From Methanoculleus caldifontis (GTDB taxonomy: Archaea > Halobacteriota > Methanomicrobia > Methanomicrobiales > Methanoculleaceae), in contig NZ_WBKO01000001.1 in the NCBI RefSeq assembly GCF_032842345.1, positions 1,178,001-1,242,000 on the forward strand: 64,000 nt of DNA. Direction: 5' to 3'. The notes beneath the pieces are model-generated. The model saw only the letters and a program-made list of their open reading frames with translations, was not told where the DNA came from and did no database searches. Below, one piece after another: positions 1-64,000 of this stretch. Positions within the stretch are counted from its first letter, which is position 1; each line of letters opens with the position of its first letter. The position numbers and the translations under genes were made by a program.

Positions 1-377
1 AGCGCCTCCAGAAGGCGGCGGCATCGGGGATCGCGGCGAAGAGTGCCGATGCGAACGTTATCATCGATACCCACAGCAGCGTCAAGACTCCGACGGGGTT
101 CCTCGCGGGGCTGCCCGAATGGGTCCTCCGCGAACTGATGCCCGACATCGTCGTGCTGGTGGAGACCGACGCGGACCAGATCCTGATGCGCCGGCTCGGC
201 GACGATTCGAGAGTCCGCGACATGGAAGGCGCCCGGGCGATCGCCGAGCACCAGGAGTTCAACCGCGCGATTGCCGCGGCGTATGCCATGTACACCGGCT
301 GCACCATCAAGATCGTCCGAAACGAGAACTTCCTGCTTGAGAAGGGCATCGAAGATCTCGTGAGCGTATTGAGGTAA
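1..377 (+). CDS. adkA: Archaeal adenylate kinase AdkA, C-terminal part (5' truncated by window edge)
   Basis: The open frame enters the window at base 3 and ends at 377, leaving about 124 residues of a protein usually near 190. The visible part has a Thr-His-Ser segment, a PDIVVLVETD strand and the RRLGDDSRVRD region typical of the archaeal AMP + ATP to 2 ADP kinase. The Walker A loop must lie upstream of the window. The DUF106 gene follows after 6 bases and then cmk, matching the usual secY-adkA-DUF106-cmk ribosomal-superoperon order in archaea. Family assignment is by recognition; the truncation is only a window artefact. Confidence 0.9.
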   Translation, partial: RLQKAAASGIAAKSADANVIIDTHSSVKTPTGFLAGLPEWVLRELMPDIVVLVETDADQILMRRLGDDSRVRDMEGARAIAEHQEFNRAIAAAYAMYTGCTIKIVRNENFLLEKGIEDLVSVLR

Positions 378-383
378 CCCTGC

Positions 384-1004
384 ATGGTTGACCTGAAGAA
401 GCACGGCCCGACGATCGCCCTTGTCTTCACGATGCTCGTGATGCTCTCATACAGCGTCGAAGCGATCCGGGTGACGGTCGGCCACGGGATGGACGTAGTG
501 CTCGGTCCCTTCATAGATACGTTCGGAGTGCCGTTTTTCGTCATGATCCTGATCCTCTCGAGCGTTACGGGCCTGTATTCGTCGCTGGTCCAGAAGTATA
601 CCATCGACTACGAGAAGATGCAGGATACCCAGGCGAAGATGCGGGAGTTCCAGAAGGAGTTCCGGGAAGCCCAGCTCTCCGGGGATGAGAAACGGATCAA
701 GAAACTCCAGGGGAAGCAGGAACGGATGATGCAGGACCAGCTTGACATCTCCAAACAACAGTTCACCCCGATGGCGATCATCCTGGTGCTGTCCGTACCG
801 ATCTTCTTCTGGCTCCTCCTGCGGCTCCCGCCGCTCGGGGCGGAGATCGCGATCACGACCGGTATCGTGATGCCCTTCATCGGGGTTATCGGCCTCACCG
901 ACTTTGCGATCTGGATCGTCCCGGCCTGGATCCTCTGGTACATGCTCTGCTCGCTGACGATCAGCCAGGTGATCCGGAAATCCCTCAACATCGGAGGGAT
1001 CTGA
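384..1004 (+). CDS. DUF106 / EMC3-TMCO1 (YidC-like) membrane protein
   Basis: 206-residue integral membrane protein. Hydrophobic segments are seen near residues 9-26, 45-66, 127-148 and in the C-terminal 50 residues. A strongly charged, coiled-coil-like hairpin rich in Glu, Lys and Gln lies around residues 70-115. This layout is that of archaeal DUF106 proteins, members of the Oxa1/YidC/EMC3 superfamily thought to help insert membrane proteins at the ribosome or translocon. It starts 6 bases after adkA and overlaps cmk by 1 base, so co-expression is likely. The insertase role is from family knowledge. Confidence 0.85.
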   Translation: MVDLKKHGPTIALVFTMLVMLSYSVEAIRVTVGHGMDVVLGPFIDTFGVPFFVMILILSSVTGLYSSLVQKYTIDYEKMQDTQAKMREFQKEFREAQLSGDEKRIKKLQGKQERMMQDQLDISKQQFTPMAIILVLSVPIFFWLLLRLPPLGAEIAITTGIVMPFIGVIGLTDFAIWIVPAWILWYMLCSLTISQVIRKSLNIGGI

Positions 1005-1546
1005 TGCGGATCACCATCAGCGGCCCGCCGGGGAGCGGCACCACGTCTCTTGCCCGGCACCTGACCACCCGGTATGGGCTCGACCTCATCTCCGCAGGAG
1101 AGGTCTTCCGCCAGCTCGCCCGGGAGCACGGTATGGACCTCGCCGAGTTCGGCAGGTTCGCAGAGAGCGACCCTTCGGTCGATCGGATGATCGATGCCCG
1201 GCAGAAGGAGATCGGCGAGCGTTCGGAGAACATTATCGTCGAGGGCAGGCTGTCGGGCCGGATGGTCGAGAACGCCGATCTCCGGATCTGGCTCACCGCG
1301 TCGATCGCGTGCCGGGCAAAGCGGATCGCCGGCCGCGACGAGATGGACGAGGAGGGCGCCCTGGTCTACACCGAGAACCGGCAGCGCTCGGAAGCCACCC
1401 GCTACCTGAACTACTACGGGATCGAGATCGGCGACCTCTCGCACTACGACCTCGTCCTCTCCTCAGAGACCTTCGGCGTGGACGCTCTCGCCACGATCGT
1501 CGATACCGCGATTGCATGCCTCAAACGGCAGAAGGAGAGCCTTTAA
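1004..1546 (+). CDS. cmk: Cytidylate kinase
   Basis: 180 residues. Residues 7-14 form the P-loop GPPGSGTT, the variant usual in archaeal CMP kinases, followed by an ISAGEVFR segment and an IVEGRLSG strand. It phosphorylates CMP/dCMP with ATP in pyrimidine nucleotide salvage. The ATG overlaps the last base of the DUF106 stop, indicating translational coupling. The L34e gene often found between DUF106 and cmk is absent here. The 3' end overlaps the convergent atpD gene by 4 bases. Confidence 0.92.
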   Translation: MRITISGPPGSGTTSLARHLTTRYGLDLISAGEVFRQLAREHGMDLAEFGRFAESDPSVDRMIDARQKEIGERSENIIVEGRLSGRMVENADLRIWLTASIACRAKRIAGRDEMDEEGALVYTENRQRSEATRYLNYYGIEIGDLSHYDLVLSSETFGVDALATIVDTAIACLKRQKESL

Positions 1547-2187
1547 CGGCTCCCCGGCCTCATCGCTTTTAATTTTTTGATGCGCCGGAGCCGCACCAGT
1601 TCCTGTCGCTCCATCTCGTCTCGCCGGTCCTCGATGAGCCGGCGCAGGTCCTTCAGTTCCGGAATGACCTTGAGTTCCAGCGCGTTCACTCTCCGCCGGG
1701 TCCGCTCGATATCGTTGAGCAGGTGCTTGATCCCGCCTTCGAGTTCGGCGGTTTTGATGATCTCGGAGAGGAGATCCTCATAGGCATCGGCGGCATCGTC
1801 GATGACCGAAGAGGTCCCGACGACGCTGTAGCCCCGCTGGTCGAGCGTCTTCTTCACCATGGACGGCTTCAGGTCCGGCAGCTGCACCCCGAAGGCGTTC
1901 CGGTATCCTGCCGTGTAGGTCGGGACGGTCTCCACCGAGAGCGCTGCAAGGAGCACCCCGGTCGCTCCCTCCATCATGGCGGCGACGGCAGCCATCTCCC
2001 GGGCTCCGGCATACTTCTCCTCGAGTTCCCTCCGCTGCACGGCGACCTGCCCGGTGAGCCGGATGAGTTCGAGCATCATCCCGTCGAGCCTCATCGCGAG
2101 AAGGCGGTGTATCCGCTCTGCAAGTGCCAACCGCTGCCTGACGACCAGGAGGCCGGACCGGGTGGGTTTGATGCTCTCGACCGACAT
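1543..2187 (-). CDS. atpD: A-type ATP synthase subunit D homolog
   Basis: 214 residues from the ATG at 2187, chosen because the N-terminus MSVESIKPTRSGLL matches the conserved start of archaeal/vacuolar subunit D (VxPTRSxLL); the frame is open further upstream but that part overlaps the C-subunit gene. Long heptad-rich helices at both ends fit the central rotor stalk, which forms a coiled coil inside the A3B3 head. It lies 10 bases downstream of a subunit C gene on the same strand. The other subunits (H, I, K, E, F, A, B) are not in the window, so whether this pair belongs to the main enzyme or is an extra set is open. Confidence 0.85.
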   Translation of the reverse strand: MSVESIKPTRSGLLVVRQRLALAERIHRLLAMRLDGMMLELIRLTGQVAVQRRELEEKYAGAREMAAVAAMMEGATGVLLAALSVETVPTYTAGYRNAFGVQLPDLKPSMVKKTLDQRGYSVVGTSSVIDDAADAYEDLLSEIIKTAELEGGIKHLLNDIERTRRRVNALELKVIPELKDLRRLIEDRRDEMERQELVRLRRIKKLKAMRPGSR

Positions 2188-2197
2188 ATCGCTCGAC

Positions 2198-3337
2198 CTA
2201 CAGGACGATGTACTGCCAGATCCGTTCGGATGGCAGACCGAATGCTTTTCCCCGTGCGATTGCCCGCAGGTTGAAGACCTCGTACTTCTTCCGCTCCAGG
2301 TACGTAAGGACCGGCAGGACCGAGAACGGGTGGCGCCGGGACTGGGCCTCCATCTGGTGGAGCCTGATACGGGTGACCGCCACCTCGATCTCGTGAACCG
2401 GCCGCCGGTGCTGGTGCCATCGCTGCCAGACCAGCTCTGCGGCGTCCTCACCGGAGAAGCCCGGGTCCTGCCGGAGGTCGCGGACCGCACGGGCGAGGAC
2501 CGGGACGATATCGGTCTTTAAGAACGTGCTGATGAACTCCCCCTCCGTCTCGATGCCGTAGAGCCTCCGGAAGAGGGTGATGGGGATGTAGCCGCCCGGG
2601 ATCATGGTCCGGTCGACGACCGTGATGTCGCAGGCCTCCTCTGCGCAGTGGAGCCGGATGAGGTTCTTCATGTTGGTGCTATCGATCTCGAACCGGAGGT
2701 AAGCGTTCAGCTCCTGGCACCCGCTGCACCCGGATCTTGTGGGACCGAGCAGTTTTGCATAATACTGGCGGTAGAGTTCGGTCTCTATCCGGGCAAAGAC
2801 TCCCTTCTCCCCGCAGACCCGGTAGTACTCCGCAAGGGTCGGGTAAAACCGCCAGCCCTGGAGGGCCTCGAGAACGTCTTCGCAGGTCGAGAGGCCCAGC
2901 AGGCGGTCGAGGAGCGTGCCGTCGACCTCACCCGCGGGTATGAGGAGGTCGCGGACCTGTTGCCGCGGGATGTCGTGAACCGTGCTCCGCAGGACCGCCA
3001 TGACGTTTGCGATGTCCCACCGGGCGAGGTACTCCGCGGTCAGGAGGTGCAGGTCTCCCGGCGCGATCGCGAGGGCGTGCGAGAACGACCGCGCCAGACT
3101 CCGGTTCACCGCCTCCTCGATGAGCTGGGCACCCGTGAAGTCGTGCGCGAGGTCTGCGATCTCCTGCGCGTACTCCTCTCGCCGGGCGAGGTGGTTGACG
3201 ATGCCGGGTATGCTCAGCTGCATGAGCCGCAGGTACTCTTCACGGGGAAGGAGAGCGGTCTTCCGGACCCGGAACCGGGTGCAGGCATAGATGCAGGAGG
3301 GGGAGGTCACGCCGGGCAGCGCCATGCAGACTTCCAT
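2198..3337 (-). CDS. atpC: A-type ATP synthase subunit C homolog
   Basis: About 379 residues from the ATG at 3337 (G-rich Shine-Dalgarno about 9 bases upstream); an in-frame ATG at 3325 would give 375. The pattern Tyr-Ala-x-x-Arg-x-Arg near the start, LIEEAVNRSLAR and the AEYLARWDIANV segment match the V-ATPase subunit d / A-ATPase subunit C family, the funnel that couples the central stalk to the membrane rotor. A Cys-x-x-Cys pair (SGCSGC) mid-protein and CYAC-like cysteines near the start are not usual in this subunit. It is paired only with atpD, and HDAC-like gene 3447-4439 diverges from it. Confidence 0.82.
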   Translation of the reverse strand: MEVCMALPGVTSPSCIYACTRFRVRKTALLPREEYLRLMQLSIPGIVNHLARREEYAQEIADLAHDFTGAQLIEEAVNRSLARSFSHALAIAPGDLHLLTAEYLARWDIANVMAVLRSTVHDIPRQQVRDLLIPAGEVDGTLLDRLLGLSTCEDVLEALQGWRFYPTLAEYYRVCGEKGVFARIETELYRQYYAKLLGPTRSGCSGCQELNAYLRFEIDSTNMKNLIRLHCAEEACDITVVDRTMIPGGYIPITLFRRLYGIETEGEFISTFLKTDIVPVLARAVRDLRQDPGFSGEDAAELVWQRWHQHRRPVHEIEVAVTRIRLHQMEAQSRRHPFSVLPVLTYLERKKYEVFNLRAIARGKAFGLPSERIWQYIVL

Positions 3338-3446
3338 GAGCATCTTCCCCCATAAATGCATGGACGCGGCGACCCTGTATGGGACGGGGTTGCCGCTCCG
3401 GAACAAAGTTCATATCCGGGTGCCGACAACCCACCCCCCGATCGCG

Positions 3447-4439
3447 ATGTCGTACTCGATCGTGACGGGGGATCTCTTCGCCGGCCACGACGCTCCCGGC
3501 CACCCTGAGTCCCAGGCCCGCCTCGATGCGGCCCTTGCCGGGGTGCCGGCCGGTGCCCGCCGCATGGCCCCGGAGCAGGCGACGCCCACCGACCTCGCAC
3601 GGGTGCATACGCACCGGCATATCGAGAGTATCCGTTCGCTCTGCAGGGAGTGCCCCCCGGGCCGGGTCCGGTACCTCGACCCGGACACCTACGTCACCCG
3701 GCAGTCGTTCGACGCTGCCCTCTACGCCGCGGGGGGCGCGATCCTGGCGGTGGAACGGGCGCTCGAGGGCGAGCACTCGTTCGCGCTGGTCCGCCCGCCG
3801 GGGCACCATGCCGAGCCCGACCGGGCGATGGGCTTCTGCCTCTTCAACAATGCGGCCGTCGCGGCGGCGAGAGCGCTTCGTGAGGTCGACCGGGTGGCGA
3901 TCCTCGACTGGGACCTCCACCACGGCAACGGGACAGAGAAGGCGTTCTACACCTCGGACCGGGTGCTCTACTGCTCGGTCCACGAGGCGGGGCTCTTCCC
4001 CCGGACCGGGCGGCCGGACGAGCGGGGTGCCGGACCCGGCACGGGGTATACCATCAACGCCCCGCTCGAAGCGGGCTCGACCGGTGCCGACTACGCCCTG
4101 ATCTTCTCGGAGGTCTTCATCCCGGCGCTCCGGCGGTTTGAGCCGGACCTCGTGGTGGTCTCGGCCGGCCAGGACGCGCTCTTCGACGACCCGCTCGGCT
4201 TGATCCTCCTCCACCCGGAAGACTTCGGGGTCCTGACCGGGATGCTCGCGGATGCAGGCAGAGCATCTCTCGCCCTCGTCCTCGAGGGAGGCTACGGGCG
4301 GTCGCACGCGGAGGCCGTTGCGGCCATATGCGCGGCTCTCGGCGGCGCGCGCTTCATGCCCGGAGGCAGCAGACCAAAAGAGAGCGCCAGGCTGCTCGTC
4401 GAGGCGTATGCCGGCGCGGGGCTGACCGTTTCTGCCTGA
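3447..4439 (+). CDS. Histone deacetylase / acetylpolyamine amidohydrolase family protein
   Basis: 330 residues from ATG 3447. Zinc hydrolase hallmarks are present: RPPGHHA with the catalytic His pair, GFCLFNNAA, the metal-binding DWDLHHGNGT, SAGQDA with the second metal Asp, and LEGGY near the end. Length and motif order match class II HDAC / acetoin-utilization / acetylpolyamine amidohydrolase proteins. The substrate could be acetyl-lysine on chromatin proteins, an acetylpolyamine or a small amide; the sequence does not decide. It is divergent from atpC and separate from the ECF operon downstream. Confidence 0.9.
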   Translation: MSYSIVTGDLFAGHDAPGHPESQARLDAALAGVPAGARRMAPEQATPTDLARVHTHRHIESIRSLCRECPPGRVRYLDPDTYVTRQSFDAALYAAGGAILAVERALEGEHSFALVRPPGHHAEPDRAMGFCLFNNAAVAAARALREVDRVAILDWDLHHGNGTEKAFYTSDRVLYCSVHEAGLFPRTGRPDERGAGPGTGYTINAPLEAGSTGADYALIFSEVFIPALRRFEPDLVVVSAGQDALFDDPLGLILLHPEDFGVLTGMLADAGRASLALVLEGGYGRSHAEAVAAICAALGGARFMPGGSRPKESARLLVEAYAGAGLTVSA

Positions 4440-4511
4440 GGGGATCGGGTTCGTCGTCTCATGGAGGGACCGGGAAGTTTCACGACGGCGGCGGCGACCT
4501 CTCTCCCGTGA

Positions 4512-4547
4512 GTATCTATATATACAAATATGTACTATTTTGTACAA
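4512..4547 (+). promoter_or_regulatory. TATA box with overlapping TGTAC...GTACA operator-like palindrome
   Basis: An AT-rich TATA candidate (tatctatatata, about 4513-4524) is followed by TGTAC (4531-4535), a 6-base spacer and GTACA (4542-4546); the second half lies within the perfect palindrome TTGTACAA (4540-4547). The palindrome sits where transcription would start, a repressor position. TGTACA is the reported consensus of the TRP box bound by the methanogen tryptophan repressor TrpY. The next gene is the ECF S-component about 157 bases downstream. Promoter function is inferred. Confidence 0.45.
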
Positions 4548-4703
4548 CGATGTTTGTGATCTCGTTCGGGCTCTCCGCCCGACTCATCACCTCCGGGGGA
4601 CCCGCCCGCCCCCTCTCGCAGCCACGTTGGCGTCTGTGCCGACCGTCATAGTCCCCGGATCCGAACCGTTTGTCGAACACAATACCATACATAAAACGAT
4701 ACC

Positions 4704-5267
4704 ATGAAATCGAGAGATATTGCAATCGTCGGCATACTCCTTGCCGTAGGGGCCATCATCAGGTACATGTCACTCCTGATCCCCGGCCCGATCGTATCGA
4801 ACCTCGTGATCGCCTTCTATAGCCTCGCCATCATCCTGGTCGTGCCCACGTTCCGCGAAGCGATCGGGATCGGCGTTGTGGCGGGCATCATCTGTGCTCT
4901 CCTCAGCCACTCGATCTTCCCGCCCGCAAACCTCATCAGCGAGCCCATCGGGGCGGTCGTCGCCCTCGCGGTCTACCTGGTGATCAGGGAGCGCTTCGCG
5001 CTTGCCCCGGCGGTGACGGTGCTCGTTGCCACCCTCGCGAGCGGGTTCTCCTTCATCCTCATCGCACTCCTCGCGGTGGCCCCGACAGTCCTCGACAAGT
5101 TCGGGACCCTCGAGGCGTTCCTCGCGGTGACCGTGCCGATCGTCCTGATCACGGCGGCGGTCAACGCGGTCGTCGGGCAGGTGCTCATGGTGCCGGCATC
5201 AAGGGCGCTGATGCGGGGCACGCGGCAGGCAGCTCCGCGGGGTGCGGGGAAGGTTGATGAATCTTAA
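4704..5267 (+). CDS. ECF transporter S-component (substrate-binding membrane protein), TrpP-like
   Basis: 187 residues with about six hydrophobic segments and an N-terminal cytoplasmic Lys/Arg patch, the size and topology of ECF S-components. The Gly-rich stretch around residues 50-75 followed by a Pro-x-x-x-Leu-Ile-x-x-Pro segment resembles the TrpP (tryptophan) family as I remember it, but I could not align it. It is the first gene of an S-A-T operon, overlapping the ATPase gene by 11 bases, so a dedicated group I ECF transporter is likely. A TRP-box-like palindrome upstream favours tryptophan or an aromatic substrate; biotin, cobalt or another vitamin cannot be excluded. Confidence 0.7.
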   Translation: MKSRDIAIVGILLAVGAIIRYMSLLIPGPIVSNLVIAFYSLAIILVVPTFREAIGIGVVAGIICALLSHSIFPPANLISEPIGAVVALAVYLVIRERFALAPAVTVLVATLASGFSFILIALLAVAPTVLDKFGTLEAFLAVTVPIVLITAAVNAVVGQVLMVPASRALMRGTRQAAPRGAGKVDES

Positions 5268-6792
5268 GACCGGCGGGGAGAGCGTCCTCTCCCTTCGAGG
5301 CGTCTCCTACACCTACCCCGGTTCCGACTCTCCGGCCTTCGAAGGGGTTAGCCTCGACCTCCGGAGAGGAGAGATCGTCTTCGTCACCGGCCCTACCGGG
5401 GCGGGGAAGACGACCCTCTGCCTTGCCGCGTCCGGCATCCTCCACCACGAGTACGGCGGCACGCTCGAGGGCGCGATCACGATTCTCGGGAAAGACGTCC
5501 GGGATTACCAGAGCATGGCCGGGATCGGGAAGCACGTCGGGGTGGTCTTCGACGACGCCGACGCCCAGCTCATCTTCTCCACCGTCGAGGAGGAGGTGGC
5601 CTCGGGGCTTGAGAATCTCGGAATTCCCCGGGCGGAGATGCAGCAGAGGCTCCGCCACGTGATGGAGTCGACCGGGATCGCCGACCTTGCACAGAGGGCG
5701 CCGCACACCCTCTCCGGGGGCCAGAAACAGCGTGTCGCCATCGCGGCAACCCTTGCCCTGGGCACAGAGATCCTGATCCTCGACGAGCCGACCGCCGAAC
5801 TGGACACGGATGCGACCGACGCGATCTCCGCCCTCCTGCGGCGGCTCGCGGACGAGGGCACGGCCGTGCTCATCGTCGAGCAGAAGTTCGATATGCTTGC
5901 CGCCATCGCGGACCGGATGGTCCTGATCGAGGACGGCAGGATCGTGCAGGAAGGCTCGCCCGACGAGGTGATGGGGAGCGGCTCCGTGCAGTCCCCGTCA
6001 GGCGCCGCCCGGAGGCACCCCGCCCCGGCAGCGGCCCTTCCGGAAGGAGGGGCACCGCCCATCATCTCCATCCGGGGGCTCGTTCACCGCTACGACGGGG
6101 TGACGGCTCTCGCCGGTCTCGACCTTGAGATCGTCCCCGCCGAGATCGTGGCCGTGGTCGGGGAGAACGGGTCCGGGAAGACGACGCTCATCAAACACTT
6201 CAACGGGCTGCTCCGGCCCACCGAAGGCAGCGTCACCGTCGACGGGCTCGATGCGGCGACGGTCCCGATCGCGGAACTCGCGCGCCACGTGGGCCTGGTC
6301 TTCCAGAACCCGGACACCATGCTCTTCGCCGAGACCGTGGAGGAAGAGGTGGCGTTCGGCCTCAGGAACATCGACCCGGAGAGCACGGGGGAGCCGATCG
6401 AGGCAGCCCTTCGCGAGGTCGGCCTCATCCACCGGAAGGCCGTCTACCCGCGGTCGCTCTCACGGGGCGAACGGCAACGCCTGGCCATCGCCTGCGTCAT
6501 CGCGATGAAGCCGGGGGTGATCGTCCTTGACGAGCCCACGACGGGACTCGACGCCCGCGAGGCGGCACGGGTCATGGAGACCCTCGGCCGCCTGCGCCGG
6601 GAAGGCCACACCATCGTCATGGTGACGCACGACATGCGTCTTGGAGAGGAATACGCCGACCGCATCGTCAGGATGGAGCAGGGAAGCATCGTCGGCGACG
6701 AGAGAATATCCGAGGAGGAACCATGCCCGAAATTATGCAGTACGTCATCAGGGAGAGCGCCTTTCACCGCCTCCACCCGATCACCAAACTGA
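5257..6792 (+). CDS. ECF transporter ATPase, fused A-A' double ABC domain
   Basis: 511 residues from ATG 5257 (preceded by GGGGAAGG; a GTG at 5242 is less likely). Two ABC ATPase domains occur in one chain. The first has Walker A GPTGAGKT (about 45-52), LSGGQKQR (about 153) and ILILDEP; the second has GENGSGKT (about 302), a divergent signature SRGERQR (about 401) and VIVLDEP with a following VTHD. The domains are joined by a Pro/Ala-rich linker around 245-270. The chain energises uptake with the S and T components. The last 23 codons overlap ecfT by 70 bases, so the C-terminal tail is probably not conserved. Confidence 0.9.
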   Translation: MNLKTGGESVLSLRGVSYTYPGSDSPAFEGVSLDLRRGEIVFVTGPTGAGKTTLCLAASGILHHEYGGTLEGAITILGKDVRDYQSMAGIGKHVGVVFDDADAQLIFSTVEEEVASGLENLGIPRAEMQQRLRHVMESTGIADLAQRAPHTLSGGQKQRVAIAATLALGTEILILDEPTAELDTDATDAISALLRRLADEGTAVLIVEQKFDMLAAIADRMVLIEDGRIVQEGSPDEVMGSGSVQSPSGAARRHPAPAAALPEGGAPPIISIRGLVHRYDGVTALAGLDLEIVPAEIVAVVGENGSGKTTLIKHFNGLLRPTEGSVTVDGLDAATVPIAELARHVGLVFQNPDTMLFAETVEEEVAFGLRNIDPESTGEPIEAALREVGLIHRKAVYPRSLSRGERQRLAIACVIAMKPGVIVLDEPTTGLDAREAARVMETLGRLRREGHTIVMVTHDMRLGEEYADRIVRMEQGSIVGDERISEEEPCPKLCSTSSGRAPFTASTRSPN

Positions 6793-7508
6793 TCTTTGCC
6801 GTCGTCGTCGTGGCCCTTGCGGTGCTGACGAGCGATACCGCGATGCTCGCGGTCCTTGTCGGAGCGGTGGTGGCCGTAGCGGCGGCTGGGGGGCTCGTCC
6901 GCGATCTCCTCCGCCAGGTGCCCCTGCTCCTCTCGCTTGCGGCAAGCCTGCTCGCCCTCACCGTCCTCACCATCCAGAGCGGGGATATCGTCTTCTACCT
7001 GGTCCCGCTCTCGGTCCCGGTCGTCGGCGGGGCCTTCCCGGTCACGACGGGGGCGATCGACCTTGCGGCAGCGATGTCGCTCCGGTTCGCGGCGATGCTC
7101 TTTGCCTTCCAGCTCTTCGTGATCTCGACCCAGCCGCGCGACCTCGTCCACCTCATGGACCGCCTCCGGATGCCCGTCGATTATACGCTGATGCTCCTGA
7201 TTGCGCTCCGGTTCATCCCGAGCCTGCAGCTCGAAGGGAAACGGATCCACGAGGCGCAGCTCGCCCGCGCCTACAACCCGGGCAAGGGCCTCACGGGCAG
7301 GGTCCGCGGCCTCTTCCCGATCATCATCCCCCTGGTCTCGAACTCGCTCGGAAAAGCCACGGTCCTCGGCCTGACGATCGATCTCCGGGGATACCGCTCC
7401 GGCAGGCGGACGCCCATGCAGGACCGCGTCCTCGGCAGGGGCGATGTTGCCGGGATCTGCTGCATGGGCCTCGTGGTCGCAGGGTATTTGGCCGTGCTGC
7501 TCGTATAA
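6723..7508 (+). CDS. ECF transporter transmembrane T-component
   Basis: 261 residues with several long hydrophobic helices and the two Arg-containing coupling-helix motifs of EcfT: AQLARAYN (near residue 180) and LTIDLRGYR (near 220), which dock into the two ATPase domains. It starts inside the 3' end of the ATPase gene, giving strong translational coupling. Together with 4704-5267 and 5257-6792 it makes a complete ECF importer. Whether it serves other S-components elsewhere in the genome cannot be seen. Confidence 0.9.
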   Translation: MPEIMQYVIRESAFHRLHPITKLIFAVVVVALAVLTSDTAMLAVLVGAVVAVAAAGGLVRDLLRQVPLLLSLAASLLALTVLTIQSGDIVFYLVPLSVPVVGGAFPVTTGAIDLAAAMSLRFAAMLFAFQLFVISTQPRDLVHLMDRLRMPVDYTLMLLIALRFIPSLQLEGKRIHEAQLARAYNPGKGLTGRVRGLFPIIIPLVSNSLGKATVLGLTIDLRGYRSGRRTPMQDRVLGRGDVAGICCMGLVVAGYLAVLLV

Positions 7509-7515
7509 GCCTGGT

Positions 7516-7935
7516 ATGTGTGCGGACGGGCCCGGGGCCACCATCGTTCCATCTTCGTTCGAGTTCTATATCGGCGGGAGCGTCGGGCCGTCGCTCTACG
7601 TCAGGCTCGCGGACGGCCGTCTCCTTTATGAGCACGCGAGCGCCGGTGGCTACTCTGGCGTGGTGACGGAGGCGTCGCCGGCACCTGAGGAGTGGGCAAG
7701 GTTCATGGAGGCCGTCGATCGGCTCGCCGTCCTTACGTGGGAGGCGGAGTATGTCTCCGCGCACTCCTGCTGCGACGTCACCTACTGGTATCTCCGGATG
7801 GAGACGGGCGGGCGCGGCGTGGTCGCGCGGGGTGCAAACGCCTATCCGGGCTCTGCCGGTCCGGAAGTCTCATCGCAGTTCCGCGAGTTCCGCGCGGCGG
7901 TGGAACGGTTGATCGGACGCGGCTCCGGTTTCTAA
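7516..7935 (+). CDS. Hypothetical protein, 139 aa
   Basis: The frame from ATG 7516 starts 7 bases after the EcfT stop; the frame is open further upstream but only inside ecfT. The product is soluble, acidic and rich in aromatic residues, with a Cys-Cys pair in HSCCDVTYWYL and a Trp-rich middle. No signal peptide or membrane segment is evident. I do not recognise a family. Its position directly after ecfT suggests co-transcription, but there is no evidence for a transport role. Confidence 0.6.
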   Translation: MCADGPGATIVPSSFEFYIGGSVGPSLYVRLADGRLLYEHASAGGYSGVVTEASPAPEEWARFMEAVDRLAVLTWEAEYVSAHSCCDVTYWYLRMETGGRGVVARGANAYPGSAGPEVSSQFREFRAAVERLIGRGSGF

Positions 7936-8018
7936 ACTCCAGGAGACCGCGCGGATCGTCTGTCTGCCGCACCGCTTGAGTTAACCTGATACCCTCGGAT
8001 AACCAAGAGATCAGGCAT

Positions 8019-8984
8019 ATGGGCAATCTGAATGTTGCCGTGCTGGGACCCGCGGGGTATGCAAAAGACCTCGGGAAGAAGGGCACGGACTCCGATATCA
8101 CGTTCTATAACCTGAAGAAGGGCGAAGATACCGTCACCATCGTCGAGCCTGCGCGGTATCCCGAGCGACTGGCCCCGCTCTTCTATGCCGCGTCGATGGC
8201 GGATGCCGCTCTCCTCGTGGTGGGCGAGATCACCCCGATGCTCGGGGAGTGGGTGCTGATGCTCGACGAGGTGGGAGTGAAGCAGGGCTATATCGTCCTC
8301 CGGAACTACCTGACCCCCGACCAGATCGCGCCGCTTCTGCGGGGAACGGTCCTTGAGCAGTACAGGTTCGTGGAAGAAGACCCGATCGCGCTGCGCGACC
8401 TCCTGCTTTCGGAGGCGCACGCCCGGGCATCCGTCCCCCCCGGCGCCGGAAGCGTCGGCACCATCACCATCGACCACCACTTCAACGTCCGCGGCATCGG
8501 GACGGTCATCCTCGGCGGCGTGGTGCGGGGAGGCATCAAGAAGCACGACGCCATAAAGGTCTATCCGGGCGAGCGGCCGATCGGCCTGAGGTCGATCCAG
8601 AAACATGACGACGATTTCGACTGGGCCGCCGAGGGCGACCGGGTGGGGCTCGCGCTCAAGAACATCGAGTCCGACGACCTCGACCGCGGGTACGTCCTCT
8701 CAAACGATCCCGCGCTCCGGACCGGAAAGACCATCGAAGCGCGGGCGACGCTGGTGAAGTACTGGCCGGCCGCGCTCACGGCGGGGACGGTGCTCCACCT
8801 CGGCCACTGGATGCAGTTCATCCCGGCGAGGGTGGAGGCGGTGCGGGACGACGGGAACTGGCGGCAGCCGACGCTCACGCTTGCGCTCGAAAAAGACCTC
8901 GTCTACCTTCCCGGAGATACGGCGGTGCTCCACTACCTCGAGGGCGGGAAGCTCCGGATCGCCGGCCACATCGAGTTGTCCTGA
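8019..8984 (+). CDS. SelB-like EF-Tu family protein with degenerate GTPase domain
   Basis: 321 residues. The C-terminal two thirds carry EF-Tu/SelB domain II and III features (VGTITIDHHFNVRGIGTVILGGVV, then basic beta-rich blocks). The first 110 residues have the shape of a G domain but no functional P-loop: GPAGYAKDLGKKGT replaces GHVDHGKT, and a clear NKxD is missing. This matches the archaeal SelB-like (SelBL) family, which is widespread in archaea lacking selenocysteine and has lost GTPase motifs; its function is unknown. A T-run terminator follows 40 bases after the stop. The translation-related role is only inferred from homology. Confidence 0.75.
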   Translation: MGNLNVAVLGPAGYAKDLGKKGTDSDITFYNLKKGEDTVTIVEPARYPERLAPLFYAASMADAALLVVGEITPMLGEWVLMLDEVGVKQGYIVLRNYLTPDQIAPLLRGTVLEQYRFVEEDPIALRDLLLSEAHARASVPPGAGSVGTITIDHHFNVRGIGTVILGGVVRGGIKKHDAIKVYPGERPIGLRSIQKHDDDFDWAAEGDRVGLALKNIESDDLDRGYVLSNDPALRTGKTIEARATLVKYWPAALTAGTVLHLGHWMQFIPARVEAVRDDGNWRQPTLTLALEKDLVYLPGDTAVLHYLEGGKLRIAGHIELS

Positions 8985-9023
8985 GAGCAGAAGGAGCGAT
9001 CCCGGCTCCGGACACCCTTCTCC

Positions 9024-9030
9024 TTTTTTT
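9024..9030 (+). terminator. T-run terminator after the SelB-like gene
   Basis: Seven T residues lie 40 bases after the stop at 8984, typical of the U-rich termination signals of archaeal RNA polymerase. No strong hairpin is needed for this type. Confidence 0.6.
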
Positions 9031-9171
9031 GAACCCCCGACCTGCCACAAGTAAGTGGCAGCACCCGGACGCCGGATTTCGCACCCGGCTCTGCTCAAAC
9101 TCCGCTCCTCCATGCTCTGGCCATGAGGGACCATTGCGCCCTGAACCGTCGCACCCTCCGGGGATACCGCT

Positions 9172-9257
9172 CTTCGCGCCTTCGCGCCTTCGCGCCTTCG
9201 CGTGCGGCAACGGGGTAGGGCTAACATCTCACGCGAAGGACGCGAAGCCGCGAAGGG
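9172..9257. repeat. Dispersed CGCGAAG inverted-repeat element, copy A
   Basis: Left arm 9172-9203 is four CTTCGCG units separated by CC and ends in CTTCGCGTG; right arm 9229-9256 reads CACGCGAAGG, CGCGAAG, CCGCGAAGG in the opposite sense, about 27 bases away. The arms can pair as a long GC-rich hairpin. Related elements lie at 31995-32080 and 54992-55072. The rest of 9031-9406 contains no gene I can support; it is GC-rich with short runs such as GCTCCGCTCCTCC that recur near copy C. Confidence 0.8.
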
Positions 9258-9406
9258 AGGTCATTGGGTTCAGGGGCCGGGGCATACTTCCGTCGCCGAC
9301 AGCAGCATAGAGAGCGGTCCTGGCAACCGCCGGCGACTGTCCGCCGGAAAATTAATCGGTGATGAACCCACATGAAGCCGCTCCGTCGCGGCGAGAACAG
9401 CTGAGT

Positions 9407-9414
9407 AAAAAAAA
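9407..9414 (-). terminator. Terminator of the mtr operon
   Basis: On the minus strand the mtrH stop (9419-9417) is followed after two bases by eight consecutive T residues, a U-rich archaeal termination signal. Confidence 0.65.
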
Positions 9415-9416
9415 GA

Positions 9417-10439
9417 TTAGATGAGTTTGAAGAGCGGGTGGTTCTGGGTCTGAGTCTCAAGACCGAACTCCTTGGCTGCTTCCGCGAGCACAATGTCGGC
9501 GAAAGCGATAGCGGTGGAGGCACCCTCACAGTTCTCGATAGGCCCGTACATGATCAGGTCGGCACCGAGGGTGGCGGCCATGATGTTGCACCCGATGTCG
9601 GGGCTCGACCATGCAGCCTGGCGGATACCCTCAAAGCCACCGAAGTGGTGGTGGGCCATCTGCTCGAGGAGGACGTCCTTGCCCTTGTAGTGGTCGGCGA
9701 GGACGCTCTTTCTCCAGCGCTTGAGCCACGTCCAGGAGACGGTCATGTTGTGGTAGGCACCGCCGGTCGGCAGGCCGTGGATGGCCTTGCAGGCGAGGAT
9801 CTCACGGAACGAGCCGCCGGAACCGAGACCGAGCGGGGTCGCTGCGGTGTCGAGGATCGGGCGGGTGATGCCGCATTCCTCTGCGATGGCCATCATGCTC
9901 TTCTCCTGTCCGGCAACGCCTCCCTGGGTGAGCACCTGCTCACGGCCGCGGACGGACGGGTCGCCGGGGTTGAATGCAAGGACGATAGCGGCGTTGACGT
10001 CGCTCTCTTTCAGTGCCTGCATGTTCTCCGGCGTGATCGAACCGTTGATCGAGTTGTAGATCGCACGGTCGGCCAGACCTACTTCCGTGACGTACTTGCA
10101 GGCGTGCGCGAGTGCGGTAGGTGCCGACGAGTCCATCAGGAACGCGGTCTTGTTGTCGATGCTGTCGAACCAGGTGAAGTAGCTCTCGAACGCCTCGCCG
10201 TATTCCGCGATGATCTGGATGAAGTGGGGAACTCCGGTGATGTCGGAGAGTTCCTGACAGCGGTTCCAGAGCGCCTCTGCCTTCGCCTTGTCAATCTTGC
10301 CTTTGTGGTCATCAAGCACGGTCTCGTGCTTGTTGTAGAAGATCGATGCACCGAGAACCCGCGGATACTCGCCGGGCTGCCCGCCGATCTTGGTACCGTT
10401 GAAGTCGAGTACCGTCTGCTCTTTTTCGAACTTGAACAT
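9417..10439 (-). CDS. mtrH: Tetrahydromethanopterin S-methyltransferase subunit H
   Basis: 340 residues from ATG 10439, which has AAGGAGG about 10 bases upstream; the TTG at 10448 sits too close to that site. MtrH is the peripheral methyl-transfer subunit that moves the methyl group of methyl-H4MPT onto the corrinoid of MtrA. The TIM-barrel style sequence, AILAFNPGD-like strands, and Gly-rich GLGSGGSFREI and DIGCNIMAATLGAD segments are those of the MtrH/dihydropteroate-synthase-like family. It is the last gene of the operon and is followed by a T8 terminator. Confidence 0.97.
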   Translation of the reverse strand: MFKFEKEQTVLDFNGTKIGGQPGEYPRVLGASIFYNKHETVLDDHKGKIDKAKAEALWNRCQELSDITGVPHFIQIIAEYGEAFESYFTWFDSIDNKTAFLMDSSAPTALAHACKYVTEVGLADRAIYNSINGSITPENMQALKESDVNAAIVLAFNPGDPSVRGREQVLTQGGVAGQEKSMMAIAEECGITRPILDTAATPLGLGSGGSFREILACKAIHGLPTGGAYHNMTVSWTWLKRWRKSVLADHYKGKDVLLEQMAHHHFGGFEGIRQAAWSSPDIGCNIMAATLGADLIMYGPIENCEGASTAIAFADIVLAEAAKEFGLETQTQNHPLFKLI

Positions 10440-10454
10440 ATTCGTCAATCCTCC

Positions 10455-11195
10455 TTACAGGAACCCAACTAACTTGGGGAGTAATACCAACAACATCATG
10501 AATACAATCAAACCTGCAACCAGTCCGTATAGGATACCGATATCGCGCCCGATCTTTCTTCCGACGCGCTGGGCTATCTCGGCATCGACGAACTCGATCC
10601 TCGTCTCGATGGCATTGAGCCGCTCCTCGATCTCGAGGAACTGCGGGTTCGCGCCTGCAACGGCAACCCCTGCCGCACCGCCGCCCGCCTCTTTGACTTC
10701 AATAACCATGGCTTCCGCGCCGAACGCACCGGGATCTTTGGCCTTGAGTTCGTTGATCTTGGCCTTGATGGTGCCCATGTCCTCGCTTTCCATGATATTG
10801 ACCATCTCGACCTGGTCCTGGAGGCGCTTGATCGCCTCGTCGGAGAGGTTCTCGATGAACGGAATGGCTCCCTGGGCTCCGACGATCTTACCGCCGGAGA
10901 CACCGCCGGTGTGCAGCGCCATGAAGCTCTGACCGGAGAGGTGCCCTTTCACTTCCGTACCGCAGCAGAGGATGTACCTGATGTTGGGGTTGGAGATGAC
11001 GTTTGCGATGATCTTCTCAAGGCCGAGGTTCTCGGTCTTGCAAGAGCCCGCGATTGCCGCTCCGGCGTCGCAGATGCCCTGCTCGTCGAGGTGGGATCCC
11101 ATGGTGACGACGGCGACGCAGCTCTGCGCATCTCCCGTGTGGAAGTCGCCCTGAACGATCGGCCATCCGCTGGCCGGTGATTTCTTCTCAACCAT
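10455..11195 (-). CDS. MtrA-MtrG fusion (second MtrA corrinoid domain fused to subunit G)
   Basis: 246 residues. Residues 1 to about 172 are an MtrA corrinoid-binding domain differing from the adjacent mtrA product (11412-12137) at only two positions (Phe/Tyr after NPNIR, Arg/Lys in ELKAKD). After an Ala/Gly linker the chain continues with an MtrG sequence: [20 protein letters not shown], then [13 protein letters not shown] and one C-terminal membrane helix. It occupies the usual place of mtrG between mtrF and mtrH, and no separate mtrG exists here. DNA of the two mtrA copies is about 97% alike over some 510 bases with scattered silent differences. Such a fusion would bring a second corrinoid head into the complex; this is inference. 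Confidence 0.9.
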
Positions 11196-11196
11196 G

Positions 11197-11406
11197 TTAG
11201 ATCGCCCCCAGCATGATCGCCGGAACCACGATCAGGAGCATGACTATCGCGAGTCCCACTCCGAACCCGACGATGCCCATGCCCATGATACCCGATTCGA
11301 GTTTGGTCGTGCGGGCAAGGATCTGTGCCTTGTACCGGATGGCGTCCACCATCATGTTGATCGCCGTCATCCGGATGGGGCCTGCCTGTGTGCTTTCTTC
11401 TGCCAT
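11197..11406 (-). CDS. mtrF: Tetrahydromethanopterin S-methyltransferase subunit F
   Basis: 69 residues: a short amphipathic N-terminal half ([20 protein letters not shown]) and one C-terminal transmembrane helix, the standard MtrF layout. MtrF is a small membrane anchor packing beside MtrA in the Na+-pumping Mtr complex. It lies between the two mtrA copies: 5 bases after mtrA and 1 base before the MtrA-MtrG fusion gene. Confidence 0.92.
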
Positions 11407-11411
11407 CTATC

Positions 11412-12137
11412 TCACCCCAGCAGGATAAATCCCAGGATCACGAACGAGACGATCAGGCCGATCATGACGCCTTCGACCTTGCCCGAGTAGACGCCGGCGG
11501 CGAACCTGTTACGGTAGCCGATATCGGTGACCATCCGCTCGATGACCTTCATCCGTGCATGTATCAGTGCAAGTTCACCGGAGAGCGGCTGTACTGCACC
11601 GGTTACTTCTTCTGCACCGGCACCGCCTGCCTCCTTGACCTCGATGACCATGGCTTCCGCGCCGAACGCACCGGGATCTCTGGCCTTGAGTTCGTTGATC
11701 TTGGCCTTGATGGTGCCCATGTCCTCGCTTTCCATGATGTTGACCATCTCGACCTGGTCCTGGAGGCGCTTGATCGCCTCGTCGGAGAGGTTCTCGATGA
11801 ACGGAATGGCTCCCTGGGCTCCGACGATCTTACCGCCGGAGACACCGCCGGTGTGCAGCGCCATGAAGCTCTGACCGGAGAGGTGCCCTTTCACTTCCGT
11901 ACCGCAACAGAGGATGAACCTGATGTTGGGGTTGGAGATGACGTTCGCGATGATCTTCTCAAGGCCGAGGTTCTCGGTCTTGCAGGAGCCGGCGATTGCG
12001 GCTCCGGCATCGCAGATGCCCTGTTCGTCGAGGTGGGAACCCATGGTGACGACGGCGACGCAGCTCTGCGCATCTCCCGTGTGGAAGTCGCCCTGAACAA
12101 TCGGCCATCCGCTGGCCGGTGATTTCTTCTCAACCAT
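11412..12137 (-). CDS. mtrA: Tetrahydromethanopterin S-methyltransferase subunit A
   Basis: 241 residues from ATG 12137, preceded by GAGGTG with 6-base spacing (GTG 12146 is part of that site). It carries the 5-hydroxybenzimidazolyl-cobamide that accepts the methyl group from H4MPT and passes it to CoM, driving Na+ export. The cytosolic corrinoid domain (residues 1-170) has the family segments [12 protein letters not shown] and [13 protein letters not shown]. The last 60 residues contain the [20 protein letters not shown] linker and a membrane helix, the canonical MtrA anchor that the neighbouring fusion protein lacks. Confidence 0.97.
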
Positions 12138-12147
12138 GTTCTTCACC

Positions 12148-12432
12148 TCACAGCAGTCCTAATACGACGACACCGGCAACCAGAAGGCCGATTGCCATGC
12201 CATACCAGAATGCGGTCACGCCTCCGGCGATCTTGAGGACACCCTCCCTGTTCGGGAACGATGCCAGGAAGTTGCCCTCTGCGGAGAGCATGCCGACCAG
12301 GTCGTCGGTGATCTTCTCGAGTTCCGCCACCTGTTCGAGAACAGGGGTGTACGAGATACCGGCGGTGGTGACGAGACCGACTATCGGGTCAGCTACCAGT
12401 CCAAACTCGGGCAGTACCTGAATGTACGCCAT
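12148..12432 (-). CDS. mtrB: Tetrahydromethanopterin S-methyltransferase subunit B
   Basis: 94 residues with a short soluble N-terminus containing [14 protein letters not shown], a Glu/Leu-rich middle and a single C-terminal membrane helix ending VVVLGLL. This is the normal length and arrangement of MtrB, a small single-helix subunit of the Mtr complex. The start directly abuts the mtrC stop and mtrA follows 10 bases downstream. Confidence 0.93.
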
Positions 12433-13284
12433 TTAGGCACCTCCCTTGGGCTCCAGGATCGGCTGGGCGTCGAGCCACGCGTAGGCGTCACGCTTCGAGA
12501 GCGCGATGTACTTCGTGTAGGTGTAGAACCACCCGATGACGGAGACCAGCAGCGCGACGACGCCTGGAAGGAGCCCGATGAACGCGAACGAGATGATCGC
12601 GACGGTGATCATGGAGAGGAATCCGCACTCGGCAGCGAGCGTGAGCGTCCGGTCCTGCTTCTCCCCCGGCCCGAGACAGGCGTTGAAGGAGTGCTGGATG
12701 GCGATGGCGCCGAGCATGAAGATCACGGCGACGATGCTCCCGCCGATGAGGGATGCCTCGTAGGTCTGCACGACGAATCCGAGGATGACGGTCGTGCCGG
12801 TGATCATGCCGAGGAACTCGAACGTCCCGCAGGCCATGGCCGCGAGGCCGAGCACCGTCATGGCGCCGACGATCGCGAGTTCGATCAGCGAGACGACCAT
12901 GACCGGGATGTTCATCCGGACCACGTTGTTTGCCATCAGTCCGGCCACCGCGCCGATGATCGCGGCGATGATGATCGTCGTGATGGGTGCGAAGATGCCG
13001 GTCGTGGCTCCGAAGAGCGCGGCGATGACACCGGACCCGAGCGCGATCATACCCGCCGACGGGACACCGGTACCGAGACCGTAACTGCAGAGGTGCTTGA
13101 TCGTGTCGGTACCCCAGACGAGTGCGGCGACTGCTGCAAGCCCGCCGAAGAACGAGAAGTACAGGGTGCCGGTGATCGTGTTCAGGTATGTCAGGTAGAT
13201 GAGGACGAGCGATCCCACGAGTCCGTAGATCAGGATCTGGTTGTGCGGGATGCCGCCTGCTCCAACTTCAACTTTCACCGACAT
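12433..13284 (-). CDS. mtrC: Tetrahydromethanopterin S-methyltransferase subunit C
   Basis: 283-residue polytopic membrane protein with about six to seven long hydrophobic helices; MtrC together with MtrD and MtrE forms the membrane core through which Na+ is translocated. Segments such as TGVPSAGMIALGSG and the Asn/Met-rich MANNVVRMNIPVM are typical of the family. It directly abuts mtrD (stop-to-start spacing 0) and mtrB. Confidence 0.95.
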   Translation of the reverse strand: MSVKVEVGAGGIPHNQILIYGLVGSLVLIYLTYLNTITGTLYFSFFGGLAAVAALVWGTDTIKHLCSYGLGTGVPSAGMIALGSGVIAALFGATTGIFAPITTIIIAAIIGAVAGLMANNVVRMNIPVMVVSLIELAIVGAMTVLGLAAMACGTFEFLGMITGTTVILGFVVQTYEASLIGGSIVAVIFMLGAIAIQHSFNACLGPGEKQDRTLTLAAECGFLSMITVAIISFAFIGLLPGVVALLVSVIGWFYTYTKYIALSKRDAYAWLDAQPILEPKGGA

Positions 13285-14136
13285 TTAGAATCCCCCTATC
13301 AGTCTGAGAAGCGCGATCGCGAAGATGCCGGTGACGGCGGATGCCGCGGCGGCTGCGATGACTGCTCTCGGGAACCGCTTGAACTTGGGGTCATGCGGGC
13401 CTTCGATCGTACCGGTGATGTTGTATGCGGCAAGCACGGCGTTCACGAGGAACATGCCGACCGCGAAGATACCGGCAAGCGAGACGGCGACGGGCGCGAT
13501 CTGCTCGACCGTTGTGTTGAGGATGATCGGCAGCTGTGCCTGGTAGATGTCGAGGAGCTCGAGATAGATGAGCGTTCCGCCGAGACCACCGAGCGCGCCA
13601 CCGATGACACCGCCGACCCAGGAGATGAACGGGAGGCCGTGCCCCTCGGTACCCTGGCTCTTGTACTCGGGGAAGGTGTCGCCCGTGATCGGGTCCTTTG
13701 CGACCTTACCGGATGCTGCCGGGATACCCATACCGAAGATGTAGATGACGTTGACCATCGTACAGGTGATCGCCATCAAGAGACCGCCACCGACGGCACC
13801 GCCGGCGAGGGCGACAGCGAGCCCGAACGGCGCGGCCCACGCACCGCCGAAGAGCCCGGCAAGGCCGGCACCGGCGGCAAGCATCGCGACACCGGTCGCG
13901 ATACCGGGCGCTTGTCCCATTGCGGCAGGAGCACCGCCGACCGGGACGAAGTGAACGCCGAAGGCGATCAGGACGCCGCCGATGATGATGCCGATGACGG
14001 CAAGCACGCCGGCCATCTGCACGAGGTAGAAGGCGAGCGCAAGCGCGACGACGATAAGAACGATACTGACGACGAGGCCCATCCCCGTCGGGGGCTGGAC
14101 GCCTACAGTCTGTTTGGGTCCACCAAGTGCGCTCAT
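13285..14136 (-). CDS. mtrD: Tetrahydromethanopterin S-methyltransferase subunit D
   Basis: 283 residues, strongly hydrophobic with Gly/Ala-rich membrane helices and the segment VGGVIGGALGGLGGTLIYLELLDIYQ near the middle (shown in part). MtrD is a core integral subunit of the sodium-translocating methyltransferase. The ATG overlaps the mtrE stop by 4 bases. Confidence 0.95.
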   Translation of the reverse strand: MSALGGPKQTVGVQPPTGMGLVVSIVLIVVALALAFYLVQMAGVLAVIGIIIGGVLIAFGVHFVPVGGAPAAMGQAPGIATGVAMLAAGAGLAGLFGGAWAAPFGLAVALAGGAVGGGLLMAITCTMVNVIYIFGMGIPAASGKVAKDPITGDTFPEYKSQGTEGHGLPFISWVGGVIGGALGGLGGTLIYLELLDIYQAQLPIILNTTVEQIAPVAVSLAGIFAVGMFLVNAVLAAYNITGTIEGPHDPKFKRFPRAVIAAAAASAVTGIFAIALLRLIGGF

Positions 14137-15029
14137 GAAGATGCCTCCTCGGGGGCCGTGTAGGGTCCGAAGTTCTTCCTTGCCCAGACCTCAATGTAGC
14201 GGTCGATGATGGCAAAGATCAGGATGACAATGACACCGACAATGACCGGTCCCCAGACGTTGAGCTCTTCGAAGACCACGGTACGCCAGAGTTCGAAGAA
14301 TACGATCAGGCCGAAACAGACACCAGACGCGGGGCCGCCGAGTTTGGCGCTGAAGAAACCATTGTCGAGAGAGTTCCGCTGGCCGGCTTCGGCGTAGCGA
14401 ACAATGTTACCGGACGCGGAGATCGGAACGCCTGCTCCGAACTTCTGCTCCTGGTACTGCCGCTCCTTTCCGTAGAACGGGTTACCGGTTGCAGACCCGG
14501 CTGCACCGAGCGCGATACCCCAGACGAGACCCAGGAGCGGGAGCGGGAAGGGGTGACCGAGCGCGCCGATCATCAGGTGACACATCGCGACGGTGGTGAA
14601 GATCGCCACGAACGCGTGTGCCATGGTCACGGTCGTCATCGACTTTAAGATATCGATATAGACCGGCTGTCCAAACTTAGCGAGACTTGCAGTACGGCCA
14701 AGGTATGCGGTTGTCGCATAGACGCCCTGCACGAAGACCGCGAGAGCGCTACCGAGTACGATTGCAAGTATCGGATTTATCTGCATCGCCATGAATGCCC
14801 AGGCAAGGCCTGCACCCAGAGCAACCCAGAGGCCGTACGCGGGGGGTTCACCGGCAACTGCCTTGTTGAAGATGCGGTGAATATATCCCATCTGCGGAGC
14901 GAGCTGAACCTGTGAGTTCGGGTCACCCTGTGATCCGATATCAGATTCAACGTCTTCCGCAGCGCCGGCTACGGTTGCAAGAGCACCTGCCAATGCGGTA
15001 ATGCCGATGCCAAATACGATCTCTTCCAT
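14133..15029 (-). CDS. mtrE: Tetrahydromethanopterin S-methyltransferase subunit E
   Basis: 298 residues, first gene of the mtr operon. It has six or so membrane helices, an acidic N-terminal loop (DVESDIGSQGDPNSQ) and the conserved cytoplasmic loop GNPFYGKERQYQEQKFGAGVP (shown in part), all typical for MtrE. A perfect GGAGGAGG Shine-Dalgarno stands 7 bases before the ATG, immediately next to a small hairpin in the leader. Confidence 0.96.
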   Translation of the reverse strand: MEEIVFGIGITALAGALATVAGAAEDVESDIGSQGDPNSQVQLAPQMGYIHRIFNKAVAGEPPAYGLWVALGAGLAWAFMAMQINPILAIVLGSALAVFVQGVYATTAYLGRTASLAKFGQPVYIDILKSMTTVTMAHAFVAIFTTVAMCHLMIGALGHPFPLPLLGLVWGIALGAAGSATGNPFYGKERQYQEQKFGAGVPISASGNIVRYAEAGQRNSLDNGFFSAKLGGPASGVCFGLIVFFELWRTVVFEELNVWGPVIVGVIVILIFAIIDRYIEVWARKNFGPYTAPEEASS

Positions 15030-15036
15030 TCAGCAT

Positions 15037-15126
15037 CCTCCTCCGGTGCGCGATGCACCAGGAGTATGAGTTCAAAACCTTTTTGGTTCATTTAACAGTT
15101 GTTTATGACTTAATTAAAGGTTTCGA
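15037..15126 (-). promoter_or_regulatory. mtr operon promoter and leader hairpin
   Basis: On the minus strand a BRE/TATA-like CGAAACCTTTAATTAAG (15126-15110) lies about 85 bases before the mtrE ATG. The leader contains GGTGC-ATCGC-GCACC (15059-15045), a 5-bp hairpin directly abutting the Shine-Dalgarno GGAGGAGG (15044-15037). The element separates mtr from mcr, so mtr likely has its own promoter. Confidence 0.55.
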
Positions 15127-15204
15127 AAAGTTGCGCTGATATCGCAACGAAATGTAAAAAATCGCCCAAACTGTCCTTTTTAGACACTTCTGGTTACGCT
15201 AGGT

Positions 15205-15212
15205 AAAAAAAA
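15205..15212 (-). terminator. Terminator after mcrA
   Basis: Eight T residues on the minus strand, 12 bases after the mcrA stop, form a U-rich archaeal terminator separating the mcr and mtr operons. Confidence 0.6.
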
Positions 15213-15224
15213 GTTGAGTAGGGT

Positions 15225-16931
15225 TTACCGGGCCGGAATGATGAGCGAGCGCTCGCCGGCGGGCATAAATTCGCGGATCGCACCCTTCGCGAACTCGCGG
15301 CGGGGCTCGGCGAAGTCGAACTTCAGCGCGGGGTCGGCGAAGCAGATCTTCACCCGCGGGTCGAAGCACCATGCGTCGCCGCGGCCGTAGTGGGCGCCGG
15401 CGGTGATGGCGGCGTACTCGCCCTGGTGTCCGACGTTCATTGCGTAGTTCGGGTAGTTCGGGCCGCGGACCTCGCCGATCGCACCCTCGTCTCCACGCAT
15501 GGAGAGCGAGTTCGCGGAACCGCACTGGTCCTGGAGGTCGTAGCCGAAGAAGCCGAGACGCGACCATCCGTCCTTGTGCAGGAGCATGCAGAGGTACCAG
15601 GCGTTCAGACCGGCGTTCGAGTTTCCGGTTGCGATGGAGGTCGACAGACCGCAGGCGGCGGCAAGCACGCCGGCACGCTGGGACCCGCCGAAGTGGTCCT
15701 CCATCATGGTCGGGAACTGCTCGTACTGCTCCATGCCGTTGAGGGCGACCTCGGTCGCGATGTCGTTGACGATATCGTAGGTCGGCTTGATCTTGTCGTT
15801 CGGGCTCGGGTTCTTCCAGTCGACCTTGTACTTGTCCTTGATGTAGTCCATACCGTAGTAGGTGAACTCATCGAGGATGTTGTCGGTGTAGGCCGCGGTC
15901 GCGTACTGGGTGAATCCGACACCGCCGGACATGTAGGAGCCGAGCCAGATCTGGTCGTAGAGCATGGTTCCGGCGCCGACGACCTCAAGGGAGGCACGGG
16001 CGGGGTCGTTGGGGTACTTCCGGTTCGCCTGGACGATATCGGAGAAGAGACCGAATGCAAGGCCACCGGGCTCGTTCGGGCCACGGGCACGCCGGGCGGG
16101 CAGGTGGGACGCCATCTGGATGACACCCGCGTGCTTCGCGGCGTAGGAGAGGTCGGCGACAGCCGCTTCGCCGGCGCACATGCGGTAGGCGCCGATGAAG
16201 GACATACCGATCTGCATCGCAGACCACCGGGAGGTCGTTCCACCGTCGCAGGTCCGGACGACCGTGGTCGGGATGTGGATCGCCTGCCAGAGGGACTTTC
16301 CTACGGCAGCGGAGAGCGCCTCAGCCTGCTTGCCGGGGAAGAGCTTCTCGACGTCGAGGACGAACTGGGGCTCGAGGTCGTCGGCAAGTTCCTGGTCGCC
16401 GGTGAAGACCTTGACGTAACAGTCGTCGACGAGGCCGGGGTGAGTCTCGACCATGTGTTCCTGAACGACGGCCGCGCCGGGCATCGCGTGGTTCAGCACG
16501 TGGAGGTACTCGTTGATGGTCTCGGGGGTGACTTCCTTACCCAGACGCTTCTGCAGGGTCTGGTGGGCGAGGTCCATGTTGACGATGACGGTCCGCCGGA
16601 TGTCGTCCCACATCTGCTGCATTGCAGCGTTGTTGACGAAGTGCAGGTCGTCACCCTCCACGAAGACGCCGGTGCCGCTGACCTCGTAGGTCATCAGCTG
16701 GCGCTGGCCGAGCGGGATACCGCCGAGGTGGCAGCGCACGGGGTCATACATGGAGATGCCGCGGTCCATCTCGACGGCGCGGCTCGCCTTCACGAACTCC
16801 TCCTTGCGGGGGGACTGGTGGTAGCCGTTGAACTTGTAGAACTCGGTCGTCTCGGACTGGACGTCCTGTCCCTGGAACTTCTCCTTGAGCGACTTCAGGA
16901 ACAGCTTCTTGGTTCTCTCAATCTTTGCCAT
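15225..16931 (-). CDS. mcrA: Methyl-coenzyme M reductase subunit alpha
   Basis: 568 residues, full length. MCR (alpha2beta2gamma2, coenzyme F430) converts methyl-CoM and CoB to methane and the heterodisulfide. Visible landmarks are VVQEHM with the Gln that ligates Ni, AKHAGVIQM with the methyl-His site, [14 protein letters not shown] with the methyl-Arg site, [19 protein letters not shown], and GYDLQDQCG with the thioglycine and methyl-Cys positions. Whether these modifications are made cannot be read from DNA. It is the last gene of mcrBDCGA, 5 bases after mcrG. Confidence 0.99.
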
Positions 16932-16936
16932 TGCAA

Positions 16937-17701
16937 TCAGTCCTCCTTGGGCATGAAGCCGTATTTCGTCCGGAGCGTGTGGATGCGCTGGACGTACTCG
17001 ATGTATTCGGCGTCGTCACGGTAGGCAGTGCCGCCGAGCGAGTGGAAGATTGTCGTGTGGGCCTTGAGCCACTTCTCGTCGAGCGGCTTGCCGACGGCAA
17101 CCGCGCGGTCGAGGGGCTCGCCGATCTGGTTCTTGACGTAGCGGACGATGCCGTCCTCGCCGAGGACACTCCTCTGGAGCATATCGAACATCATGCCGTT
17201 CTCGGCAAGACGGAGCGAGTGACCGTGCACGGTCGCGCCACGGATGCCGACGCGGGCGGGGTCGAGGAGCTCGGTGTTGACGAGGTCCTTGGAGTACTTC
17301 TCGAGGTCGCGCTCGCGGCATTCGACGATCTGACGGCCGGAGAGCGTGCCGGGGTCGATACCGCGGAAGCGGTAGCACTCGGTGTAGGTCCGCTGGTAGG
17401 GCTGCGAGGGGGCGAAGAACATCGAGTCCGCGAACTGGATGTAGCGGACGCGGTCGCCGGCCTTGGCGCCCTCGGTCGGGGTTACCATTTTCCGGATGGG
17501 GCAGTCGGGCTCCTGCTGCTCGGCGAGCGGCGGGTGGGCCGTCGGATAGGCGGCTCCCGGCGCCCTGTGGCCGAGGATCAGCACGATGTCCTCGTCAGTC
17601 ACATCACGCATCTTTTCAAGCTTCTGGTTGGGGTCCATCTGCTTGCGCCGGTTTGCGGCGACGTTGGATGTACCCGGTCCGTATTGGGGCTTGTATGCCA
17701 T
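16937..17701 (-). CDS. mcrG: Methyl-coenzyme M reductase subunit gamma
   Basis: 254 residues from ATG 17701 (AAGGTGA about 9 bases upstream); an upstream in-frame ATG at 17719 overlaps mcrC. The N-terminus AYKPQYGPG, the [10 protein letters not shown] segment and the C-terminal [20 protein letters not shown] (in part) are characteristic of McrG. It completes the F430 pocket together with alpha and beta. mcrA follows 5 bases downstream. Confidence 0.98.
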
Positions 17702-17715
17702 GTCTGAATTCACCT

Positions 17716-18339
17716 TCATGTTGGGCTTTTTAGCACTTTCATAACGGCACGAATGACTTCCGCCAATCTTTCCCTGCCTGGTGTCTGGCCCCGTGTCACG
17801 CCGCTGACGATATCCATCACCATGCCTTTCGTCTTCACCTTATCAGGCGGCGGCATAACCACAGATGTCCTGACTCCCTCTTTTGCGAGGTCCTCGAAGT
17901 CGATCGGGGCCTGTGAGACGACGATTGCCCTGATGTTCACATGCTCAAGGATGAACCTGACTTTCTGCACCACATGGGAGCGGACATTCCCGTGGTGCAG
18001 GATGGCGACCTTGTGCTGCTCGATCTGGGCGATCTCCTTCTCCGTCAGCCCGAAATAAGCTCCGAGTACGTGACCCGCGACGGGCGAATCCGCCGGGACC
18101 CCGCTCCCTGCGTTGAGGACGAGCGTCGTCACGGAGAACTCCGTCGCTTCCCTCCGGAGGCCGGAGGTGATGTCGCAGACCGGTTTCGTGACGTGTCTGC
18201 GGCCGGGTGACATCCCGATCACGATCACGTCAGGGGATCTCGCTTCGGAGATAGTCCCGCGCTGGGCAAGACCGCCTCCTTTTCCCATCCCCATGCTCTC
18301 GCGGCAGTCGACAACCTGGGTTACTCTTCCGATAGGCAT
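17716..18339 (-). CDS. mcrC: Methyl-coenzyme M reductase operon protein C
   Basis: 207 residues. McrC is an accessory protein found in mcr operons and reported as part of the ATP-dependent MCR activation machinery. Recognised from GRVTQVVDCRESMGMGKGGGLAQRG (in part), the VIGMSPGRRHVTKPVC segment and its position between mcrD and mcrG. It starts one base after the mcrD stop and its end overlaps the less likely upstream mcrG start. Confidence 0.96.
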   Translation of the reverse strand: MPIGRVTQVVDCRESMGMGKGGGLAQRGTISEARSPDVIVIGMSPGRRHVTKPVCDITSGLRREATEFSVTTLVLNAGSGVPADSPVAGHVLGAYFGLTEKEIAQIEQHKVAILHHGNVRSHVVQKVRFILEHVNIRAIVVSQAPIDFEDLAKEGVRTSVVMPPPDKVKTKGMVMDIVSGVTRGQTPGRERLAEVIRAVMKVLKSPT

Positions 18340-18340
18340 C

Positions 18341-18817
18341 TCACTTGGTTCCCTGGATGATAACGGGGCCGTCTTTCCTTCTCGGATCGACGAGCCCGAG
18401 GATCTCTCTGTCGGCGTCAGGCCCGTACTTCGCGTAATCGGACATTGTCGGCTGGGTCTTCATGTACCGCCCCTTCTGGACGATGCAGGAGAAGTCCTTG
18501 TCGGCAAAAACTTCGTCGACCGCTTCCCCTATTGCCGGGATGTACGATTCGTCCTCAAGCTCCAGGATGATCGTTCCGACCTGTACCCGGAGCTGGACGT
18601 CCTGCTCTCCTACACGGATGGTCTTACGGTCCGGGTGGGGGTTGGGTTTCCCCCGTGCCGGGCCGTAGGGAACGGTGGCGGGGATGCTCTGTCCGTTGAG
18701 GGACATCCGGAGTATCCCGCCTACCTGAATTATTCTGTTCAGGAGCCGTTCCACCGTTTCGGGCTTGAGGAATCGCGCAGAAACGATTCGAACCTGAGGG
18801 TATATGGCGTCTGTCAT
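18341..18817 (-). CDS. mcrD: Methyl-coenzyme M reductase operon protein D
   Basis: 158 residues, the usual McrD length. The protein binds MCR and is thought to assist assembly or F430 delivery. Characteristic parts are YPQVRIVSARFLKPETVE at the N-terminus, PYGPARGKPNPHPDR in the middle and SDYAKYGPD near the end. It lies 17 bases after mcrB and 1 base before mcrC. Confidence 0.96.
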   Translation of the reverse strand: MTDAIYPQVRIVSARFLKPETVERLLNRIIQVGGILRMSLNGQSIPATVPYGPARGKPNPHPDRKTIRVGEQDVQLRVQVGTIILELEDESYIPAIGEAVDEVFADKDFSCIVQKGRYMKTQPTMSDYAKYGPDADREILGLVDPRRKDGPVIIQGTK

Positions 18818-18834
18818 TAGTATCCTTGTGTTAT

Positions 18835-20139
18835 TTACACACCCTGTGCGATCTGCTGGATCGGCTTGTTGAAGACGTCAACCTGGCCGAAGGTGTCGCC
18901 GTAGACCTTGGAGGTGCTCTCGGGCGAGAACATCTGGGTTCCGGCGTCGAGTGCTGCTGCAGCGACCACGCACGGGATTGCCACGCCTGCGGCGTGTCTG
19001 GTCACGACGTGGTTGCCGTTGAAGATACCGGGGCCGCCACCGCCATAGATCGAGTGGCTGAAGAACGAGAACCCGACAGCAGTACCCATGACTCGGCCGT
19101 AGTCACAGCCGGGGAGGCCGGTCTCGTGCTCGAGCAGGTCGTTGAAGTAGAGGAGCGTCGAGGAGACCGCCTGGGCGAACCGTCCGGCACCACAGTTGAC
19201 CATGGTGGCTGCCATGGTTCCCGCAGCAGCGTAGGCGTTCCAGAGCATGGGGTCCTTCGTGTCGTAGAACTGGAAGTAACCGCCCTTCTTGCCCGGGGTG
19301 ATGACCTTGTCCTCGATAGCGCGCTCGACCAGGCTCTGGACGACGGTACCGATGGTTCCGGTTGCACCGTTCTTCTTGACGAGTTCGTAGACCAGGTTGT
19401 TCGCGTTCAGGCCCTGGTAGGCGTACGCGAGCAGCTGGGCGCGCTCGAACGGTCCGATGGCGTTACCCATCTCAAACATTCCTGCCTGCTCGAAGGTGGA
19501 TGCGAGTGCCGCTCCCTGCATCGCGTTCTTCTTCGTCATCATCACGGCATGGTTGACCGGGATGTTACGAAGCGCGTAGCCGAGACCTTCGTTGTTCTGG
19601 GGGATCGAAAGAATGGACACGACGTTGGCACCGGAGAGGTCCATCGTGTGCGGATAGGAACCCCAGACTGCCGCCTTGACCATCGCTGCGTCGAACGCTC
19701 CGATGTTGAACTGGTCGACGAGAGCGTAGGTGGTCGCGGCTGCGACCGAGGTGATAGCGGCGTCGTAGGTGGACGCGGCTTCCAGACGGGCGCTGGGCGC
19801 CTCGACGAGGATGAGCTTACCGCCGCCGAACTCGCGGATGTTGGTGTTGTCACCCTCCTCGACCTGGACCATCTCCTTGATCTTGGCGATGATCGCGTCC
19901 TTGTTGCCGACGACATCGAGGTTCATCTCGCGGCCGAGAACGTAGCCCTTCGCTACCTTTCCGGTCTTCAGGGACTCCTGGATGCCTCCCAGGTTGACTG
20001 CAATCGTCCTCTTGGTGAGGTCGATGAGCTTCCTGGTTGCCGGGTTGACCAGCGGACTGATCTTTTCCAGCGGCACACCACTCTTCAACTGCTTGCCCGC
20101 ATCATCGTACAGGTCAATAGTTTCCTTGTATTTTGCCAT
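18835..20139 (-). CDS. mcrB: Methyl-coenzyme M reductase subunit beta
   Basis: 434 residues, first gene of the mcr operon, with GGAGG 6 bases before the ATG. MCR beta signature regions are visible: LVNPATRKLIDLTKRTIAVN (in part), the active-site stretch FFSHSIYGGGGPGIFNGNH containing the Phe/Tyr residues lining the CoB channel, and VVTRHAAGVAIPC. It pairs with alpha and gamma in the hexameric enzyme. High expression is expected from its strong ribosome-binding site and long leader. Confidence 0.99.
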   Translation of the reverse strand: MAKYKETIDLYDDAGKQLKSGVPLEKISPLVNPATRKLIDLTKRTIAVNLGGIQESLKTGKVAKGYVLGREMNLDVVGNKDAIIAKIKEMVQVEEGDNTNIREFGGGKLILVEAPSARLEAASTYDAAITSVAAATTYALVDQFNIGAFDAAMVKAAVWGSYPHTMDLSGANVVSILSIPQNNEGLGYALRNIPVNHAVMMTKKNAMQGAALASTFEQAGMFEMGNAIGPFERAQLLAYAYQGLNANNLVYELVKKNGATGTIGTVVQSLVERAIEDKVITPGKKGGYFQFYDTKDPMLWNAYAAAGTMAATMVNCGAGRFAQAVSSTLLYFNDLLEHETGLPGCDYGRVMGTAVGFSFFSHSIYGGGGPGIFNGNHVVTRHAAGVAIPCVVAAAALDAGTQMFSPESTSKVYGDTFGQVDVFNKPIQQIAQGV

Positions 20140-20400
20140 AATTTTCCTCCGTTACCCTCTTTAAGTGCATACAATCCGGGAATGTGAAGTGAACGCTAAA
20201 AGTATCGCTGGCTGTGTCTGCCGGTAACTACTGCACGTCCTCGTGGGACAAAAAGATAGTAACTTTCTCTGATGATATAAGCGTTCCTATTTATGTCTAT
20301 GATCAGATATATACCGGGACCGCAATATTAAATATCCGCGAAATAAGGGTCAATTCCACCGGATAACAAATTTATCATACCCGCCTGTGGGTAATATGAA
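20140..20400 (-). promoter_or_regulatory. mcr operon promoter region and leader
   Basis: This gap between fwdC and mcrB is far more AT-rich than the neighbouring genes. On the minus strand TATA candidates are CTTATATC (about 20282-20274) and GTATATATC (about 20314-20305), giving a leader of roughly 105-140 bases before the mcrB ATG at 20139. Which TATA is used cannot be decided from sequence. No small gene is visible. Confidence 0.5.
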
Positions 20401-20483
20401 ATAACGAAAATAGTACTACTTCGTGTTACTCCCCTCTGTCCGCTGCAGCTGCCTCCGATAGGCGCAGATCTGCATGCGGGGCG

Positions 20484-20488
20484 AAAAA
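20484..20488 (-). terminator. Weak U-run after fwdC
   Basis: On the minus strand a CTCTTTTTCGCC run follows the fwdC stop by about 10 bases. It is short, so readthrough into the mcr region is possible. Confidence 0.35.
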
Positions 20489-20498
20489 GAGGGAGGGT

Positions 20499-21305
20499 TC
20501 AGGCCCTGATCTGCTGGTATAACTTACCGTAGATCATCTGGCCTTTCCGCTTGCGGTGGCGTTCGCCAAGGTCGCCCTCGTAGAGAGCGAACCGTCCCTT
20601 GGTGCCGTCCACCTCGATATCGACATCCTCGCGGTATGCAAACCCGGGCATCATGAGGTCGATGCTGCCGAAGACATAGATCTCGCCTTCGACCATCTGG
20701 CCTCCGACGCGGCTCTTCGCGTTGCCCTTGACGATGATCTTCCCGCCTTCGGCGTGGGTGGCCACGTGAACGTCGACGTCGCCGCCGATGACGATCTCGC
20801 CGCCGGTCATGAAGGTGCCGAGATCGCTCCCGGCGTTGCCGGTGACAGTGATCTTTCCGCCGGACATGCCGCGCCAGTCTCCACGGTATGCGGCACCGAG
20901 GTAGTTGCCGGCGTTGCCCTTGACGATGAGCTCGCCGCCCTTCATCCCGGTTCCGGCAAAGGCGTCAACATTCCCGTTCACGGTGATCTTGCCGCCCTGC
21001 ATCCATGCACCGACGTACATGTCGGCGTTGCCGTTGACAACGACCTCGCCGCCGGTCATCTTCATGCCGATGTACTTGACCCGGGAGAGGTCGCCGCCGA
21101 CGACGATCTTCGTCTCGGCCGCCGTCGCTCCGGCCCGGCCGGAGACATCAAAGAAGTCTCCGAGCCGGTGCTCCTCCTTGCCGATGTAGACAGGGAGTCC
21201 GGCGATCTCTTCCGCCTTCTTCCCGGCGAGTGCATCGGGGGAGATGGTGTCGGCCTCGAGGTACAGCCCGGGCTGGTCCTTTATGGTGAGTGTAACGGTT
21301 TCCAT
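20499..21305 (-). CDS. fwdC: Formylmethanofuran dehydrogenase subunit C
   Basis: 268 residues. From about residue 75 it consists of repeated GGxIxVxGNAxxxxG units forming a right-handed beta helix like the C-terminal domain of glutamate synthase, the known FwdC fold that bridges FwdA and FwdB. It is the last gene of the fwd/hdr cluster, 12 bases after fwdA. Whether the holoenzyme uses tungsten or molybdenum is not visible. Confidence 0.97.
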   Translation of the reverse strand: METVTLTIKDQPGLYLEADTISPDALAGKKAEEIAGLPVYIGKEEHRLGDFFDVSGRAGATAAETKIVVGGDLSRVKYIGMKMTGGEVVVNGNADMYVGAWMQGGKITVNGNVDAFAGTGMKGGELIVKGNAGNYLGAAYRGDWRGMSGGKITVTGNAGSDLGTFMTGGEIVIGGDVDVHVATHAEGGKIIVKGNAKSRVGGQMVEGEIYVFGSIDLMMPGFAYREDVDIEVDGTKGRFALYEGDLGERHRKRKGQMIYGKLYQQIRA

Positions 21306-21317
21306 CCTTTCTGCACC

Positions 21318-23024
21318 TCACTGTGTGGCATCGACCTCGATGACGTACGGGTTGGGGAGGTAGTGCCCGCTAACTTCGTAGTTGTTTAAGGTGACCGTGT
21401 AGTAGCGGAGGAATTTCTCCTTGACGTCACGCATCACCTGCGCGTTCTCGTTGACCTTGGTGTTCACCCAGAGGGTCCGCTTGTTGCCGTTCGAGACGAT
21501 CTCGCGGTCGTTGATGATCTGGACACCGGTCTTGAAGAGGTGTCTCGCGTTCGAGAAGGCCGTCTCGATCGTGTCGGGCGCGTAGGGCTCGTTCGGGTTG
21601 AAGTCGTAGACCGCAACGTCCGCCTCGAGGCCGGGGGCAAGGCTGCCGTACATGTGCGCGAGGCCGAGGGACTTCGCGGGTCCCGCACGGGTCATCTGCG
21701 CGATCTCGTAGAGGTCGAGTTCGCGGTCGATGCCGGCGAGGTTGGTCGCGTCGATGACCTTGTCCTTGTGCTTGAAGGCGTCGAACTGCTGGTCCCGGGA
21801 CTCCTGGCTCATGAGCCACTTCATGACCCGCGGGTAGCGGATGAACGGTCCGGCGTTGGGGTGGTCGGTGGTCAGGAAGACCCGCATGGAGTCCGTCGCG
21901 AGCAGCGCGAGCTCAAGGCCGATGGCCCACTGGATGGCGCAGACCTTGATGTCCGGGCTGTAGACGTAGGGCACGACACCGGACCCGGTCTCGAGTTCGA
22001 CGTCGACGTTCGCCCACTTCAGGTGGTTCAGCTCGGTGAGGTGGTGCTCGAACGGTCCGTCGGCGGTCATGGTCGTGGTCTCGTCGAGCGTAACCTGACC
22101 CATGTCGATGGTCATGTTGTCGTGCGAGTTCACGTAGTCCATGATCTCCTTGGCCTTCGACTCCACGTTCGCCCAGGAGTCGCCGCCGTAGGAGTGGAAC
22201 TGGACGTGGGTGTGGTGCATCACCTGCTCGCGGCCGAACTTGTTGTTCGGCTTGATGCCCTCGGAGAGTTTGAACGAGTCGAGCGTCGTCGTGTAGTTGC
22301 CGGGGTTCCCGAGGTTGTTCGCGTGCATGTGCATCGAGTGCGGGAGCCCCAGGTACTCGTTCGCCTCGATGAGGCCCTTGATGATCTGGGCCGGGGTGAT
22401 GTCGAAGTAGGGGACCGGGTCGTGAACATTCTCGCAGTTCAGGCCCCAGGCCCAGGCTTCCGTGCCGCCGGGGTTGACGACCTTGACCGCGTAGCCTTTC
22501 GTCGCCCGCAGGAGCCAGGCGATGTAGGCGGCGGTGTTCTCGATCTCGTGGTTTTTGAGGTACTCGAGGACGAACCAGTTGTTCCCGAAGACCGGGTAGG
22601 CACCCTGGTCGAGGATCGGGGTGTCCCGCATCTCTTCGTGGGTGTGCCGGGCGTAGAGCGGCGGCATGGCCGCTTCCATCACCGTGGTGTAGCCCATGCG
22701 GGCGTAGTCGTAGCCGGTCTTGATCGTCGTCGGGACCGAGAACCCGCCCTGCATCCGCTCGATGCCGCGTCCGGCCTTGAACCCGAAGAGTTTGTCCTCC
22801 GGGCGGAAACTCCGGCCGACGTTCACCTTCGCACCGGCGACGTGGGCGTGGATATCGACTCCGCCGGCCATGACGGTCTTGCCGGTTGCATCGATGACCT
22901 TCGGGTTCTTGACCGCGGTGGTCTCGACGAACTTGCCGTCCTTGATGGCGACATCGGTCTTGTCGCCCTTGATCCCCTGGACCGGGTCGAAGACGAAACC
23001 GTTCTTGATGAGATACTCTGCCAT
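21318..23024 (-). CDS. fwdA: Formylmethanofuran dehydrogenase subunit A (amidohydrolase)
   Basis: 568 residues, an amidohydrolase-fold subunit that condenses formate with methanofuran at a binuclear Zn site after formate passes through an internal tunnel. Metal-site motifs are visible: GGVDIHAHVAG near residue 55, HSMHMHANNLG and MHHTHVQFHSYGG in the middle, and the catalytic-Asp region TTDHPNAG. Three bases separate it from fwdB. Length is normal for the family. Confidence 0.98.
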   Translation of the reverse strand: MAEYLIKNGFVFDPVQGIKGDKTDVAIKDGKFVETTAVKNPKVIDATGKTVMAGGVDIHAHVAGAKVNVGRSFRPEDKLFGFKAGRGIERMQGGFSVPTTIKTGYDYARMGYTTVMEAAMPPLYARHTHEEMRDTPILDQGAYPVFGNNWFVLEYLKNHEIENTAAYIAWLLRATKGYAVKVVNPGGTEAWAWGLNCENVHDPVPYFDITPAQIIKGLIEANEYLGLPHSMHMHANNLGNPGNYTTTLDSFKLSEGIKPNNKFGREQVMHHTHVQFHSYGGDSWANVESKAKEIMDYVNSHDNMTIDMGQVTLDETTTMTADGPFEHHLTELNHLKWANVDVELETGSGVVPYVYSPDIKVCAIQWAIGLELALLATDSMRVFLTTDHPNAGPFIRYPRVMKWLMSQESRDQQFDAFKHKDKVIDATNLAGIDRELDLYEIAQMTRAGPAKSLGLAHMYGSLAPGLEADVAVYDFNPNEPYAPDTIETAFSNARHLFKTGVQIINDREIVSNGNKRTLWVNTKVNENAQVMRDVKEKFLRYYTVTLNNYEVSGHYLPNPYVIEVDATQ

Positions 23025-23027
23025 CGC

Positions 23028-24341
23028 TTATACCCCCTTGATCTCCTTGACGCGCGCGAGCACGCGGTCGAGGAACTCCTCGTCGGTCATCATGCCCTCA
23101 GGGGCCTCGACGACCTTTCTGGTCTCAATCGGGACGTTGTCCATCCGGTAAGCGCATCCGCCGATCTCGACGCCGACGAAGGCGACCGGGACGTGGACCT
23201 TGCAGACCTCGGTGGTCGGGGTCTCGTGCGGGTCGATCGCGACCGAGGGAAGGTCGTACATCTTCTTGACGGAGCTGAAGGGGAAGTGCGCGCCGGGGTC
23301 GCTGCCGAGGACAAAGACGGAGTCCACCTCGTCCCTGCGGAGGAGGTCGTTTGCCGTCGTCTCGCCGGGGTTGTAGCGGGCAAATCCGCGGGAGAGGTCC
23401 ACCGCGAAGGGGAACCCGAACTGCCAGCCCCAGACCTGACCGGAGCCGGTGACGTTGTAGTGCCCGCGCATCGGCATGATGGCCGCCTTCGTGTACTCGT
23501 TTAAGTCACGGGTGACCGCGATGGCGATGTCGATGTTGTGATTCTTTCCAAGCGACTGGGTCACGCCCATACCGAAGAAGATGATCACGAACCGGCCGCT
23601 CTTGAGCGTCTCGGCAGCCTCGTAGATCTGCTCTTTCGGGATTCCGGCGACGACGTCGGGGAGCTTCTCGCCCCGGAACGCGATCCGGAACGCGCTGAGA
23701 AGTTCGTAGTCGCGTCCCTGCTCGACCTGCAGGTGGACGTCCGCCACGCGGGCGGTGTCGGTGGGGCGCGGGTCGATGACGACGACCTTGCGGCCCGTGT
23801 GGCCCTTCCCTGTGAAGAAGCCGCGGGGGAAGATCGAGTAGCGGGACATGTGCCGCGGGTGAGCGTGCGCCGGGTTGCATCCCCAGAAGAGGACGCGGTC
23901 GGCACGGTTCTTGACCTCACCGAGCGTGCAGCTCGGGATACCGATATCCTGAACCGCGATGAGGGATGTGCCGTGGCAGACGGTCGCCGTGTTGTCCATG
24001 ACCGCGCCGACGAGCTCGCCGAGCTCGGAGCCGGTTGCCTGTGCCTCGCAGTTCGTGGAGCTCCAGCCGTACATCAGAGGCTTCTTCGAATCGACGAGCA
24101 TCTTCGCCGTGTACTCGATCGCCTCGTCGTAGGTGATCTCCTTCCAGGAACCGTCTTCCTGCCGCATACGGGGGCGGGTGATCCGGTCCTCTGCCTGGGA
24201 GTGGAGGAACTTCTCCGCGCCGATGGCGCAGGCGTTGTAGACCTCGAGGAGTTGCTTGCCGTCGTCGCTGACGACGACCTCAAGGTCGTCGCAGAGTGTT
24301 CCGCAGAACGGGCAGATTACGTCGGTTACAGTCTTCGTCAT
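23028..24341 (-). CDS. fwdB: Formylmethanofuran dehydrogenase subunit B (CO2-reducing, bis-pterin W/Mo subunit)
   Basis: 437 residues. The N-terminal CPFCGTLCDDLEV with a later Cys (YNACAIG) forms the [4Fe-4S] site of this DMSO-reductase-family subunit. The metal ligand is Cys in VCHGTS, not selenocysteine. It reduces CO2 to formate at the tungsto- or molybdopterin centre. The ATG overlaps the fwdD stop by 4 bases. Some methanogens carry both Fwd and Fmd isoenzymes; only one set is in the window. Confidence 0.97.
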   Translation of the reverse strand: MTKTVTDVICPFCGTLCDDLEVVVSDDGKQLLEVYNACAIGAEKFLHSQAEDRITRPRMRQEDGSWKEITYDEAIEYTAKMLVDSKKPLMYGWSSTNCEAQATGSELGELVGAVMDNTATVCHGTSLIAVQDIGIPSCTLGEVKNRADRVLFWGCNPAHAHPRHMSRYSIFPRGFFTGKGHTGRKVVVIDPRPTDTARVADVHLQVEQGRDYELLSAFRIAFRGEKLPDVVAGIPKEQIYEAAETLKSGRFVIIFFGMGVTQSLGKNHNIDIAIAVTRDLNEYTKAAIMPMRGHYNVTGSGQVWGWQFGFPFAVDLSRGFARYNPGETTANDLLRRDEVDSVFVLGSDPGAHFPFSSVKKMYDLPSVAIDPHETPTTEVCKVHVPVAFVGVEIGGCAYRMDNVPIETRKVVEAPEGMMTDEEFLDRVLARVKEIKGV

Positions 24342-24739
24342 GCTAACTCACCCCTGCATCCTTTGCGCACCAGCTCAAGCGAGCTGAAAACGGGTTCGTT
24401 CTTGGCGACGTCCACCTGAACAGGCGTACCCTTAAAGGTTGGCATCCCGGTCGAGTAGGTGTTCGGGTTGACCACCATATTTGCCCAGGGGCCCATCGGG
24501 ATGTATGCTACACCGGGATGGGGGCCCTGGGTTGCCTCGACCGCCTTGACGACGACACTACCGTAGTTGCTGGTAACACGTACGTTCGTGTTGCGGTAAG
24601 CACCCAGCTTCTTGAAGTCCGCCGGGTCCAGCTCGATGATCCCGCAAGCGGTGGTGTAGGCGGGTTTTTCCTTCCCCGCCTCCATGGACACCCCCTGCTG
24701 GATGGTGCGGCCCGTGATCAAATTTACACTGATTGCCAT
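24338..24739 (-). CDS. fwdD: Formylmethanofuran dehydrogenase subunit D (molydopterin dinucleotide-binding)
   Basis: 133 residues from ATG 24739; GGGG about 10 bases upstream fits this start better than the TTG at 24745. The domain is the C-terminal pterin-dinucleotide-binding barrel of the DMSO reductase family supplied as a separate chain (RTIQQG start, NVRVTSNYGSVVV, then GPWANMVVNPNTYSTGMP). It completes the FwdB active site. It follows mvhD by 26 bases. Confidence 0.96.
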   Translation of the reverse strand: MAISVNLITGRTIQQGVSMEAGKEKPAYTTACGIIELDPADFKKLGAYRNTNVRVTSNYGSVVVKAVEATQGPHPGVAYIPMGPWANMVVNPNTYSTGMPTFKGTPVQVDVAKNEPVFSSLELVRKGCRGELA

Positions 24740-24765
24740 TGTCAATTATCCCCTGTCTATAGTAT

Positions 24766-25191
24766 TTACCTGGCAAACTCTTTGAGCGGGCTTGGACCGA
24801 GCTCGTTGATGGTCTTGATGACGTCCGTCATGACCATGCCCCACTTTGCACCCTCTGATGCGGAGACGAAGGTCATCCTGAGACGCTTGTCGTCAAGGCC
24901 GATGTTCTTGAGGACACTCTTTAAGAGGAACATCCTCTTCGCTGCCTTGTAGTTGCCCTCAAGGTAGTGGCAGTCGCCGAAGTGGCAACCGGAGACGAGC
25001 ACGCCGTCTGCTCCATCCTGGAATGCCTTCAGGATGAAGAGGGGGTCGACCCGGCCCGTGCACATCACACGGACGGCACGGATGTCGGGCGGGTACTGAA
25101 TGCGGGCGCCGCCTGCAAGGTCTGCACCGGCATACGAGCACCAGTTGCAGATGATGGCGATGATCTTGGGTTTCCAGTTCTCGTCTGCCAT
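24766..25191 (-). CDS. mvhD: F420-non-reducing hydrogenase / Hdr-associated iron-sulfur subunit MvhD
   Basis: 141 residues of the MvhD family. Conserved cysteines lie in CNWCSYAGADL, VMCTGRVD and SGCHFGDCHY, which hold the [2Fe-2S] cluster. MvhD passes electrons from a hydrogenase (MvhAG) or formate dehydrogenase to HdrA for flavin-based electron bifurcation. It directly abuts hdrA. The matching MvhA/MvhG or FdhA/FdhB genes are not in the window. Confidence 0.93.
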   Translation of the reverse strand: MADENWKPKIIAIICNWCSYAGADLAGGARIQYPPDIRAVRVMCTGRVDPLFILKAFQDGADGVLVSGCHFGDCHYLEGNYKAAKRMFLLKSVLKNIGLDDKRLRMTFVSASEGAKWGMVMTDVIKTINELGPSPLKEFAR

Positions 25192-27213
25192 TTACTGTTC
25201 ACCTCCGAGGAGGAACGCATCGATCTGTGCGATGATCTGCGGGGTTGCGAAGTGCTGCATCCAGATTGCGCCGCCGGGGCAGAACCCGCCGCAGGTACCG
25301 CAGCCCTTACACTTGGCCTCGGTGACCTGCATCACGGTGCGGCCGTCCTTCTCGATGAGCGAGAGGGCGCTGTAGGGGCACTGGGGGACACAGAGTCCGC
25401 ACCCGGCGCACTTCTCCTCCATGCACTGGGCGAAGTACGGCTCGAGTTCCACCTGTCCTCTGTGGATCGGGATGGATGCCGCGGATGCCGCACCCTCAGC
25501 CTGGGCGACTGTGTCGGGGATATCCTTCGGTCCCTGGCAGGCACCGGCGAGGTAGACGCCGGCAGTGGTGGTGCCGCATGGGTTCAGCTTCGGGTGGGCC
25601 TCAAGGAGCCAGCCGTCCTGCGAGCAGGAGACACCGAAGAGTCTGCGGGTCTTCTCGGTCTCGGCGGAGGGCTGGATGGCTGCCGCGAGCACGACCATGT
25701 CGACTTCCATGTCGATGGGCCGGCCGAGGAGCGTGTCTTCCGCGTTGACGTGGAGGTTCTTGGTCACCGGGTCCTCGGTGATGTTTGCGACCCTGCCGCG
25801 GATGAACTTCGCACCCTCGTTCTGGATGCGGTAGTAGAACTCCTCGTACATCTTCCCGAAGGACCGGATGTCCATGTAGAAGATGTAGGGTATCGCGCCG
25901 GGGATCTTCTCGATGATCTGGTGGGCGTGCTTGAGCGAGTACATGCAGCAGAACCGCGAGCAGTACGGCTTACCGGTCTCGGTGTTGTCACGGGAACCCG
26001 CACAGAGCACGAACGCGATCTTCTTGGGGGTCTCGCCGTCGCTCGGACGGACGAGGTGGCCGCCGGTCGGACCGGACGCACAGATCAGCCGCTCGAACTC
26101 AAGCGACGTGATGACGTTGTCGTAGTTCTTGTAGCCCCACTCGAATTTCTTCTCGATGGGGTAGATGTCGTATCCCAGGGCGAGGATGACGGTACCGATC
26201 TTGACGGTCATGAACTCGTCCTTCGCATCAAGGTCGATTGCCTGCTTCGTGCCGCACGACTCGACGCAGAGACCGCACTTGACACAGGAGTCGAAGTCGA
26301 CGGTGTAGATCAGCGGAGAGACCTGGGGGTGGTAGATGTAGACCGCCTTTCTCGGCGCCATGCCGAGCTCGAACGGGTTCGGCTTGATGACCGGGCAGAC
26401 GTTAGCACAGTCACCGCAGCCGGTACAGCCGCCGCCGACGATGCCGCGGGCTTCCGCCTCTGCGGGGGTAAGGACACCGCGCGCCTTCTTCCGGAGGGTC
26501 ACGTCGAAGTTGCCGATGTAGCCCTCGACCGACTCGACCTCGGTGTAGGTGAGGAGTTCGATGTTCTCGTTCCGGTAGACGTCCACCATCTTCGGTGTCA
26601 GGATACACTGCGAGCAGTCCAGCGTCGGGAAGGTCTTGTCGAGCTGGGACATCCTGCCGCCGATGGTCGGGCTCTTCTCGACGAGGTAGGTCTTGATGCC
26701 TGCGTCCGCGAGGTCGAGCGCCGCCTGCATGCCGCCGACACCGCCGCCGACGACCATTGCGGTCTTCTCTACGGGGACGCTCTTGGGGATGAGGTCCTCA
26801 AGCAGGGAGGCCTTTGCTACGGCGATCCTGATTGCGTCCTTTGCCTTCTCGGTTGCCTCTTCGGGCTGGTGCATGTGCACCCACGAGTTCTGGTCGCGGA
26901 TGTTTGCCATCTCGAACCGGAAGGGGTTTAAGCCGCCTGCCGCGGTCGCGTTACGGAACGTGGGTTCGTGCAGACGGGGCGTACAGGCCGCTACCACGAT
27001 TCCGGTCAGGTTCTGCTCCTTGATGGCGTCCGCGATCATGTTCTGACCGGGGGTCGAGCACATATACGCGTAGTTATCAGCGACGACGACGTTCGGGATC
27101 GTCCTGGCGTATTCCTTTACTGCCTCGACGTCGATCGTGCCTGCAATGTTGGTACCACAGTGGCACACGAAAACGCCGATTCTTGCTTCTTTGTTCTTCT
27201 TGACTTCTGCCAT
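25192..27213 (-). CDS. hdrA: Heterodisulfide reductase subunit A (flavin, electron-bifurcating)
   Basis: 673 residues from ATG 27213 with GAGGTG 7 bases upstream. An N-terminal Cys-rich segment (VFVCHCGTNIAG) precedes the FAD Rossmann motif VVGGGVGGMQAALDLA near residue 150. Additional ferredoxin-type motifs are CTGCGDCANVCP, CVKCGLCVESC, and two at the C-terminus (CAGCGLCVPQCP and CKGCGTCGGFCPGG). HdrA bifurcates electrons between ferredoxin (used by Fwd) and HdrBC. It lies between hdrB and mvhD in one cluster with fwd. Confidence 0.98.
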   Translation of the reverse strand: MAEVKKNKEARIGVFVCHCGTNIAGTIDVEAVKEYARTIPNVVVADNYAYMCSTPGQNMIADAIKEQNLTGIVVAACTPRLHEPTFRNATAAGGLNPFRFEMANIRDQNSWVHMHQPEEATEKAKDAIRIAVAKASLLEDLIPKSVPVEKTAMVVGGGVGGMQAALDLADAGIKTYLVEKSPTIGGRMSQLDKTFPTLDCSQCILTPKMVDVYRNENIELLTYTEVESVEGYIGNFDVTLRKKARGVLTPAEAEARGIVGGGCTGCGDCANVCPVIKPNPFELGMAPRKAVYIYHPQVSPLIYTVDFDSCVKCGLCVESCGTKQAIDLDAKDEFMTVKIGTVILALGYDIYPIEKKFEWGYKNYDNVITSLEFERLICASGPTGGHLVRPSDGETPKKIAFVLCAGSRDNTETGKPYCSRFCCMYSLKHAHQIIEKIPGAIPYIFYMDIRSFGKMYEEFYYRIQNEGAKFIRGRVANITEDPVTKNLHVNAEDTLLGRPIDMEVDMVVLAAAIQPSAETEKTRRLFGVSCSQDGWLLEAHPKLNPCGTTTAGVYLAGACQGPKDIPDTVAQAEGAASAASIPIHRGQVELEPYFAQCMEEKCAGCGLCVPQCPYSALSLIEKDGRTVMQVTEAKCKGCGTCGGFCPGGAIWMQHFATPQIIAQIDAFLLGGEQ

Positions 27214-27224
27214 GTATTTGCACC

Positions 27225-28127
27225 TCACAGGATCTTCTTCAGGAACGGTTCAACGTCGATGGCATGCAGGTCGAGTGCGAGCTCGTCCGGGCTCATGCCC
27301 TGTGCCAGTCCCAGGAGTTCGTTGTAGTGCAGGACGGGGATGCCGTATTCGGCACCGAACTTCTCCTTGACCTCGATCTGGCCGCGGTCGAACTGGAGCT
27401 GGCAGAACGGACAGACTTCGGTGACTGCATCGACGCCTACTTCCTGCATGTTGATCAGCTTCTCGTTCGTGATATCGAGCGCGTGCGCGAGATCGTATCC
27501 ACGGACACCGCCGCCGGCGCCGCAGCACTGCATCTTGTTGCGGTACTGGACAGGCTCGGCTCCGAGTGCGGCGACGAGCTCTTCCATCCACATCGGGTTC
27601 TCGGTGTCTCCGAAGTGCCGCTCCTTGCCGGGCTTCATCAGGTGGCAGCCGTAGTGGACGGCGATCTTTGCACCGGAGAGGGGGCGCTTGATGCTGTCGG
27701 CGATCTTCTTGACGCCAACGATCTCGGGGTCGTAGTAGAGCTCGGCGAGGTGCCAGACGTCGACAGTCCCCTTGAACTCCATATCGATCTCTTTGAGCAC
27801 TTCGTTGACTCCGTCGCGGAGCTCATCGTTGTGCTTCAGCTTGTGGTTGACTTCCCAGATGGACTTGTAGCACCCGTTGCAGATCAGGGCGATATCCATC
27901 TTCATCTGCTCGGCGAGCACGACGTTCCGGGCTGCCATTGCATACCAGACATTCAGGTCGATCGAACCGAACGCACCCGGTGCCGGGCAGCAGCTTGCGC
28001 CCTTCAGGGGGAGGAGATCGATGCCGACGTTCTTGCTGGTCTGGATGGCCGCTGCCTCGATGCCGGGGTACCGGTTCGGGGCGATGCACCCGAGGAAGAA
28101 TGCGTACTGGTGGTTGTTTCCGCTCAT
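27225..28127 (-). CDS. hdrB: Heterodisulfide reductase subunit B (catalytic)
   Basis: 300 residues with the two CCG-domain cysteine clusters: GASCCPAPGAFG near residue 45 and MQCCGAGGGVRG near 200, plus CNGCYKS and EVCPFCQ. These bind the two noncubane [4Fe-4S] clusters that cleave CoM-S-S-CoB. It is 4 bases after hdrC and 11 before hdrA, in standard hdrCBA order. Confidence 0.97.
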   Translation of the reverse strand: MSGNNHQYAFFLGCIAPNRYPGIEAAAIQTSKNVGIDLLPLKGASCCPAPGAFGSIDLNVWYAMAARNVVLAEQMKMDIALICNGCYKSIWEVNHKLKHNDELRDGVNEVLKEIDMEFKGTVDVWHLAELYYDPEIVGVKKIADSIKRPLSGAKIAVHYGCHLMKPGKERHFGDTENPMWMEELVAALGAEPVQYRNKMQCCGAGGGVRGYDLAHALDITNEKLINMQEVGVDAVTEVCPFCQLQFDRGQIEVKEKFGAEYGIPVLHYNELLGLAQGMSPDELALDLHAIDVEPFLKKIL

Positions 28128-28131
28128 GGTT

Positions 28132-28713
28132 TCACTCTCCCTCCGCGAGGATCCTGTCAGCGTTCTCTTTGAGTCTGTAGTGGTCGAGAATTCTCCTGAT
28201 GCCGGGCAGGTACTCGGGGTACTTGTGCGTCGTCTCAGGCTCCTCCTCGAGGCCGAGCTTCTTCCGGGCGGCCCGGTTCGCGTCGTTGTTCGGGACGCCG
28301 TGGCCGCTCTTGTAGATCAGCTGGACGGTCTGGAGGAAGTTGCGCGGGATGATGTCGCGCTTGAACGCGAGGTTCCTCATCGCCATGATCGCGTCGGTCG
28401 GCGCGAGGTCGCGGGGGCACCGGTCGGTGCAGCTGTAACAGGTGGTGCAGAGCCAGAGGTCCGGGTCGGTGAGGGCTTCTTCCTCGAGACCGAGGACTGC
28501 CTTGCGCATGAACAGCCTGATACGGTACGAACTCCGGGGTGCCGAGGGGCACGAACCGGTGCAGGTGCCGCACTGGTAGCACATATGGGCGGCCGTCTGC
28601 CCGATTTTCTCCACTTCCTTGAGGAACTCGGGGTTGCTGTCAGGAGCGTAGTACTTCCTGTCCCGGAGTTTCTCAGCGAGTTTCTGATCCTTGTAGTCTT
28701 TCTTTACTGCCAT
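28132..28713 (-). CDS. hdrC: Heterodisulfide reductase subunit C (ferredoxin-like)
   Basis: 193 residues with two [4Fe-4S] motifs, CYQCGTCTGSCP (about 50-61) and CTTCYSCTDRCP (about 93-104), the wire linking HdrA to HdrB. The remainder is helical and charged. The start has an upstream in-frame gap of 10 bases to fwdF, consistent with one transcript. Confidence 0.96.
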   Translation of the reverse strand: MAVKKDYKDQKLAEKLRDRKYYAPDSNPEFLKEVEKIGQTAAHMCYQCGTCTGSCPSAPRSSYRIRLFMRKAVLGLEEEALTDPDLWLCTTCYSCTDRCPRDLAPTDAIMAMRNLAFKRDIIPRNFLQTVQLIYKSGHGVPNNDANRAARKKLGLEEEPETTHKYPEYLPGIRRILDHYRLKENADRILAEGE

Positions 28714-28723
28714 TGACTATCCC

Positions 28724-29893
28724 TCACGCCTCTTCTGCTGCTCCCACAACTTTGACCTCGACCTCTCCGGGAGCGGTCTCCTTCACCTTCGACGTTCTCG
28801 GGGTGAGCAGCTTCTCCTTGATTCTCCTGAAGAGATCCGTCTCCTTGTCCGACATCCGGATCGCCGTCCGCCGCAGAACGATCGCATCCTCGCTCGGGCA
28901 GGCGTTGACGCAGGCGCCGCAGAGGATACAGAAGTCCTTGTTGATGGCGATGTTGGGCTCAATCTGTCCCTTCATCTCCTTTGCGGGGAGAGGGGTCGGC
29001 AGGTAGAGAGCGTTGCACGGGCAGACCTCGACACAGGTCGAACAGCCGCCGGGGCACTTCGCGGGGTTGATCTCGATATCTCCCTCGAAGATCTTCTCGA
29101 CGGTGATTGCCTCTTCGGGGCAGGACTCGACACACCAGGTGCAGGTGCAGCAGTTGTCCTGCTGGATCTCGACCTTGCCGGGCAGCCTGTCGCTGATGAC
29201 CTCGCGCTCGAGAGTGATGCACTCCTCGGGGCAGGCCTCGACACAGATCATGCAGCCGTCGCAGGTGCTCTCTTCCCACTTGACTTCCCCTTCGATCTTG
29301 CCGGTCTCGGGGTTCGCGGCGTTGCGCTCAACGGTGATGCTCGGGCAGAGCTCGCCGCAGATGCCGCAGACGTTGCACTTCTCGGCGTCGACGTTGAACG
29401 TGGTCTTCGTCTGAAGTGCGGTCTGGCGCGGTTTGCCTGCTTCGTCGCCACCCTCGAATGCGGGGACATCGCGGGCGATGGCATCCCTCGGGCAGACTTC
29501 TTCACAGATGGTGCACCGGTCGCACTTCTCCTCGTCGATGGTGGTAACCATGTTGTACGTGGGGAACCCTTCCTTCTCCAGGATGGGGAGGCGCTCTTCG
29601 CCGTCGATCGTGAGTGTCATCGCATTGAACGGGCACATAATGACACAAACGCCACAGTACGAACACTTCTCAGGGTTGACATCGATGGGCTCGGCGTAGT
29701 CGATCGCCCCGCGGCGTGCTGCACCGACAGGTCCGAGCACGATTGCCTCTTCCGGGCAGGCGTCGACACAGATGCCGCAGCCTGTACAGGTCTCAGCGTT
29801 CAGGATCAGGTTGTTGACTGCCTTCAGGAGCCTCTGCTCCATGATGACATTCTGTCCTTCCCGCGTCTTGGAATACTTTGGAAACAGTGCCAT
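28724..29893 (-). CDS. fwdF: Polyferredoxin FwdF (eight Cys motifs)
   Basis: 389 residues with eight cubane-type Cys motifs, beginning with CTGCGICVDACP and ending with CILCGACVNACP; the seventh is irregular (CPGGCSTCVEVCP). Polyferredoxins of this type supply low-potential electrons to FwdB and link separate Fwd units in larger assemblies. Its position directly before hdrCBA supports an Fwd-Hdr electron path. A stretch of about 40 residues between the third and fourth motif is acidic. Confidence 0.93.
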   Translation of the reverse strand: MALFPKYSKTREGQNVIMEQRLLKAVNNLILNAETCTGCGICVDACPEEAIVLGPVGAARRGAIDYAEPIDVNPEKCSYCGVCVIMCPFNAMTLTIDGEERLPILEKEGFPTYNMVTTIDEEKCDRCTICEEVCPRDAIARDVPAFEGGDEAGKPRQTALQTKTTFNVDAEKCNVCGICGELCPSITVERNAANPETGKIEGEVKWEESTCDGCMICVEACPEECITLEREVISDRLPGKVEIQQDNCCTCTWCVESCPEEAITVEKIFEGDIEINPAKCPGGCSTCVEVCPCNALYLPTPLPAKEMKGQIEPNIAINKDFCILCGACVNACPSEDAIVLRRTAIRMSDKETDLFRRIKEKLLTPRTSKVKETAPGEVEVKVVGAAEEA

Positions 29894-29908
29894 ATTCTTG
29901 TATCACTC

Positions 29909-30181
29909 CTAGGCTTCCACTTTACGGGCTTTTGCCCGGCTCTCCCACGGTCCTACAAGCTTGATTACTGCATAGGGGCATGCCTGGACGCATACGCCGC
30001 AGCCGGCACACAACTCTGAGTTGAAATCAAGGATGACGGCCTTGCCGCCCTTGACCTTGTAGATCTTCTCGCTGGTTGCCGGATCTTCGGTGTAGAGTTC
30101 GAGAGCGTCGACCGGACATGCTACCACGCAATTGTTGCAGCCTGTACATCGTTCCATATTGATGTGCAATGCGAATGCCAT
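29909..30181 (-). CDS. fwdG: Ferredoxin-like FwdG, 2x[4Fe-4S]
   Basis: 90 residues from ATG 30181; the longer frame upstream would overlap the promoter palindrome. Two motifs, CTGCNNCVVACP and CAGCGVCVQACP, each bind a [4Fe-4S] cluster. It is the first gene of the fwdGF-hdrCBA-mvhD-fwdDBAC cluster and probably transfers electrons from FwdF to FwdB. Distinguishing FwdG from a generic ferredoxin rests mainly on context. Confidence 0.85.
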   Translation of the reverse strand: MAFALHINMERCTGCNNCVVACPVDALELYTEDPATSEKIYKVKGGKAVILDFNSELCAGCGVCVQACPYAVIKLVGPWESRAKARKVEA

Positions 30182-30197
30182 GGTTTCACGCACCAGA

Positions 30198-30228
30198 TCT
30201 GATCGATTTAGAATCGATATAAAAAGAG
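30198..30228 (-). promoter_or_regulatory. fwdG promoter with ATCGAT-N5-ATCGAT palindrome
   Basis: On the minus strand CTTTTTATATCG (30227-30216) is a good TATA box about 40 bases before the fwdG ATG. Overlapping its 3' side is the perfect inverted repeat ATCGAT (30218-30213), 5-base spacer, ATCGAT (30207-30202), lying between TATA and the expected start. Such placement suggests a repressor operator controlling the whole ten-gene cluster. Confidence 0.55.
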
Positions 30229-30382
30229 TTGTCAAAGAATATACATAAACTTTCTGAAATCCGGCAGTATTATATTCGAGAACTATGATTATCCGTCAAT
30301 TTTTATAAATTAAAAAAATTGGTATGTTAACCCAATGCCCCGGATTCCCGCGTAAAATGCGTTTCTTCTGGTGAGGGTATAT

Positions 30383-30720
30383 CGAAAACCTTAAATTTGA
30401 AATCAGACGGCCTGGTGAAAATCGGTGGCCTTTCCGGCCCGGCAGCATCAAGGACCGACCGGATCTCTCCGGGGACCCCGATTTGACCCCGACCTGTCGT
30501 CGGGTCCGGCCTGTCGCTCGTTGCGCGGTTCAGGGGGCAACCGTTTCCGGATCCCTCGATTCTCCTCTCTCCGACCTGGGCGGGAGCATTCTTCGGGCCG
30601 GGCGGCCCGGACCCTGTGCCCGCAGGGGCTGCGGGCATCCCGGACGGGCCGTCGACGGGGACAGGCCATATCATGAATGGTTAACTCCGCTTCAACTGCA
30701 TGCGGGGGGCCGGGGGTAAT
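30383..30720 (+). other. GC-rich structured intergenic stretch, candidate noncoding RNA or leader
   Basis: The 779-base gap between fwdG and ftr holds no protein gene I can support. A BRE/TATA-like CGAAAACCTTAAATTTG occurs at 30383-30399. Downstream are strong inverted repeats: TGCCCGCAG-GGG-CTGCGGGCA (30617-30637, 9 bp), GGGCC-GGGC-GGCCC (about 30595-30608) and an imperfect CCGAC/GTCGG stem near 30490. The GC content is not far above neighbouring genes, so the ncRNA call is tentative. Confidence 0.25.
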
Positions 30721-30904
30721 ATATGGCGAAATGTTCTAACCGGCAATCCCTGAAAGGCCGTTCGACCGAATCGCCGATCCCGCAATCTGTTTACTTCGCG
30801 GGGTTGGAGAATATCGGTGGGCTCAGGGGGTCGCCCGGGTGGTCGCGCACCCCCGGCATCCAGTCGCTCTCCCGCCGCCCGACCTCCATGCTGCCGGGAA
30901 AAAA

Positions 30905-30950
30905 AGAAACCTTATTCTGTCTACATCGTGACACTGTAGCAAACGAGGTG
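30905..30950 (+). promoter_or_regulatory. ftr promoter and ribosome-binding site
   Basis: AAAGAAACCTTATTCTG (about 30903-30919) is a BRE/TATA candidate 45-55 bases before the ftr ATG at 30961. GAGGTG at 30946-30951 is the Shine-Dalgarno with about 9-base spacing. Confidence 0.55.
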
Positions 30951-30960
30951 TATTCTGTCC

Positions 30961-31869
30961 ATGGAACTGAATGGCGTTACTATCGACGATACGTATGCAG
31001 AGGCGTTCCCGACCTGGGTGGCACGGCCCATCATCACCGCAGTCACCGAAGAGTGGGCATACAAGGCCGCAGTGGAGGCCGTCGGCTTTGCCACCTCCAC
31101 CATCGGATGTCCGGCAGAGGCGGGCATCGACTGTTTCGTCTCACCCGACGAGACTCCCGACGGACGGCCCGGCTATGCGATCATGATCTGTGCGAGCAAG
31201 AAGAAACTCAAGGAGCAGGTCGTAGAGCGCCTCGCCGAGTGCGTCCTCACCGCCCCGACGACCGCGGTCTTCGACGGCCTCTCCGACGTCGTCGCCGAGG
31301 TCCAGGAGAAGCTCCCGGTCAAGCTCCACTTCTTCGGCGACGGGTTTGAGGAGAAGCGCGAGGTCGGCGGAAGGACCGTCTGGGCCATCCCGATCATGGA
31401 AGGCGAGTACATCGGTGAAGAGGAGTTCGGCGCCGTCAAGGGCGTTGCAGGCGGCAACTTCTTCATCATGGGCGAGAACCAGATGGCCGCACTCACGGCA
31501 GCCCAGGCGGCGGTCGACGCCATCAGCGGCGTCTGCGGTGTAATCACCCCCTTCCCCGGCGGCATCGTCGCGAGCGGCTCGAAGGTCGGGAGCAACAAGT
31601 ACAAGTTCATGGGCGCAAGCACGAACGAGGCTTACTGCCCGACGCTCCGGGAGAAGGTCGAGGGCAGCAAGGTGCCCGAGGGCGTCAAGGCCGTCTACGA
31701 GATCGTCATCGACGGCGTCGACCAGGACTCGATCAAGACCGCGATGGCCGAGGGCATCCGTGCGGCGACCAAGGTGCCGGGCGTGAAGTTCATCAGCGCC
31801 GGGAACTTCGGCGGCAGCCTCGGACCGTTCAAGTTCGACCTGAAGGACGTCCTTGCGGACTACCTCTAA
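30961..31869 (+). CDS. ftr: Formylmethanofuran:tetrahydromethanopterin formyltransferase
   Basis: 302 residues, the usual length. Ftr moves the formyl group from formylmethanofuran to H4MPT, the step following Fwd. Recognised by [17 protein letters not shown] at the start, [36 protein letters not shown] (in part) and [17 protein letters not shown] near the end. It is divergent from fwdG across a long intergenic region. The high charge typical of the family is present. A T-rich stretch follows the stop. Confidence 0.98.
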
Positions 31870-31892
31870 ATCTCTTTCTTTTCTGTCCCTTT
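31870..31892 (+). terminator. T-rich terminator after ftr
   Basis: Pyrimidine-rich sequence with CTTTCTTTTCTG follows the ftr stop immediately, resembling the U-rich archaeal termination region. Confidence 0.4.
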
Positions 31893-31994
31893 GCCCATAC
31901 GGTGAATTGCACCGGATCGTTACCCTCCCCCGGGATGCCGTTGTCTCATACTGCTCCGGTCTCGCATAGGGGGAGTTGCATGCCATCCTGCTGA

Positions 31995-32080
31995 ACTTCG
32001 CGTTCCTCGCGCCTTCGCGTGCGTCGGCAGTTGAAGGTGATAATGCGGTCTCACGCGAAGCCGCGAAGCCGCGAAATGCG
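31995..32080. repeat. Dispersed CGCGAAG inverted-repeat element, copy B
   Basis: Left arm 31995-32022 has CTTCGCG, TCGCG and CTTCGCGTGCG units; right arm 32050-32076 reads CTCACGCGAAG, CCGCGAAG, CCGCGAAAT. Arms are complementary and separated by about 30 bases, as in copy A (9172-9257) and copy C (54992-55072). It lies immediately before the 49-bp tandem repeat. Confidence 0.8.
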
Positions 32081-32085
32081 GGCAT

Positions 32086-32250
32086 GAGAAGCCCCCAGGC
32101 TTCAAGATGCGACGTTCCATCTGGAACGGAGTTTGAGAAGCCATCAGGCTTCAAGATGCGACGTTCCATCTGGAACGGAGTTTGAGAAGCTATCAGGCTT
32201 CAAGATGCGACGTTCCATCAGGAACGGAGTTTGAGAAGCCCTCCGGGCTT
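32086..32250. repeat. 49-bp tandem repeat, three units plus a partial fourth
   Basis: Units start at 32086, 32135 and 32184, each exactly 49 bases, beginning GAGAAGC and ending GGAACGGAGTTT; a degenerate fourth begins at 32233 and breaks down by about 32250. Each unit contains two small inverted repeats: GAAGCC..AGGCTTC and GTTCC-ATC(T/A)-GGAAC. Differences are confined to three or four positions. Units touch without spacers. The rest of 31893-32486 shows no supported gene. Confidence 0.9.
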
Positions 32251-32486
32251 CGGGACCGACGCTCTGTCCCGCTGGAGCGCTGCACCCTTTTCCCCGTCCG
32301 TATGGGGGCGTTGTTCCTCGCATGGGGCCACGCCACCGGCCTCCTGTAATAGCCGGGCATCATTCGGAGGCTGTGAAATCTTTCCACCGGGTGCGTCGAG
32401 CCCTTTCCCTGCGCACCCTCGCCCGTGGCGCCCCCGCTGCCCTGTCGGGGGCCGTTGCCCGCCGCCCCGACCCCTGCGATCGATCT

Positions 32487-32527
32487 CATTAAATACCGTT
32501 ATCAACGATAATCTTGTTAACGATAAT
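32487..32527 (+). promoter_or_regulatory. Promoter with TTATC-AAC-GATAA palindrome and AACGATAAT repeats, upstream of CoB operon
   Basis: CATTAAATACC (about 32488-32498) is a TATA candidate. Directly after it, TTATC-AAC-GATAA (32499-32511) is a perfect inverted repeat, and AACGATAAT occurs twice (32504-32512 and 32519-32527). The cluster ends 12 bases before the first ATG (32540), overlapping the probable transcription start, which suggests a specific regulator of the operon. Confidence 0.5.
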
Positions 32528-32539
32528 TTCGGTGACATC

Positions 32540-33496
32540 ATGATCACGCTCACGCCTGATGACGTCAGGGCCCGGTTCGGGCCGCTCTTCTCGATGAAGT
32601 ACCTCGCCATGGTCGATCAGAACGCCGGTCTCGCGGAGATCCGCGAGCAGTGCCGGGCCCGGGGGACGATCGAGTGGGATGCGGCGAACCGCGTGCGGGC
32701 GAAAGGTGCGGTCCTCTCCTGCCATGTCGAGGGCACGACGATGACGATGCTTGCCCGCCTGGGCGTATCGCCGGCGAATTTCGGGGCCGCGAGCACCGAG
32801 ATCGGCGGGCAGGCACTCGAGGGTGTCGAGGTTCTCGGCGACGAGGTGGTGACCACCTGGGCCGGGATCGCGGGAGCGGGCGTCGGCGTCGCTGCCTGCC
32901 TCCCCCAGGCGCCGGGCGTGATCCGGGCCGAGTACCCCTCCGAGGACGATCTGCGGATCGGGGGTGCCCGGGTCTGCCGGGTGCGGATCGCATCACCGCT
33001 CTATGAGAAGGTGACGATCGGGATCGACGACACCGACACCCGCGAGGAGGGCGCCACGTGGGTGCTCGCGCTCAAGTGCGCCGAGGCCTGCACGATCCCC
33101 GGTGTCGAATACCTCGACATGCGCCTCGTGCAGTTGAACCCCGCGGTCCCGAAGAAGACCACCAACTGCGTTGGATCCGCCCTGAACTTCGCGGTCCGTC
33201 CGGGGAACGTGGACGCATTGATCGAATACGTCCGCGACTTCATCGAGTCGGAGGCGGTCAGCAACGACACCGGCATCGCGGTATACCGCGGGATCGCGTT
33301 TGCGGAGGAGTCCCCCTATCTCAAGCGGGTCAAGACCGAGCTCCTGACGGTCGAGGATGCGGAGGCGGAGGCGGCACGGATGGGTGTCCGGTTCGTCGAC
33401 TCGAACAGACGGAAAGGGCGGATTGGAGCACTGGGCGCTGTTCTCTGGGGGAACAAGGGCGTTGAGGCGGCAGGGCTGTATGGAGAGACTCTCTGA
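32540..33496 (+). CDS. Methanogenesis marker protein 11-like protein (paralog 1)
   Basis: 318 residues from ATG 32540, with GGTGA about 5 bases upstream; the longer open frame upstream lies in repeats. A central motif IGIDDTDTREEGATW (near residue 160) followed by VQLNPAVPKKTTNCVGSAL is shared with the next gene and resembles the IGxDDTD motif of the TiaS (tRNA-Ile agmatinylcytidine synthetase) nucleotide-binding domain. Overall similarity to the next product marks it as a diverged paralog of methanogenesis marker 11. Function unknown. It begins the nine-gene operon and overlaps the next gene by 17 bases. Confidence 0.7.
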   Translation: MITLTPDDVRARFGPLFSMKYLAMVDQNAGLAEIREQCRARGTIEWDAANRVRAKGAVLSCHVEGTTMTMLARLGVSPANFGAASTEIGGQALEGVEVLGDEVVTTWAGIAGAGVGVAACLPQAPGVIRAEYPSEDDLRIGGARVCRVRIASPLYEKVTIGIDDTDTREEGATWVLALKCAEACTIPGVEYLDMRLVQLNPAVPKKTTNCVGSALNFAVRPGNVDALIEYVRDFIESEAVSNDTGIAVYRGIAFAEESPYLKRVKTELLTVEDAEAEAARMGVRFVDSNRRKGRIGALGAVLWGNKGVEAAGLYGETL

Positions 33497-34373
33497 TCCC
33501 TACACGATACGGTATCCGCAGATCGTTGCGGTGGCCGGCGAGGAGGCCGGGCAGGTGGAACTCATCGAGTTCTTCGACTGCATCGGCGGGGCGATGTGGG
33601 TGAAGCGCCACTACGCGCAGAGTCCGCTCGTCCGCTCCGTCCGCACCGTGGGCGCGACCAACCGCTACCTCCTCTCGACCGGCAACGCCGACCTCGCGCT
33701 CGCAGGGTCGATCTTCCCGGCAGGGATCGCCGGCGTCGCCGTCGAAGGCGACGAGATCGCAATTACCTACCGCGGCCTCGGCGGCGGCGGCGTGGGCGCG
33801 TCCATCTGCCGTGCCGGGGCCAGCGGTGTCCTCCGCCATGAGAGCGACCCTGCGGGCGGCGGGCGTCTTGCGGGCTCGACGATCTGGCTCCCCCGCCGCG
33901 AGCGGGTGATCATCGGCGTCGACGACACCGACACCCCCGAGGAAGGCGCCACCTGGACGCTCGCCCACAACATCGCCCGGGCCGTCGAGGACGACCGTTC
34001 CCGCTACCTCTCCCATACCATCGTGCAGCTCTACCCCGTCCCCTACCGGACCAAGAACTGCGTCGCCATCGCCTGCGAGTTCGCCACCTCCGACCCCGAC
34101 GGGCTCGTCCGGCGCTACCGCGATCTCCTCGAGGAGTACACCCTCTCGGAGAAGACCGGGATGGCGGTCTGGCGGGGATTCGATCCCGCCCCGCTCGAGG
34201 AGTTCGGCTGCCGCGTAAAGCGGGGCGAGGTCTCGCCGGAGGACCTTACCGCCCTCGACGATAAGCGGCTCTCGGTCGTCATGGACGGCCGGGGAGTGAT
34301 CGGCGCGGTGGCGGCGATCCCGTTTTACACCCGCTACGAGGAGGCACTGGCGTTATGGACTGGCGGCGGCTGA
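33480..34373 (+). CDS. Methanogenesis marker protein 11
   Basis: 297 residues. The N-terminus (ERLSDPYTIRYPQIVAV) and the motif IGVDDTDTPEEGATWTLAH near residue 145 followed by VQLYPVPYRTKNCV are those of methanogenesis marker 11, a family found in methanogens and of unknown function. The DDTDT motif is shared with TiaS, suggesting ATP or nucleotide binding. It overlaps both neighbours (17 bases upstream, 19 downstream), so its product is probably made in step with the radical SAM protein and the CoB enzymes. Confidence 0.8.
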   Translation: MERLSDPYTIRYPQIVAVAGEEAGQVELIEFFDCIGGAMWVKRHYAQSPLVRSVRTVGATNRYLLSTGNADLALAGSIFPAGIAGVAVEGDEIAITYRGLGGGGVGASICRAGASGVLRHESDPAGGGRLAGSTIWLPRRERVIIGVDDTDTPEEGATWTLAHNIARAVEDDRSRYLSHTIVQLYPVPYRTKNCVAIACEFATSDPDGLVRRYRDLLEEYTLSEKTGMAVWRGFDPAPLEEFGCRVKRGEVSPEDLTALDDKRLSVVMDGRGVIGAVAAIPFYTRYEEALALWTGGG

Positions 34374-35326
34374 AGGCCCGGGTACTTGAGGCGGGCGCCG
34401 TCCGCCTCACCGGCAGACCTGCGGACGGATACGTCTCCCGTTCCGCCGCGGGCCCCTCGGCTGGGAGTTCCGGGTCGCTCTTCTTCTCCACCGGCGCCGG
34501 CCGGCGGGTCCGGGCCGGTATCGATGAGGGAAGCCCCATCGAGATCTTCCACCGCGGAGGAGGCGAGGCGGACCTCTCCATCGACGGCGACGTCTTCCGC
34601 GGCCGGCTCGAACCCGCCGCCCTCCACTGCCCCCGCCAGGCCTATATCACCGTCAGCGGGTCGTGTATCTTCCACTGCCGCTACTGTATGGTCCCGTCTC
34701 TCCCCGGCCGGCGGAAAGGGGTTGAAGAAATCGTCGGGATGGTCGCGGGCGTGGCCGACCGGATCGACGCCGTCTCGATCACGAGCGGCGTCGCCTCCTC
34801 GATCGAGGAGGAGGAGGCATACGTCCTCGAGGTCGTGGCAGCGCTCGCCTCGTTCGACCTCCCTATCGGGGTCTCGATCTATCCCGGGCCGGAGACCCCT
34901 GCCCGGCTCCGTGCCCTCGGCGTCGCCGAGGTGAAGTTCAACCTCGAGGCGGCGACTGAGGCGCTCTTCTGCGAGATGTGCCCCGACCTCTCGTGGGACG
35001 GGGTCTGGGACTCCCTGCAATCGTCCGTCGCGCTCTTCGGACCGGGCAGGGTCTACTCGAACGTCATCGTCGGCCTCGGCGAGAGCGACGGCGATCTCGA
35101 GCGGGTGATGGGCGACCTCGCCGCGGCCGGGGTCATCCCGGTCCTCCGGCCGCTCACCCCGGCGGCATCCCTCGCCGACCGGCCCCGGCCGTCCGCAGAA
35201 CGGCTGCTCCGGCTCTACAAGGCTCACGACAGGATCCTCCAGCAGGCCGGTCTCGACCCCCGCCGGGCGCTCACGATGTGTTCGGCATGCACCGGGTGCG
35301 ACCTTACGCCGGGGAGGGACGTATGA
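34355..35326 (+). CDS. Radical SAM protein of the CoB/MMP11 operon
   Basis: 323 residues. Residues 104-111 are CIFHCRYC, the CxxxCxxC ligand set for the SAM-binding [4Fe-4S] cluster. A second cysteine cluster, CSACTGC, lies about 10 residues from the C-terminus and may bind another cluster. The N-terminal 95 residues are an extra beta-rich domain. I do not recognise a characterised family; it is not Mmp10. The stop overlaps the next start (ATGA). A role in sulfur insertion, methylation or cofactor modification is possible but only inferred from the operon. Confidence 0.8.
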   Translation: MDWRRLKARVLEAGAVRLTGRPADGYVSRSAAGPSAGSSGSLFFSTGAGRRVRAGIDEGSPIEIFHRGGGEADLSIDGDVFRGRLEPAALHCPRQAYITVSGSCIFHCRYCMVPSLPGRRKGVEEIVGMVAGVADRIDAVSITSGVASSIEEEEAYVLEVVAALASFDLPIGVSIYPGPETPARLRALGVAEVKFNLEAATEALFCEMCPDLSWDGVWDSLQSSVALFGPGRVYSNVIVGLGESDGDLERVMGDLAAAGVIPVLRPLTPAASLADRPRPSAERLLRLYKAHDRILQQAGLDPRRALTMCSACTGCDLTPGRDV

Positions 35327-36579
35327 AGGGCACCGAGGCGCTCGCCCTCGCGATCCTCCGGGCTGCCGACCGCTGCTACGCCGTCCCCGGCTACCCGGTC
35401 ACGGACCTCGTTGCCTCGGCCGGGGCCGCGCTCACCGTCAACGAGAAGGTGGCGCTCGAGTACGCCCTCGGCGACTCGCTCTCCGGGAGGAGGGCCGCCG
35501 TGATCGTCAAGAATGTCGGCCTCAACGCCTGCGCCGACCCGCTGGTCCACGCCACCGCCCAGGGTCTCCGGGCGGGGGTCGTGGTGGTCGTCGGCGACGA
35601 TCTCCGCGCGGCCGGATCGGACGTCGTGCAGGACTCGCGTTACTACGGCGAGGTGGCCCGGGTGCCGGTCATCGAGCCCGACTGCGAGACGATCGGCCAG
35701 GCCGTCGAGGCGGCCTTCGAGGTCTCGGAGACCTTTTCACGGGTCGCTCTCGTCAGGGTCACGCCCGACCTCCTCGAAGCGGACGTCCCGGAACCTTCCT
35801 TCCTCCGCAACGACCGCGAGGGGAGCCTCGCGGAACCGGACCTCACGATGGCCGGACGGGCGCGGGCAGCGGACCGGCGGACGGCGGCGATGTTTGCCTG
35901 GTCGCGGTCCTCGCCTCTCAACCGCTCCGCCGGAGGGGCGTTCCGCGCCGTCACCGTCTACCCGCCCCCGGCAGACCCTGAGGTGCTCGCCCTGGTCCCC
36001 GAGACCGGCCGCCCCTTCCTCTCCGAGCACCGGCTGCTCTCCCCTCCAGAACCCGCCGGAGAACCGGAGCGGTTCTCCTCGCGGGGCTACTGCCGGACGT
36101 TCTGCCGGACCTGCCCGTTCCATTCCGCGCTCGGTATCCTCTCCGAACGCGGGATGCGGGTCGTCTGCGACGCCGGGTGCGCGATCCTCGCGATGAACCC
36201 CCCCTACCGGGTCGGGCTTGCGACCTACGGCCTCGGCTCGTCGGTCGCCGTGGCGGCGACCGGTCCGGGCGTCGCGCTCACCGGCGACTACGCGCTCCTG
36301 CACTCGGGGTTAAACGCCCTCATCGACGTCTACGAACGAAACCTCCCGCTCCTCTGTATCGTCCTCGCGAACAACCGGATGGGGATGACCGGCGGTCACC
36401 CCGTCCCCGAGATCCTTCGCTACATCGCCTGGGCGGACCCGGTCATCTGCGCTGCGGACGACACCGCAGCGCTTCGCCGGGCCCTCGTCCCCCCGAGAGG
36501 GGGACCCCGGACGGTGATCGTCGAAGGCGCCTGCCCTGAAGGTGAAGAACATGCTACCGTGGCATATCGAGATCTGTGA
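35323..36579 (+). CDS. IorA-like thiamine pyrophosphate enzyme lacking ferredoxin domain; candidate 2-oxoacid decarboxylase
   Basis: 418 residues from ATG 35323 (overlaps the radical SAM stop). The N-terminal half matches the pyrimidine-binding domain of indolepyruvate ferredoxin oxidoreductase alpha: NEKVALEYALG with the catalytic Glu, then VKNVGLNACADPL. The C-terminal half has CRTFCRTCPFH and the TPP/Mg motif GDYALLHSGLNAL followed by NNRMGMTGGHP. The C-terminal two-cluster ferredoxin domain of IorA is absent and no IorB gene is near, so a non-oxidative 2-oxoacid decarboxylase is plausible. Being translated together with aksA makes 2-oxosuberate a good substrate candidate. Its end overlaps aksA by 29 bases. 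Confidence 0.75.
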   Translation: MKGTEALALAILRAADRCYAVPGYPVTDLVASAGAALTVNEKVALEYALGDSLSGRRAAVIVKNVGLNACADPLVHATAQGLRAGVVVVVGDDLRAAGSDVVQDSRYYGEVARVPVIEPDCETIGQAVEAAFEVSETFSRVALVRVTPDLLEADVPEPSFLRNDREGSLAEPDLTMAGRARAADRRTAAMFAWSRSSPLNRSAGGAFRAVTVYPPPADPEVLALVPETGRPFLSEHRLLSPPEPAGEPERFSSRGYCRTFCRTCPFHSALGILSERGMRVVCDAGCAILAMNPPYRVGLATYGLGSSVAVAATGPGVALTGDYALLHSGLNALIDVYERNLPLLCIVLANNRMGMTGGHPVPEILRYIAWADPVICAADDTAALRRALVPPRGGPRTVIVEGACPEGEEHATVAYRDL

Positions 36580-37681
36580 TGTAACGCTGCGAGACGGGGA
36601 GCAGACTCCCGGCGTCTCCTTTACCCGCGATGAGAAGATGGCGATCGCGCAAGCGCTCGACGAGATCGGCGTGGAGGTGATCGAGGCCGGTTTCCCCGTG
36701 GTCTCCGCATCGGAGAAGGAGTGCGTCGCCGCCATCGCCCGGAGCGGCCTTGACGCCCGGGTCTGCTGTCTTGCGCGGGCTCTGCGCCCCGACATCGAGG
36801 CGGCCATCGATTGCGACGTGGACATGGTCAGCATCTTCATCGCGACCTCGGACCTCCACATCCGGCACAAGTACCGTAAACCCCGCGAAGAGGTGCTCGA
36901 GAGTGCCCTCGGCATGGTGGAGTTCGCCTCCGACCACGGGCTGCAGGTGCGGTTTGCGGCCGAAGATGCCTCACGGACCGACCCGGCGTTCCTGGTGGAG
37001 ATGTATACCCGGGGCGTCGAGTGCGGTGCCGATCTCGTCAGTTTCGCAGATACCGTCGGGTGTCTCACCCCGCTCGAGATCCACGCGGTCGTATCGGAGA
37101 TCCTCGGCAAAGCGCCCCTCCCGCTCTGTATCCACTGCCACAACGATCTCGGGTTTGCCGCGGCAAACACCGTCACGGCAGCGGCTGCCGGGGCGTTCCA
37201 GCTCCACACCACCGTCAACGGCATCGGGGAGCGTGCGGGCAACGCGGCGCTCGAACAGGTCCTCGTCGCCCTGCGGCTGAAGGGCGGCATCGATCGCTAC
37301 GACCTCTCGCGCCTGCAGGAGATCTCGCACCTGGTCGCAGGGTCTTCGGGCGTGACCCGAGAACGCACCCGGCCGATCGTCGGCGAGAACGCCTTCGCCC
37401 ACGAGAGCGGGATCCACATCGCCGCGATCCTCGAAGACCCGGCGACCTATGAGTACGTGCCCCCGGAGATGGTGGGCGGCGAGCGCCGGTTCATCCTCGG
37501 GAAGCACACGGGGAAGCGGGCTCTCGAGCATGTCGCGAAGGCCTACGGGTTCGACCTCTCCGATGGCGAAGCGCGGTGGGTGCTCGAGCAGGTCAAGCAG
37601 AAGAGCGAGGGGAAGTGCAGCGTCACCCGCGAGGTGCTCTGCACGATCCTGCGGCAGGCAAAGGAGGGTGTCTCACGGTGA
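36551..37681 (+). CDS. aksA: Homocitrate synthase family protein AksA (coenzyme B pathway)
   Basis: 376 residues from ATG 36551, with AAGGTGA upstream; GTG 36542 is less likely. LeuA-family hallmarks: IEICDVTLRDGEQTPGVSF, CIHCHNDLGFAAANT with the metal-binding His pair, and NGIGERAGNAALEQ. AksA condenses 2-oxoglutarate (and longer 2-oxoacids) with acetyl-CoA to make 2-oxosuberate for CoB. Citramalate or isopropylmalate synthase are alternatives by sequence, but clustering with homoaconitase, AksF-type dehydrogenase and marker 11 favours AksA. No regulatory C-terminal domain is present, as expected for this class. Confidence 0.85.
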   Translation: MLPWHIEICDVTLRDGEQTPGVSFTRDEKMAIAQALDEIGVEVIEAGFPVVSASEKECVAAIARSGLDARVCCLARALRPDIEAAIDCDVDMVSIFIATSDLHIRHKYRKPREEVLESALGMVEFASDHGLQVRFAAEDASRTDPAFLVEMYTRGVECGADLVSFADTVGCLTPLEIHAVVSEILGKAPLPLCIHCHNDLGFAAANTVTAAAAGAFQLHTTVNGIGERAGNAALEQVLVALRLKGGIDRYDLSRLQEISHLVAGSSGVTRERTRPIVGENAFAHESGIHIAAILEDPATYEYVPPEMVGGERRFILGKHTGKRALEHVAKAYGFDLSDGEARWVLEQVKQKSEGKCSVTREVLCTILRQAKEGVSR

Positions 37682-38889
37682 GCACGCTCTCCGAGAGGAT
37701 CCTCGGCGCACCGGCGGGGAGATACGTCGACCGGGAGGTCGATGTCGCGTTCGCCCACGACGGGACCGGCGTCCTCACCAGGGAGGCGCTCAGGGAGATG
37801 GGAGTGGAGAGCCTCCCTCATCCCGATCGCCTGCGCCTCATCTTCGACCACATCGTCCCGGCGAACACCGGGACGACGGCGACGCTCCAGGCGGAGCTCC
37901 GCGAGTATGCCCGGGTCTCGGGGATAGCCCTCTCCGACGCCGGAGGAGGGATCTGCCACCAGGTGATGAGCGAAGGCCTCGTCCGGCCCGGGATGGTCGT
38001 CGTGGGCGCCGACTCCCACACCTGCACCCTCGGGGCTCTCGGCGCGTTCGCCACCGGGGTGGGTGCGACCGATATGGCGGCGATCTGGGCATCGGGGGCC
38101 ACCTGGTTCCGGGTCCCGGAGACGATCGCGGTCAACCTCGCCGGGAGGCTCGACGGAGCTGCGGAAGCAAAGGACCTCGCTCTTGCCTACGTCGCAGAAC
38201 TCGGCATGGAGGGGGCGACCTACCAGGCGCTCGAGTTCGTGGGGGACGGGGCGGCAGGGATCTCCATGAGCGGGAGACTGACCCTCTGCAACATGGCGGT
38301 CGAGACCGGGGCGAAGACGGGGATCTTCTATCCCGACGAGGTCACCGCCCGTCATCTCGGGGAATACGGCCTTACGGCATCGCCCCTGACCCCGGAGGAC
38401 TGTTGCTACGAACGGACGCTCGATCTCGACCTCGCCGATGTCGTGCCTCTTGTCGCGGTCCCGCACCGGGTGGACACCGTCAGGGAGGCGGAGGCGCTCG
38501 CCGGCACGCACCTCGACCAGGTCTTTGTGGGGACCTGCACGAACGGCCGTTACGAGGACCTTGAGCGGTTTGCCCGGATCGTGCGGGGGAAGAAGGTGGC
38601 GGTCCGGACCCTGGTCGTCCCCGCCTCGCGGCCGGTGCTCGCCCGGGCGATCGCCACCGGCGTCCTTGCCGATATCGTGGAGGCGGGATGCATGGTGGCG
38701 CCGCCCGGCTGCGGGCCGTGTCTCGGGGCGCACGCGGGCGTGCTCGGCGAGGGCGAGGTCTGCCTCTCCACGGCCAACCGGAACTTCAAGAACCGGATGG
38801 GTGTCGGCGGCGAGATCTACCTCTCGTCGGTCGCCACCGCCGCCGCAAGCGCGCTTGCGGGCGTAATCGCCGTGCCGGAGGTGGTATAA
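37678..38889 (+). CDS. aksD: Homoaconitase large subunit (AksD/HacA)
   Basis: 403 residues from a GTG at 37678 that overlaps the aksA stop. Aconitase features: DHIVPANTG, GADSHTCTLGALGAFATGVGATD (in part), and Cys ligands of the [4Fe-4S] cluster in GTCTNGR and PGCGPCLG. With the small subunit it dehydrates/hydrates homocitrate and longer analogs in 2-oxosuberate formation. The LeuC-type isopropylmalate isomerase is the main alternative; context favours the CoB role. Confidence 0.85.
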   Translation: MSTLSERILGAPAGRYVDREVDVAFAHDGTGVLTREALREMGVESLPHPDRLRLIFDHIVPANTGTTATLQAELREYARVSGIALSDAGGGICHQVMSEGLVRPGMVVVGADSHTCTLGALGAFATGVGATDMAAIWASGATWFRVPETIAVNLAGRLDGAAEAKDLALAYVAELGMEGATYQALEFVGDGAAGISMSGRLTLCNMAVETGAKTGIFYPDEVTARHLGEYGLTASPLTPEDCCYERTLDLDLADVVPLVAVPHRVDTVREAEALAGTHLDQVFVGTCTNGRYEDLERFARIVRGKKVAVRTLVVPASRPVLARAIATGVLADIVEAGCMVAPPGCGPCLGAHAGVLGEGEVCLSTANRNFKNRMGVGGEIYLSSVATAAASALAGVIAVPEVV

Positions 38890-39360
38890 ATGCAGGGAGC
38901 CGGACCGGCGGTCTGTATCGGGGACGACATCGATACCGACCTCGTCATTGCCGGTCGCTACCTCCGGACGAAGGACCGCTCGGTCTGGGCGGAGCATGTC
39001 TTTGAGGATCTCGACCCGACGCTTGCCGGCCGCCTCCGCGGTGCGGTCGTCGTCGCCGGGAGAAATATGGGATGCGGTTCTTCCCGCGAGCAGGCGGTCG
39101 TCGCCCTCCGTGAAGCGGGTGTCGTCGGGGTCGTCGCTCCCTCCTTCGCCCGCATCTTCTTTCGGAACGCGGTCAACGTGGGCCTCCCGGTGATCGAGGC
39201 CGCTATCCCCTGTACCGACGGGTCCCGCGTCGCCTTCGACCTCGATGCGGGGTGGGTGGAGGTCGACGGGGAACGATATCCCGCCCGCCCGCTCTCGGAG
39301 AAGATGGTCGCGATCCTCCGGGCCGGAGGGCTGGTGCCCTACTGGAGGTCGTGCCGATGA
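38890..39360 (+). CDS. aksE: Homoaconitase small subunit (AksE/HacB)
   Basis: 156 residues starting right after the large-subunit stop. Swivel-domain features are DDIDTDLVIAGRYLRT and GRNMGCGSSREQA. The YLRT loop is the substrate-specificity signature I recall for methanogen homoaconitase rather than isopropylmalate isomerase, supporting the CoB assignment. The stop overlaps the next ATG. Confidence 0.85.
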   Translation: MQGAGPAVCIGDDIDTDLVIAGRYLRTKDRSVWAEHVFEDLDPTLAGRLRGAVVVAGRNMGCGSSREQAVVALREAGVVGVVAPSFARIFFRNAVNVGLPVIEAAIPCTDGSRVAFDLDAGWVEVDGERYPARPLSEKMVAILRAGGLVPYWRSCR

Positions 39361-40178
39361 TCTTCCCGCCCCACTGCAAGTTCGTCGGGTCCGCGACCAC
39401 CGCCCCTTACGGCGAGCGGGTCTACTTCCTCTCGCGCTACCTGGTCCGCGAGACCCCCGACGGCATGGAGGTGCTCGAGGTCGAGCCCGACCCGGAAGGC
39501 ACCGGACTGATGCGCAGGGTCCTCTCCGCCCGCGTCATCGCCGCCGGAGACGAGGTTTACTGCTATCCCGATCGCGTGAACGTCCAGGATCGAACACTCT
39601 TAGTAAGTGAGGCGATACGGTCCGGGCACCGGTGCACCATATTCACCGGCCACGGCGAACAGACGACGTTCGTCCTCGATCCGGACCTCTCGGGGTTCCT
39701 CCGGATCCACGTCTACGACATCACCCCGCCCCGCCCCCACCTCTCATCCACGCTCACCGAGCTCGAGAGGACCGGGCTCTTCGGGGACCTCGAGGTCGTC
39801 TTTGAGCATCATACGAGGGATATCCGGGAGATCCAGGGCGACGTCTACCCCTGCCGGGCGGCGGGGTTCCCCCGGACCCTCGACGCCGACCCGGTCCGCC
39901 CCGGCGACCGGGTCGTGGGCTGCCTGACGGCACAGAACCTCGTGCAGGAGTGCTGCGACGACGGGATCACGGTGGAGAACATCTGCCCCCTCGGCGCGGT
40001 GGCGGCTGAGCCTTTCATCGCCCGGTGCTGCCGGAGCGAGCGGGCAGGTCTCGGCCGCTGGAACGGCCGGTTCGGCGCGGTGGTCCACTGGGGCGCATCG
40101 GCGTGGGAGATCGCGCAGGCGGTCCGGCAGGTGGCGACCGCATGGAGGGAGAAGCATGGTGAAGGTAGCGGTCGTTGA
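39357..40178 (+). CDS. Unknown protein inserted between homoaconitase and AksF genes
   Basis: 273 residues; its ATG overlaps the aksE stop and its end overlaps aksF by 23 bases, so it is tightly coupled to the CoB enzymes. No membrane segment or known fold is recognised. Visible features are FTGHGEQTTF, FEHHTRDI and a Cys-rich C-terminal third (GCLTAQ, ECCDDG, ENICPLG, ARCCRS), together a plausible metal or iron-sulfur site. Its position suggests a role in the unresolved steps after 2-oxosuberate (decarboxylation, thiol formation), but that is inference. Confidence 0.8.
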   Translation: MIFPPHCKFVGSATTAPYGERVYFLSRYLVRETPDGMEVLEVEPDPEGTGLMRRVLSARVIAAGDEVYCYPDRVNVQDRTLLVSEAIRSGHRCTIFTGHGEQTTFVLDPDLSGFLRIHVYDITPPRPHLSSTLTELERTGLFGDLEVVFEHHTRDIREIQGDVYPCRAAGFPRTLDADPVRPGDRVVGCLTAQNLVQECCDDGITVENICPLGAVAAEPFIARCCRSERAGLGRWNGRFGAVVHWGASAWEIAQAVRQVATAWREKHGEGSGR

Positions 40179-41124
40179 GGGCGACGGGATCGGGCAGGAG
40201 GTCGTCCCGGTTGCCCGCGAGATCCTCGCCGCCGTGCGGCCGGACTTCGAGTTCTTCGACGTCGAGGTGGGTTACGGCCGGTGGGAGCGGACCGGGAGCG
40301 CCTGCGACGACGAGACCATGAACGACCTCCGGTCGGCGGACGCCATCCTCTTTGGAGCCGTCACGACCCCGCCGGACCCGGACTACCGCAGCGTCCTCCT
40401 GCAGATCCGCCACGATCTCGATCTCTACGCGAACGTCCGCCCGATCCGGGGCGATAATGTCGACGTCGTCATCGTGCGGGAGAACACCGAGGGGCTCTAC
40501 TCCGGGATCGAGTGGACGGAACCTGACCGGGCCTGCACCGTCAGGGTCGTCTCCCGGCGGGGGAGCGAGCGGATCGCCCGCTACGCCTGCACGCTCGCGA
40601 AGCCGCGCCGCCACCTCACCGTCGGGAACAAGGCAAACGTCCTGAAGTCGGACTGCCTCTTCGTGGAGATCTGCACGGCGGAGGCCGTCCGTGCGGGGGT
40701 TCCCTGTACAACCCGCTACATCGACGCGCTCTGCCTCGACCTCCTGATGCGCCCGGACCGCTACGACGTGATCGTGACGACCAATATGTTCGGGGACATC
40801 CTCTCCGACGCCGCCGCCTACCTGGTGGGGGGACTCGGGATGCTGCCGAGCGCGAACATCGGCGAGCGTCACGCTTTCTTTGAGCCCGTGCATGGGAGCG
40901 CTCCCGATATCGCGGGACAGAACGTGGCTAACCCCATCGCCGCCATCAGGAGCGCCGCGATGCTCCTCTCCCACTTCGGGGACACCGCGTCCGCGGCGGC
41001 CGTGGAGGAGGCCGTCGGCCGGGTGATCGGGGCAGGCATCCGGACCCGCGACCTCGGCGGCGCCGCCGGCACCCGGGAGTTCGGGGCGGCGGTGCTCCGC
41101 GAGGTCGGGCGGGGGAAGGCCTAA
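40156..41124 (+). CDS. aksF: Homoisocitrate/isopropylmalate dehydrogenase family (AksF)
   Basis: 322 residues. Beta-decarboxylating dehydrogenase motifs: EGDGIGQEVVP at the start, RENTEGLYSGIEW, TTNMFGDILSDAAAYLVGGLG (in part) and EPVHGSAPDIAGQ with NAD-binding residues. It oxidises and decarboxylates homoisocitrate analogs to the next longer 2-oxoacid. The Tyr-containing TEGLYSG loop fits homoisocitrate-type enzymes. It ends the operon; endonuclease IV follows after 25 bases and may be co-transcribed. Confidence 0.85.
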   Translation: MVKVAVVEGDGIGQEVVPVAREILAAVRPDFEFFDVEVGYGRWERTGSACDDETMNDLRSADAILFGAVTTPPDPDYRSVLLQIRHDLDLYANVRPIRGDNVDVVIVRENTEGLYSGIEWTEPDRACTVRVVSRRGSERIARYACTLAKPRRHLTVGNKANVLKSDCLFVEICTAEAVRAGVPCTTRYIDALCLDLLMRPDRYDVIVTTNMFGDILSDAAAYLVGGLGMLPSANIGERHAFFEPVHGSAPDIAGQNVANPIAAIRSAAMLLSHFGDTASAAAVEEAVGRVIGAGIRTRDLGGAAGTREFGAAVLREVGRGKA

Positions 41125-41149
41125 ACGCTTCCCCGCCAAGGTGTAGGCT

Positions 41150-41998
41150 ATGGTGCTGGTGGGATGCCATATCTCCATCGCAGGCTCGATCGACCGCGCG
41201 GTCGGGCGAGCTCGCGAGGCGGGCTGCGAGACGTTTCAGATCTTCTCCCGGAACCCCCGGGGCTGGAAGGCGAAGGACCTCGAGCCGGGACCGGTCGATG
41301 CGTTCCGGAAGGCGCTCGACGCATCCGGGCTCGGCCCGGTCGTCGATCACATGCCTTACCTCCCGAACCCGGCCTCGCCCGACGACGAGATCTACGAGAA
41401 ATCGGTCGCGGCGCTCACCAATGAACTCCAGCGGTGCGATCTGCTCGGGATACCCTATCTCGTCACCCACCTCGGCCACCACCGCGGTGCCGGGACGGAG
41501 GGCGGGCAGGAACGGGTGATCGCCGCCGCCAACCGGGCGCTCGCCGCAGCCGGGGCGGACGGCGTGACGCTCCTCCTCGAGAACACCGCCGGGGAGAAGA
41601 ACAGCGTCGGGTCGACCGTTGCGGATCTCGCCCGGATCGTTGACGGGATCGATGAGAGAGGAGAGATCGGGCTCTGCTTCGACACCTGCCATGCCTTTGC
41701 CGCCGGGTACGACCTCCGGACCGCCGAAGGCGTCGACGCGCTCTTTGGCGAGATCGATGACCTGATCGGCCTCTCAAACCTCCGGATCATCCACCTCAAC
41801 GACTGCAAGGGCGACCTCGGGAGCGGGCTTGACCGGCACGAACACATCGGGCTCGGTTCCATCGGGGAGGAGGGGTTCCGGCATATCCTCCGGCACCCGG
41901 CCGTCCGGAGCCTCCCCCTCATCTGCGAGACCCCGGTCGATGAGCGCCGGGGTGACGGCGGAAACATCGCGAAGGTTCGCGAACTCGCCGGAGTGTGA
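41150..41998 (+). CDS. nfo: Endonuclease IV (AP endonuclease)
   Basis: 282 residues, TIM-barrel AP endonuclease. The trinuclear Zn ligands are visible in VGCHISIAGSID, THLGHHRG, LLENTAGEKNSVGS, FDTCHAFAAGYD and HLNDCKGDLGSGLDRHEHIG (the last shown in part). It cleaves 5' of abasic sites in base excision repair. A glycosylase (Ogg) lies 15 kb downstream. No terminator separates it from aksF. Confidence 0.97.
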   Translation: MVLVGCHISIAGSIDRAVGRAREAGCETFQIFSRNPRGWKAKDLEPGPVDAFRKALDASGLGPVVDHMPYLPNPASPDDEIYEKSVAALTNELQRCDLLGIPYLVTHLGHHRGAGTEGGQERVIAAANRALAAAGADGVTLLLENTAGEKNSVGSTVADLARIVDGIDERGEIGLCFDTCHAFAAGYDLRTAEGVDALFGEIDDLIGLSNLRIIHLNDCKGDLGSGLDRHEHIGLGSIGEEGFRHILRHPAVRSLPLICETPVDERRGDGGNIAKVRELAGV

Positions 41999-42084
41999 CC
42001 CGGTCTCCAGGGGCCCGGGCACAATATTATTCTCTATATTTTATAATAATCCCGAATGACCCCTCCGACACCGGGAGTCCGTAA

Positions 42085-42105
42085 GAGATATATATTTATA
42101 CTCAT
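42085..42105 (+). promoter_or_regulatory. Candidate promoter of the PKD surface protein gene
   Basis: GTAAGAGATATATATTTATAC contains a clear TATA box; an expected start near 42120 leaves a leader of about 150 bases before the ATG at 42270. A second AT-rich island (TATATTTTATAATAA, about 42036-42050) lies upstream. No gene is visible in 41999-42269. Confidence 0.45.
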
Positions 42106-42269
42106 ATCCTCCCACCCACGAACCCTTTGCCTGGCGGGACCCGGTGATTCTCCGGCACCCTGCAGGACCTCAGTTTGCACGCCGGCGGGGAGGGGACACC
42201 GTCTCCATCCTGCCTGCGGGCACCATCGCGTGAGACGAAAGGGGGCGTTCTCATCGTGGTGATCGGAGA

Positions 42270-45200
42270 ATGGCTGAACACATAGCGCTGATGATAGTCT
42301 GCGCCGTCATCCTTGCCGGACTGCTGGCTCCGCCCGTTTTTGCGGCGCCTGTGGCTCCGGGGGAAACGATAGCCTTCTGCTCCGCCGGCGGATCGCAGGA
42401 GCATCCGGATATCGACGGCAGCATGGTCGTCTGGGAAGACGGCCGGAACGGGAAGTATATCTACTACTCTACTGCTCCCGGCGGGGGGGGCCAGAGGATC
42501 ACCGACGGCTACGCCCAACAGGGGTATCCATCCGTCTCGGGAGGCCGTATCGTCTGGCAGGACCGGCGGGACGGGGGCCTCGGGATATACATGTACTCGC
42601 CTTCCGGCGGCGAGAGGCGGATCGGCACCGGCACCGGCGACCGGTGGATGCCGGTTATCTATAACAACCATGTTGTCTGGTACGAGAACCGCGAGGGAGG
42701 TGTCGATATCTGCCTCTTCAACATCGGAACGGAAGAGGAGACCTATCTCGACTGCTCGCCGGTGACCGGGTGGAAGCCGGCACTCTCGGACAGATACGTC
42801 GTCTGGGAGGAGAGCACCGGGGGCGGCGACATCTGGACATACGATATCGCGACCGGGCAGAAGAGGCGGATAACCACGAACGGTGCGCGGCAGGCGTATC
42901 CTGCAATATCGGGAGGCCGGATCGTCTGGGAGGATTACCGGAACGGGCAGCCCGACATCTACCTGTACGATCTCGGCGGAGGCCGCGAGTACCGGATCAC
43001 CAGCGACCCCTCCGAGCAGGTCTCTCCAGCGATCGACGGGGATATCATCGCCTGGGAGGACAAGCGGGGCGGCCTCTGGGACATCTACATGCATGATCTC
43101 GACACCGGCGCCGAGATGTCGGTCTGCACCGCCACAAACGAGCAGCTCTTCCCCTCGGTCTCCGGGAGCAGGATCGTCTGGCAGGACAAGCGGAGCGGGG
43201 AGTGGAAGATCTACGCCTTCACCTACGCCGGCGGGAAGCCGCCGGAGGCGGAGTTCTCGGCGTCGCCGGCCGCCGGCACGGTCCCGCTCACCGTCCGGTT
43301 CACCGACCTCTCCGCCGGCGGCCCGGACGCCTGGGAGTGGGAGTTCGGCGACGGTGAGACTTCGACGGAGCAGAACCCGGTCCACATCTACGAGAGCCCC
43401 GGCGAGTACACGGTCTTCCTCCAGGCGAGCAACCGGTTCGGGTCCGACACCGTCACAAAGACCGACCTCATCCGTGCGGAGTTGCCCAGGCCGCCTGAGG
43501 CCGCCTTCTCCGCCTCGCCGGTATCGGGCGGCGCGCCCCTTGCCGTACAGTTCAAAGACGAATCAAAGAACGGCCCCACCGCCTGGTTCTGGGACTTCGG
43601 GGACGGGAACCGCTCTACCCAGCAGAACCCGAAGCACACCTACGTGACGGTCGGCACCTACAGCGTCAGCCTGACCGTTGAGAATGCGGCAGGCGACTCG
43701 AACGTCACGAGAGCCGCCTACGTCACGGTCGTCCGGCCTCCTGAGGCCTCGTTCGAGGCCGATGCCCGGAGCGGGATCGCACCGCTCACCGTCCGGTTCA
43801 CGGACACCTCGACCGGCGACGTCACGACACGGCTCTGGCGTTTCGGTGACGGCAGCTCCTCAAACGACCCAAATCCGGAGCATACCTACCCTGGTGCCGG
43901 GACCTACACCGTCTCGCTCGAGGTCGGGAACGCGGCGGGGAAGGACACCGAGACGAAGAACGATTACATCACCGTGATCGAGCAACCGGTCGCGGCATTC
44001 ACCGCGAACGCCCGGGAAGGAGTCGCCCCGCTCGCGGTCCGGTTCACGGATGCCTCGACCGGGGTTCCGGCATCCTGGTCCTGGAGTTTCGGGGACGGCG
44101 GGACCTCCACAGGCCGGAACCCGGAGCATACGTACGGGAGTCCCGGGACCTATACCGTCTCCCTGACAGTGAAAAACGATGCCGGTGAGAATACGACGAC
44201 GAAAGCCGGACACATAACGGTCTTTGAGCCCCTGGTCGCCGGTTTTGGGGCGAATGCCACGACGGGCAGAGTGCCGCTCACCGTCCGGTTCGCGGATGCC
44301 TCGACCGGCGATATCGAGACCTGGTCATGGCGTTTCGGGGACGGGGGTTCGTCGAACGAGCGAAACCCGACCCATACCTACGGGAGCGCGGGCATCTATA
44401 CCGTCACGCTCACCGTCGCGAACCGATTCGGTGAGGATCTCCGGGAGGTGGCGGGATACGTCACGGTCGCCGCGCCGCCGACGGCGGGGTTCTCCGCGAA
44501 CGTGACCGAAGGCAGGGCCCCGCTCGCGGTCCGGTTTACGGACTCCTCGACCGGGGCCCCGGTCTCGTGGTCGTGGGCCTTCGGTGACGGGGGATCGGCG
44601 ACGGCGGGGAGCCCCGTCCATGTCTACCGGGCGCCCGGGACCTACACCGTCATCCTGACCGTGAAGAACGATGCCGGGGAGGATACGGCGACCCGGACCG
44701 GTTACATCACCGTCCGCGAGCCGCTGGTCGCCGGGTTCACCGCGAACGCGACCGTCGGGGTCGCCCCGCTCGCGGTCCGGTTCACGAATGCCTCGACCGG
44801 GGGCCCGGCGTCGTGGTCCTGGGACTTCGGGGACGGCGAGACCTCCGCGGTGCCCGACCCGGTCCACGTATTCGCGAGACCCGGTACCTACACCGTCGGC
44901 CTGAAGGTCTCCGACGGCGGCGACCACGCTACAAAGTCCCTGCAGATCCGCGTCCTCGGCCCACCCACCGCAGGATTCAGTGCCGTATCCACCAACGGCA
45001 CTGCCCCCCTCGCGGTTACGTTCACCGATGCCTCCACCGGAGACCCGTCCGCCTGGCTCTGGAGTTTCGGTGACGGGGGGACCTCGGCCGACCGCCATCC
45101 CACGCACACCTACGCTGCCGCCGGGAATTACACCGTCAACCTGACGGTGGAGAACGCTGCCGGGAAGGATACCGTGATGAAGACCCGGTACATCTCCGTC

Positions 45201-45992
45201 CACCCCGCACCGGCAACCGCGATACCGACCCAGCCGCCGGCCAGTGGGGGAGGGGGAGGAGGAGGAGGCGGTGGCGGTGGCGGCGGCGGCTGGAACCCGG
45301 CCTGGAACACGCCGACACTCACTCCGACCGCCACGCCGACAGTGACCCCCACCGCGAACGCGACGCCGACCCCTCTTCCTGGAGCGGCCGGGCCGGGCCG
45401 GCTGCTTATCGGTGAGGCCGGCCTCGTGGAAGACCTCGTCCGGGTCGGCTCGTCCGACGGCATTGCGAGTCTCATCGTTGCCGGGGGTGTCAGAGCCGTC
45501 GACGCTGCCGGGAACCCGCTCCGTGCGGTGACCCTCGATGGGCTCGACCCCGTCGAGGTGCCCCCGGTGCCGGGAGTGGGGGCGTATGCCTTTGCCGGGT
45601 ATGCCTGCGCCGCCGGCCCGGAGGGAGCCACCTTCTCGCCGCCGGTGGCTCTGGCGTTCAACTTCACGGAGGAAGAGTGGCATACCGTCTACCGCGGCCA
45701 GGGCGGGCTTCTGGTGCAGTGGTATAACCGGTCGGCGGAGACCTGGGAGGAGGTCCCCACCGCCGTCCACCCCGAGACCCGGAGCGTCACGGCCGAAGTT
45801 TCACACTTCAGCCTGTATGCGCTCTTCGCCGAGGTGCCCGGAGGAGGCGCGGCGCAGGTTGTCGGGCCGGATATCTCTCTCCCGGCGGAGGCCGGGAGCG
45901 ACTCTCCGTACGCGCACGTCGTTCCCGGCCTGATCGCCCTTGCCCTCGTGGGGGCGGGAGCGTTCTTCTACTACCGGCGAGGGGAGACCTGA
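42270..45992 (+). CDS. Large secreted surface protein: beta-propeller repeats, eight PKD domains, poly-Gly and Thr/Pro linker, C-terminal membrane anchor
   Basis: 1240 residues. Signal peptide at residues 1-25 (hydrophobic, ending VFAAP). Residues about 30-325 are TolB-like repeats with the recurrent IVWxDxRxG pattern. Residues about 325-985 are eight PKD domains, each with an APLxVxFTDxSTG...WxFGDGxxS pattern. A run of 15 Gly (about 992-1006) and a Thr/Pro-rich stretch follow, then a domain of about 200 residues and a terminal membrane helix with a Tyr-Tyr-Arg-Arg cytoplasmic end. Likely S-layer-associated or adhesive, on the outside of the cell. Function inferred from architecture. Confidence 0.88.
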   Translation: MAEHIALMIVCAVILAGLLAPPVFAAPVAPGETIAFCSAGGSQEHPDIDGSMVVWEDGRNGKYIYYSTAPGGGGQRITDGYAQQGYPSVSGGRIVWQDRRDGGLGIYMYSPSGGERRIGTGTGDRWMPVIYNNHVVWYENREGGVDICLFNIGTEEETYLDCSPVTGWKPALSDRYVVWEESTGGGDIWTYDIATGQKRRITTNGARQAYPAISGGRIVWEDYRNGQPDIYLYDLGGGREYRITSDPSEQVSPAIDGDIIAWEDKRGGLWDIYMHDLDTGAEMSVCTATNEQLFPSVSGSRIVWQDKRSGEWKIYAFTYAGGKPPEAEFSASPAAGTVPLTVRFTDLSAGGPDAWEWEFGDGETSTEQNPVHIYESPGEYTVFLQASNRFGSDTVTKTDLIRAELPRPPEAAFSASPVSGGAPLAVQFKDESKNGPTAWFWDFGDGNRSTQQNPKHTYVTVGTYSVSLTVENAAGDSNVTRAAYVTVVRPPEASFEADARSGIAPLTVRFTDTSTGDVTTRLWRFGDGSSSNDPNPEHTYPGAGTYTVSLEVGNAAGKDTETKNDYITVIEQPVAAFTANAREGVAPLAVRFTDASTGVPASWSWSFGDGGTSTGRNPEHTYGSPGTYTVSLTVKNDAGENTTTKAGHITVFEPLVAGFGANATTGRVPLTVRFADASTGDIETWSWRFGDGGSSNERNPTHTYGSAGIYTVTLTVANRFGEDLREVAGYVTVAAPPTAGFSANVTEGRAPLAVRFTDSSTGAPVSWSWAFGDGGSATAGSPVHVYRAPGTYTVILTVKNDAGEDTATRTGYITVREPLVAGFTANATVGVAPLAVRFTNASTGGPASWSWDFGDGETSAVPDPVHVFARPGTYTVGLKVSDGGDHATKSLQIRVLGPPTAGFSAVSTNGTAPLAVTFTDASTGDPSAWLWSFGDGGTSADRHPTHTYAAAGNYTVNLTVENAAGKDTVMKTRYISVHPAPATAIPTQPPASGGGGGGGGGGGGGGGWNPAWNTPTLTPTATPTVTPTANATPTPLPGAAGPGRLLIGEAGLVEDLVRVGSSDGIASLIVAGGVRAVDAAGNPLRAVTLDGLDPVEVPPVPGVGAYAFAGYACAAGPEGATFSPPVALAFNFTEEEWHTVYRGQGGLLVQWYNRSAETWEEVPTAVHPETRSVTAEVSHFSLYALFAEVPGGGAAQVVGPDISLPAEAGSDSPYAHVVPGLIALALVGAGAFFYYRRGET

Positions 45993-46066
45993 GACTTCCC
46001 GAAAACGTGAACTGAGATGAGAATAGGGTAGAGGTCTGAGGGGGCCGGGGTCCGGCCCCTGGAGGA

Positions 46067-47281
46067 TCAGCCCCGCATCTTCCGTCCCGCGAGCAGGAGA
46101 AGGAGCGCCGCTCCGGCAACGATCGCACCGAATCCCGGTGCTGCCTGCGTGGGTTCCCCGGCATCCTCAAGGCCGGTCAGCCAGGCGGCGCTGGTCGTCG
46201 GCGAGAGGTACCGGACGCCCGCGAGGACGTAGCCGCCCGGCACACTCTCGGCCGTGTAGGCGCCGGCGGCCGGGAACGTCGTGTTCCACCGGACCGTCCC
46301 TTCCGGATCGGTCCCGAACGCGAAGGCTTCCCCGCTCCTGAGATCCGTGCCGGCGATCATGTAGCCTCCGGCGGGCCGCAGAGCGACGGCGTAGCCGGTG
46401 AGACCCTCCATGTTCCTGAGCCAGACCTCCTCGCCCTGCGAGTCGACGAGTCCGTACCAGTAGTTTCCTGAATACACGAACCCGCCCTCACCGGTCTCTG
46501 CGATATCGAGGACGACCGGGGCCTGATAGTTCCTGTGCCAGAGCGTGTTGCCGTCGGCGTCGAGGCGGAGGAGGAAGGCGTCCCCGATATCGTTGTTGAA
46601 GGGCGACGACGTGCCGCCGATGACGTATCCGCCGTCGGCGGTCACGATGCCGGCGTTTGCCGAGGTGCCGGGGAACGTCCGGTTCCAGACCGGCGCCCCG
46701 TCACCGTCGATCTTCGTGATGATCGCCGTCGTGTCGTTTTCCGCTCCGGGCGGGTTCCAGAGCCACCCGACGACGACGTAGCCGCCGTCGGCGGTCGGCC
46801 TGACTGCCGAGACCTTTTCGTTCGGCAGGACCTGCCGCCGGATCTCCTCTCCGGCGGCATCGGTCCAGATCAGGAACGAGGTGCCCTGGTAGGTGGAGAC
46901 TTCAGCGGTCCAGTCTCTCGAGACGTTGTAGGCACCGGCGATATAACCGCCATCGGGTCTCTCTGCAACCGAGGCCGCCGCCATGCCGGGGAACCTGCCG
47001 GCCCAGACCTCATTGCCCCGGCCGTCGGCCTTGACGAGCAGCAGGTCTTCCCTGCCCCCGTCGGCCCCGGCGAGGGTCGAGCCGAGAGCGATGTAGCCGC
47101 CGTCTGCGGTCGGTGCAACGGCATCGAACTTGCTGTTGTTCTCCGGCGAGAACGTCGCGTTCCAGGCGACCGTCGTGGCGGCTCCTGCTGTAGAGACAAC
47201 CGCGGCCGACAGGATCACCGCGATGAGCAGTGCCGCTGCGATCGACCCCGGCAGCCGGACGTATCGGTAACTTTTCGTCAT
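46067..47281 (-). CDS. Secreted repeat protein with PGF-CTERM-like sorting signal
   Basis: 404 residues from ATG 47281 (GTG 47293 possible). An N-terminal signal helix (AALLIAVILSAAVVSTAGA) is followed by repeated DGGYI(A/V)xGx blocks of about 45-50 residues, typical of outer-surface beta-propeller-type repeats with Asn-x-Thr/Ser sites. The C-terminus APGFGAIVAGAALLLLLAGR (then basic residues) is a PGF-CTERM signal cleaved by archaeosortase A. Convergent with the PKD protein gene; it lies next to a tnpB transposon that begins about 70 bases upstream of its start. Confidence 0.85.
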   Translation of the reverse strand: MTKSYRYVRLPGSIAAALLIAVILSAAVVSTAGAATTVAWNATFSPENNSKFDAVAPTADGGYIALGSTLAGADGGREDLLLVKADGRGNEVWAGRFPGMAAASVAERPDGGYIAGAYNVSRDWTAEVSTYQGTSFLIWTDAAGEEIRRQVLPNEKVSAVRPTADGGYVVVGWLWNPPGAENDTTAIITKIDGDGAPVWNRTFPGTSANAGIVTADGGYVIGGTSSPFNNDIGDAFLLRLDADGNTLWHRNYQAPVVLDIAETGEGGFVYSGNYWYGLVDSQGEEVWLRNMEGLTGYAVALRPAGGYMIAGTDLRSGEAFAFGTDPEGTVRWNTTFPAAGAYTAESVPGGYVLAGVRYLSPTTSAAWLTGLEDAGEPTQAAPGFGAIVAGAALLLLLAGRKMRG

Positions 47282-47356
47282 GGAATCGATCACTGGTGAG
47301 GTCCGGCATGCGAAAAACGTAGTGGTTCGTCATGGCTGTGGCGGCAATCCAGTGAA

Positions 47357-48544
47357 CTACCACGCCCTGAAGGGCGGGGCTTCCTGCTTCATGGACAACA
47401 CTTGCATCACAGGGATGTGATGTAGCGGTATTGTCTCCACCGGCTCGAAGGGCTGTTCCATCCCCACGCGGTGAATATTCACCGCAGCATTGTAATCTCG
47501 ATCAGCAACAAACCTACAGTATGGGCATTCGTGAACTCTCTCAGAGAGTGTTTTTTTCACGATGCTTCCGCAGTTTGCGCATATCTGTGATGTATTCCGG
47601 GGATCGACTTTGACAAATTTCGTACCAGCACTTTCAGCCTTGTACGCAAGGTAAGAATAGAATCGTCCCCATGAAGCATCATGGATACCCCTGTGTAGTC
47701 TCGGAGAGTTACCTTTCTCCTTCAGACCTTTGATATCCAGGTTTTCGACGCAGATCGTTGCATAGGTGTCAACGTACCGATGGGAGAGTTTATGCAGGAA
47801 ATCTTTTTTCTGGTTTGTGATATGATCATAGGCCTTCTCCAGCCTGCACTTTGCCTTCTTCCAGTTTTGCGAGAGCCGTTTCTTTCGGGCAATGCTCTGT
47901 TGCAACTTCTTGATCGTATACAGTGAACACTCATAGAACCGGGGATTCTCGACCATTGCACCGTCACTATCGACTGCAAAAAAGGTCAGACCGACATCAA
48001 TCCCAACAGACCTTCCTTCCCGTTTTGACCCGGTAAACTCTTGCTCTGCCTGAACGATCACAAACCATCGATCCCCGTGACGGGTGAGCAGGACGCCCTT
48101 CACCTTCCCGGTATACGGGCGGTGCATGGTGAACGGGATCGCTCCGATCTTCGAGAACGTGATCATACTGTGTTCCCGGTCGATCTTGAACCCGGACTGG
48201 TTGTAGTTGAGCGTCCGATACCGGAATGCGCTCTTGAACCGGAGTTTGCCGATCTTCCGTCCTCTCTTCTTCGACTGGGCGAGAGCAGCGATGTTGCCCC
48301 AGAGAGCATAGTTCACCATCTGGAGTACTTTGGAGTAAACGCCCTTTAGAGATGGATTCTCATCTTTCAGCGTGACAATCCGTGCCTGTGTTTCTCGCAT
48401 CGTCGGAGTGATCCTGTTCTCCCGAGCTGTGTTGCATTCTTCAAGAAGTGTGTTGTAGAGCCACCGACAGGTATCGAGCGCACTGTTCAGCCGTGTCTCA
48501 GTGGATGCGTCAGGATATGCCCGGTACTTGTAGGAGAGGAGCAT
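47357..48544 (-). CDS. tnpB: TnpB RNA-guided nuclease / OrfB family protein
   Basis: 395 residues, full length. RuvC-like active-site residues are visible: Asp in VGIDVGLTFFAV, Glu in CVENLDIKG and Asp in ADRDYNAAVNI. The zinc ribbon CANCG...CPYC lies between the last two. An N-terminal helical segment with RLNSALDTCRWLYN is typical. TnpB proteins cleave DNA guided by an RNA (omega RNA) from the right end of the transposon; here the final codons overlap that hairpin. All catalytic residues are present, so activity is plausible. Confidence 0.93.
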   Translation of the reverse strand: MLLSYKYRAYPDASTETRLNSALDTCRWLYNTLLEECNTARENRITPTMRETQARIVTLKDENPSLKGVYSKVLQMVNYALWGNIAALAQSKKRGRKIGKLRFKSAFRYRTLNYNQSGFKIDREHSMITFSKIGAIPFTMHRPYTGKVKGVLLTRHGDRWFVIVQAEQEFTGSKREGRSVGIDVGLTFFAVDSDGAMVENPRFYECSLYTIKKLQQSIARKKRLSQNWKKAKCRLEKAYDHITNQKKDFLHKLSHRYVDTYATICVENLDIKGLKEKGNSPRLHRGIHDASWGRFYSYLAYKAESAGTKFVKVDPRNTSQICANCGSIVKKTLSERVHECPYCRFVADRDYNAAVNIHRVGMEQPFEPVETIPLHHIPVMQVLSMKQEAPPFRAW

Positions 48545-48628
48545 CGACGCTGTAACTTCGTTGGATGGCGAGATAGACGTTATCCATGCGGGGTGAAAGT
48601 GAATTGGGAAGTGGACGCCGCTTCACGG

Positions 48629-48700
48629 CAAATTGAAAATTTGCCTGACAGGCACAACTTTCTGGGTTGTGCCGTGTCATCCCCGGCCTGAAGACCGGGG
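48629..48700. repeat. Array of four short hairpins upstream of tnpB
   Basis: Consecutive inverted repeats: CAAATT-GAA-AATTTG (48629-48643), TGCCTG-A-CAGGCA (48642-48654), CACAAC-N7-GTTGTG (48653-48671) and CCCCGG-N8-CCGGGG (48681-48700). The last resembles the right-end hairpin of the same element family in the same orientation. Confidence 0.7.
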
Positions 48701-48765
48701 ACTTCCCGCTCCGCCCCCTTCACCCCCGCAAGTTAAAGAGCGTGAACTCCCTATAGCTCTATCAC

Positions 48766-49776
48766 GTGTTGGCGACATTCGACGGAACCTGGGTGCGTCT
48801 CAAGAGTGAAGGGCGCACGTTCTACGAGCAGGGCGGCTACGGAAGGCCGGAGGGGACCGGTCTCCGCCTCTCTCCCGAAGAGGCGCTCTACCTCATGGAG
48901 CGTAACAAGATCGACGTCCGGGAGTTTGGCTTCGACACCCTGCTCGGCTTCTTTGCCGGCCAGCCGAACTTTGTCCGCAGGTACCTCGTCTACCGCGACA
49001 TCCGCGAGCGGGGATACGTGGTCCAGCCCGGCCCGCACGACTTCCGTGTCTTCCGCCGCGGCCACAAGCCCGGGGTCGGGAAGTCGCAGTACCTGATCCG
49101 GGTCCTCTCCGAGCGTGACCTCATCGACTACGACCAGTTGAGCCAGGACGTGCTTGCCGCGGCCAACATGCGCAAGCAGTACCTCCTTGCGGTCGTCGAC
49201 GACGAGGACGAGCTGACCTACTACGAGGTGCGGGTGCAGGACCTCCCCGGCGTCGGGGAGCCGGCGGAGTGCGGAACGCCCGTGCAGGCCTCTCTCTTCG
49301 GCACCTACGCGCTGGCGCACCTGCCTCCGGGAACCCCGCTCGAGGAGGACTGGTATGGGAAGCGGCTCGACTCCGAGCGGCTGCTCCTCCGCCCCGTCGA
49401 GTCGATCTACCTCATGCGCAAAAACTGCCTCTCGGTCGTGCGGGACGGGGAGTTGATGGCCGCGGAGCAGTTCCTCGATGCTGCAGCGGAGAAGGACGTC
49501 GAGATCCGCGAGAAAGAGCGGGTCTTCTCCGACCTCAGGGCGAAGGGCTACATCCCAAGGACGGGATACAAGTTCGGCCATCATTTCCGCGTCTACTCCG
49601 GGAAGAAGACCCACTCCGAGATGCTCGTCCATGCCGTTCCGTCGGGGACATCCACGCCGATGAGCGTCGTCTCCCGTTCGGTCAGGCTTGCCCACAGCGT
49701 CAAAAAGAAGATGTTGTTTGCCTGCATATACAATACCGATATCAGGTACGTCGAATTTGCCCGAATCAAACTGTGA
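48766..49776 (+). CDS. endA: tRNA-splicing endonuclease EndA, two-repeat form
   Basis: 336 residues from GTG 48766. The protein holds two endonuclease repeats, each with a RLSPEEALYLMERN or LLRPVESIYLMRKN segment, as in the homodimeric (alpha-prime2) archaeal enzyme. The C-terminal repeat keeps the catalytic Tyr (RTGYKFGHHF), His (KKTHSEMLVH) and Lys (AHSVKKKML); the N-terminal repeat lacks the full triad and is structural. It removes introns with bulge-helix-bulge motifs. No clear Shine-Dalgarno stands before the GTG, so a leaderless message is possible. It precedes trpS by 10 bases. Confidence 0.95.
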   Translation: MLATFDGTWVRLKSEGRTFYEQGGYGRPEGTGLRLSPEEALYLMERNKIDVREFGFDTLLGFFAGQPNFVRRYLVYRDIRERGYVVQPGPHDFRVFRRGHKPGVGKSQYLIRVLSERDLIDYDQLSQDVLAAANMRKQYLLAVVDDEDELTYYEVRVQDLPGVGEPAECGTPVQASLFGTYALAHLPPGTPLEEDWYGKRLDSERLLLRPVESIYLMRKNCLSVVRDGELMAAEQFLDAAAEKDVEIREKERVFSDLRAKGYIPRTGYKFGHHFRVYSGKKTHSEMLVHAVPSGTSTPMSVVSRSVRLAHSVKKKMLFACIYNTDIRYVEFARIKL

Positions 49777-49786
49777 GCGTCAATCC

Positions 49787-51043
49787 ATGCAATCCGGAAT
49801 GAACCCGTGGTCGAGTAATCAGACCGTCGATGTGGATCGACTCTTTGCCGAGTTCGGCATCGAGCCTGTCGGTGAGGTCGCGCGAAGGCTTCCCGAGGTA
49901 CCGCCGTTTATGCGCAGGGGTGTCGTCGTCGGACACCGGGACTACGGCCTGATCGTCGACGCCATCCGGAACCGTACCCCGTTTCACGTGCTGACCGGGT
50001 TCATGCCCTCAGGCCTCCCGCATCTGGGGCACCTGATGGTGATGAAGGAGGTCGTCTGGCATGTCCGGCAGGGCGGGAACGGTTATGTCGCCATCGCCGA
50101 CCGGGAGGCGCACGCGGTCCGCGGCATGTCGTGGGAGAAGTGCCGCGAGTACGGGAAGGAGTATCTCAAGGCTCTCTACGCCCTCGGGTTCGAGGGCACG
50201 ACCTACTACCAGAGCAAGAACGACCGCTTGAAAGACCTCGCGTTCGAGGCGTCCATCAAGGTGAACTTCTCGGATCTCGCGGCGATCTACGGATTCGGGC
50301 CCGAAACCTCGCTCTCCCACGCGATGAGCGTCGTCACCCAGGTGGCCGACATCCTCTACCCGCAGCTCGACGCCGGCCCGGCCCCCACGATCGTCCCGGT
50401 CGGCCTCGACCAGGACCCGCACATCCGGCTCACCCGCGACGTGGCCTACAAACTGAGAATGTTCACGGTCGAGGACCGCGGCGACCACATCAGCGTCCGG
50501 TCGAAGAACGCCCCCGAGGCGGCACTTGAGGCCGTGGCCCGTACATTCCGTGGCTCGAAGAAGTACGCGGGCCACGTGGACGTCACCGGCGTGGCGATGG
50601 GGCACGTCGAGGAGGCCGCGAGAAAGATCGAGATCGCCCACGGCGGGTTCGGGTTCTATCCTCCCTCGTCGACCTACCACATCTTCATGCAGGGTCTCCA
50701 GGGCGGGAAGATGTCAAGCAGCGTCCCCGAGAGTTCGTTCGGCTTCTACGAGCCCGAGAAGTCGGTCAAGAAGAAGGTCATGGGTGCGCTGACGGGCGGG
50801 CGGATGACGCTCGAGGAGCAGCGGCGCCTTGGGGGCGAACCCGACGTCTGTTCGGTCTACCTCTTAAACCTCTTCCACATGCTCGAGGACGACGTGGAAC
50901 TCGCCGACCTCGCGCGGCGGTGCGAGAGCGGGGAGCTCACCTGCGGGCAGTGCAAGAAAGAGACGTATGAGCGTGTCCAGGCGTTCCTTGTGGATCTGCG
51001 GGAGAAGATGGATGCGGTCGAGCACCTTGCAGAGGAGGTGTGA
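49787..51043 (+). CDS. trpS: Tryptophanyl-tRNA synthetase
   Basis: 418 residues from ATG 49787; ATG 49799 (starting MNPWSSNQTVD) would give 414 and is also plausible. Class I synthetase motifs are GLPHLGHL (HIGH) near residue 82 and GGKMSSS (KMSKS type) near residue 308. The domain order fits archaeal/eukaryotic-type TrpS. It lies in an endA-trpS-pheS-pheT operon, 10 bases after endA and 3 before pheS. Confidence 0.96.
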   Translation: MQSGMNPWSSNQTVDVDRLFAEFGIEPVGEVARRLPEVPPFMRRGVVVGHRDYGLIVDAIRNRTPFHVLTGFMPSGLPHLGHLMVMKEVVWHVRQGGNGYVAIADREAHAVRGMSWEKCREYGKEYLKALYALGFEGTTYYQSKNDRLKDLAFEASIKVNFSDLAAIYGFGPETSLSHAMSVVTQVADILYPQLDAGPAPTIVPVGLDQDPHIRLTRDVAYKLRMFTVEDRGDHISVRSKNAPEAALEAVARTFRGSKKYAGHVDVTGVAMGHVEEAARKIEIAHGGFGFYPPSSTYHIFMQGLQGGKMSSSVPESSFGFYEPEKSVKKKVMGALTGGRMTLEEQRRLGGEPDVCSVYLLNLFHMLEDDVELADLARRCESGELTCGQCKKETYERVQAFLVDLREKMDAVEHLAEEV

Positions 51044-51046
51044 AGA

Positions 51047-52492
51047 GTGGAACTGACGCTGAACGAGAAGAGGCTCCTGGTCGCCTTGGGATCTATAGGG
51101 TCGGCCGATGCCGGCACCCTCGCCGATCTCATGGACTCGCGCCGGGAAGCGGTGGTGCAGTATGCAAACCTCGCCGGCGAGCGGGGGCTCGTGGACGTGG
51201 AGAAACAGGTCTCCCGGCGGTATGTCCCGACCGAAGAGGGACGGGCCTACCTGGGGCAGGGGCTTCCCGAGCGGCAGGTGCTTGAGAGTTTCGGAGAGAC
51301 CATCCCGATGCGGGACCTCCAGAGCCACCCGCTCGCAAAGATCGCGATCGGCTGGATGCGGAAGAAGGGCTGGATCGCCATCCGCGACGGGATCGTCCAG
51401 AAGACCGGCGCCACCGGCGCAGGGGCAGACGAAGTCGCGTTTGCCCGGCTCGGCGAGACCGGTGCGATCGAGGATAGCGACGGGGTCGCCGACCTCGCAA
51501 AGCGCGGCCTCGTCGAGGAGGACGAGACCGTCGCCTACACCGTTGCGATCACGCCTCTCGGCCGCGAGGTCCTCGCCGGCGGGCTCGACCTGCAGGAGGA
51601 GGCGGGCACGCTCACCCGCGACCAGATCCTCTCCGGTTCGTGGAAGGACGTCCCCCTCCGGCGTTACGACGTCACGAAACTCCCGAAACGCGCCTACCCG
51701 GGAAAAGTCCACCCCTACCAGCACCTCATCGAAGAGATGCGCCGCATCCTCCTCGATATGGGATTTGAGGAGATGGCGGGCGGGATCGTGCAGAGTTCGT
51801 TCTGGAACTTCGACGCCCTCTTCCAGCCGCAGGACCACCCGGCGCGGGAGATGCAGGACACCTTCTTCCTCGGCGAGCGCTGGCCGCTCCCGAAGGGATT
51901 CGAGCGCGTCCGCGATATGCACGAGCACGGCGGCGAGACCTCCTCGACCGGATGGGGGGGCGCCTGGAGCGCGGCAAAGGCCGAACAGTGCGTGCTCCGG
52001 ACCCACACGACGAGCCTCTCCATCCAGCACCTGGCGAGCAACCCGAACCCCCCGGTGCGGGCCTTCTGCATCGGCCGGGTCTACCGGCGGGAGGCGATCG
52101 ACCCGACGCACCTTGCGGAGTTCGAGCAGCTCGAGGGCATCGTCATGGACGAAGGGGTCAACTTCCGCCACCTCCTCGGCTTCTTAAAAGAGTTCTACGC
52201 CAAGATGGGCTTTGAGAAGGTCCGGTTCCGGCCGGGCTACTTCCCCTACACCGAGCCCTCCGTGGAGCCGGAGGTCTACGTCGAGGGGCTCGGCTGGGTG
52301 GAACTCGGCGGGGCGGGGATCTTCCGGCAGGAAGTGACCGCGCCCTTCGGGATCGAGCACCCGGTCCTCGCGTGGGGCCTCGGCATCAGCCGTGTGGCGA
52401 TGCTCCGGCTCGGCCTGCGGGATCTCCGGCAGCTCTACCGGAGCGACGTCGAGTGGATCCGGGAGATGCCCACCTACGGCGGGAGGCGGTGA
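51047..52492 (+). CDS. pheS: Phenylalanyl-tRNA synthetase alpha subunit
   Basis: 481 residues from GTG 51047 with GGAGGTG 7 bases upstream. N-terminal winged-helix DNA/RNA-binding segments (residues 1-170) precede the class II catalytic core: motif 2 region [20 protein letters not shown] and motif 3 [14 protein letters not shown]. The length of about 480 is that of the archaeal form. It overlaps nothing; pheT begins 1 base after the stop. Confidence 0.97.
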
Positions 52493-52493
52493 G

Positions 52494-54134
52494 ATGGCAA
52501 TTATTACGTTACCCTACCGGTACCTGGAACGATTGACCGGGGCCGACCGGCAGACGGTCATCGACCGCATCCCGATGATCGGGGCCGATATCGAACGGAT
52601 CGAGGAGGACCACGTGGACGTCGAGCTCTTCCCCGACCGGCCTGACCTCTACTCGCCCGAGGGCGTCGCCCGCGCGATGCGGGGTTTCCTCGGTATCGAG
52701 GAGGGTCTCCCGGCCTATGATATTCGTCCCTCCGGTATCACCTTCGCGGTCGACCCGGGCCTCGCAGAGATCCGGCCCTACCTCGGCTCGGCGGTGATCC
52801 GGAACGTCAACCTCGACGAGGAATCCATCGAGAGCCTGATGGGCCTCCAGGAAGCCCTCCACTGGGCGGTCGGGCGTGGACGGGGCAAGGTGGCGATCGG
52901 CGTCCACGACCTCGATACGGTCACGCCGCCGTTCCGCTACATCGCCTCGCCCCGGAACCGCTCCTTCGTCCCGCTCGATTTCGAGCAGGAGATGACGATG
53001 GAGGAGATCCTCGCCGACCACCCGAAGGGCCGCGACTACGCTCACCTGGTGGAGAAGTTCGACAGGTTCCCGCTGATCGTCGATGCAAAAGACCGGGTGC
53101 TCTCCTTCCCGCCGATCATCAACGGCGAGTTGACGAGGGTGACGACGGCGACGAAGAACATCCTGCTCGACTGCACCGGCACCGACAGGAGGGCGGTGAT
53201 GACGGCGGTGAACATCATCTGCACGGCGCTTGCGGAGGCCGGGGCGACGATCGAGTCGGTCACCGTCGAGGGTGAGGAGATGCCCTCGCTTGCCCCCGTG
53301 GAGCGGACGGTCTCGCTTGAGGAGTGCGCCTCCCTCCTCGGCCTCTCCCTGACGGCAGAGGAGATGGCCGGGCTTCTTCGCCGGATGCGCTTTGGGGCCG
53401 AGCCCGACGGCGACGGAAGAGTCCGGGTCCTCGTCCCCTGCTACCGGGCGGACATCCTCCACGACTGGGACGTCTTTGAGGACGTGGCGATCGCCTACGG
53501 CTTCGAGAACTTCGATGCCGCCCTCCCGGCGACCTCCACGGTCGGGAAGGAGCACCCTATCAACGTCGTGGCGAGGGCCATCCGGTCGGTGATGACCGGT
53601 CTTGGATACCTCGAGGTGATCCCGTTCACCCTCTCAAACGAGCGGGTGCTGTATGCGAAGATGCAACGGGAGCCCTCTCCGGGGACCCTGCGGGTGCTCC
53701 ACCCGATCAGCGAGGAGCAGACGGTGGTCCGGACCGACCTCCTGGCGCTGCTGATGGAGATGCTCCAGGCGAACAAGCACCGCGAGCTCCCGCAACGGCT
53801 CTTTGCGACGGGCGACGTCGTCAGGGACTGCGTCACCTCCCAGATGGTCGCAGCCGCGAGCATCCACCCCGCCGCCGACTTCTCCGAGGCGTATGCGGCG
53901 GCGGACGTCCTCTGCCGGGAGCTCTCGCTCTCCTATACGGTCAGTGAATCGGAGGATCCGGCGTTCCTCGACGGCCGCCGCGGAGATATCATCGTCGACG
54001 GAAAGATCGTCGGGGTGTTTGGAGAGATTCACCCCGCCGTCCTGAACGCCTTCGAGCTCGAGCACCCGGTCGCGGCGTTCGCGCTCGACCTCAGAGCCGT
54101 ACCGGGATACCCCGTCCTGCCAGGTACTCCTTGA
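52494..54134 (+). CDS. pheT: Phenylalanyl-tRNA synthetase beta subunit
   Basis: 546 residues from ATG 52494. Archaeal-type PheT (shorter than the 800-residue bacterial form): B3/B4 editing domain in the N-terminal half ([21 protein letters not shown] in part; NGELTRVT), B5 domain, and a catalytic-like C-terminal domain ([14 protein letters not shown], then GEIHPAVL). It forms the alpha2beta2 enzyme with PheS. Its last 44 bases overlap the convergent hisF gene. Confidence 0.96.
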
Positions 54135-54897
54135 CCTGGCGGACGGTGAACTCGCCGTAGTGGAAGACGCTTGCCGCGAGGCAGGCGTCGGCCTTTCCTT
54201 CTGTGAACCCGCCGTAGAAGTGCTCGAGCGTCCCGACACCGCCGCTCGCGACCACCGGGATCCCGACTCCCTCAGAGATCGCCCGCGTGATCGGGATATC
54301 GAACCCCTCTTTCGTCCCGTCCGTCTCCATGCTGGTGAGCAGGACTTCGCCGGCCCCGCGCTCCTCGGCCTCTATCGCCCAGGCGACGGCGTCGATGCCT
54401 GTCGGCCTGCTCCCGCCGTGGGTCACGACCTCGTACCAGCACTCCCGGCCGTCGCCGAGAGCGACCGGGGTCAGGCCCGGCGCCATCTCGTAGTTCCGCC
54501 GGACATCGATCGCGACGACGATGCACTGGGTGCCGAACCGCTCCGCCCCTCGCGAGATCAGTTCGGGGTCCTGAACGGCGCTTGAGTTGATGCTCACCTT
54601 GTCGGCGCCTGCCCGGAGGATCTGCTTCATGTCGTCGATCGTCCGGATGCCGCCCCCGACGGTGAGCGGGAGGAAGAGCTGGTCGGCGGCCCGCTGCACG
54701 ACGTCGATGATGGTGCCCCGGTTCTCCCGGGTCGCGGTGATGTCGAGGAAGACCACCTCGTCGGCACCCTGCTCGTTGTAGCGCTGGGCGAGCTCGACGG
54801 GATCGCCCGCGTCGCGCAGCCCGACGAAGTGCGTGCCTTTGACTACCCGCCCGTCCTTGAGGTCGAGACAGGGGATGATCCGCTTGGTCAGAACCAT
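54091..54897 (-). CDS. hisF: Imidazole glycerol phosphate synthase subunit HisF
   Basis: 268 residues from ATG 54897 ([21 protein letters not shown], shown in part). TIM-barrel cyclase with catalytic Asp in CLDLKDG and in AIDVRRN, and phosphate-binding VGGGIR and ASGGVG loops. It uses ammonia from HisH to make imidazole glycerol phosphate and AICAR. No other his gene is in the window. The stop lies inside the pheT coding region on the opposite strand. Confidence 0.97.
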
Positions 54898-54935
54898 GGG
54901 TAGTGGTTTTGGAGCGGGAGGTGATGAGGGTTTCG

Positions 54936-55263
54936 AGGTGCGACTTGCGATGCTCCGCCAGGAGCGGAGCATAGATCGTTGTCAGCAATGGACTTCGCGT
55001 CTTCGCGTGAGACGTTTGCTGTCTCTTGCACCAGTGCCTCACGCGAAGCCGCGAAGGGCGCGAAAGGGACTGTCAGCACCCACATCAGTCCCGCAGGTTC
55101 GTGTCTCGCGCTCGATGATCTGTCGGGCTCTGGTTCTGACGGGCCGTCGCACTCTGCATTTTTAGTGCTCATACTCCCGCCCGTCGCAAGTCGCACCTGG
55201 CGGTGCTCCTGCTCCGCTCCTGAAGGAACGCCGCAAGTCGCACCTGGCGGCGCTCCTGCTCCG
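54936..55263. repeat. Composite repeat bounded by inverted CGCAAGTCGCACCT units
   Basis: Two near-identical 32-bp direct repeats, CGCAAGTCGCACCTGGCGG... at 55185-55216 and 55232-55263 (one mismatch), face an inverted copy of their first 14-16 bases at 54936-54951. Copy C of the CGCGAAG element lies between. The arrangement resembles a small non-autonomous mobile element or recombination product. No gene is supported in 54898-55375. Confidence 0.65.
54992..55072. repeat. Dispersed CGCGAAG inverted-repeat element, copy C
   Basis: Left arm 54992-55014 reads GACTTCGCGTCTTCGCGTGAGA; right arm 55038-55069 reads CCTCACGCGAAGCCGCGAAGG and further GCGCGAAAGGG. It forms a hairpin with a roughly 25-base loop, the cleanest copy of the family found at 9172-9257 and 31995-32080. 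Confidence 0.8.
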
Positions 55264-55375
55264 GCCGCTCGCTACGCTCCCGCCCGTCGCATCCCTCACG
55301 TTTAAGTAATCCCGAAAGATACCTTTACACGCAATCCGGAGAAATATCCGGGCAGATTACCGGTCTGGTGGTTTC

Positions 55376-56602
55376 ATGGAGTCTGGAGATCTTAAAATAG
55401 CGTGGGCGCGGCAGTACATGCCGGTACTCTCGTCCATTCGGAAGCGTTTTGTCGAGGAGAAGCCCTTTGCCGGCATGACTATCGGCATGGCCCTCCATGT
55501 CGAGGCAAAGACGGCGGTGCTGGTCGAGACCCTGGCGGCGGGCGGTGCAGAGGTGCATATCACGGGATGCAACCCCCTCTCGACCCAGGACGACGTCTCG
55601 GCGGCGCTCAACACCCGCGAGGGGATCCATTCGTATGCCCGCCGCGGGGCCGGCGTCGAGGAGTATTACGGGGCCATCGACCGGGTGCTCGATGCCCGGC
55701 CGGCGATCACCATCGACGACGGTATGGACCTGATCTTCCGCATCCACACCGAGCGGCAGGAGGTGCTCGATGCGGTCATCGGCGGGTGCGAGGAGACCAC
55801 GACCGGCATCCACCGGCTCCGCGCGATGGCGCGGGACGGGGCGCTCAAGTTCCCGGTCATGGCCGTCAACGACACCCCGATGAAGCACTTCTTCGACAAC
55901 GTCCACGGCACCGGGGAGAGCGCACTCTCCTCGATCATGATCACCACCAACATCCTCATCGCGGGCAAGCGGTTCGTCGTCGCCGGCTACGGCTACTGCG
56001 GCCGTGGGCTTGCGCAGAAGGCGCGGAGCCTCGGCGCCCGCGTCATCGTGACCGAGGTGGACCCCCGGCGGGCGCTCCAGGCGCACATGGACGGGTTCGA
56101 CGTCATGACGATGGACGATGCGGCGCCCCTCGGCGACATCTTCGTCACCACCACCGGCAACGCGAGCATCATCACGGAGCGCCACTTCCCGAACCTGAAG
56201 GAGGGCGCGATCCTCGCGAACGCCGGCCACTTCAACGTCGAGATCGACGTCGAGTGGCTCGCAGCGCACGCTGACTCGACCGTCCGCCGCGACGGCATCG
56301 ACACCTACCTCCTCGGCGGTAAGGCCGTCCACGTCCTCGCCGAAGGGAGGCTCGTGAACCTCGCGACGCCGAAGGGGATGGGCCACCCCGTCGAGGTGAT
56401 GGACCTGAGTTTCGCCGTCCAGGCACTCTCCGCGGAGTATATCGCGAAGCATGGCCGCGAGCTCGCTCCGGGCGTCCACGACGTCCCGTCCGCCATCGAC
56501 GAGGGGATAGCGCGGCTGAAACTTGCCACGCTCGGCATCTCGATCGACCGGCTGACGCCCGAACAGGAAACATATATGGGCAGCTGGACCATCGGGACGT
56601 AA
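55376..56602 (+). CDS. ahcY: S-adenosylhomocysteine / S-inosylhomocysteine hydrolase
   Basis: 408 residues with GGTGG 6 bases before the ATG. SAHH features: [23 protein letters not shown] (in part), [18 protein letters not shown] with the catalytic region, [12 protein letters not shown], the Rossmann motif [13 protein letters not shown] and [11 protein letters not shown]. It hydrolyses the by-product of SAM-dependent methylation. In some methanogens the homologous enzyme prefers S-inosylhomocysteine after deamination by DadD, so substrate is not settled. A T6 run follows the stop. Confidence 0.95.
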
Positions 56603-56617
56603 TTCGCCCTCCTTCTC

Positions 56618-56623
56618 TTTTTT
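56618..56623 (+). terminator. T-run terminator after ahcY
   Basis: CTTCTCTTTTTTGACG lies 15-20 bases after the ahcY stop and has six consecutive T residues. Confidence 0.5.
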
Positions 56624-56828
56624 GACGCAGGAATCCCTGCATAGACCCGCGGGATCGATACGCCGTCTGCGGCGGGCGGGTGTTCCGGAACGGCTTTATA
56701 CGCCGGGCATTCATAACGAACTATCGTCCGGATGCCTGACCCCTGGCTGACTGGCCCGGAAATAGCCGGTTCGCCGTACCATCATCACGGGTTGCGGCTC
56801 TCGTGCCGCCGGGAGGGGACACTCCTGT

Positions 56829-57281
56829 ATGAGAACGATCATGAAGAAGCAAGGATACGTACTGCTCCCGGCGCTGCTCGCGATTGCCGCTCTCCTGCCG
56901 TTATCGGTCGCAGGGGAGACCGTGGGCGGGGAGATCCCGATCGAGTGCCCGTTCAACGAGTCGCACTCACTGATATACCGGCAGATGCTCGAGCAGAACG
57001 CATCCGTAGGCGAGTACTACGAGCAGGTCTGCCCCGGGTTCCTGGAGGACATGCCTCCTGAGGTGAGGTCGCATCTCTACAACACGACGATGCTCCGGCA
57101 CGAGCCTCCCGGCAGCGGCAGGGTATTCGTCCCGCCCCTGGCAACGGGCAGGGTCGCTCTCGCCACAGCACCGTCCGTCTTCTCGGTGACCGGGGTGCAT
57201 ATCGGCCTCATCGGTCTCGCTATCCTCGTCCTGCTCGCGGCGGCCTGCCTCGTCCGGGAGCGGATCCGCCGGAAGAAGTGA
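56829..57281 (+). CDS. Small secreted/anchored protein of unknown function
   Basis: 150 residues from ATG 56829 (ATG 56841, MKKQGY, is an alternative). A signal peptide (residues about 9-29, ending SVAGE) and a C-terminal membrane helix with a basic RERIRRKK tail frame an extracytoplasmic domain of about 95 residues with two Cys, Asn-x-Ser/Thr sites (NESH, NASV, NTTM) and acidic character. No family recognised. A TATA candidate GGCTTTATACGCC lies near 56691-56703. Its stop is 3 bases from the convergent glycosylase gene. Confidence 0.7.
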   Translation: MRTIMKKQGYVLLPALLAIAALLPLSVAGETVGGEIPIECPFNESHSLIYRQMLEQNASVGEYYEQVCPGFLEDMPPEVRSHLYNTTMLRHEPPGSGRVFVPPLATGRVALATAPSVFSVTGVHIGLIGLAILVLLAAACLVRERIRRKK

Positions 57282-57284
57282 GCC

Positions 57285-58142
57285 TCAGGCCGCTCGCCGC
57301 GCCGGACCCCGCGCGCAGTAGAGGTACTCCTGCGCGTATCCGGCGTACTCTCCGAAGTGCTCCCGGGCAAATCGCCGGATCCGGTCGTACTCCGCCGGGG
57401 TGCAGTTCTTCCCCGTGAGGCCGGGGAGATACGCCTCCCCTACGATCCGGCGTATCCAGACGTCGACCGGGAACGCCTCAAAGAACCCGAACGCAAAGAG
57501 CAGAACGCAGTCTGCCGCCTTCGGCCCGACCCCCCGGAACTCCATCAGCGCTTCCCGTGCCTCCTCGAATGGGATGGCGGCGACCCGCTCCGCCCAGTCC
57601 GGGTTCTCTGTCGCGAAGGCGGCGGCTCTCCGGACGGACTCCGTCCGGTAGCCGAGCTTGCAGTCCCACAGGTCCGCGCAGGTGACCTCCGCGAGCGCTT
57701 GCGGCTCCGGAAAGGCGTGTGCCGTGCCGAAGGGCCCGTCTATCGGCTCTCCGTAGCGCTCCGCCATCAGCCCGACCCGCCGCTTCACCGCCGGGATGTT
57801 CGTGTTCGTGGCGCAGATGTAGGAGACCAGGCACTCCCACGGCTGCTGCTTCACAAGCCGGAGACCGCGGCACTCTCTGATGGCGGCACCGATCGCCGGG
57901 TCGCGGTCGATGGATGCGAGGACGGCGGGGAGGTCCTGGTCGAGCCGGAAGTAGTCGCGGACGAAGCCTGCATCCGCTCCCTCAAACGTGAGCCGGTCTG
58001 CATCCTGCCGTATCCGGAGAGCCCGGCCGCAGGCGACCCCCTGCCACCACCCCTCCGCCTTCTCCCAGCGGAAGGCCTGCCCGCAGGAGAGCGTCAGGTC
58101 GAGGTCAAACGGCTGATCCGGCCGGAGCGTTATCGCCGTCAT
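57285..58142 (-). CDS. ogg: 8-oxoguanine DNA glycosylase/AP lyase (OGG1 family)
   Basis: 285 residues. The N-terminal OGG domain (DLTLSCGQAFRWEK) is followed by a helix-hairpin-helix-GPD core: MEFRGVGPKAADCVLLFAFG carries the catalytic Lys and PVDVWIRRIV the catalytic Asp. The enzyme removes 8-oxoG opposite C and nicks the backbone. It belongs to the OGG1-type branch rather than AGOG. It is convergent with the small secreted protein gene and 24 bases downstream of nifB. Confidence 0.94.
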   Translation of the reverse strand: MTAITLRPDQPFDLDLTLSCGQAFRWEKAEGWWQGVACGRALRIRQDADRLTFEGADAGFVRDYFRLDQDLPAVLASIDRDPAIGAAIRECRGLRLVKQQPWECLVSYICATNTNIPAVKRRVGLMAERYGEPIDGPFGTAHAFPEPQALAEVTCADLWDCKLGYRTESVRRAAAFATENPDWAERVAAIPFEEAREALMEFRGVGPKAADCVLLFAFGFFEAFPVDVWIRRIVGEAYLPGLTGKNCTPAEYDRIRRFAREHFGEYAGYAQEYLYCARGPARRAA

Positions 58143-58166
58143 GGCCGGCCGGAAAAAAAGGGTCGG

Positions 58167-59081
58167 TTACTCTGCCTTCTCATCCTTCATCTGCTGGTAC
58201 ACGCAGGACTGGACGTCCTGGCCGAGCTTCCCGATCGCGTCCGACCGGCAACGCGCGCAGTGGCGCATCTGCTTGATGTACTGGGCGCACCGGTCCTGCA
58301 TCTCCCGCTTCTCCGCAGGCGTGGGCGGGGTGACCCCGGCGAACTTGTACTGCGGGATGAGCGGTATGACGTTGAAGGTGAACGCTCCCATCTCACCGGC
58401 CTTCTTTGCGATCTCGGGGATATGCTCGTCGTTGATCCCGGGGATGTAGACGGTGTTGATCTTGACGAACATCTTCTTTGCAACCGCCATCTCGATCCCC
58501 TTCATCTGCTGGGAGAGGAGGAGCTCCGCCGCCTCGCGCCCGTGGTACTTCTTCCCCTTGTAATCGACCCAGGAGTAGATCTTCTCCCCGATCGCAGGGT
58601 CGATGGCGTTGAGCGTGACCGTGACGTTCCCGACATCGTACTTCGCAAGCTCCTCGATCGACTCGGGGAGCATGAGACCGTTCGTGCTGATGCACATGAT
58701 CAGGTCCGGGAACTCCTCGTGGACCAGCCGGAGCGCCTCGAAGGTCTCGGGGTTCGCGAGCGGCTCGCCCGGCCCTGCGATGCCGATAACCTTCACGTAG
58801 GGGTGCTCCTTCATGACCTTCCGGACAAGGTCGAGCGCCTCCTCCGGCGGGAGGACCCGGCTCGTCACGCCCGGCCGGCTCTCGTTCACGCAGTCGAAGT
58901 CCCGCACGCAGTAGTTGCACTGGATGTTGCACTTCGGAGCGACAGGGAGGTGACACCGCCCGAAGGAGTGGCACGCTTTATCCGAGTAGCAGGGGTGCTC
59001 GCTGATCTTGCGCAGCTGCTCCGGATCGTAGGGGACCTCCCTCCCCTGGACCGTCGCGGTCCGGTACGATTCGTCGGCCAT
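58167..59081 (-). CDS. nifB: NifB-type radical SAM protein
   Basis: 304 residues. HPCYSDKACHSFGRCHLPV precedes the radical SAM cluster CNIQCNYC, and NESRPGV follows, matching NifB, the 8Fe cofactor-core synthase of nitrogenase. The C-terminal CARCRSDAIG is also typical. The NifX-like domain of long bacterial NifB is absent, as in archaeal forms. No nifHDKEN is in the window, so the product may serve a distant nitrogenase or act in another cofactor pathway. It has a good TATA box immediately upstream. Confidence 0.88.
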   Translation of the reverse strand: MADESYRTATVQGREVPYDPEQLRKISEHPCYSDKACHSFGRCHLPVAPKCNIQCNYCVRDFDCVNESRPGVTSRVLPPEEALDLVRKVMKEHPYVKVIGIAGPGEPLANPETFEALRLVHEEFPDLIMCISTNGLMLPESIEELAKYDVGNVTVTLNAIDPAIGEKIYSWVDYKGKKYHGREAAELLLSQQMKGIEMAVAKKMFVKINTVYIPGINDEHIPEIAKKAGEMGAFTFNVIPLIPQYKFAGVTPPTPAEKREMQDRCAQYIKQMRHCARCRSDAIGKLGQDVQSCVYQQMKDEKAE

Positions 59082-59103
59082 ATTATGTGATCTATGCGTC
59101 GGA

Positions 59104-59117
59104 GGATATTATATACT
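59104..59117 (-). promoter_or_regulatory. nifB promoter TATA box
   Basis: On the minus strand CAGTATATAATATCC lies about 25-35 bases before the nifB ATG (59081), so the transcript would be nearly leaderless. Confidence 0.55.
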
Positions 59118-59188
59118 GATGGGTGCCGGCGGGCCGGTCCCGTGCCCGCTTTGACTGCTCCGGCTCCGTTACAAAAAAATGGGGTGGG

Positions 59189-61180
59189 TCAGGCCGTCTC
59201 GCGGGTGAGGTCGGGGAGGGAGGTCCCGCGTTCGGCCTCCCGCAGACCCCTCTCCTGCTCCATGCCGAACCGGTCTTCCGCGGCTTTCAGGATACGGGCA
59301 AGCATCGCGGAGTAGGAGAGGTCCGCGTACTTCGCCATCTTCGCGAGGTGCCCGTCCCAGCACCAGCCGGGGTTCGGGTTGACCTCGAGGAGCTTCGGGT
59401 TGCCGTGCTCGTCGAGGCGCCAGTCGAACCGGCAGTAGTCGCGGCACTCGAGGCGCCTGAAGAGGGCGAGGCAGCACTGCACGACCAGTTTCTCGGTCTG
59501 CTCGGGGAGATCCGCCGGCCTCGACACGATCTTCCAGTACGGCGAGTCCGGAAGCCACTTCGCCTCATACCCGCAGATCCGCGGAAGTTCCGGGGGCAGC
59601 GCGGAGTAGTCCTCCTCGGTGATGGGAAGCACCGTACAGTACCCCGAAGGGTTCCCGATGATCCCGACGCTGATGTCTTTCCCCGTGAGGAACTCCTCGA
59701 CCAGGAGCGAACAGTCGTATCCGAGCGTCTTTCTGAGCGATCCTATGACGTCGGAGAGCTCTTCGATGGTATGGGCGATACTCTTCCGGGTGATGCCGAA
59801 GGAGGAGTCTCCCGCGTTCGGCTTGACGATCACGGGGAGTTTCATCCCGACGTCGTAGGTGCGGTCGCCGGGGGTGACGAAGCAGGCGTCCGGCACCGGG
59901 ATCCCCATCTCTTTTGCCACGCCGCGGACGAGCGACTTGTCGTAGCAGAACGCAAGCGACTGCGGCCCTGACCCCGTGTAGGGGATATCGAGCATCTCGA
60001 GGAGCGCCGGCACGTGGAGTTCCTTTCTCGGGTCGTTGTTGAACCCCTCGTCGCAGAGGTTGAAGACGTAGTCCACCTTCCCCTTCAGCTTCCCGAAGTC
60101 CTGGATCATGCTGTCGTGCCTGGAGATGAAGGAGAACCGGTAGCCCGCGAGTTCCCGGAGGGCGGCCTTCATCTGGTCGATGGTGTAGAAGTCGTCGTCG
60201 TCGAAGGTGCAGGAGGGTTTCAGGGCATCGGGCTTTGCCGGGTCGCCGAGGACGACCGCGACGTGCTTTGCCCTCTCCTGGCCTTTCGCTTTCGCCGACG
60301 ACCACTCCTTCCTGACGACCGCGGTGACGATGTGGCGCCGCTCCATCATGCCGAGGTCCTGGTTGCGCTGCGACTCAGTGGCGATCTCGTGGAAGGTGAT
60401 GCCGGAGAACCCCGCCTTCTCAAGGAGGTGCCGGAGTGCGTCGGGAGTGTAGAGGCGTTCGGCGTAGAACTGGTCGGCCACGACGCCCTTCTCGACGTCG
60501 GTGATCACCTCCCTCGAGATCAGGCGCTGTCCGTCGAGGGAGAGGGACCGCTCCCTGCAGACGAACATCTTCCCGTCGATCCACTCCCACGACCTCGCCT
60601 GGAAGCGCTCTTTTAAGTACTCGCCGTCGGCCACGTCGAGGAGCACTCTCCCCCGGGGTTTGAGGATGCGCCGGATCTCGGCGAGGATCCTCAGGTCTTC
60701 CTCGACCGAGTCGAAGTAGCCGAAGCTGTTTCCGAGGATGAGGACGGTGTCGTAGGTGTCGGTACGGTAGGGCAGCCGGCGCGCGTCTCCCTCTCTGAAC
60801 CGGACCGAGAGCCCCTCCCGCTTTGCGGTCGAGCGGGCCCGCTGGATCAGGTAGTGCGACTGGTCGAGGCCCTCGGCGTTGTAACCCCTGCGGACGAGTT
60901 CGAGCGTGTGCCTGCCCTGGCCGCAGCAGAGGTCGAGGACCTTCTCCTCCGGCTGGAGGTGCAGGACCTGCGCGAACCTGTCGATCTCTTTTTCAGTGAT
61001 CCGCTGGTCGTCGACGACGTCGCCGTCGGTCTTCAGGTAGAGGTGGTTGAAGATACCTCTCCACCAGTCGGATTTGACATGCTCCTCAAGGTTCGGGACC
61101 GGACCGATCGTCCGTCTGTCCTGGTGTTTTCCTTTGCGCTTGCTATCGGGGGGTTCGTCCGTGCGGATATCGTCGGTCAT
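59189..61180 (-). CDS. Fused SAM-dependent methyltransferase and D-Ala-D-Ala-ligase-like ATP-grasp protein
   Basis: 663 residues. Residues about 35-300 are a class I methyltransferase: motif I VLDLCCGQGRH (81-91), then EGLDQSHYLI, FREGDARRLPY and GRVLLDVADGEYL. Residues about 310-645 are an ATP-grasp ligase of the Ddl type: PVIVKPNAGDSSFGI, LVEEFLTGKDISVGI and LEVNPNPGW with the Mg-binding residues. The first 30 residues are charged and disordered. The two activities suggest one enzyme that methylates and ligates an amino acid or small peptide. Methanogens lack ordinary peptidoglycan, so the substrate is unknown. Shine-Dalgarno GGGTGAG is upstream. Confidence 0.85.
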   Translation of the reverse strand: MTDDIRTDEPPDSKRKGKHQDRRTIGPVPNLEEHVKSDWWRGIFNHLYLKTDGDVVDDQRITEKEIDRFAQVLHLQPEEKVLDLCCGQGRHTLELVRRGYNAEGLDQSHYLIQRARSTAKREGLSVRFREGDARRLPYRTDTYDTVLILGNSFGYFDSVEEDLRILAEIRRILKPRGRVLLDVADGEYLKERFQARSWEWIDGKMFVCRERSLSLDGQRLISREVITDVEKGVVADQFYAERLYTPDALRHLLEKAGFSGITFHEIATESQRNQDLGMMERRHIVTAVVRKEWSSAKAKGQERAKHVAVVLGDPAKPDALKPSCTFDDDDFYTIDQMKAALRELAGYRFSFISRHDSMIQDFGKLKGKVDYVFNLCDEGFNNDPRKELHVPALLEMLDIPYTGSGPQSLAFCYDKSLVRGVAKEMGIPVPDACFVTPGDRTYDVGMKLPVIVKPNAGDSSFGITRKSIAHTIEELSDVIGSLRKTLGYDCSLLVEEFLTGKDISVGIIGNPSGYCTVLPITEEDYSALPPELPRICGYEAKWLPDSPYWKIVSRPADLPEQTEKLVVQCCLALFRRLECRDYCRFDWRLDEHGNPKLLEVNPNPGWCWDGHLAKMAKYADLSYSAMLARILKAAEDRFGMEQERGLREAERGTSLPDLTRETA

Positions 61181-61508
61181 GCTGAGCCACTCACCCTAGC
61201 CCCATCTCCGGGATGGAACCGACATATCGCCGGACTGCAGAAGAGTTTGGTCAAAGTCTGCCATACTTGGGTGATCAATCGGTAGGATAGTAGCGATAAA
61301 AGCATTGTGTCATATTTCTCTCTACCGGAGTAATCAGCCACGTTAGCGGGGGCTTTTGTCTCCGTGAAACGTCATCACGCACCGGGGTGACCGGGGCCGG
61401 GCTGATGGGCGATCCTGTGCCATCAGACCCGGCCGGATCGGGGAGACGCACATATATATGGAGGCAGGTAGTTGTATATGTGCAGACCTATCTGCATGGT
61501 TGAATAAT
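61181..61508. other. Divergent intergenic region between the methyltransferase-ligase gene and the CxxC genes
   Basis: No gene is supported here. On the minus strand TGCTTTTATCGC (about 61305-61294) may be the ligase-gene TATA box. On the plus strand CATATATATGG (61451-61461) is a strong TATA candidate about 55 bases before the first CxxC gene. Confidence 0.4.
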
Positions 61509-61685
61509 ATGGATGAGAGATATCCGAGCCGGGGTCCCCGCTCGTTCCAGGACGGCCCCCGCGAGTTCCATAAAGCAGTCTGTTCCGACTGCAGCAAAGA
61601 GTGCGAAGTTCCTTTCAAGCCCACGGAAGGCCGGCCCGTCTACTGCCGCGACTGCCTCCCGAAGCACAGGAAGCCCCGGTACTGA
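61509..61685 (+). CDS. CxxC-x17-CxxC zinc-ribbon mini-protein, copy 1
   Basis: 58 residues from ATG 61509, chosen because similarity to the next gene begins exactly there; ATG 61458 would extend it by 17 residues. Two Cys pairs, CSDC and CRDC, are separated by 17 residues, the CxxC-x17-CxxC domain of small archaeal and bacterial proteins thought to bind Zn or nucleic acid. The N-terminal half is Arg/Pro-rich. The product differs from copy 2 at only four or five residues (including Ser/Ala, Ser/Gly, Glu/Ala and Tyr/Phe at the end). Confidence 0.8.
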   Translation: MDERYPSRGPRSFQDGPREFHKAVCSDCSKECEVPFKPTEGRPVYCRDCLPKHRKPRY

Positions 61686-61725
61686 GTGTCTGTGAATAAA
61701 ATTTCTCAATGTGAGTGATATTCCA

Positions 61726-61902
61726 ATGGATGAGAGATATCCGAGCCGGGGTCCGCGCTCGTTCCAGGACGGCCCCCGCGAGTTCCATAAGGCAGTCTGC
61801 GCCGACTGCGGCAAAGCGTGCGAAGTTCCTTTCAAGCCCACGGAGGGTCGGCCCGTCTACTGCCGCGACTGCCTCCCGAAGCACAGAAAGCCCAGATTCT
61901 AA
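61726..61902 (+). CDS. CxxC-x17-CxxC zinc-ribbon mini-protein, copy 2
   Basis: 58 residues, tandem duplicate of 61509-61685 after a 40-base gap; the gap itself is not duplicated. CADC and CRDC are again 17 residues apart. A GTG at 61711 would add five residues but has no counterpart in copy 1. Near-identical DNA indicates recent duplication or gene conversion. Followed by a T-rich CTATTCTTTTTCC terminator at about 61905-61918. Confidence 0.8.
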   Translation: MDERYPSRGPRSFQDGPREFHKAVCADCGKACEVPFKPTEGRPVYCRDCLPKHRKPRF

Positions 61903-62027
61903 CCCTATTCTTTTTCCGGCTGCATCTTCCGGGTGCCGCCTTTAAGAGTTCTCCTGCCGTAGTCCATGCCTGACGCTTGCTGCCCCTTCCCGCGACCGAT
62001 AGGCCGGTTCGCCTCCCCGCCCTGCGT

Positions 62028-62795
62028 CTAGACGATCAGCCGCCTCCGCATCAGCCTGATGGCAAGGACGAAGAAGACCACGGTCGCGACTGCTATCCAG
62101 GCGAGGTTGAGGAGGTTTGCCGGCGCAAACGCCGCGAGGGTGATTGCCCGGTTGATGCTGACGACGTGCGTGAGCGGGAGCACGGCGAGGGCGAAGTACC
62201 GGATCGGCTCCGGGAGCAGTTCCAGAGGGAAGAACGTCCCCGAGAAGAGGAACATCGGGGTGATGAAGAGGAACGAGGGGTAGTTCAGCGCGTCGATGCC
62301 CGGCGTGATCGCCGTGAAGCACATCCCGATGGCTGCGAAGAGGAGGCCGGCCAGGCAGGCGAAGGGGATGAGGAGGAGGGACGACGGCATGGCCACGACG
62401 TCGAAGAGGAGGAGGACCGGGAGCATCAGTGTTGCGTAGATCGCGCCCCGGGTGGCGCCCCAGAACATCTCCCCCGCGATCACCTCGTCGATGCTGACCG
62501 GTGTGGCGATGATGGCGTCAAACGTCTTCTGGTAGTACATCCGGACGAACGACGAGTAGGTGCACTCGAAGAAGGATGAGTACATCACCGATATCGAGAC
62601 GAGCGCCGGCGCGATGAAGACCGGATAGGGTATCCCGTCGACCGCCTCGACGTAGGTGCCGAGGCCGAACCCCAGCGCCAGGAGGTAGAGGACCGGCTCG
62701 ACGAACGGGGGGATGAAGTTCACCCGGTAGGTCCTGATGAAGGCGTCCCAGTTCCTCCGCCAGACGCTTTGCACCCTGCCGGAGATATCGATCAT
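62028..62795 (-). CDS. ABC-2 type transporter permease
   Basis: 255 residues with six hydrophobic segments and the ABC-2 signature region between them (MYYQKTFDAIIATPVSIDEVIAGE in part; LFSGTFFPLELLPEPIRYFA in part), as in NodJ/DrrB-type exporters. The N-terminal RRNWDAFIRTYRVNFIPPFVEP is typical. It follows the ATPase gene by 7 bases, forming a two-gene drug, lipid or polysaccharide exporter. Substrate unknown. Confidence 0.93.
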   Translation of the reverse strand: MIDISGRVQSVWRRNWDAFIRTYRVNFIPPFVEPVLYLLALGFGLGTYVEAVDGIPYPVFIAPALVSISVMYSSFFECTYSSFVRMYYQKTFDAIIATPVSIDEVIAGEMFWGATRGAIYATLMLPVLLLFDVVAMPSSLLLIPFACLAGLLFAAIGMCFTAITPGIDALNYPSFLFITPMFLFSGTFFPLELLPEPIRYFALAVLPLTHVVSINRAITLAAFAPANLLNLAWIAVATVVFFVLAIRLMRRRLIV

Positions 62796-62802
62796 GGTCC
62801 GC

Positions 62803-63714
62803 TCACTCCCGCAGGGTGCGGCCTGTCAGCCGCAGGAAGACGTCCTCAAGGGTCGCAGGGCGGACGGTCACCGCCGCCTCGTGCCGGCAGACCTCGAGGA
62901 GGTCGCGTGCCACGTCGTGGGGGCGGTCCGTGAAGATCTGGAGCTGATCGCCGGCAGGGTCGTAGTCCACGCCGAGGTCGTTCAAGCGGGCGACCACCTT
63001 CTCCGTCCGCTCGACTTCGACGACCTCGCCCCCCGCATGCTCCCTGATGAGGTCTGCCGGGGGCCCTTCGACGAGGATCTTCCCGTGGTCCATGATCACA
63101 AGCCGGTCGCAGAGCCGCTCGGCTTCGTCCAGGTAGTGCGTGGTGAGGACGAGGGTGTTCCCCTGCGCCTGAAGGCTCCGGAGTTTCTCCCAGATCAGGT
63201 GCCGCGCCTGCGGGTCGAGGCCGATGGTGGGCTCGTCGAGGATGAGCAGTTCGGGTGCGTTGATCAGGGCCCGGGCGATGATCAGCCGCCGTTTCATCCC
63301 GCCGGAGAGCTTCTCGATCAGGACGTCCCGCTTCTCCTCAAGCTGCATGAACGTGAGGAGTTCTTCCGCCCGGCGTTCCGCCTCCTGCTTCTCGATGCCG
63401 AAGTAGCGGGCGTACACGAGCAGGTTCCGGTAGGCCGAGAAGTCGGGGTCGAGATTGGTCTCCTGGGGCACCACGCCGAGGCGGTTCTTGATCTCCCGCG
63501 GGTGCGTATCCGTATCCAGCCCAAAGACCTGCAGGGTGCCGCTGGATTTCGGGGAGATGCACTGGATCATCTTCATGGTCGTCGTCTTTCCTGCCCCGTT
63601 CGGGCCGAGAAATCCGAATACCTCTCCCTTCCTGACGTGAAAGTTGATGCGGTCGACCGCGGTGAGATCCTCAAACCGCTTGAAGAGGTCGCGGGCTACG
63701 ATGATGTCTCCGAT
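62803..63714 (-). CDS. ABC transporter ATPase (DrrA/NodI type) with apparent non-ATG start
   Basis: 303 residues if initiated at ATC 63714. The reading frame upstream of the first ATG (63576) encodes a normal ABC N-terminus, DIIVARDLFKRFEDLTAVD, and Walker A GPNGAGKTTT, so ATG 63576 cannot be the start. Between the in-frame stop (63738-63736) and Walker A there is no ATG, GTG or TTG. GGGAGG (63728-63723) is spaced 8 bases before ATC 63714. Further motifs: LSGGMKRRL, LLILDEPTIGLDP and a C-terminal regulatory domain. Either a rare ATC start or a sequence error is implied. Confidence 0.85.
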   Translation of the reverse strand: MGDIIVARDLFKRFEDLTAVDRINFHVRKGEVFGFLGPNGAGKTTTMKMIQCISPKSSGTLQVFGLDTDTHPREIKNRLGVVPQETNLDPDFSAYRNLLVYARYFGIEKQEAERRAEELLTFMQLEEKRDVLIEKLSGGMKRRLIIARALINAPELLILDEPTIGLDPQARHLIWEKLRSLQAQGNTLVLTTHYLDEAERLCDRLVIMDHGKILVEGPPADLIREHAGGEVVEVERTEKVVARLNDLGVDYDPAGDQLQIFTDRPHDVARDLLEVCRHEAAVTVRPATLEDVFLRLTGRTLRE

Positions 63715-63778
63715 TGTTTCTTCCTCCCTGGGAGGTCATGAGGTCGTGCCGATAGAACATTCTTTCGCCTGCCTGCTA

Positions 63779-63824
63779 CCCGGCCCTCCCCCGCGTGCAT
63801 GCACGCCGATCCCGGAGGGCCGGG
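63779..63824. repeat. Nested GC-rich hairpin with inner 14-bp palindrome
   Basis: CCCGGCCCTCC (63779-63789) pairs with GGAGGGCCGGG (63814-63824), an 11-bp perfect stem. The loop holds GCGTGCATGCACGC (63793-63806), a perfect 14-bp palindrome. It stands between the ABC ATPase gene (its upstream side) and a gene starting at 63914. There is no adjacent T run. Confidence 0.75.
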
Positions 63825-63913
63825 CCGGAATTCTCTCCGCCCCGCCCTGCGTCCCGCACTCTTTTTGCCCGGAGAGAACCGAGTATTGTAATTCATCTGG
63901 ATGCGATGATACC

Positions 63914-64000
63914 ATGATCGACGGTGCTGAGGGATACGCCGGGGCGGGCAGGGCCATCTACCCGTCCGACGCGATATATGTCGGTTCGACGGACAACCGC
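63914..64000 (+). CDS. Start of a possible gene running off the window (29 codons seen)
   Basis: ATG 63914 opens a frame without stop to the window end, beginning MIDGAEGYAGAGRAIYPSD. An AT-rich stretch (GAGTATTGTAATTC, about 63881-63894) lies upstream. Too short to identify; the call rests only on the open frame, the codon usage and the position after a gene-free stretch. Confidence 0.35.
   Translation, partial: MIDGAEGYAGAGRAIYPSDAIYVGSTDNR

Follow-up and report, generated by a model that had tools for sequence, protein, structure and literature searches.

During methanogenesis, the complex Mtr transfers methyl groups while pumping sodium and thereby conserves energy; its corrinoid subunit MtrA is known in several gene arrangements. 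The closest to the locus described here was reported by Wang et al. 2015 (PMC4632066), who found a noncanonical operon in Methanomicrobiales in which an intact mtrA (mtrA-1) is accompanied by a fusion gene, mtrA-2b (mtrA-G), located between mtrF and mtrH. A counterpart, mtrA-2a (mtrA-F), was described in Methanococcales and Methanocella (PMC4632066); it likewise places a second MtrA head, homogenised with mtrA-1, on a stalk helix, but the fusion partner is MtrF and the gene lies ahead of mtrG. The same study attributed the likeness of the mtrA heads to long-lasting gene conversion (PMC4632066), and mtrA was listed in a 2018 genome-wide survey as one of the few prokaryotic genes that evolve in concert (PMC6053082). 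The pair is on record as a very long-lived example of concerted evolution. In the EDCB[AF]FGH operon of TACK archaea, Methanoliparia and ANME-1 (PMC9982363), an MtrA head is also carried on an MtrF-type helix, but it is the single operon head and there is no homogenised pair. The canonical Mtr of Methanothermobacter and Methanosarcina (8q3v, 9qtq) has the same parts, and both domains of the fusion described below align to its chains; in contrast to the fusion, MtrA and MtrG are separate chains, with one head per protomer.

The window analysed here is a stretch of 64,000 nucleotides from Methanoculleus caldifontis (GCF_032842345.1, NZ_WBKO01000001.1, positions 1,178,001 to 1,242,000). It contains a complete operon on the minus strand with the order mtrE-D-C-B-A-F-(A-G)-H, consisting of mtrE (14133..15029; PF04206), mtrD (13285..14136; PF04207), mtrC (12433..13284; PF04211), mtrB (12148..12432; PF05440), the intact mtrA-1 (11412..12137, ATG at 12137), mtrF (11197..11406; PF09472, 66.8 bits), the mtrA-G fusion gene mtrA-2b (10455..11195) and mtrH (9417..10436; PF02007). 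The departure from the canonical mtrEDCBAFGH order that was pointed out in the initial annotation, for an interval (10455-12137) enclosing mtrA, mtrF and the fusion, was confirmed, including the retention of an intact mtrA before mtrF. A promoter scan at the locus with the bacterial consensus found nothing, as expected for an archaeal host.

The intact mtrA encodes 241 amino acids with its own anchor, matching PF04208 with 280 bits and TIGR01111 over its full length with 335 bits. The fusion is a single open reading frame of 246 amino acids, in which residues 4-172 match the MtrA family PF04208 (280.5 bits; profile positions 1-170 of 173) and residues 184-237 match the MtrG family PF04210 (78.8 bits; cut-off 27); it also exceeds the curated cut-offs of TIGR01111 for MtrA (288.1 bits; cut-off 249.15) and TIGR01149 for MtrG (76.0 bits; cut-off 50.65), and its MtrG part aligns to the MtrG chains of 9qtq and 8q3v. 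It is composed of an MtrA corrinoid head (codons 1-172; 10680..11195), delimited by its identity to the mtrA head, a linker (codons 173-183; 10647..10679), which begins where similarity to mtrA ends and is disordered in the structural model, and the stalk and membrane helix of MtrG (codons 184-246 and stop; 10455..10646; PF04210 positions 10-63). The N-terminus of MtrG (profile positions 1-9) is missing and the linker stands in its place, the MtrG match beginning at position 10; MtrG matches outside the order begin at positions 1-6. The head of mtrA-1 (codons 1-172; 11622..12137) and that of the fusion form a pair of repeats with a spacing of 942 bp, between which mtrF is located. Within residues 1-172 they differ only by F74Y and R153K, and their DNA identity is 96.7% over 510 nt (17 differences) and 96.5% over the full 516 nt, whereas similarity collapses past codon 172. 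A junction peptide of 24 residues is found only in the fusion within this genome. Thus, the initial annotation, which had described a full MtrA domain and MtrG in one chain of roughly 26 kDa (25.85 kDa calculated from the sequence) and a difference of two in about 172 residues, was correct in all details checked regarding the duplication and fusion. The novelty that it implied did not hold up, since the fusion itself, its operon position and the conversion that links its head with that of mtrA had all been published in 2015 (PMC4632066). With an MtrA head fused to MtrG, located between mtrF and mtrH, and with an intact mtrA-1 present, the open reading frame is a further example of mtrA-2b, sharing its operon position, domain order and near-identical head homogenised with mtrA-1, and its architecture is without any difference from that described by Wang et al. 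2015. The larger sample examined here adds species whose mtrA-1 and fusion heads fall into clades of their own, and evidence that selection acts on the second head.

To place the fusion in its order, 135 genomes, one per species, at least 90% complete and including that of the window, were surveyed. MtrG is present in 127 of the 135, in exactly one copy each, and lies within an open frame of at least 200 amino acids in 101 of the 127. The remaining 26 genomes with a short MtrG were judged from their fetched loci: in 20 the contig stops inside an in-frame MtrA head, in one (G102) runs of N fall within the head, in one (G082) there is a frame break, and in four the contig stops before a head could be seen. 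Accordingly, the head and MtrG are joined in frame in 121 of the 127 genomes, with the frame interrupted in two and the contig too short to tell in four. The sharing of the fusion by related Methanomicrobiales, proposed as a check in the initial annotation, was therefore observed in every informative genome, and a free mtrG was found in none of the 127 MtrG-bearing genomes. In the M. caldifontis genome itself, two MtrA matches and one MtrG match exceed the cut-offs; a separate mtrG, which the initial annotation had named as a contrary outcome, did not appear above the cut-off, the single other match scoring 15.5 bits versus 27. The members listed for the phylum's other families have unfused MtrG frames of 67-143 amino acids. 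Near-identical repeats spaced 942 bp apart are a known assembly hazard, but the same junction occurs in the assemblies of 120 other species, several of them closed single contigs, and was published in 2015; a misassembly or a recent strain-specific duplication was therefore rejected, its probability being practically negligible.

The near-identical repeats do leave traces in short-read assemblies, where draft contigs are broken at mtrA. For instance, drafts of G035, G054, G085, G099 and others of the order break inside the mtrA repeats, and such breaks can make mtrA or mtrG seem absent or partial in near-complete genomes. In the G102 assembly (locus L059), N runs of unequal length (506-514 and 1234-1270) interrupt the two mtrA heads at matching points, and roughly codons 34-105 are absent from each.

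The two heads were compared in 45 genomes with both copies complete (90 heads). Within a genome they are 92.7% identical on average (range 79.5-100), versus orthologue identities between genomes of 74.2% for the mtrA-1 (A1) heads and 74.1% for the A-G heads, reproducing on 45 genomes the figures published from eight (paralogues 92.4%, orthologues 73.7%; PMC4632066). In a maximum-likelihood tree of the 90 heads, 36 copy-type changes were counted among the 45 pairs, indicating that the A1 and A-G types are thoroughly mixed. The two heads of the window are sisters (support 100/98) and are separated by a dS of 0.154, versus at least 0.27 to the nearest other species, so that the fused head is closer to its own mtrA-1 than to any other species, as in the homogenisation described for mtrA-2b. 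In several groups of close species (G013/G014/G017/G022, G019/G020, G066/G067, G072/G073 and G120/G121/G123/G124), however, A1 and A-G cluster apart, which shows that conversion acts only from time to time and may pause for as long as species persist. Such episodes of conversion across the spaced repeats keep the heads alike, ending at the linker, where the anchors differ.

Such lapses make it possible to test selection that is otherwise hidden by homogenisation. In eleven genomes with a dS of 0.69-1.44 between the heads, dN/dS is 0.056-0.118 (Nei-Gojobori counts, which give only rough dS values once these approach or exceed 1), indicating from sequence divergence that the second head is under its own purifying selection where the heads have far diverged. 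The cobamide-binding residues of the MtrA crystal structure (Asp17, Lys52, Thr53, Asn55, the GAIPF segment, and the axial His84 with its partner Glu54; PMC4915002) correspond here to D17, K53, T54, N56, GAIPF (109-113), H85 and E55, and are invariant in 90 of 90 heads; the axial histidine H85 and its hydrogen-bonded glutamate E55 are therefore present in both heads of all 45 genomes. No alignment column separates the A1 from the A-G heads (90 heads, 45 genomes). Taken together, the low dN/dS, the invariant cobamide residues and the lack of a separating column argue for two heads that are both working and interchangeable, and disfavour a passenger role for the second. This selection result is a small new support on the function of the extra head.

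The structural setting is provided by cryo-EM of other species, in which MtrA, MtrB, MtrF and MtrG each supply one long helix to a threefold stalk, whose cytoplasmic end bears the helix N-termini; the MtrA head, on a flexible, disordered linker, shuttles between MtrH and MtrCDE (PMC10998594). In Methanosarcina mazei, three MtrH dimers (six MtrH) were found on a complex with three MtrA (PMC12774963). The predicted structure of the fusion (built on an alignment with only 21 close sequences and reaching a mean pLDDT of 75; consistent with this setting, not proof of it) consists of a head, a very-low-confidence linker of about 14 residues and one helix of 62 residues; in the genomes, the linker is in frame and nearly constant in length across the order. 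Combined with the stalk geometry, the prediction would place the fused head at the stalk end from which the MtrA head also hangs, on a linker of similar length.

The best reading of these sequence data is that each protomer has two corrinoid heads, anchored in different ways, which fits the invariant residues and the purifying selection on both. Within the (ABFG)3 stalk of this Na+-pumping methyltransferase, the MtrG helix of the fusion would fill the usual place of MtrG. The N-terminal head of the fusion would be a second working corrinoid carrier beside that of MtrA, giving each trimer six cobamide heads, three borne by the A helix and three by the G helix, which would all pick up methyl groups at MtrH and deliver them to coenzyme M at MtrCDE. 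This reading as a whole, mtrA-2b with its MtrG helix in the stalk and a second working head, six per trimer, is assigned a probability of about 0.7. We infer that the fusion is expressed as a single chain and loaded with cobamide and that the additional heads bring a kinetic benefit; no direct proteomic evidence for an MtrA-G chain was found in the titles and abstracts returned by a search of open papers. Mtr here most likely has six working heads per trimer, which would equal the six MtrH of the Methanosarcina cryo-EM structure, although the idea of six heads serving six MtrH is weakened by the view of the M. mazei authors that MtrA is unlikely to reach the membrane-distal MtrH barrel (PMC12774963). 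The extra heads could allow both barrels of each MtrH dimer to be served, or could raise the chance of a loaded head at the MtrCDE cavity. It is speculative that a G-borne head reaches the distal barrel, and a division of labour in which G-borne heads serve the distal and A-borne heads the proximal MtrH barrels, which would bring all six MtrH into use and let the Na+ pump run faster, or at lower substrate levels, than an enzyme with three heads, is put forward tentatively and is rather doubtful. Against six heads, it can be said that three suffice in most other lineages, and that about the first nine positions of MtrG are lost, which might disturb a short sheet near the MtrH docking site. An order with doubled heads on two stalk helices is a ready comparison for whether head number or access to MtrH limits the pump, the required number of heads and the use of both MtrH barrels being at issue for Mtr.

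Other roles for the second head have to be weighed. It might be a passenger inseparable from MtrG, maintained in appearance by conversion from mtrA while only the A-borne head works; homogenisation is strong enough in most genomes to preserve a useless copy, and no column distinguishes the two heads. Yet dN/dS stays at 0.056-0.118 where dS has reached 0.69-1.44, with all cobamide residues retained, and the head has been shed in none of the 121 genomes, even though gaining a start codon in front of MtrG would be enough; a passenger role is thus unlikely. Less probable again is a role in dosage only, in which post-translational cleavage of the fusion would release free MtrG and a soluble MtrA head, leaving a canonical stalk with loose extra carriers. 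Soluble, anchorless MtrA relatives do exist (PMC4915002; groups II-IV in PMC4632066) and the linker, being predicted to be disordered, would be accessible, but cleavage sits poorly with an in-frame fusion of near-constant linker length conserved across the order.

Specialisation of the two heads, for instance by condition or by partner (proximal or distal MtrH), seems just as improbable as cleavage. The separate clades of A1 and A-G heads in several groups of close species would suit it, but no residue separates the head types across the order, and a single operon for both makes differential expression unlikely; the heads might yet be specialised through position alone, not sequence.

Beyond the Methanomicrobiales, the A plus A-F arrangement was found in three of four genomes of family f14; an MtrA head has thus been joined to different stalk helices more than once, as A-G in Methanomicrobiales and as A-F in Methanococcales. 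Families f10 (member G195 belongs to Methanophagales, ANME-1) and f12 have just one head in the operon, carried by a helix of the MtrF type (L084:2135-3103, L086:2623-3609, L088:1620-2574, L083:1816-2748 and L087:2419-3364). The published description of this operon includes "a duplicate mtrF" (PMC9982363). In L084, the free small open reading frame after the fusion matches TIGR01111 positions 182-236 with an E-value of 3.6e-9, versus 1.6e-7 for TIGR02507, and in L086 the values are 7.1e-10 and 1.2e-8, a small margin due to the likeness of the MtrA anchor and MtrF. Judged by these scores, the free frame may be an orphaned MtrA anchor, suggesting relocation of the head rather than duplication of mtrF. 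Two further variants were observed: G293 has, in addition to a normal mtr operon (L094), a second, divergent mtr-like operon (L093:31-3694, G293:C109) with D, C, B, A, small open reading frames and H, whose MtrA matches PF04208 (E 1.6e-58); and L091 (G163:C212:7124-7650) has tandem MtrG matches in frames of 106 and 67 amino acids beside mtrA and an mtrA-F fusion.

Adjoining the mtr operon in the window, genes at 4704-7508 encode an ABC protein with a double ATPase together with an ECF membrane protein of the CbiQ type, preceded by an open reading frame for a 187-residue membrane protein that may be the substrate component. Between these genes and mtrH, at 8019-8984 and facing the 3′ end of the mtr operon, lies a gene for a 321-residue protein whose sole Pfam match is to EF-Tu domain 2.

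Follow-up and report, generated by a model that had tools for sequence, protein, structure and literature searches.

A nine-gene operon of Methanoculleus caldifontis joins aks genes to candidate genes for later steps of coenzyme B biosynthesis

A nine-gene operon in the window (the whole 64,000-nucleotide stretch of Methanoculleus caldifontis DNA that was analysed) probably serves coenzyme B (CoB) biosynthesis, with chain extension by Aks-type enzymes, decarboxylation by a TPP enzyme, thiol formation by a DUF7714 protein, an ATP-dependent step by Mmp11 and support from a radical SAM protein. This reading is based on gene content, conserved gene order, domain homology, co-loss and co-occurrence. 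In methane formation CoB serves as the electron donor, and the conversion of 2-oxoglutarate to 2-oxosuberate by AksA, AksD/E and AksF is the established part of its biosynthesis. Labelling with 7-oxoheptanoate was reportedly performed by White, and Methanomicrobium mobile is a CoB auxotroph. In excerpts of a 2025 paper the biosynthetic pathway is still termed unknown (PMC12068725), and in a literature search that excluded subscription journals and preprints no paper was found that gives DUF7714, Mmp11 or the TPP protein a role in CoB biosynthesis. The comparative evidence presented here offers three missing steps a candidate gene each, with predicted substrates, and would assign to a single pathway both a methanogenesis marker and a domain whose function is not known. 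A more specific proposal, to which we give somewhat less than an even chance, is that the DUF7714/XcbA family makes the coenzyme M (CoM) thiol in bacteria and the CoB thiol in class II methanogens, and that Mmp11 is a tRNA-modifying kinase domain adapted as an ATP-dependent 7-mercaptoheptanoate-threonine (phosphate) synthase. If true, this operon, TPP decarboxylase included, would contain the greater part of the missing half of CoB biosynthesis.

The nine open reading frames are tightly packed on the plus strand and span positions 32540-41124 of the window. Upon recomputation seven of the eight junctions overlap by 4-29 bases and the remaining one abuts (mmp11a/mmp11b -17, mmp11b/radical SAM -19, radical SAM/TPP -4, TPP/aksA -29, aksA/aksD -4, aksD/aksE 0, aksE/DUF7714 -4 and DUF7714/aksF -23, negative values being overlaps). 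An A+T-rich leader with the sequence TTAAATA, a putative archaeal promoter identified by reading the sequence, precedes the first gene (32489..32539, plus strand), and the DNA repair gene nfo follows aksF after a gap of 25 bases. The operon neighbours mcr, fwd, hdr and ftr genes. The same gene order was found again in fetched loci of families f2-f6, which belong to the same taxonomic order, and in part in other families; since it recurs across families, the nine-gene arrangement is not due to chance. The initial annotation, which had described nine mostly overlapping genes on one strand, was thus correct.

Family scans assigned the products of the four aks genes, all on the plus strand, to the LeuA, HacA, HacB and AksF families. 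The homocitrate-synthase-type aksA (36551..37681, with an alternative GTG start at 36542) scored 439.9 bits with LEU1_arch, under its cut-off of 484.75, 381.7 bits with nifV and 276.7 bits with PF00682. The homoaconitase large subunit type aksD (37678..38889) exceeded the cut-off of the broader TIGR02086 with 479 bits and gave 420.9 of the 550 bits of HacA_Meth (NF040615), and the small subunit type aksE (38890..39360) exceeded that of TIGR02087 with 162.5 bits and gave 153.7 of the 230 bits of HacB2_Meth. The homoisocitrate-dehydrogenase-type aksF (40156..41124) stayed below both TIGR02088 (380 bits, cut-off 409.8) and AksF2_Meth (312 bits, cut-off 540). These enzymes, assigned here by homology only, would extend 2-oxoglutarate to 2-oxosuberate.

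The gene between the radical SAM gene and aksA (35323..36579, plus strand, 418 aa) encodes an IorA-like TPP enzyme, with 35.7 bits for PF02775 (cut-off 21.9) and a sub-threshold 125.9 bits for the IorA model TIGR03336 (cut-off 650.9). Residues G322, D323 and N351 of its GD...N motif are invariant in 13 rows; in one alignment (A3) the TPP row starts one codon early. Orthologues are listed at 400-709 bits and are set apart from IorA at about 280-310 bits. Outside the gene order described above, the TPP gene adjoins mmp11 or lies among aks genes in eight fetched loci (L040-L042, L059, L060, L062, L063 and L090), while in genomes G218 and G149 it stands apart from both. A search of seven class I genomes revealed no orthologue: the best matches reached 147-293 bits, in frames at least as long as IorA, and one genome gave no match. 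All three loci titled Methanomethylicota have an acetolactate-synthase-like TPP protein between aksE and mmp11, which is unrelated to the IorA-like one. In genomes G136 and G217 aksA, aksD and the TPP gene are all missing, and mmp11a, mmp11b, the radical SAM gene and the DUF7714 gene are kept in line. Because of this joint absence and of the unrelated enzyme in Methanomethylicota, the TPP enzyme is likely a 2-oxosuberate decarboxylase, which would yield 7-oxoheptanoate. The genes kept in G136 and G217 could reflect import of an intermediate or another role.

The product of the gene between aksE and aksF (39357..40178, plus strand, 273 aa), a cysteine protein, matches PF24830 (DUF7714) over residues 1-263 with 284.5 bits (gathering cut-off 25). 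In 57 of the 63 genomes examined, the DUF7714 gene adjoins aksE/aksF, in the same orientation and no more than 1.5 kb away; in family f31 it lies apart from aks genes. With 43.1 bits it remains under the cut-off of 150 of the XcbA family model NF052538, and was therefore filed as a relative of XcbA and not as XcbA itself. Bacterial relatives (PF24830 at 253-312 bits), on one plasmid of Methylocystis iwaonis and two of Mycolicibacterium chubuense, are encoded directly after phosphosulfolactate synthase and before lyase/PLP genes, in operons for CoM, the coenzyme in whose bacterial synthesis XcbA acts. Cysteines 166, 189, 210, 224 and 225 are invariant both in 15 aligned sequences, three of them bacterial, and in 41 archaeal rows of a separate alignment. 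A profile search against solved structures gave no match up to E 5, and AlphaFold2 from the single sequence gave a mean pLDDT of 36.2. A distant relationship to COG1900 was rejected (hhalign probability 0.1, no profile similarity, with a COG1900 set that included one wrong-strand frame, L197). DUF7714 is the best candidate for making the CoB thiol. It would convert the aldehyde 7-oxoheptanoate to 7-mercaptoheptanoate, probably by means of cysteine- or iron-sulfur-borne sulfur and a reduction; if XcbA is a decarboxylase, this assignment changes.

Two Mmp11 proteins are encoded at the start of the operon. The product of mmp11b (33480..34373, plus strand, 297 aa) exceeds the cut-off of the methanogenesis marker protein 11 model TIGR03280 (343.2 bits, cut-off 255.8); that of mmp11a (32540..33496, plus strand, 318 aa) lies below it with 194.3 bits and was thus filed as a paralogue. 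The TiaS_TCKD kinase domain (PF22641, cut-off 27) was found in both, with 62.5 bits in mmp11a and 51.7 bits in mmp11b, as were partial TiaS_FLD matches (29.4 and 22.3 bits against 21), and the full-length TiaS equivalog NF040849 gave 39 and 21 bits, under its cut-off of 600. In the AlphaFold2 model of mmp11b (pLDDT 89.4), residues 140-295 superpose on TiaS with Z 19.4 and rmsd 2.1 over 152 aligned residues; the VIA-align rows below TiaS, at Z 6.9 and lower, are unrelated proteins with common arrangements. Invariant T158 of Mmp11 aligns with residue 18 of TiaS, and GxDDTD is largely retained. In TiaS a carbonyl oxygen is first phosphorylated and then displaced by the agmatine amine, with a role for Thr18. 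Mmp11 likely performs an ATP-dependent activation and ligation with threonine: its TiaS-type ATP site would phosphorylate the carboxylate, and the amine of threonine or phosphothreonine would displace the phosphate to give the amide, following the reaction sequence of TiaS. Alternatively, Mmp11 may phosphorylate the threonine hydroxyl. Among 80 named loci, of which 47 are titled Methanobrevibacter, 50 have aks-type genes within 6 kb of Mmp11, and in L173 mmp11 overlaps aksA.

The radical SAM protein (34355..35326, plus strand, 323 aa; PF04055 43.8 bits, cut-off 29.5) carries a CX3CX2C motif and a C-terminal CX2CX2C motif, whose cysteines 104/108/111 and 309/312/315 are invariant in 30 rows. 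It gave 58.8 of the 270 bits of LipS2 (NF053743) and, in a second comparison within the LipS2 / MSMEG_0568 / LipA / BioB group, 62.2 of 303.7 bits. Its gene pairs with mmp11 in several lineages and touches it in 13 of the 80 named Mmp11 loci. It might support one CoB step, perhaps sulfur delivery.

Co-occurrence and synteny support a role of these additional genes in CoB biosynthesis, with a strength that differs per gene. The expectation that they accompany mcr held best for DUF7714, as 99 of 101 genomes with it also have an mcrA match and the two exceptions are 70% and 61% complete. It held less well for Mmp11, as 12 of 116 genomes over the cut-off have no mcrA match. The TPP type also accompanies aks-like genes in G134, which lacks mcr, DUF7714 and a full Mmp11 match. 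Conversely, DUF7714 is absent from 48, and Mmp11 not over cut-off in 43, of 147 mcr-positive genomes, a count that includes at least one doubtful mcrA match (G119, E 2.2e-4). DUF7714 was found in none of 151 Methanobacteriota and in none of 20 genomes behind named Mmp11 loci, some of which are shared with the 151. The initial proposal that the additional genes act after 2-oxosuberate finds partial support, in synteny far beyond this genome and in homology to XcbA, TiaS and TPP enzymes; since no DUF7714 was detected in the 151 Methanobacteriota, and no orthologue of the TPP enzyme in the class I genomes searched, these genes do not form a universal set.

Thiol formation might instead be the work of the COG1900 proteins Mmp16 and L-aspartate semialdehyde sulfurtransferase (L-ASST), with DUF7714 engaged in reduction, sulfur relay or regulation. 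In excerpts of Chadwick 2025 (PMC12068725) COG1900 proteins are suggested for the CoB thiol in Methanosarcina, and a double mutant of MMP16 and L-ASST was unobtainable also when CoM was supplied, a result that the authors connect with CoB. Mmp16 is over cut-off in 9 of 12 DUF7714 genomes compared, against 4 of 9 without DUF7714. We consider this explanation unlikely in view of the position of DUF7714 beside aksE/aksF, of its relatives in bacterial CoM operons, and of two f31 genomes, one with two copies, that have DUF7714 and no full-length match to TIGR03287, a model that detects Mmp16 and also, with 136-165 bits, its L-ASST-type relatives. Both DUF7714 and a full-length match to TIGR03287 are absent from the mcr-positive genome G020, so another thiol-forming enzyme must exist there. 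For the TPP enzyme, an oxidoreductase-like reaction leading to a pimeloyl-CoA-type thioester or some other C7 compound, such as a biotin precursor, rather than 7-oxoheptanoate for CoB, would fit its nearest named family, IorA being a ferredoxin oxidoreductase subunit, and the gene content of G134. It appears quite unlikely for a protein that lacks a C-terminal ferredoxin part (sequence by eye), with no IorB-like gene found by family scans among the nine and a decarboxylase/synthase-type TPP enzyme at the equivalent position in Methanomethylicota.

Mmp11 and the radical SAM protein could also make up a unit of their own, active in MCR maturation or for another thiol coenzyme system, CoM included, and placed in the operon only for co-regulation. 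The pair that touches in named loci is present as well in genomes without an mcrA match (G024, G034, G052, G149 and G188), cysteate-synthase-like and ComDE-like genes follow it in two Archaeoglobi-type loci, and L120 and L167 have TfuA/YcaO-like genes close to it (by eye); Mmp11 is found near CoM genes in G034 (locus L053, no mcrA match) and in a Geoglobus locus (L099, mcr status outside the comparison). That unit is nonetheless doubtful, given the class I and Methanomethylicota loci, in which mmp11 accompanies aks genes without touching any such radical SAM gene, and given the mmp11-aksA overlap. Unrelated genes do join such units, as nfo here and ribH, which lies between aksF and mmp11 in Methanobrevibacter loci (by eye), illustrate. 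A mere housekeeping co-transcription unit, whose other genes share no pathway with aks, is nevertheless very improbable, because the associations reappear in different orders and phyla, with TPP enzymes that are not orthologous, and because the TPP gene, aksA and aksD are jointly missing in two genomes. The CoB reading can be taken further in Methanosarcina acetivorans: it matches both the DUF7714 and the Mmp11 family and is genetically tractable, which makes a long-open question directly testable.

Compared with known systems, the radical SAM protein resembles LipS2, MSMEG_0568, LipA and BioB in its radical SAM core and in having a second set of cysteines, and falls below the family cut-offs. 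The TPP protein has the TPP-binding and pyrimidine domains of IorA (indolepyruvate ferredoxin oxidoreductase alpha subunit), but is without its C-terminal ferredoxin part and belongs to a separate orthologous group. Mmp16 (CoM synthase) and L-ASST share with DUF7714 the proposed aldehyde-to-thiol chemistry, whereas homology between them is not detectable. With TiaS, the tRNA(Ile2) agmatidine synthetase, Mmp11 has in common the TCKD kinase domain, GxDDTD and the Thr18 position; the N-terminal half differs, and Mmp11 is by its length too short for the rest of TiaS. XcbA of bacterial CoM biosynthesis and DUF7714 share PF24830, the five cysteines and the setting in a thiol-coenzyme operon, though the neighbours here are aksE/aksF instead of phosphosulfolactate synthase. 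Finally, the AksA, AksD, AksE and AksF type enzymes of the known pathway to 2-oxosuberate are adjacent here, miss the HacA_Meth, HacB_Meth and AksF_Meth cut-offs, and share their operon with the TPP and radical SAM proteins, DUF7714 and two copies of Mmp11.

The nine genes lie on the + strand of the window at 32540-41124, each where the initial annotation had placed it, in the order mmp11a, mmp11b, a radical SAM gene, an IorA-like TPP enzyme gene, aksA, aksD, aksE, DUF7714 and aksF. When junctions were recomputed, the overlaps claimed for nearly all of them were recovered at seven of the eight (4-29 bases), and at the remaining one aksD abuts aksE. The neighbourhood is methanogenic, with ftr immediately upstream, nfo beginning 25 bases after the operon end, and mcrA, mcrG, mcrB, fwdC, fwdA, fwdB, an hdrA-type gene, hdrB and an fwdF-type gene nearby on the opposite strand. 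The genome (2.6 Mb, four contigs) holds two mcrA genes, at G000:C1:930861-932540 and at window 15228-16931, the latter on the - strand within the mcr-fwd-hdr stretch. Just 5' of the operon, at window 32085-32246, are three imperfect direct repeats with a period of 49 bases (91-95% alike over 64 bases), which end 294 bases before mmp11a. Downstream of nfo, window 42270-45992 encodes a 1240-aa protein with five copies of a 246-base repeat; by eye, the protein resembles surface proteins that bear PKD-like repeats. An mmp11a-like gene adjoins ftr, as in the window, at L068:7059-9039 (genome G127, family f9).

Gene content, order, homology, co-loss and co-occurrence of the operon were observed directly. 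From these we infer a route to coenzyme B (CoB) in which the TPP enzyme would convert 2-oxosuberate to 7-oxoheptanoate, DUF7714 would convert this to 7-mercaptoheptanoate, and Mmp11 would form the threonine amide. The CoB pathway is called unknown, and COG1900 proteins are suggested for it, in passages of Chadwick 2025 (PMC12068725). No assignment of the operon's unknown genes to CoB was found in the openly available journal literature searched.

The TPP enzyme, gene 4, is IorA-like and does not have the ferredoxin end, which by eye the IorA-like protein of locus L037 has. Among the matches listed in the profile search, orthologues scored 400-709 bits versus about 280-310 for IorA, with two genomes in between (G134, 341; G149, 333). 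For many genomes belonging to the window's order, IorA headed the listed matches; their other matches were taken for a split orthologue with the middle domain missing, and the orthologue was seen directly in fetched loci of that order. Outside it, the gene adjoins mmp11 in L059, L060, L062 and L063, lies among aks genes in L040-L042 and L090, and in G218 and G149 is separated from mmp11 and aks genes alike. In seven class I genomes, no match fell within the orthologue score range. In all three loci titled Methanomethylicota, aksA and aksD lie upstream and an acetolactate-synthase-like TPP enzyme separates aksE from mmp11; a non-orthologous TPP enzyme in the matching place lends independent support to a decarboxylation there. 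We regard 2-oxosuberate decarboxylation by the TPP enzyme as probable. The link of this enzyme type with CoB is not exclusive, since in G134 it directly follows aksF in a run of aksA-, aksD- and aksF-like genes (L176:4991-10241), and mcr, DUF7714 and a full Mmp11 match are all absent from that genome. A GMC-type FAD oxidoreductase gene follows mmp11 in Methanomethylicota at L098:10956-12140.

Co-loss was seen in two genomes of one genus, G136 and G217. Each has a single isopropylmalate-isomerase-type large subunit, where five further members of the order, namely G000 (the present genome), G023, G042, G163 and G212, have two; each also has one TPP match at E 1e-40 versus three in their congeners G163 and G212. 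In both, the sole aksA-type match was LeuA-sized, except that G136 has one more next to nif genes. Both retain mmp11a, mmp11b, the radical SAM gene and DUF7714 as consecutive genes (L080, L179). With aksA, aksD and the TPP gene lost and these four kept, the operon splits into two halves, upstream and downstream, the latter able to persist alone through import of an intermediate or another cause. Methanomicrobium mobile is a CoB auxotroph, in which aks and TPP genes would be expected to be missing.

DUF7714, gene 8, matched the bacterial XcbA family weakly in the family scan and is present in 101 of 246 genomes of the phylum, 100 of them with an Mmp11 match over cut-off. The co-occurrence with mcr anticipated for the unknown genes held well for DUF7714 (mcrA match in 99/101) and less strictly for Mmp11, present in G034 and G149 with no mcrA match, and for the TPP enzyme type, present in G134 with none; as the genomes are related, the DUF7714 counts are not independent, and Fisher values computed from them exaggerate the association. 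Among the 63 DUF7714 genomes with fetched loci, 57 have aksE or aksF within 1.5 kb on the same strand. The six exceptions are two genomes of family f31; G163 and G212, with DUF7714 beside nfo on the other side of the mmp11b-to-aksF run; and G136 and G217, without aksA and aksD. A tblastn search of plasmids listed seven records, two from Methylocystis iwaonis (7e-9, 2e-7), two from Mycolicibacterium chubuense NBB4 (2e-3, 0.7) and three further, weak ones. In the three plasmid loci inspected (H1, H3, H4), the DUF7714 relative (PF24830, 253-312 bits; XcbA family, 278-439 bits) lies directly 3' of phosphosulfolactate synthase and is followed by an adenylosuccinate-lyase-like gene, a PLP enzyme and another lyase. 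These genes correspond to those given for bacterial coenzyme M (CoM) synthesis in PMC11507031, where XcbA is described as the functional equivalent of a sulfoacetaldehyde dehydrogenase. Cys 166, 189, 210, 224 and 225 and Trp245-Gly246 are invariant in 15 aligned sequences. The model TIGR03287, which detects Mmp16 and, more weakly, L-ASST-type relatives, had no full-length match in the two f31 genomes, both with DUF7714 (two copies in one). Combined, the aks synteny, the relatives in bacterial CoM operons, the invariant cysteines and the f31 genomes point to DUF7714 as the putative thiol former. Against this reading count its absence from all 151 Methanobacteriota searched, from each of 20 genomes behind named Mmp11 loci and from 48 of 147 mcr-positive genomes, as well as the mcr-positive G020, which lacks both DUF7714 and any full-length match to TIGR03287. 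Weighing both sides, we slightly favour thiol formation by DUF7714.

The kinase domain of TiaS, the tRNA(Ile2) agmatidine synthetase, was found by domain scan in both methanogenesis marker 11 paralogues (genes 1 and 2), of which only the second passes the marker's cut-off. In a good AlphaFold2 model (pLDDT 89.4), Mmp11 residues 140-295 match TiaS over 152 residues (rmsd 2.1) at Z 19.4, against Z 6.9 for the unrelated row that came next. D148, T150, D151 and T158 are invariant over 32 rows, G146 and D149 nearly so, and T158 aligns with TiaS residue 18, the autophosphorylated threonine of that enzyme. A role for Mmp11 in the route, as ligase or kinase, we judge about as likely as not. The named Mmp11 loci comprise the best 80 of at least 468 relatives, 47 of them titled Methanobrevibacter. 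Aks-type genes lie within 6 kb of mmp11 in 50, aks and leu paralogues being family-resolved in L149 alone (large subunit 567 bits, over the HacA_Meth cut-off of 550; aksF close, 502 of 540 bits); a radical SAM gene touches mmp11 in 13, and 17 have neither neighbour, with less than 6 kb of upstream sequence in 11 of these and more in six. About 700 bases after the mmp11-radical SAM pair, L053 (G034) and L099 (Geoglobus) carry cysteate-synthase-like genes (251-273 bits, cut-off 324.9) and ComDE-like genes (alpha domain 173-178 bits, over 147.95; beta 192-193, under 221.5). Mnemosynella (G149, L096) has mmp11, the radical SAM gene and an aks-type operon; for this organism, parts of PMC9635834 report a predicted CoM/CoB-forming fumarate reductase and five methanogenesis markers of unpredicted role, and retention of Mmp11 would fit a continuing need for CoM and CoB. 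At L098:5680-6507 (family scan) and in L163 (by eye), Mmp4/MtxX is flanked by aksA and aksD; together with L095:11056-11775, L097:12071-12901 and L120:3102-3851, these cases place it in several lineages beside mmp11, the radical SAM gene paired with mmp11, or aks genes, and it may be an additional CoB gene. A record titled Actinomycetota bacterium has mmp11 and a radical SAM gene at L172:5593-7631, a contig possibly misbinned or mislabelled.

The radical SAM protein, gene 3, falls under the cut-off of every NCBIfam subfamily matched, and both its cysteine sets are invariant over 30 rows, Archaeoglobi-type forms included. Copies adjoining mmp11 (window's order, two f14 genomes, f31) score about 417-512 bits and those elsewhere in the genome or in other families about 369-418; because these ranges meet, score alone does not separate the groups. 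A second paralogue of the present genome (C2:66997-67971; L178:8995-9987; about 405 bits against the operon profile) lies away from mmp11, and similar copies are also present in some f10 genomes and in a number of other methanogen families. By profile, the nearest solved relatives of the operon protein are lipoyl synthase and biotin synthase. A sulfur role for it seems unlikely.
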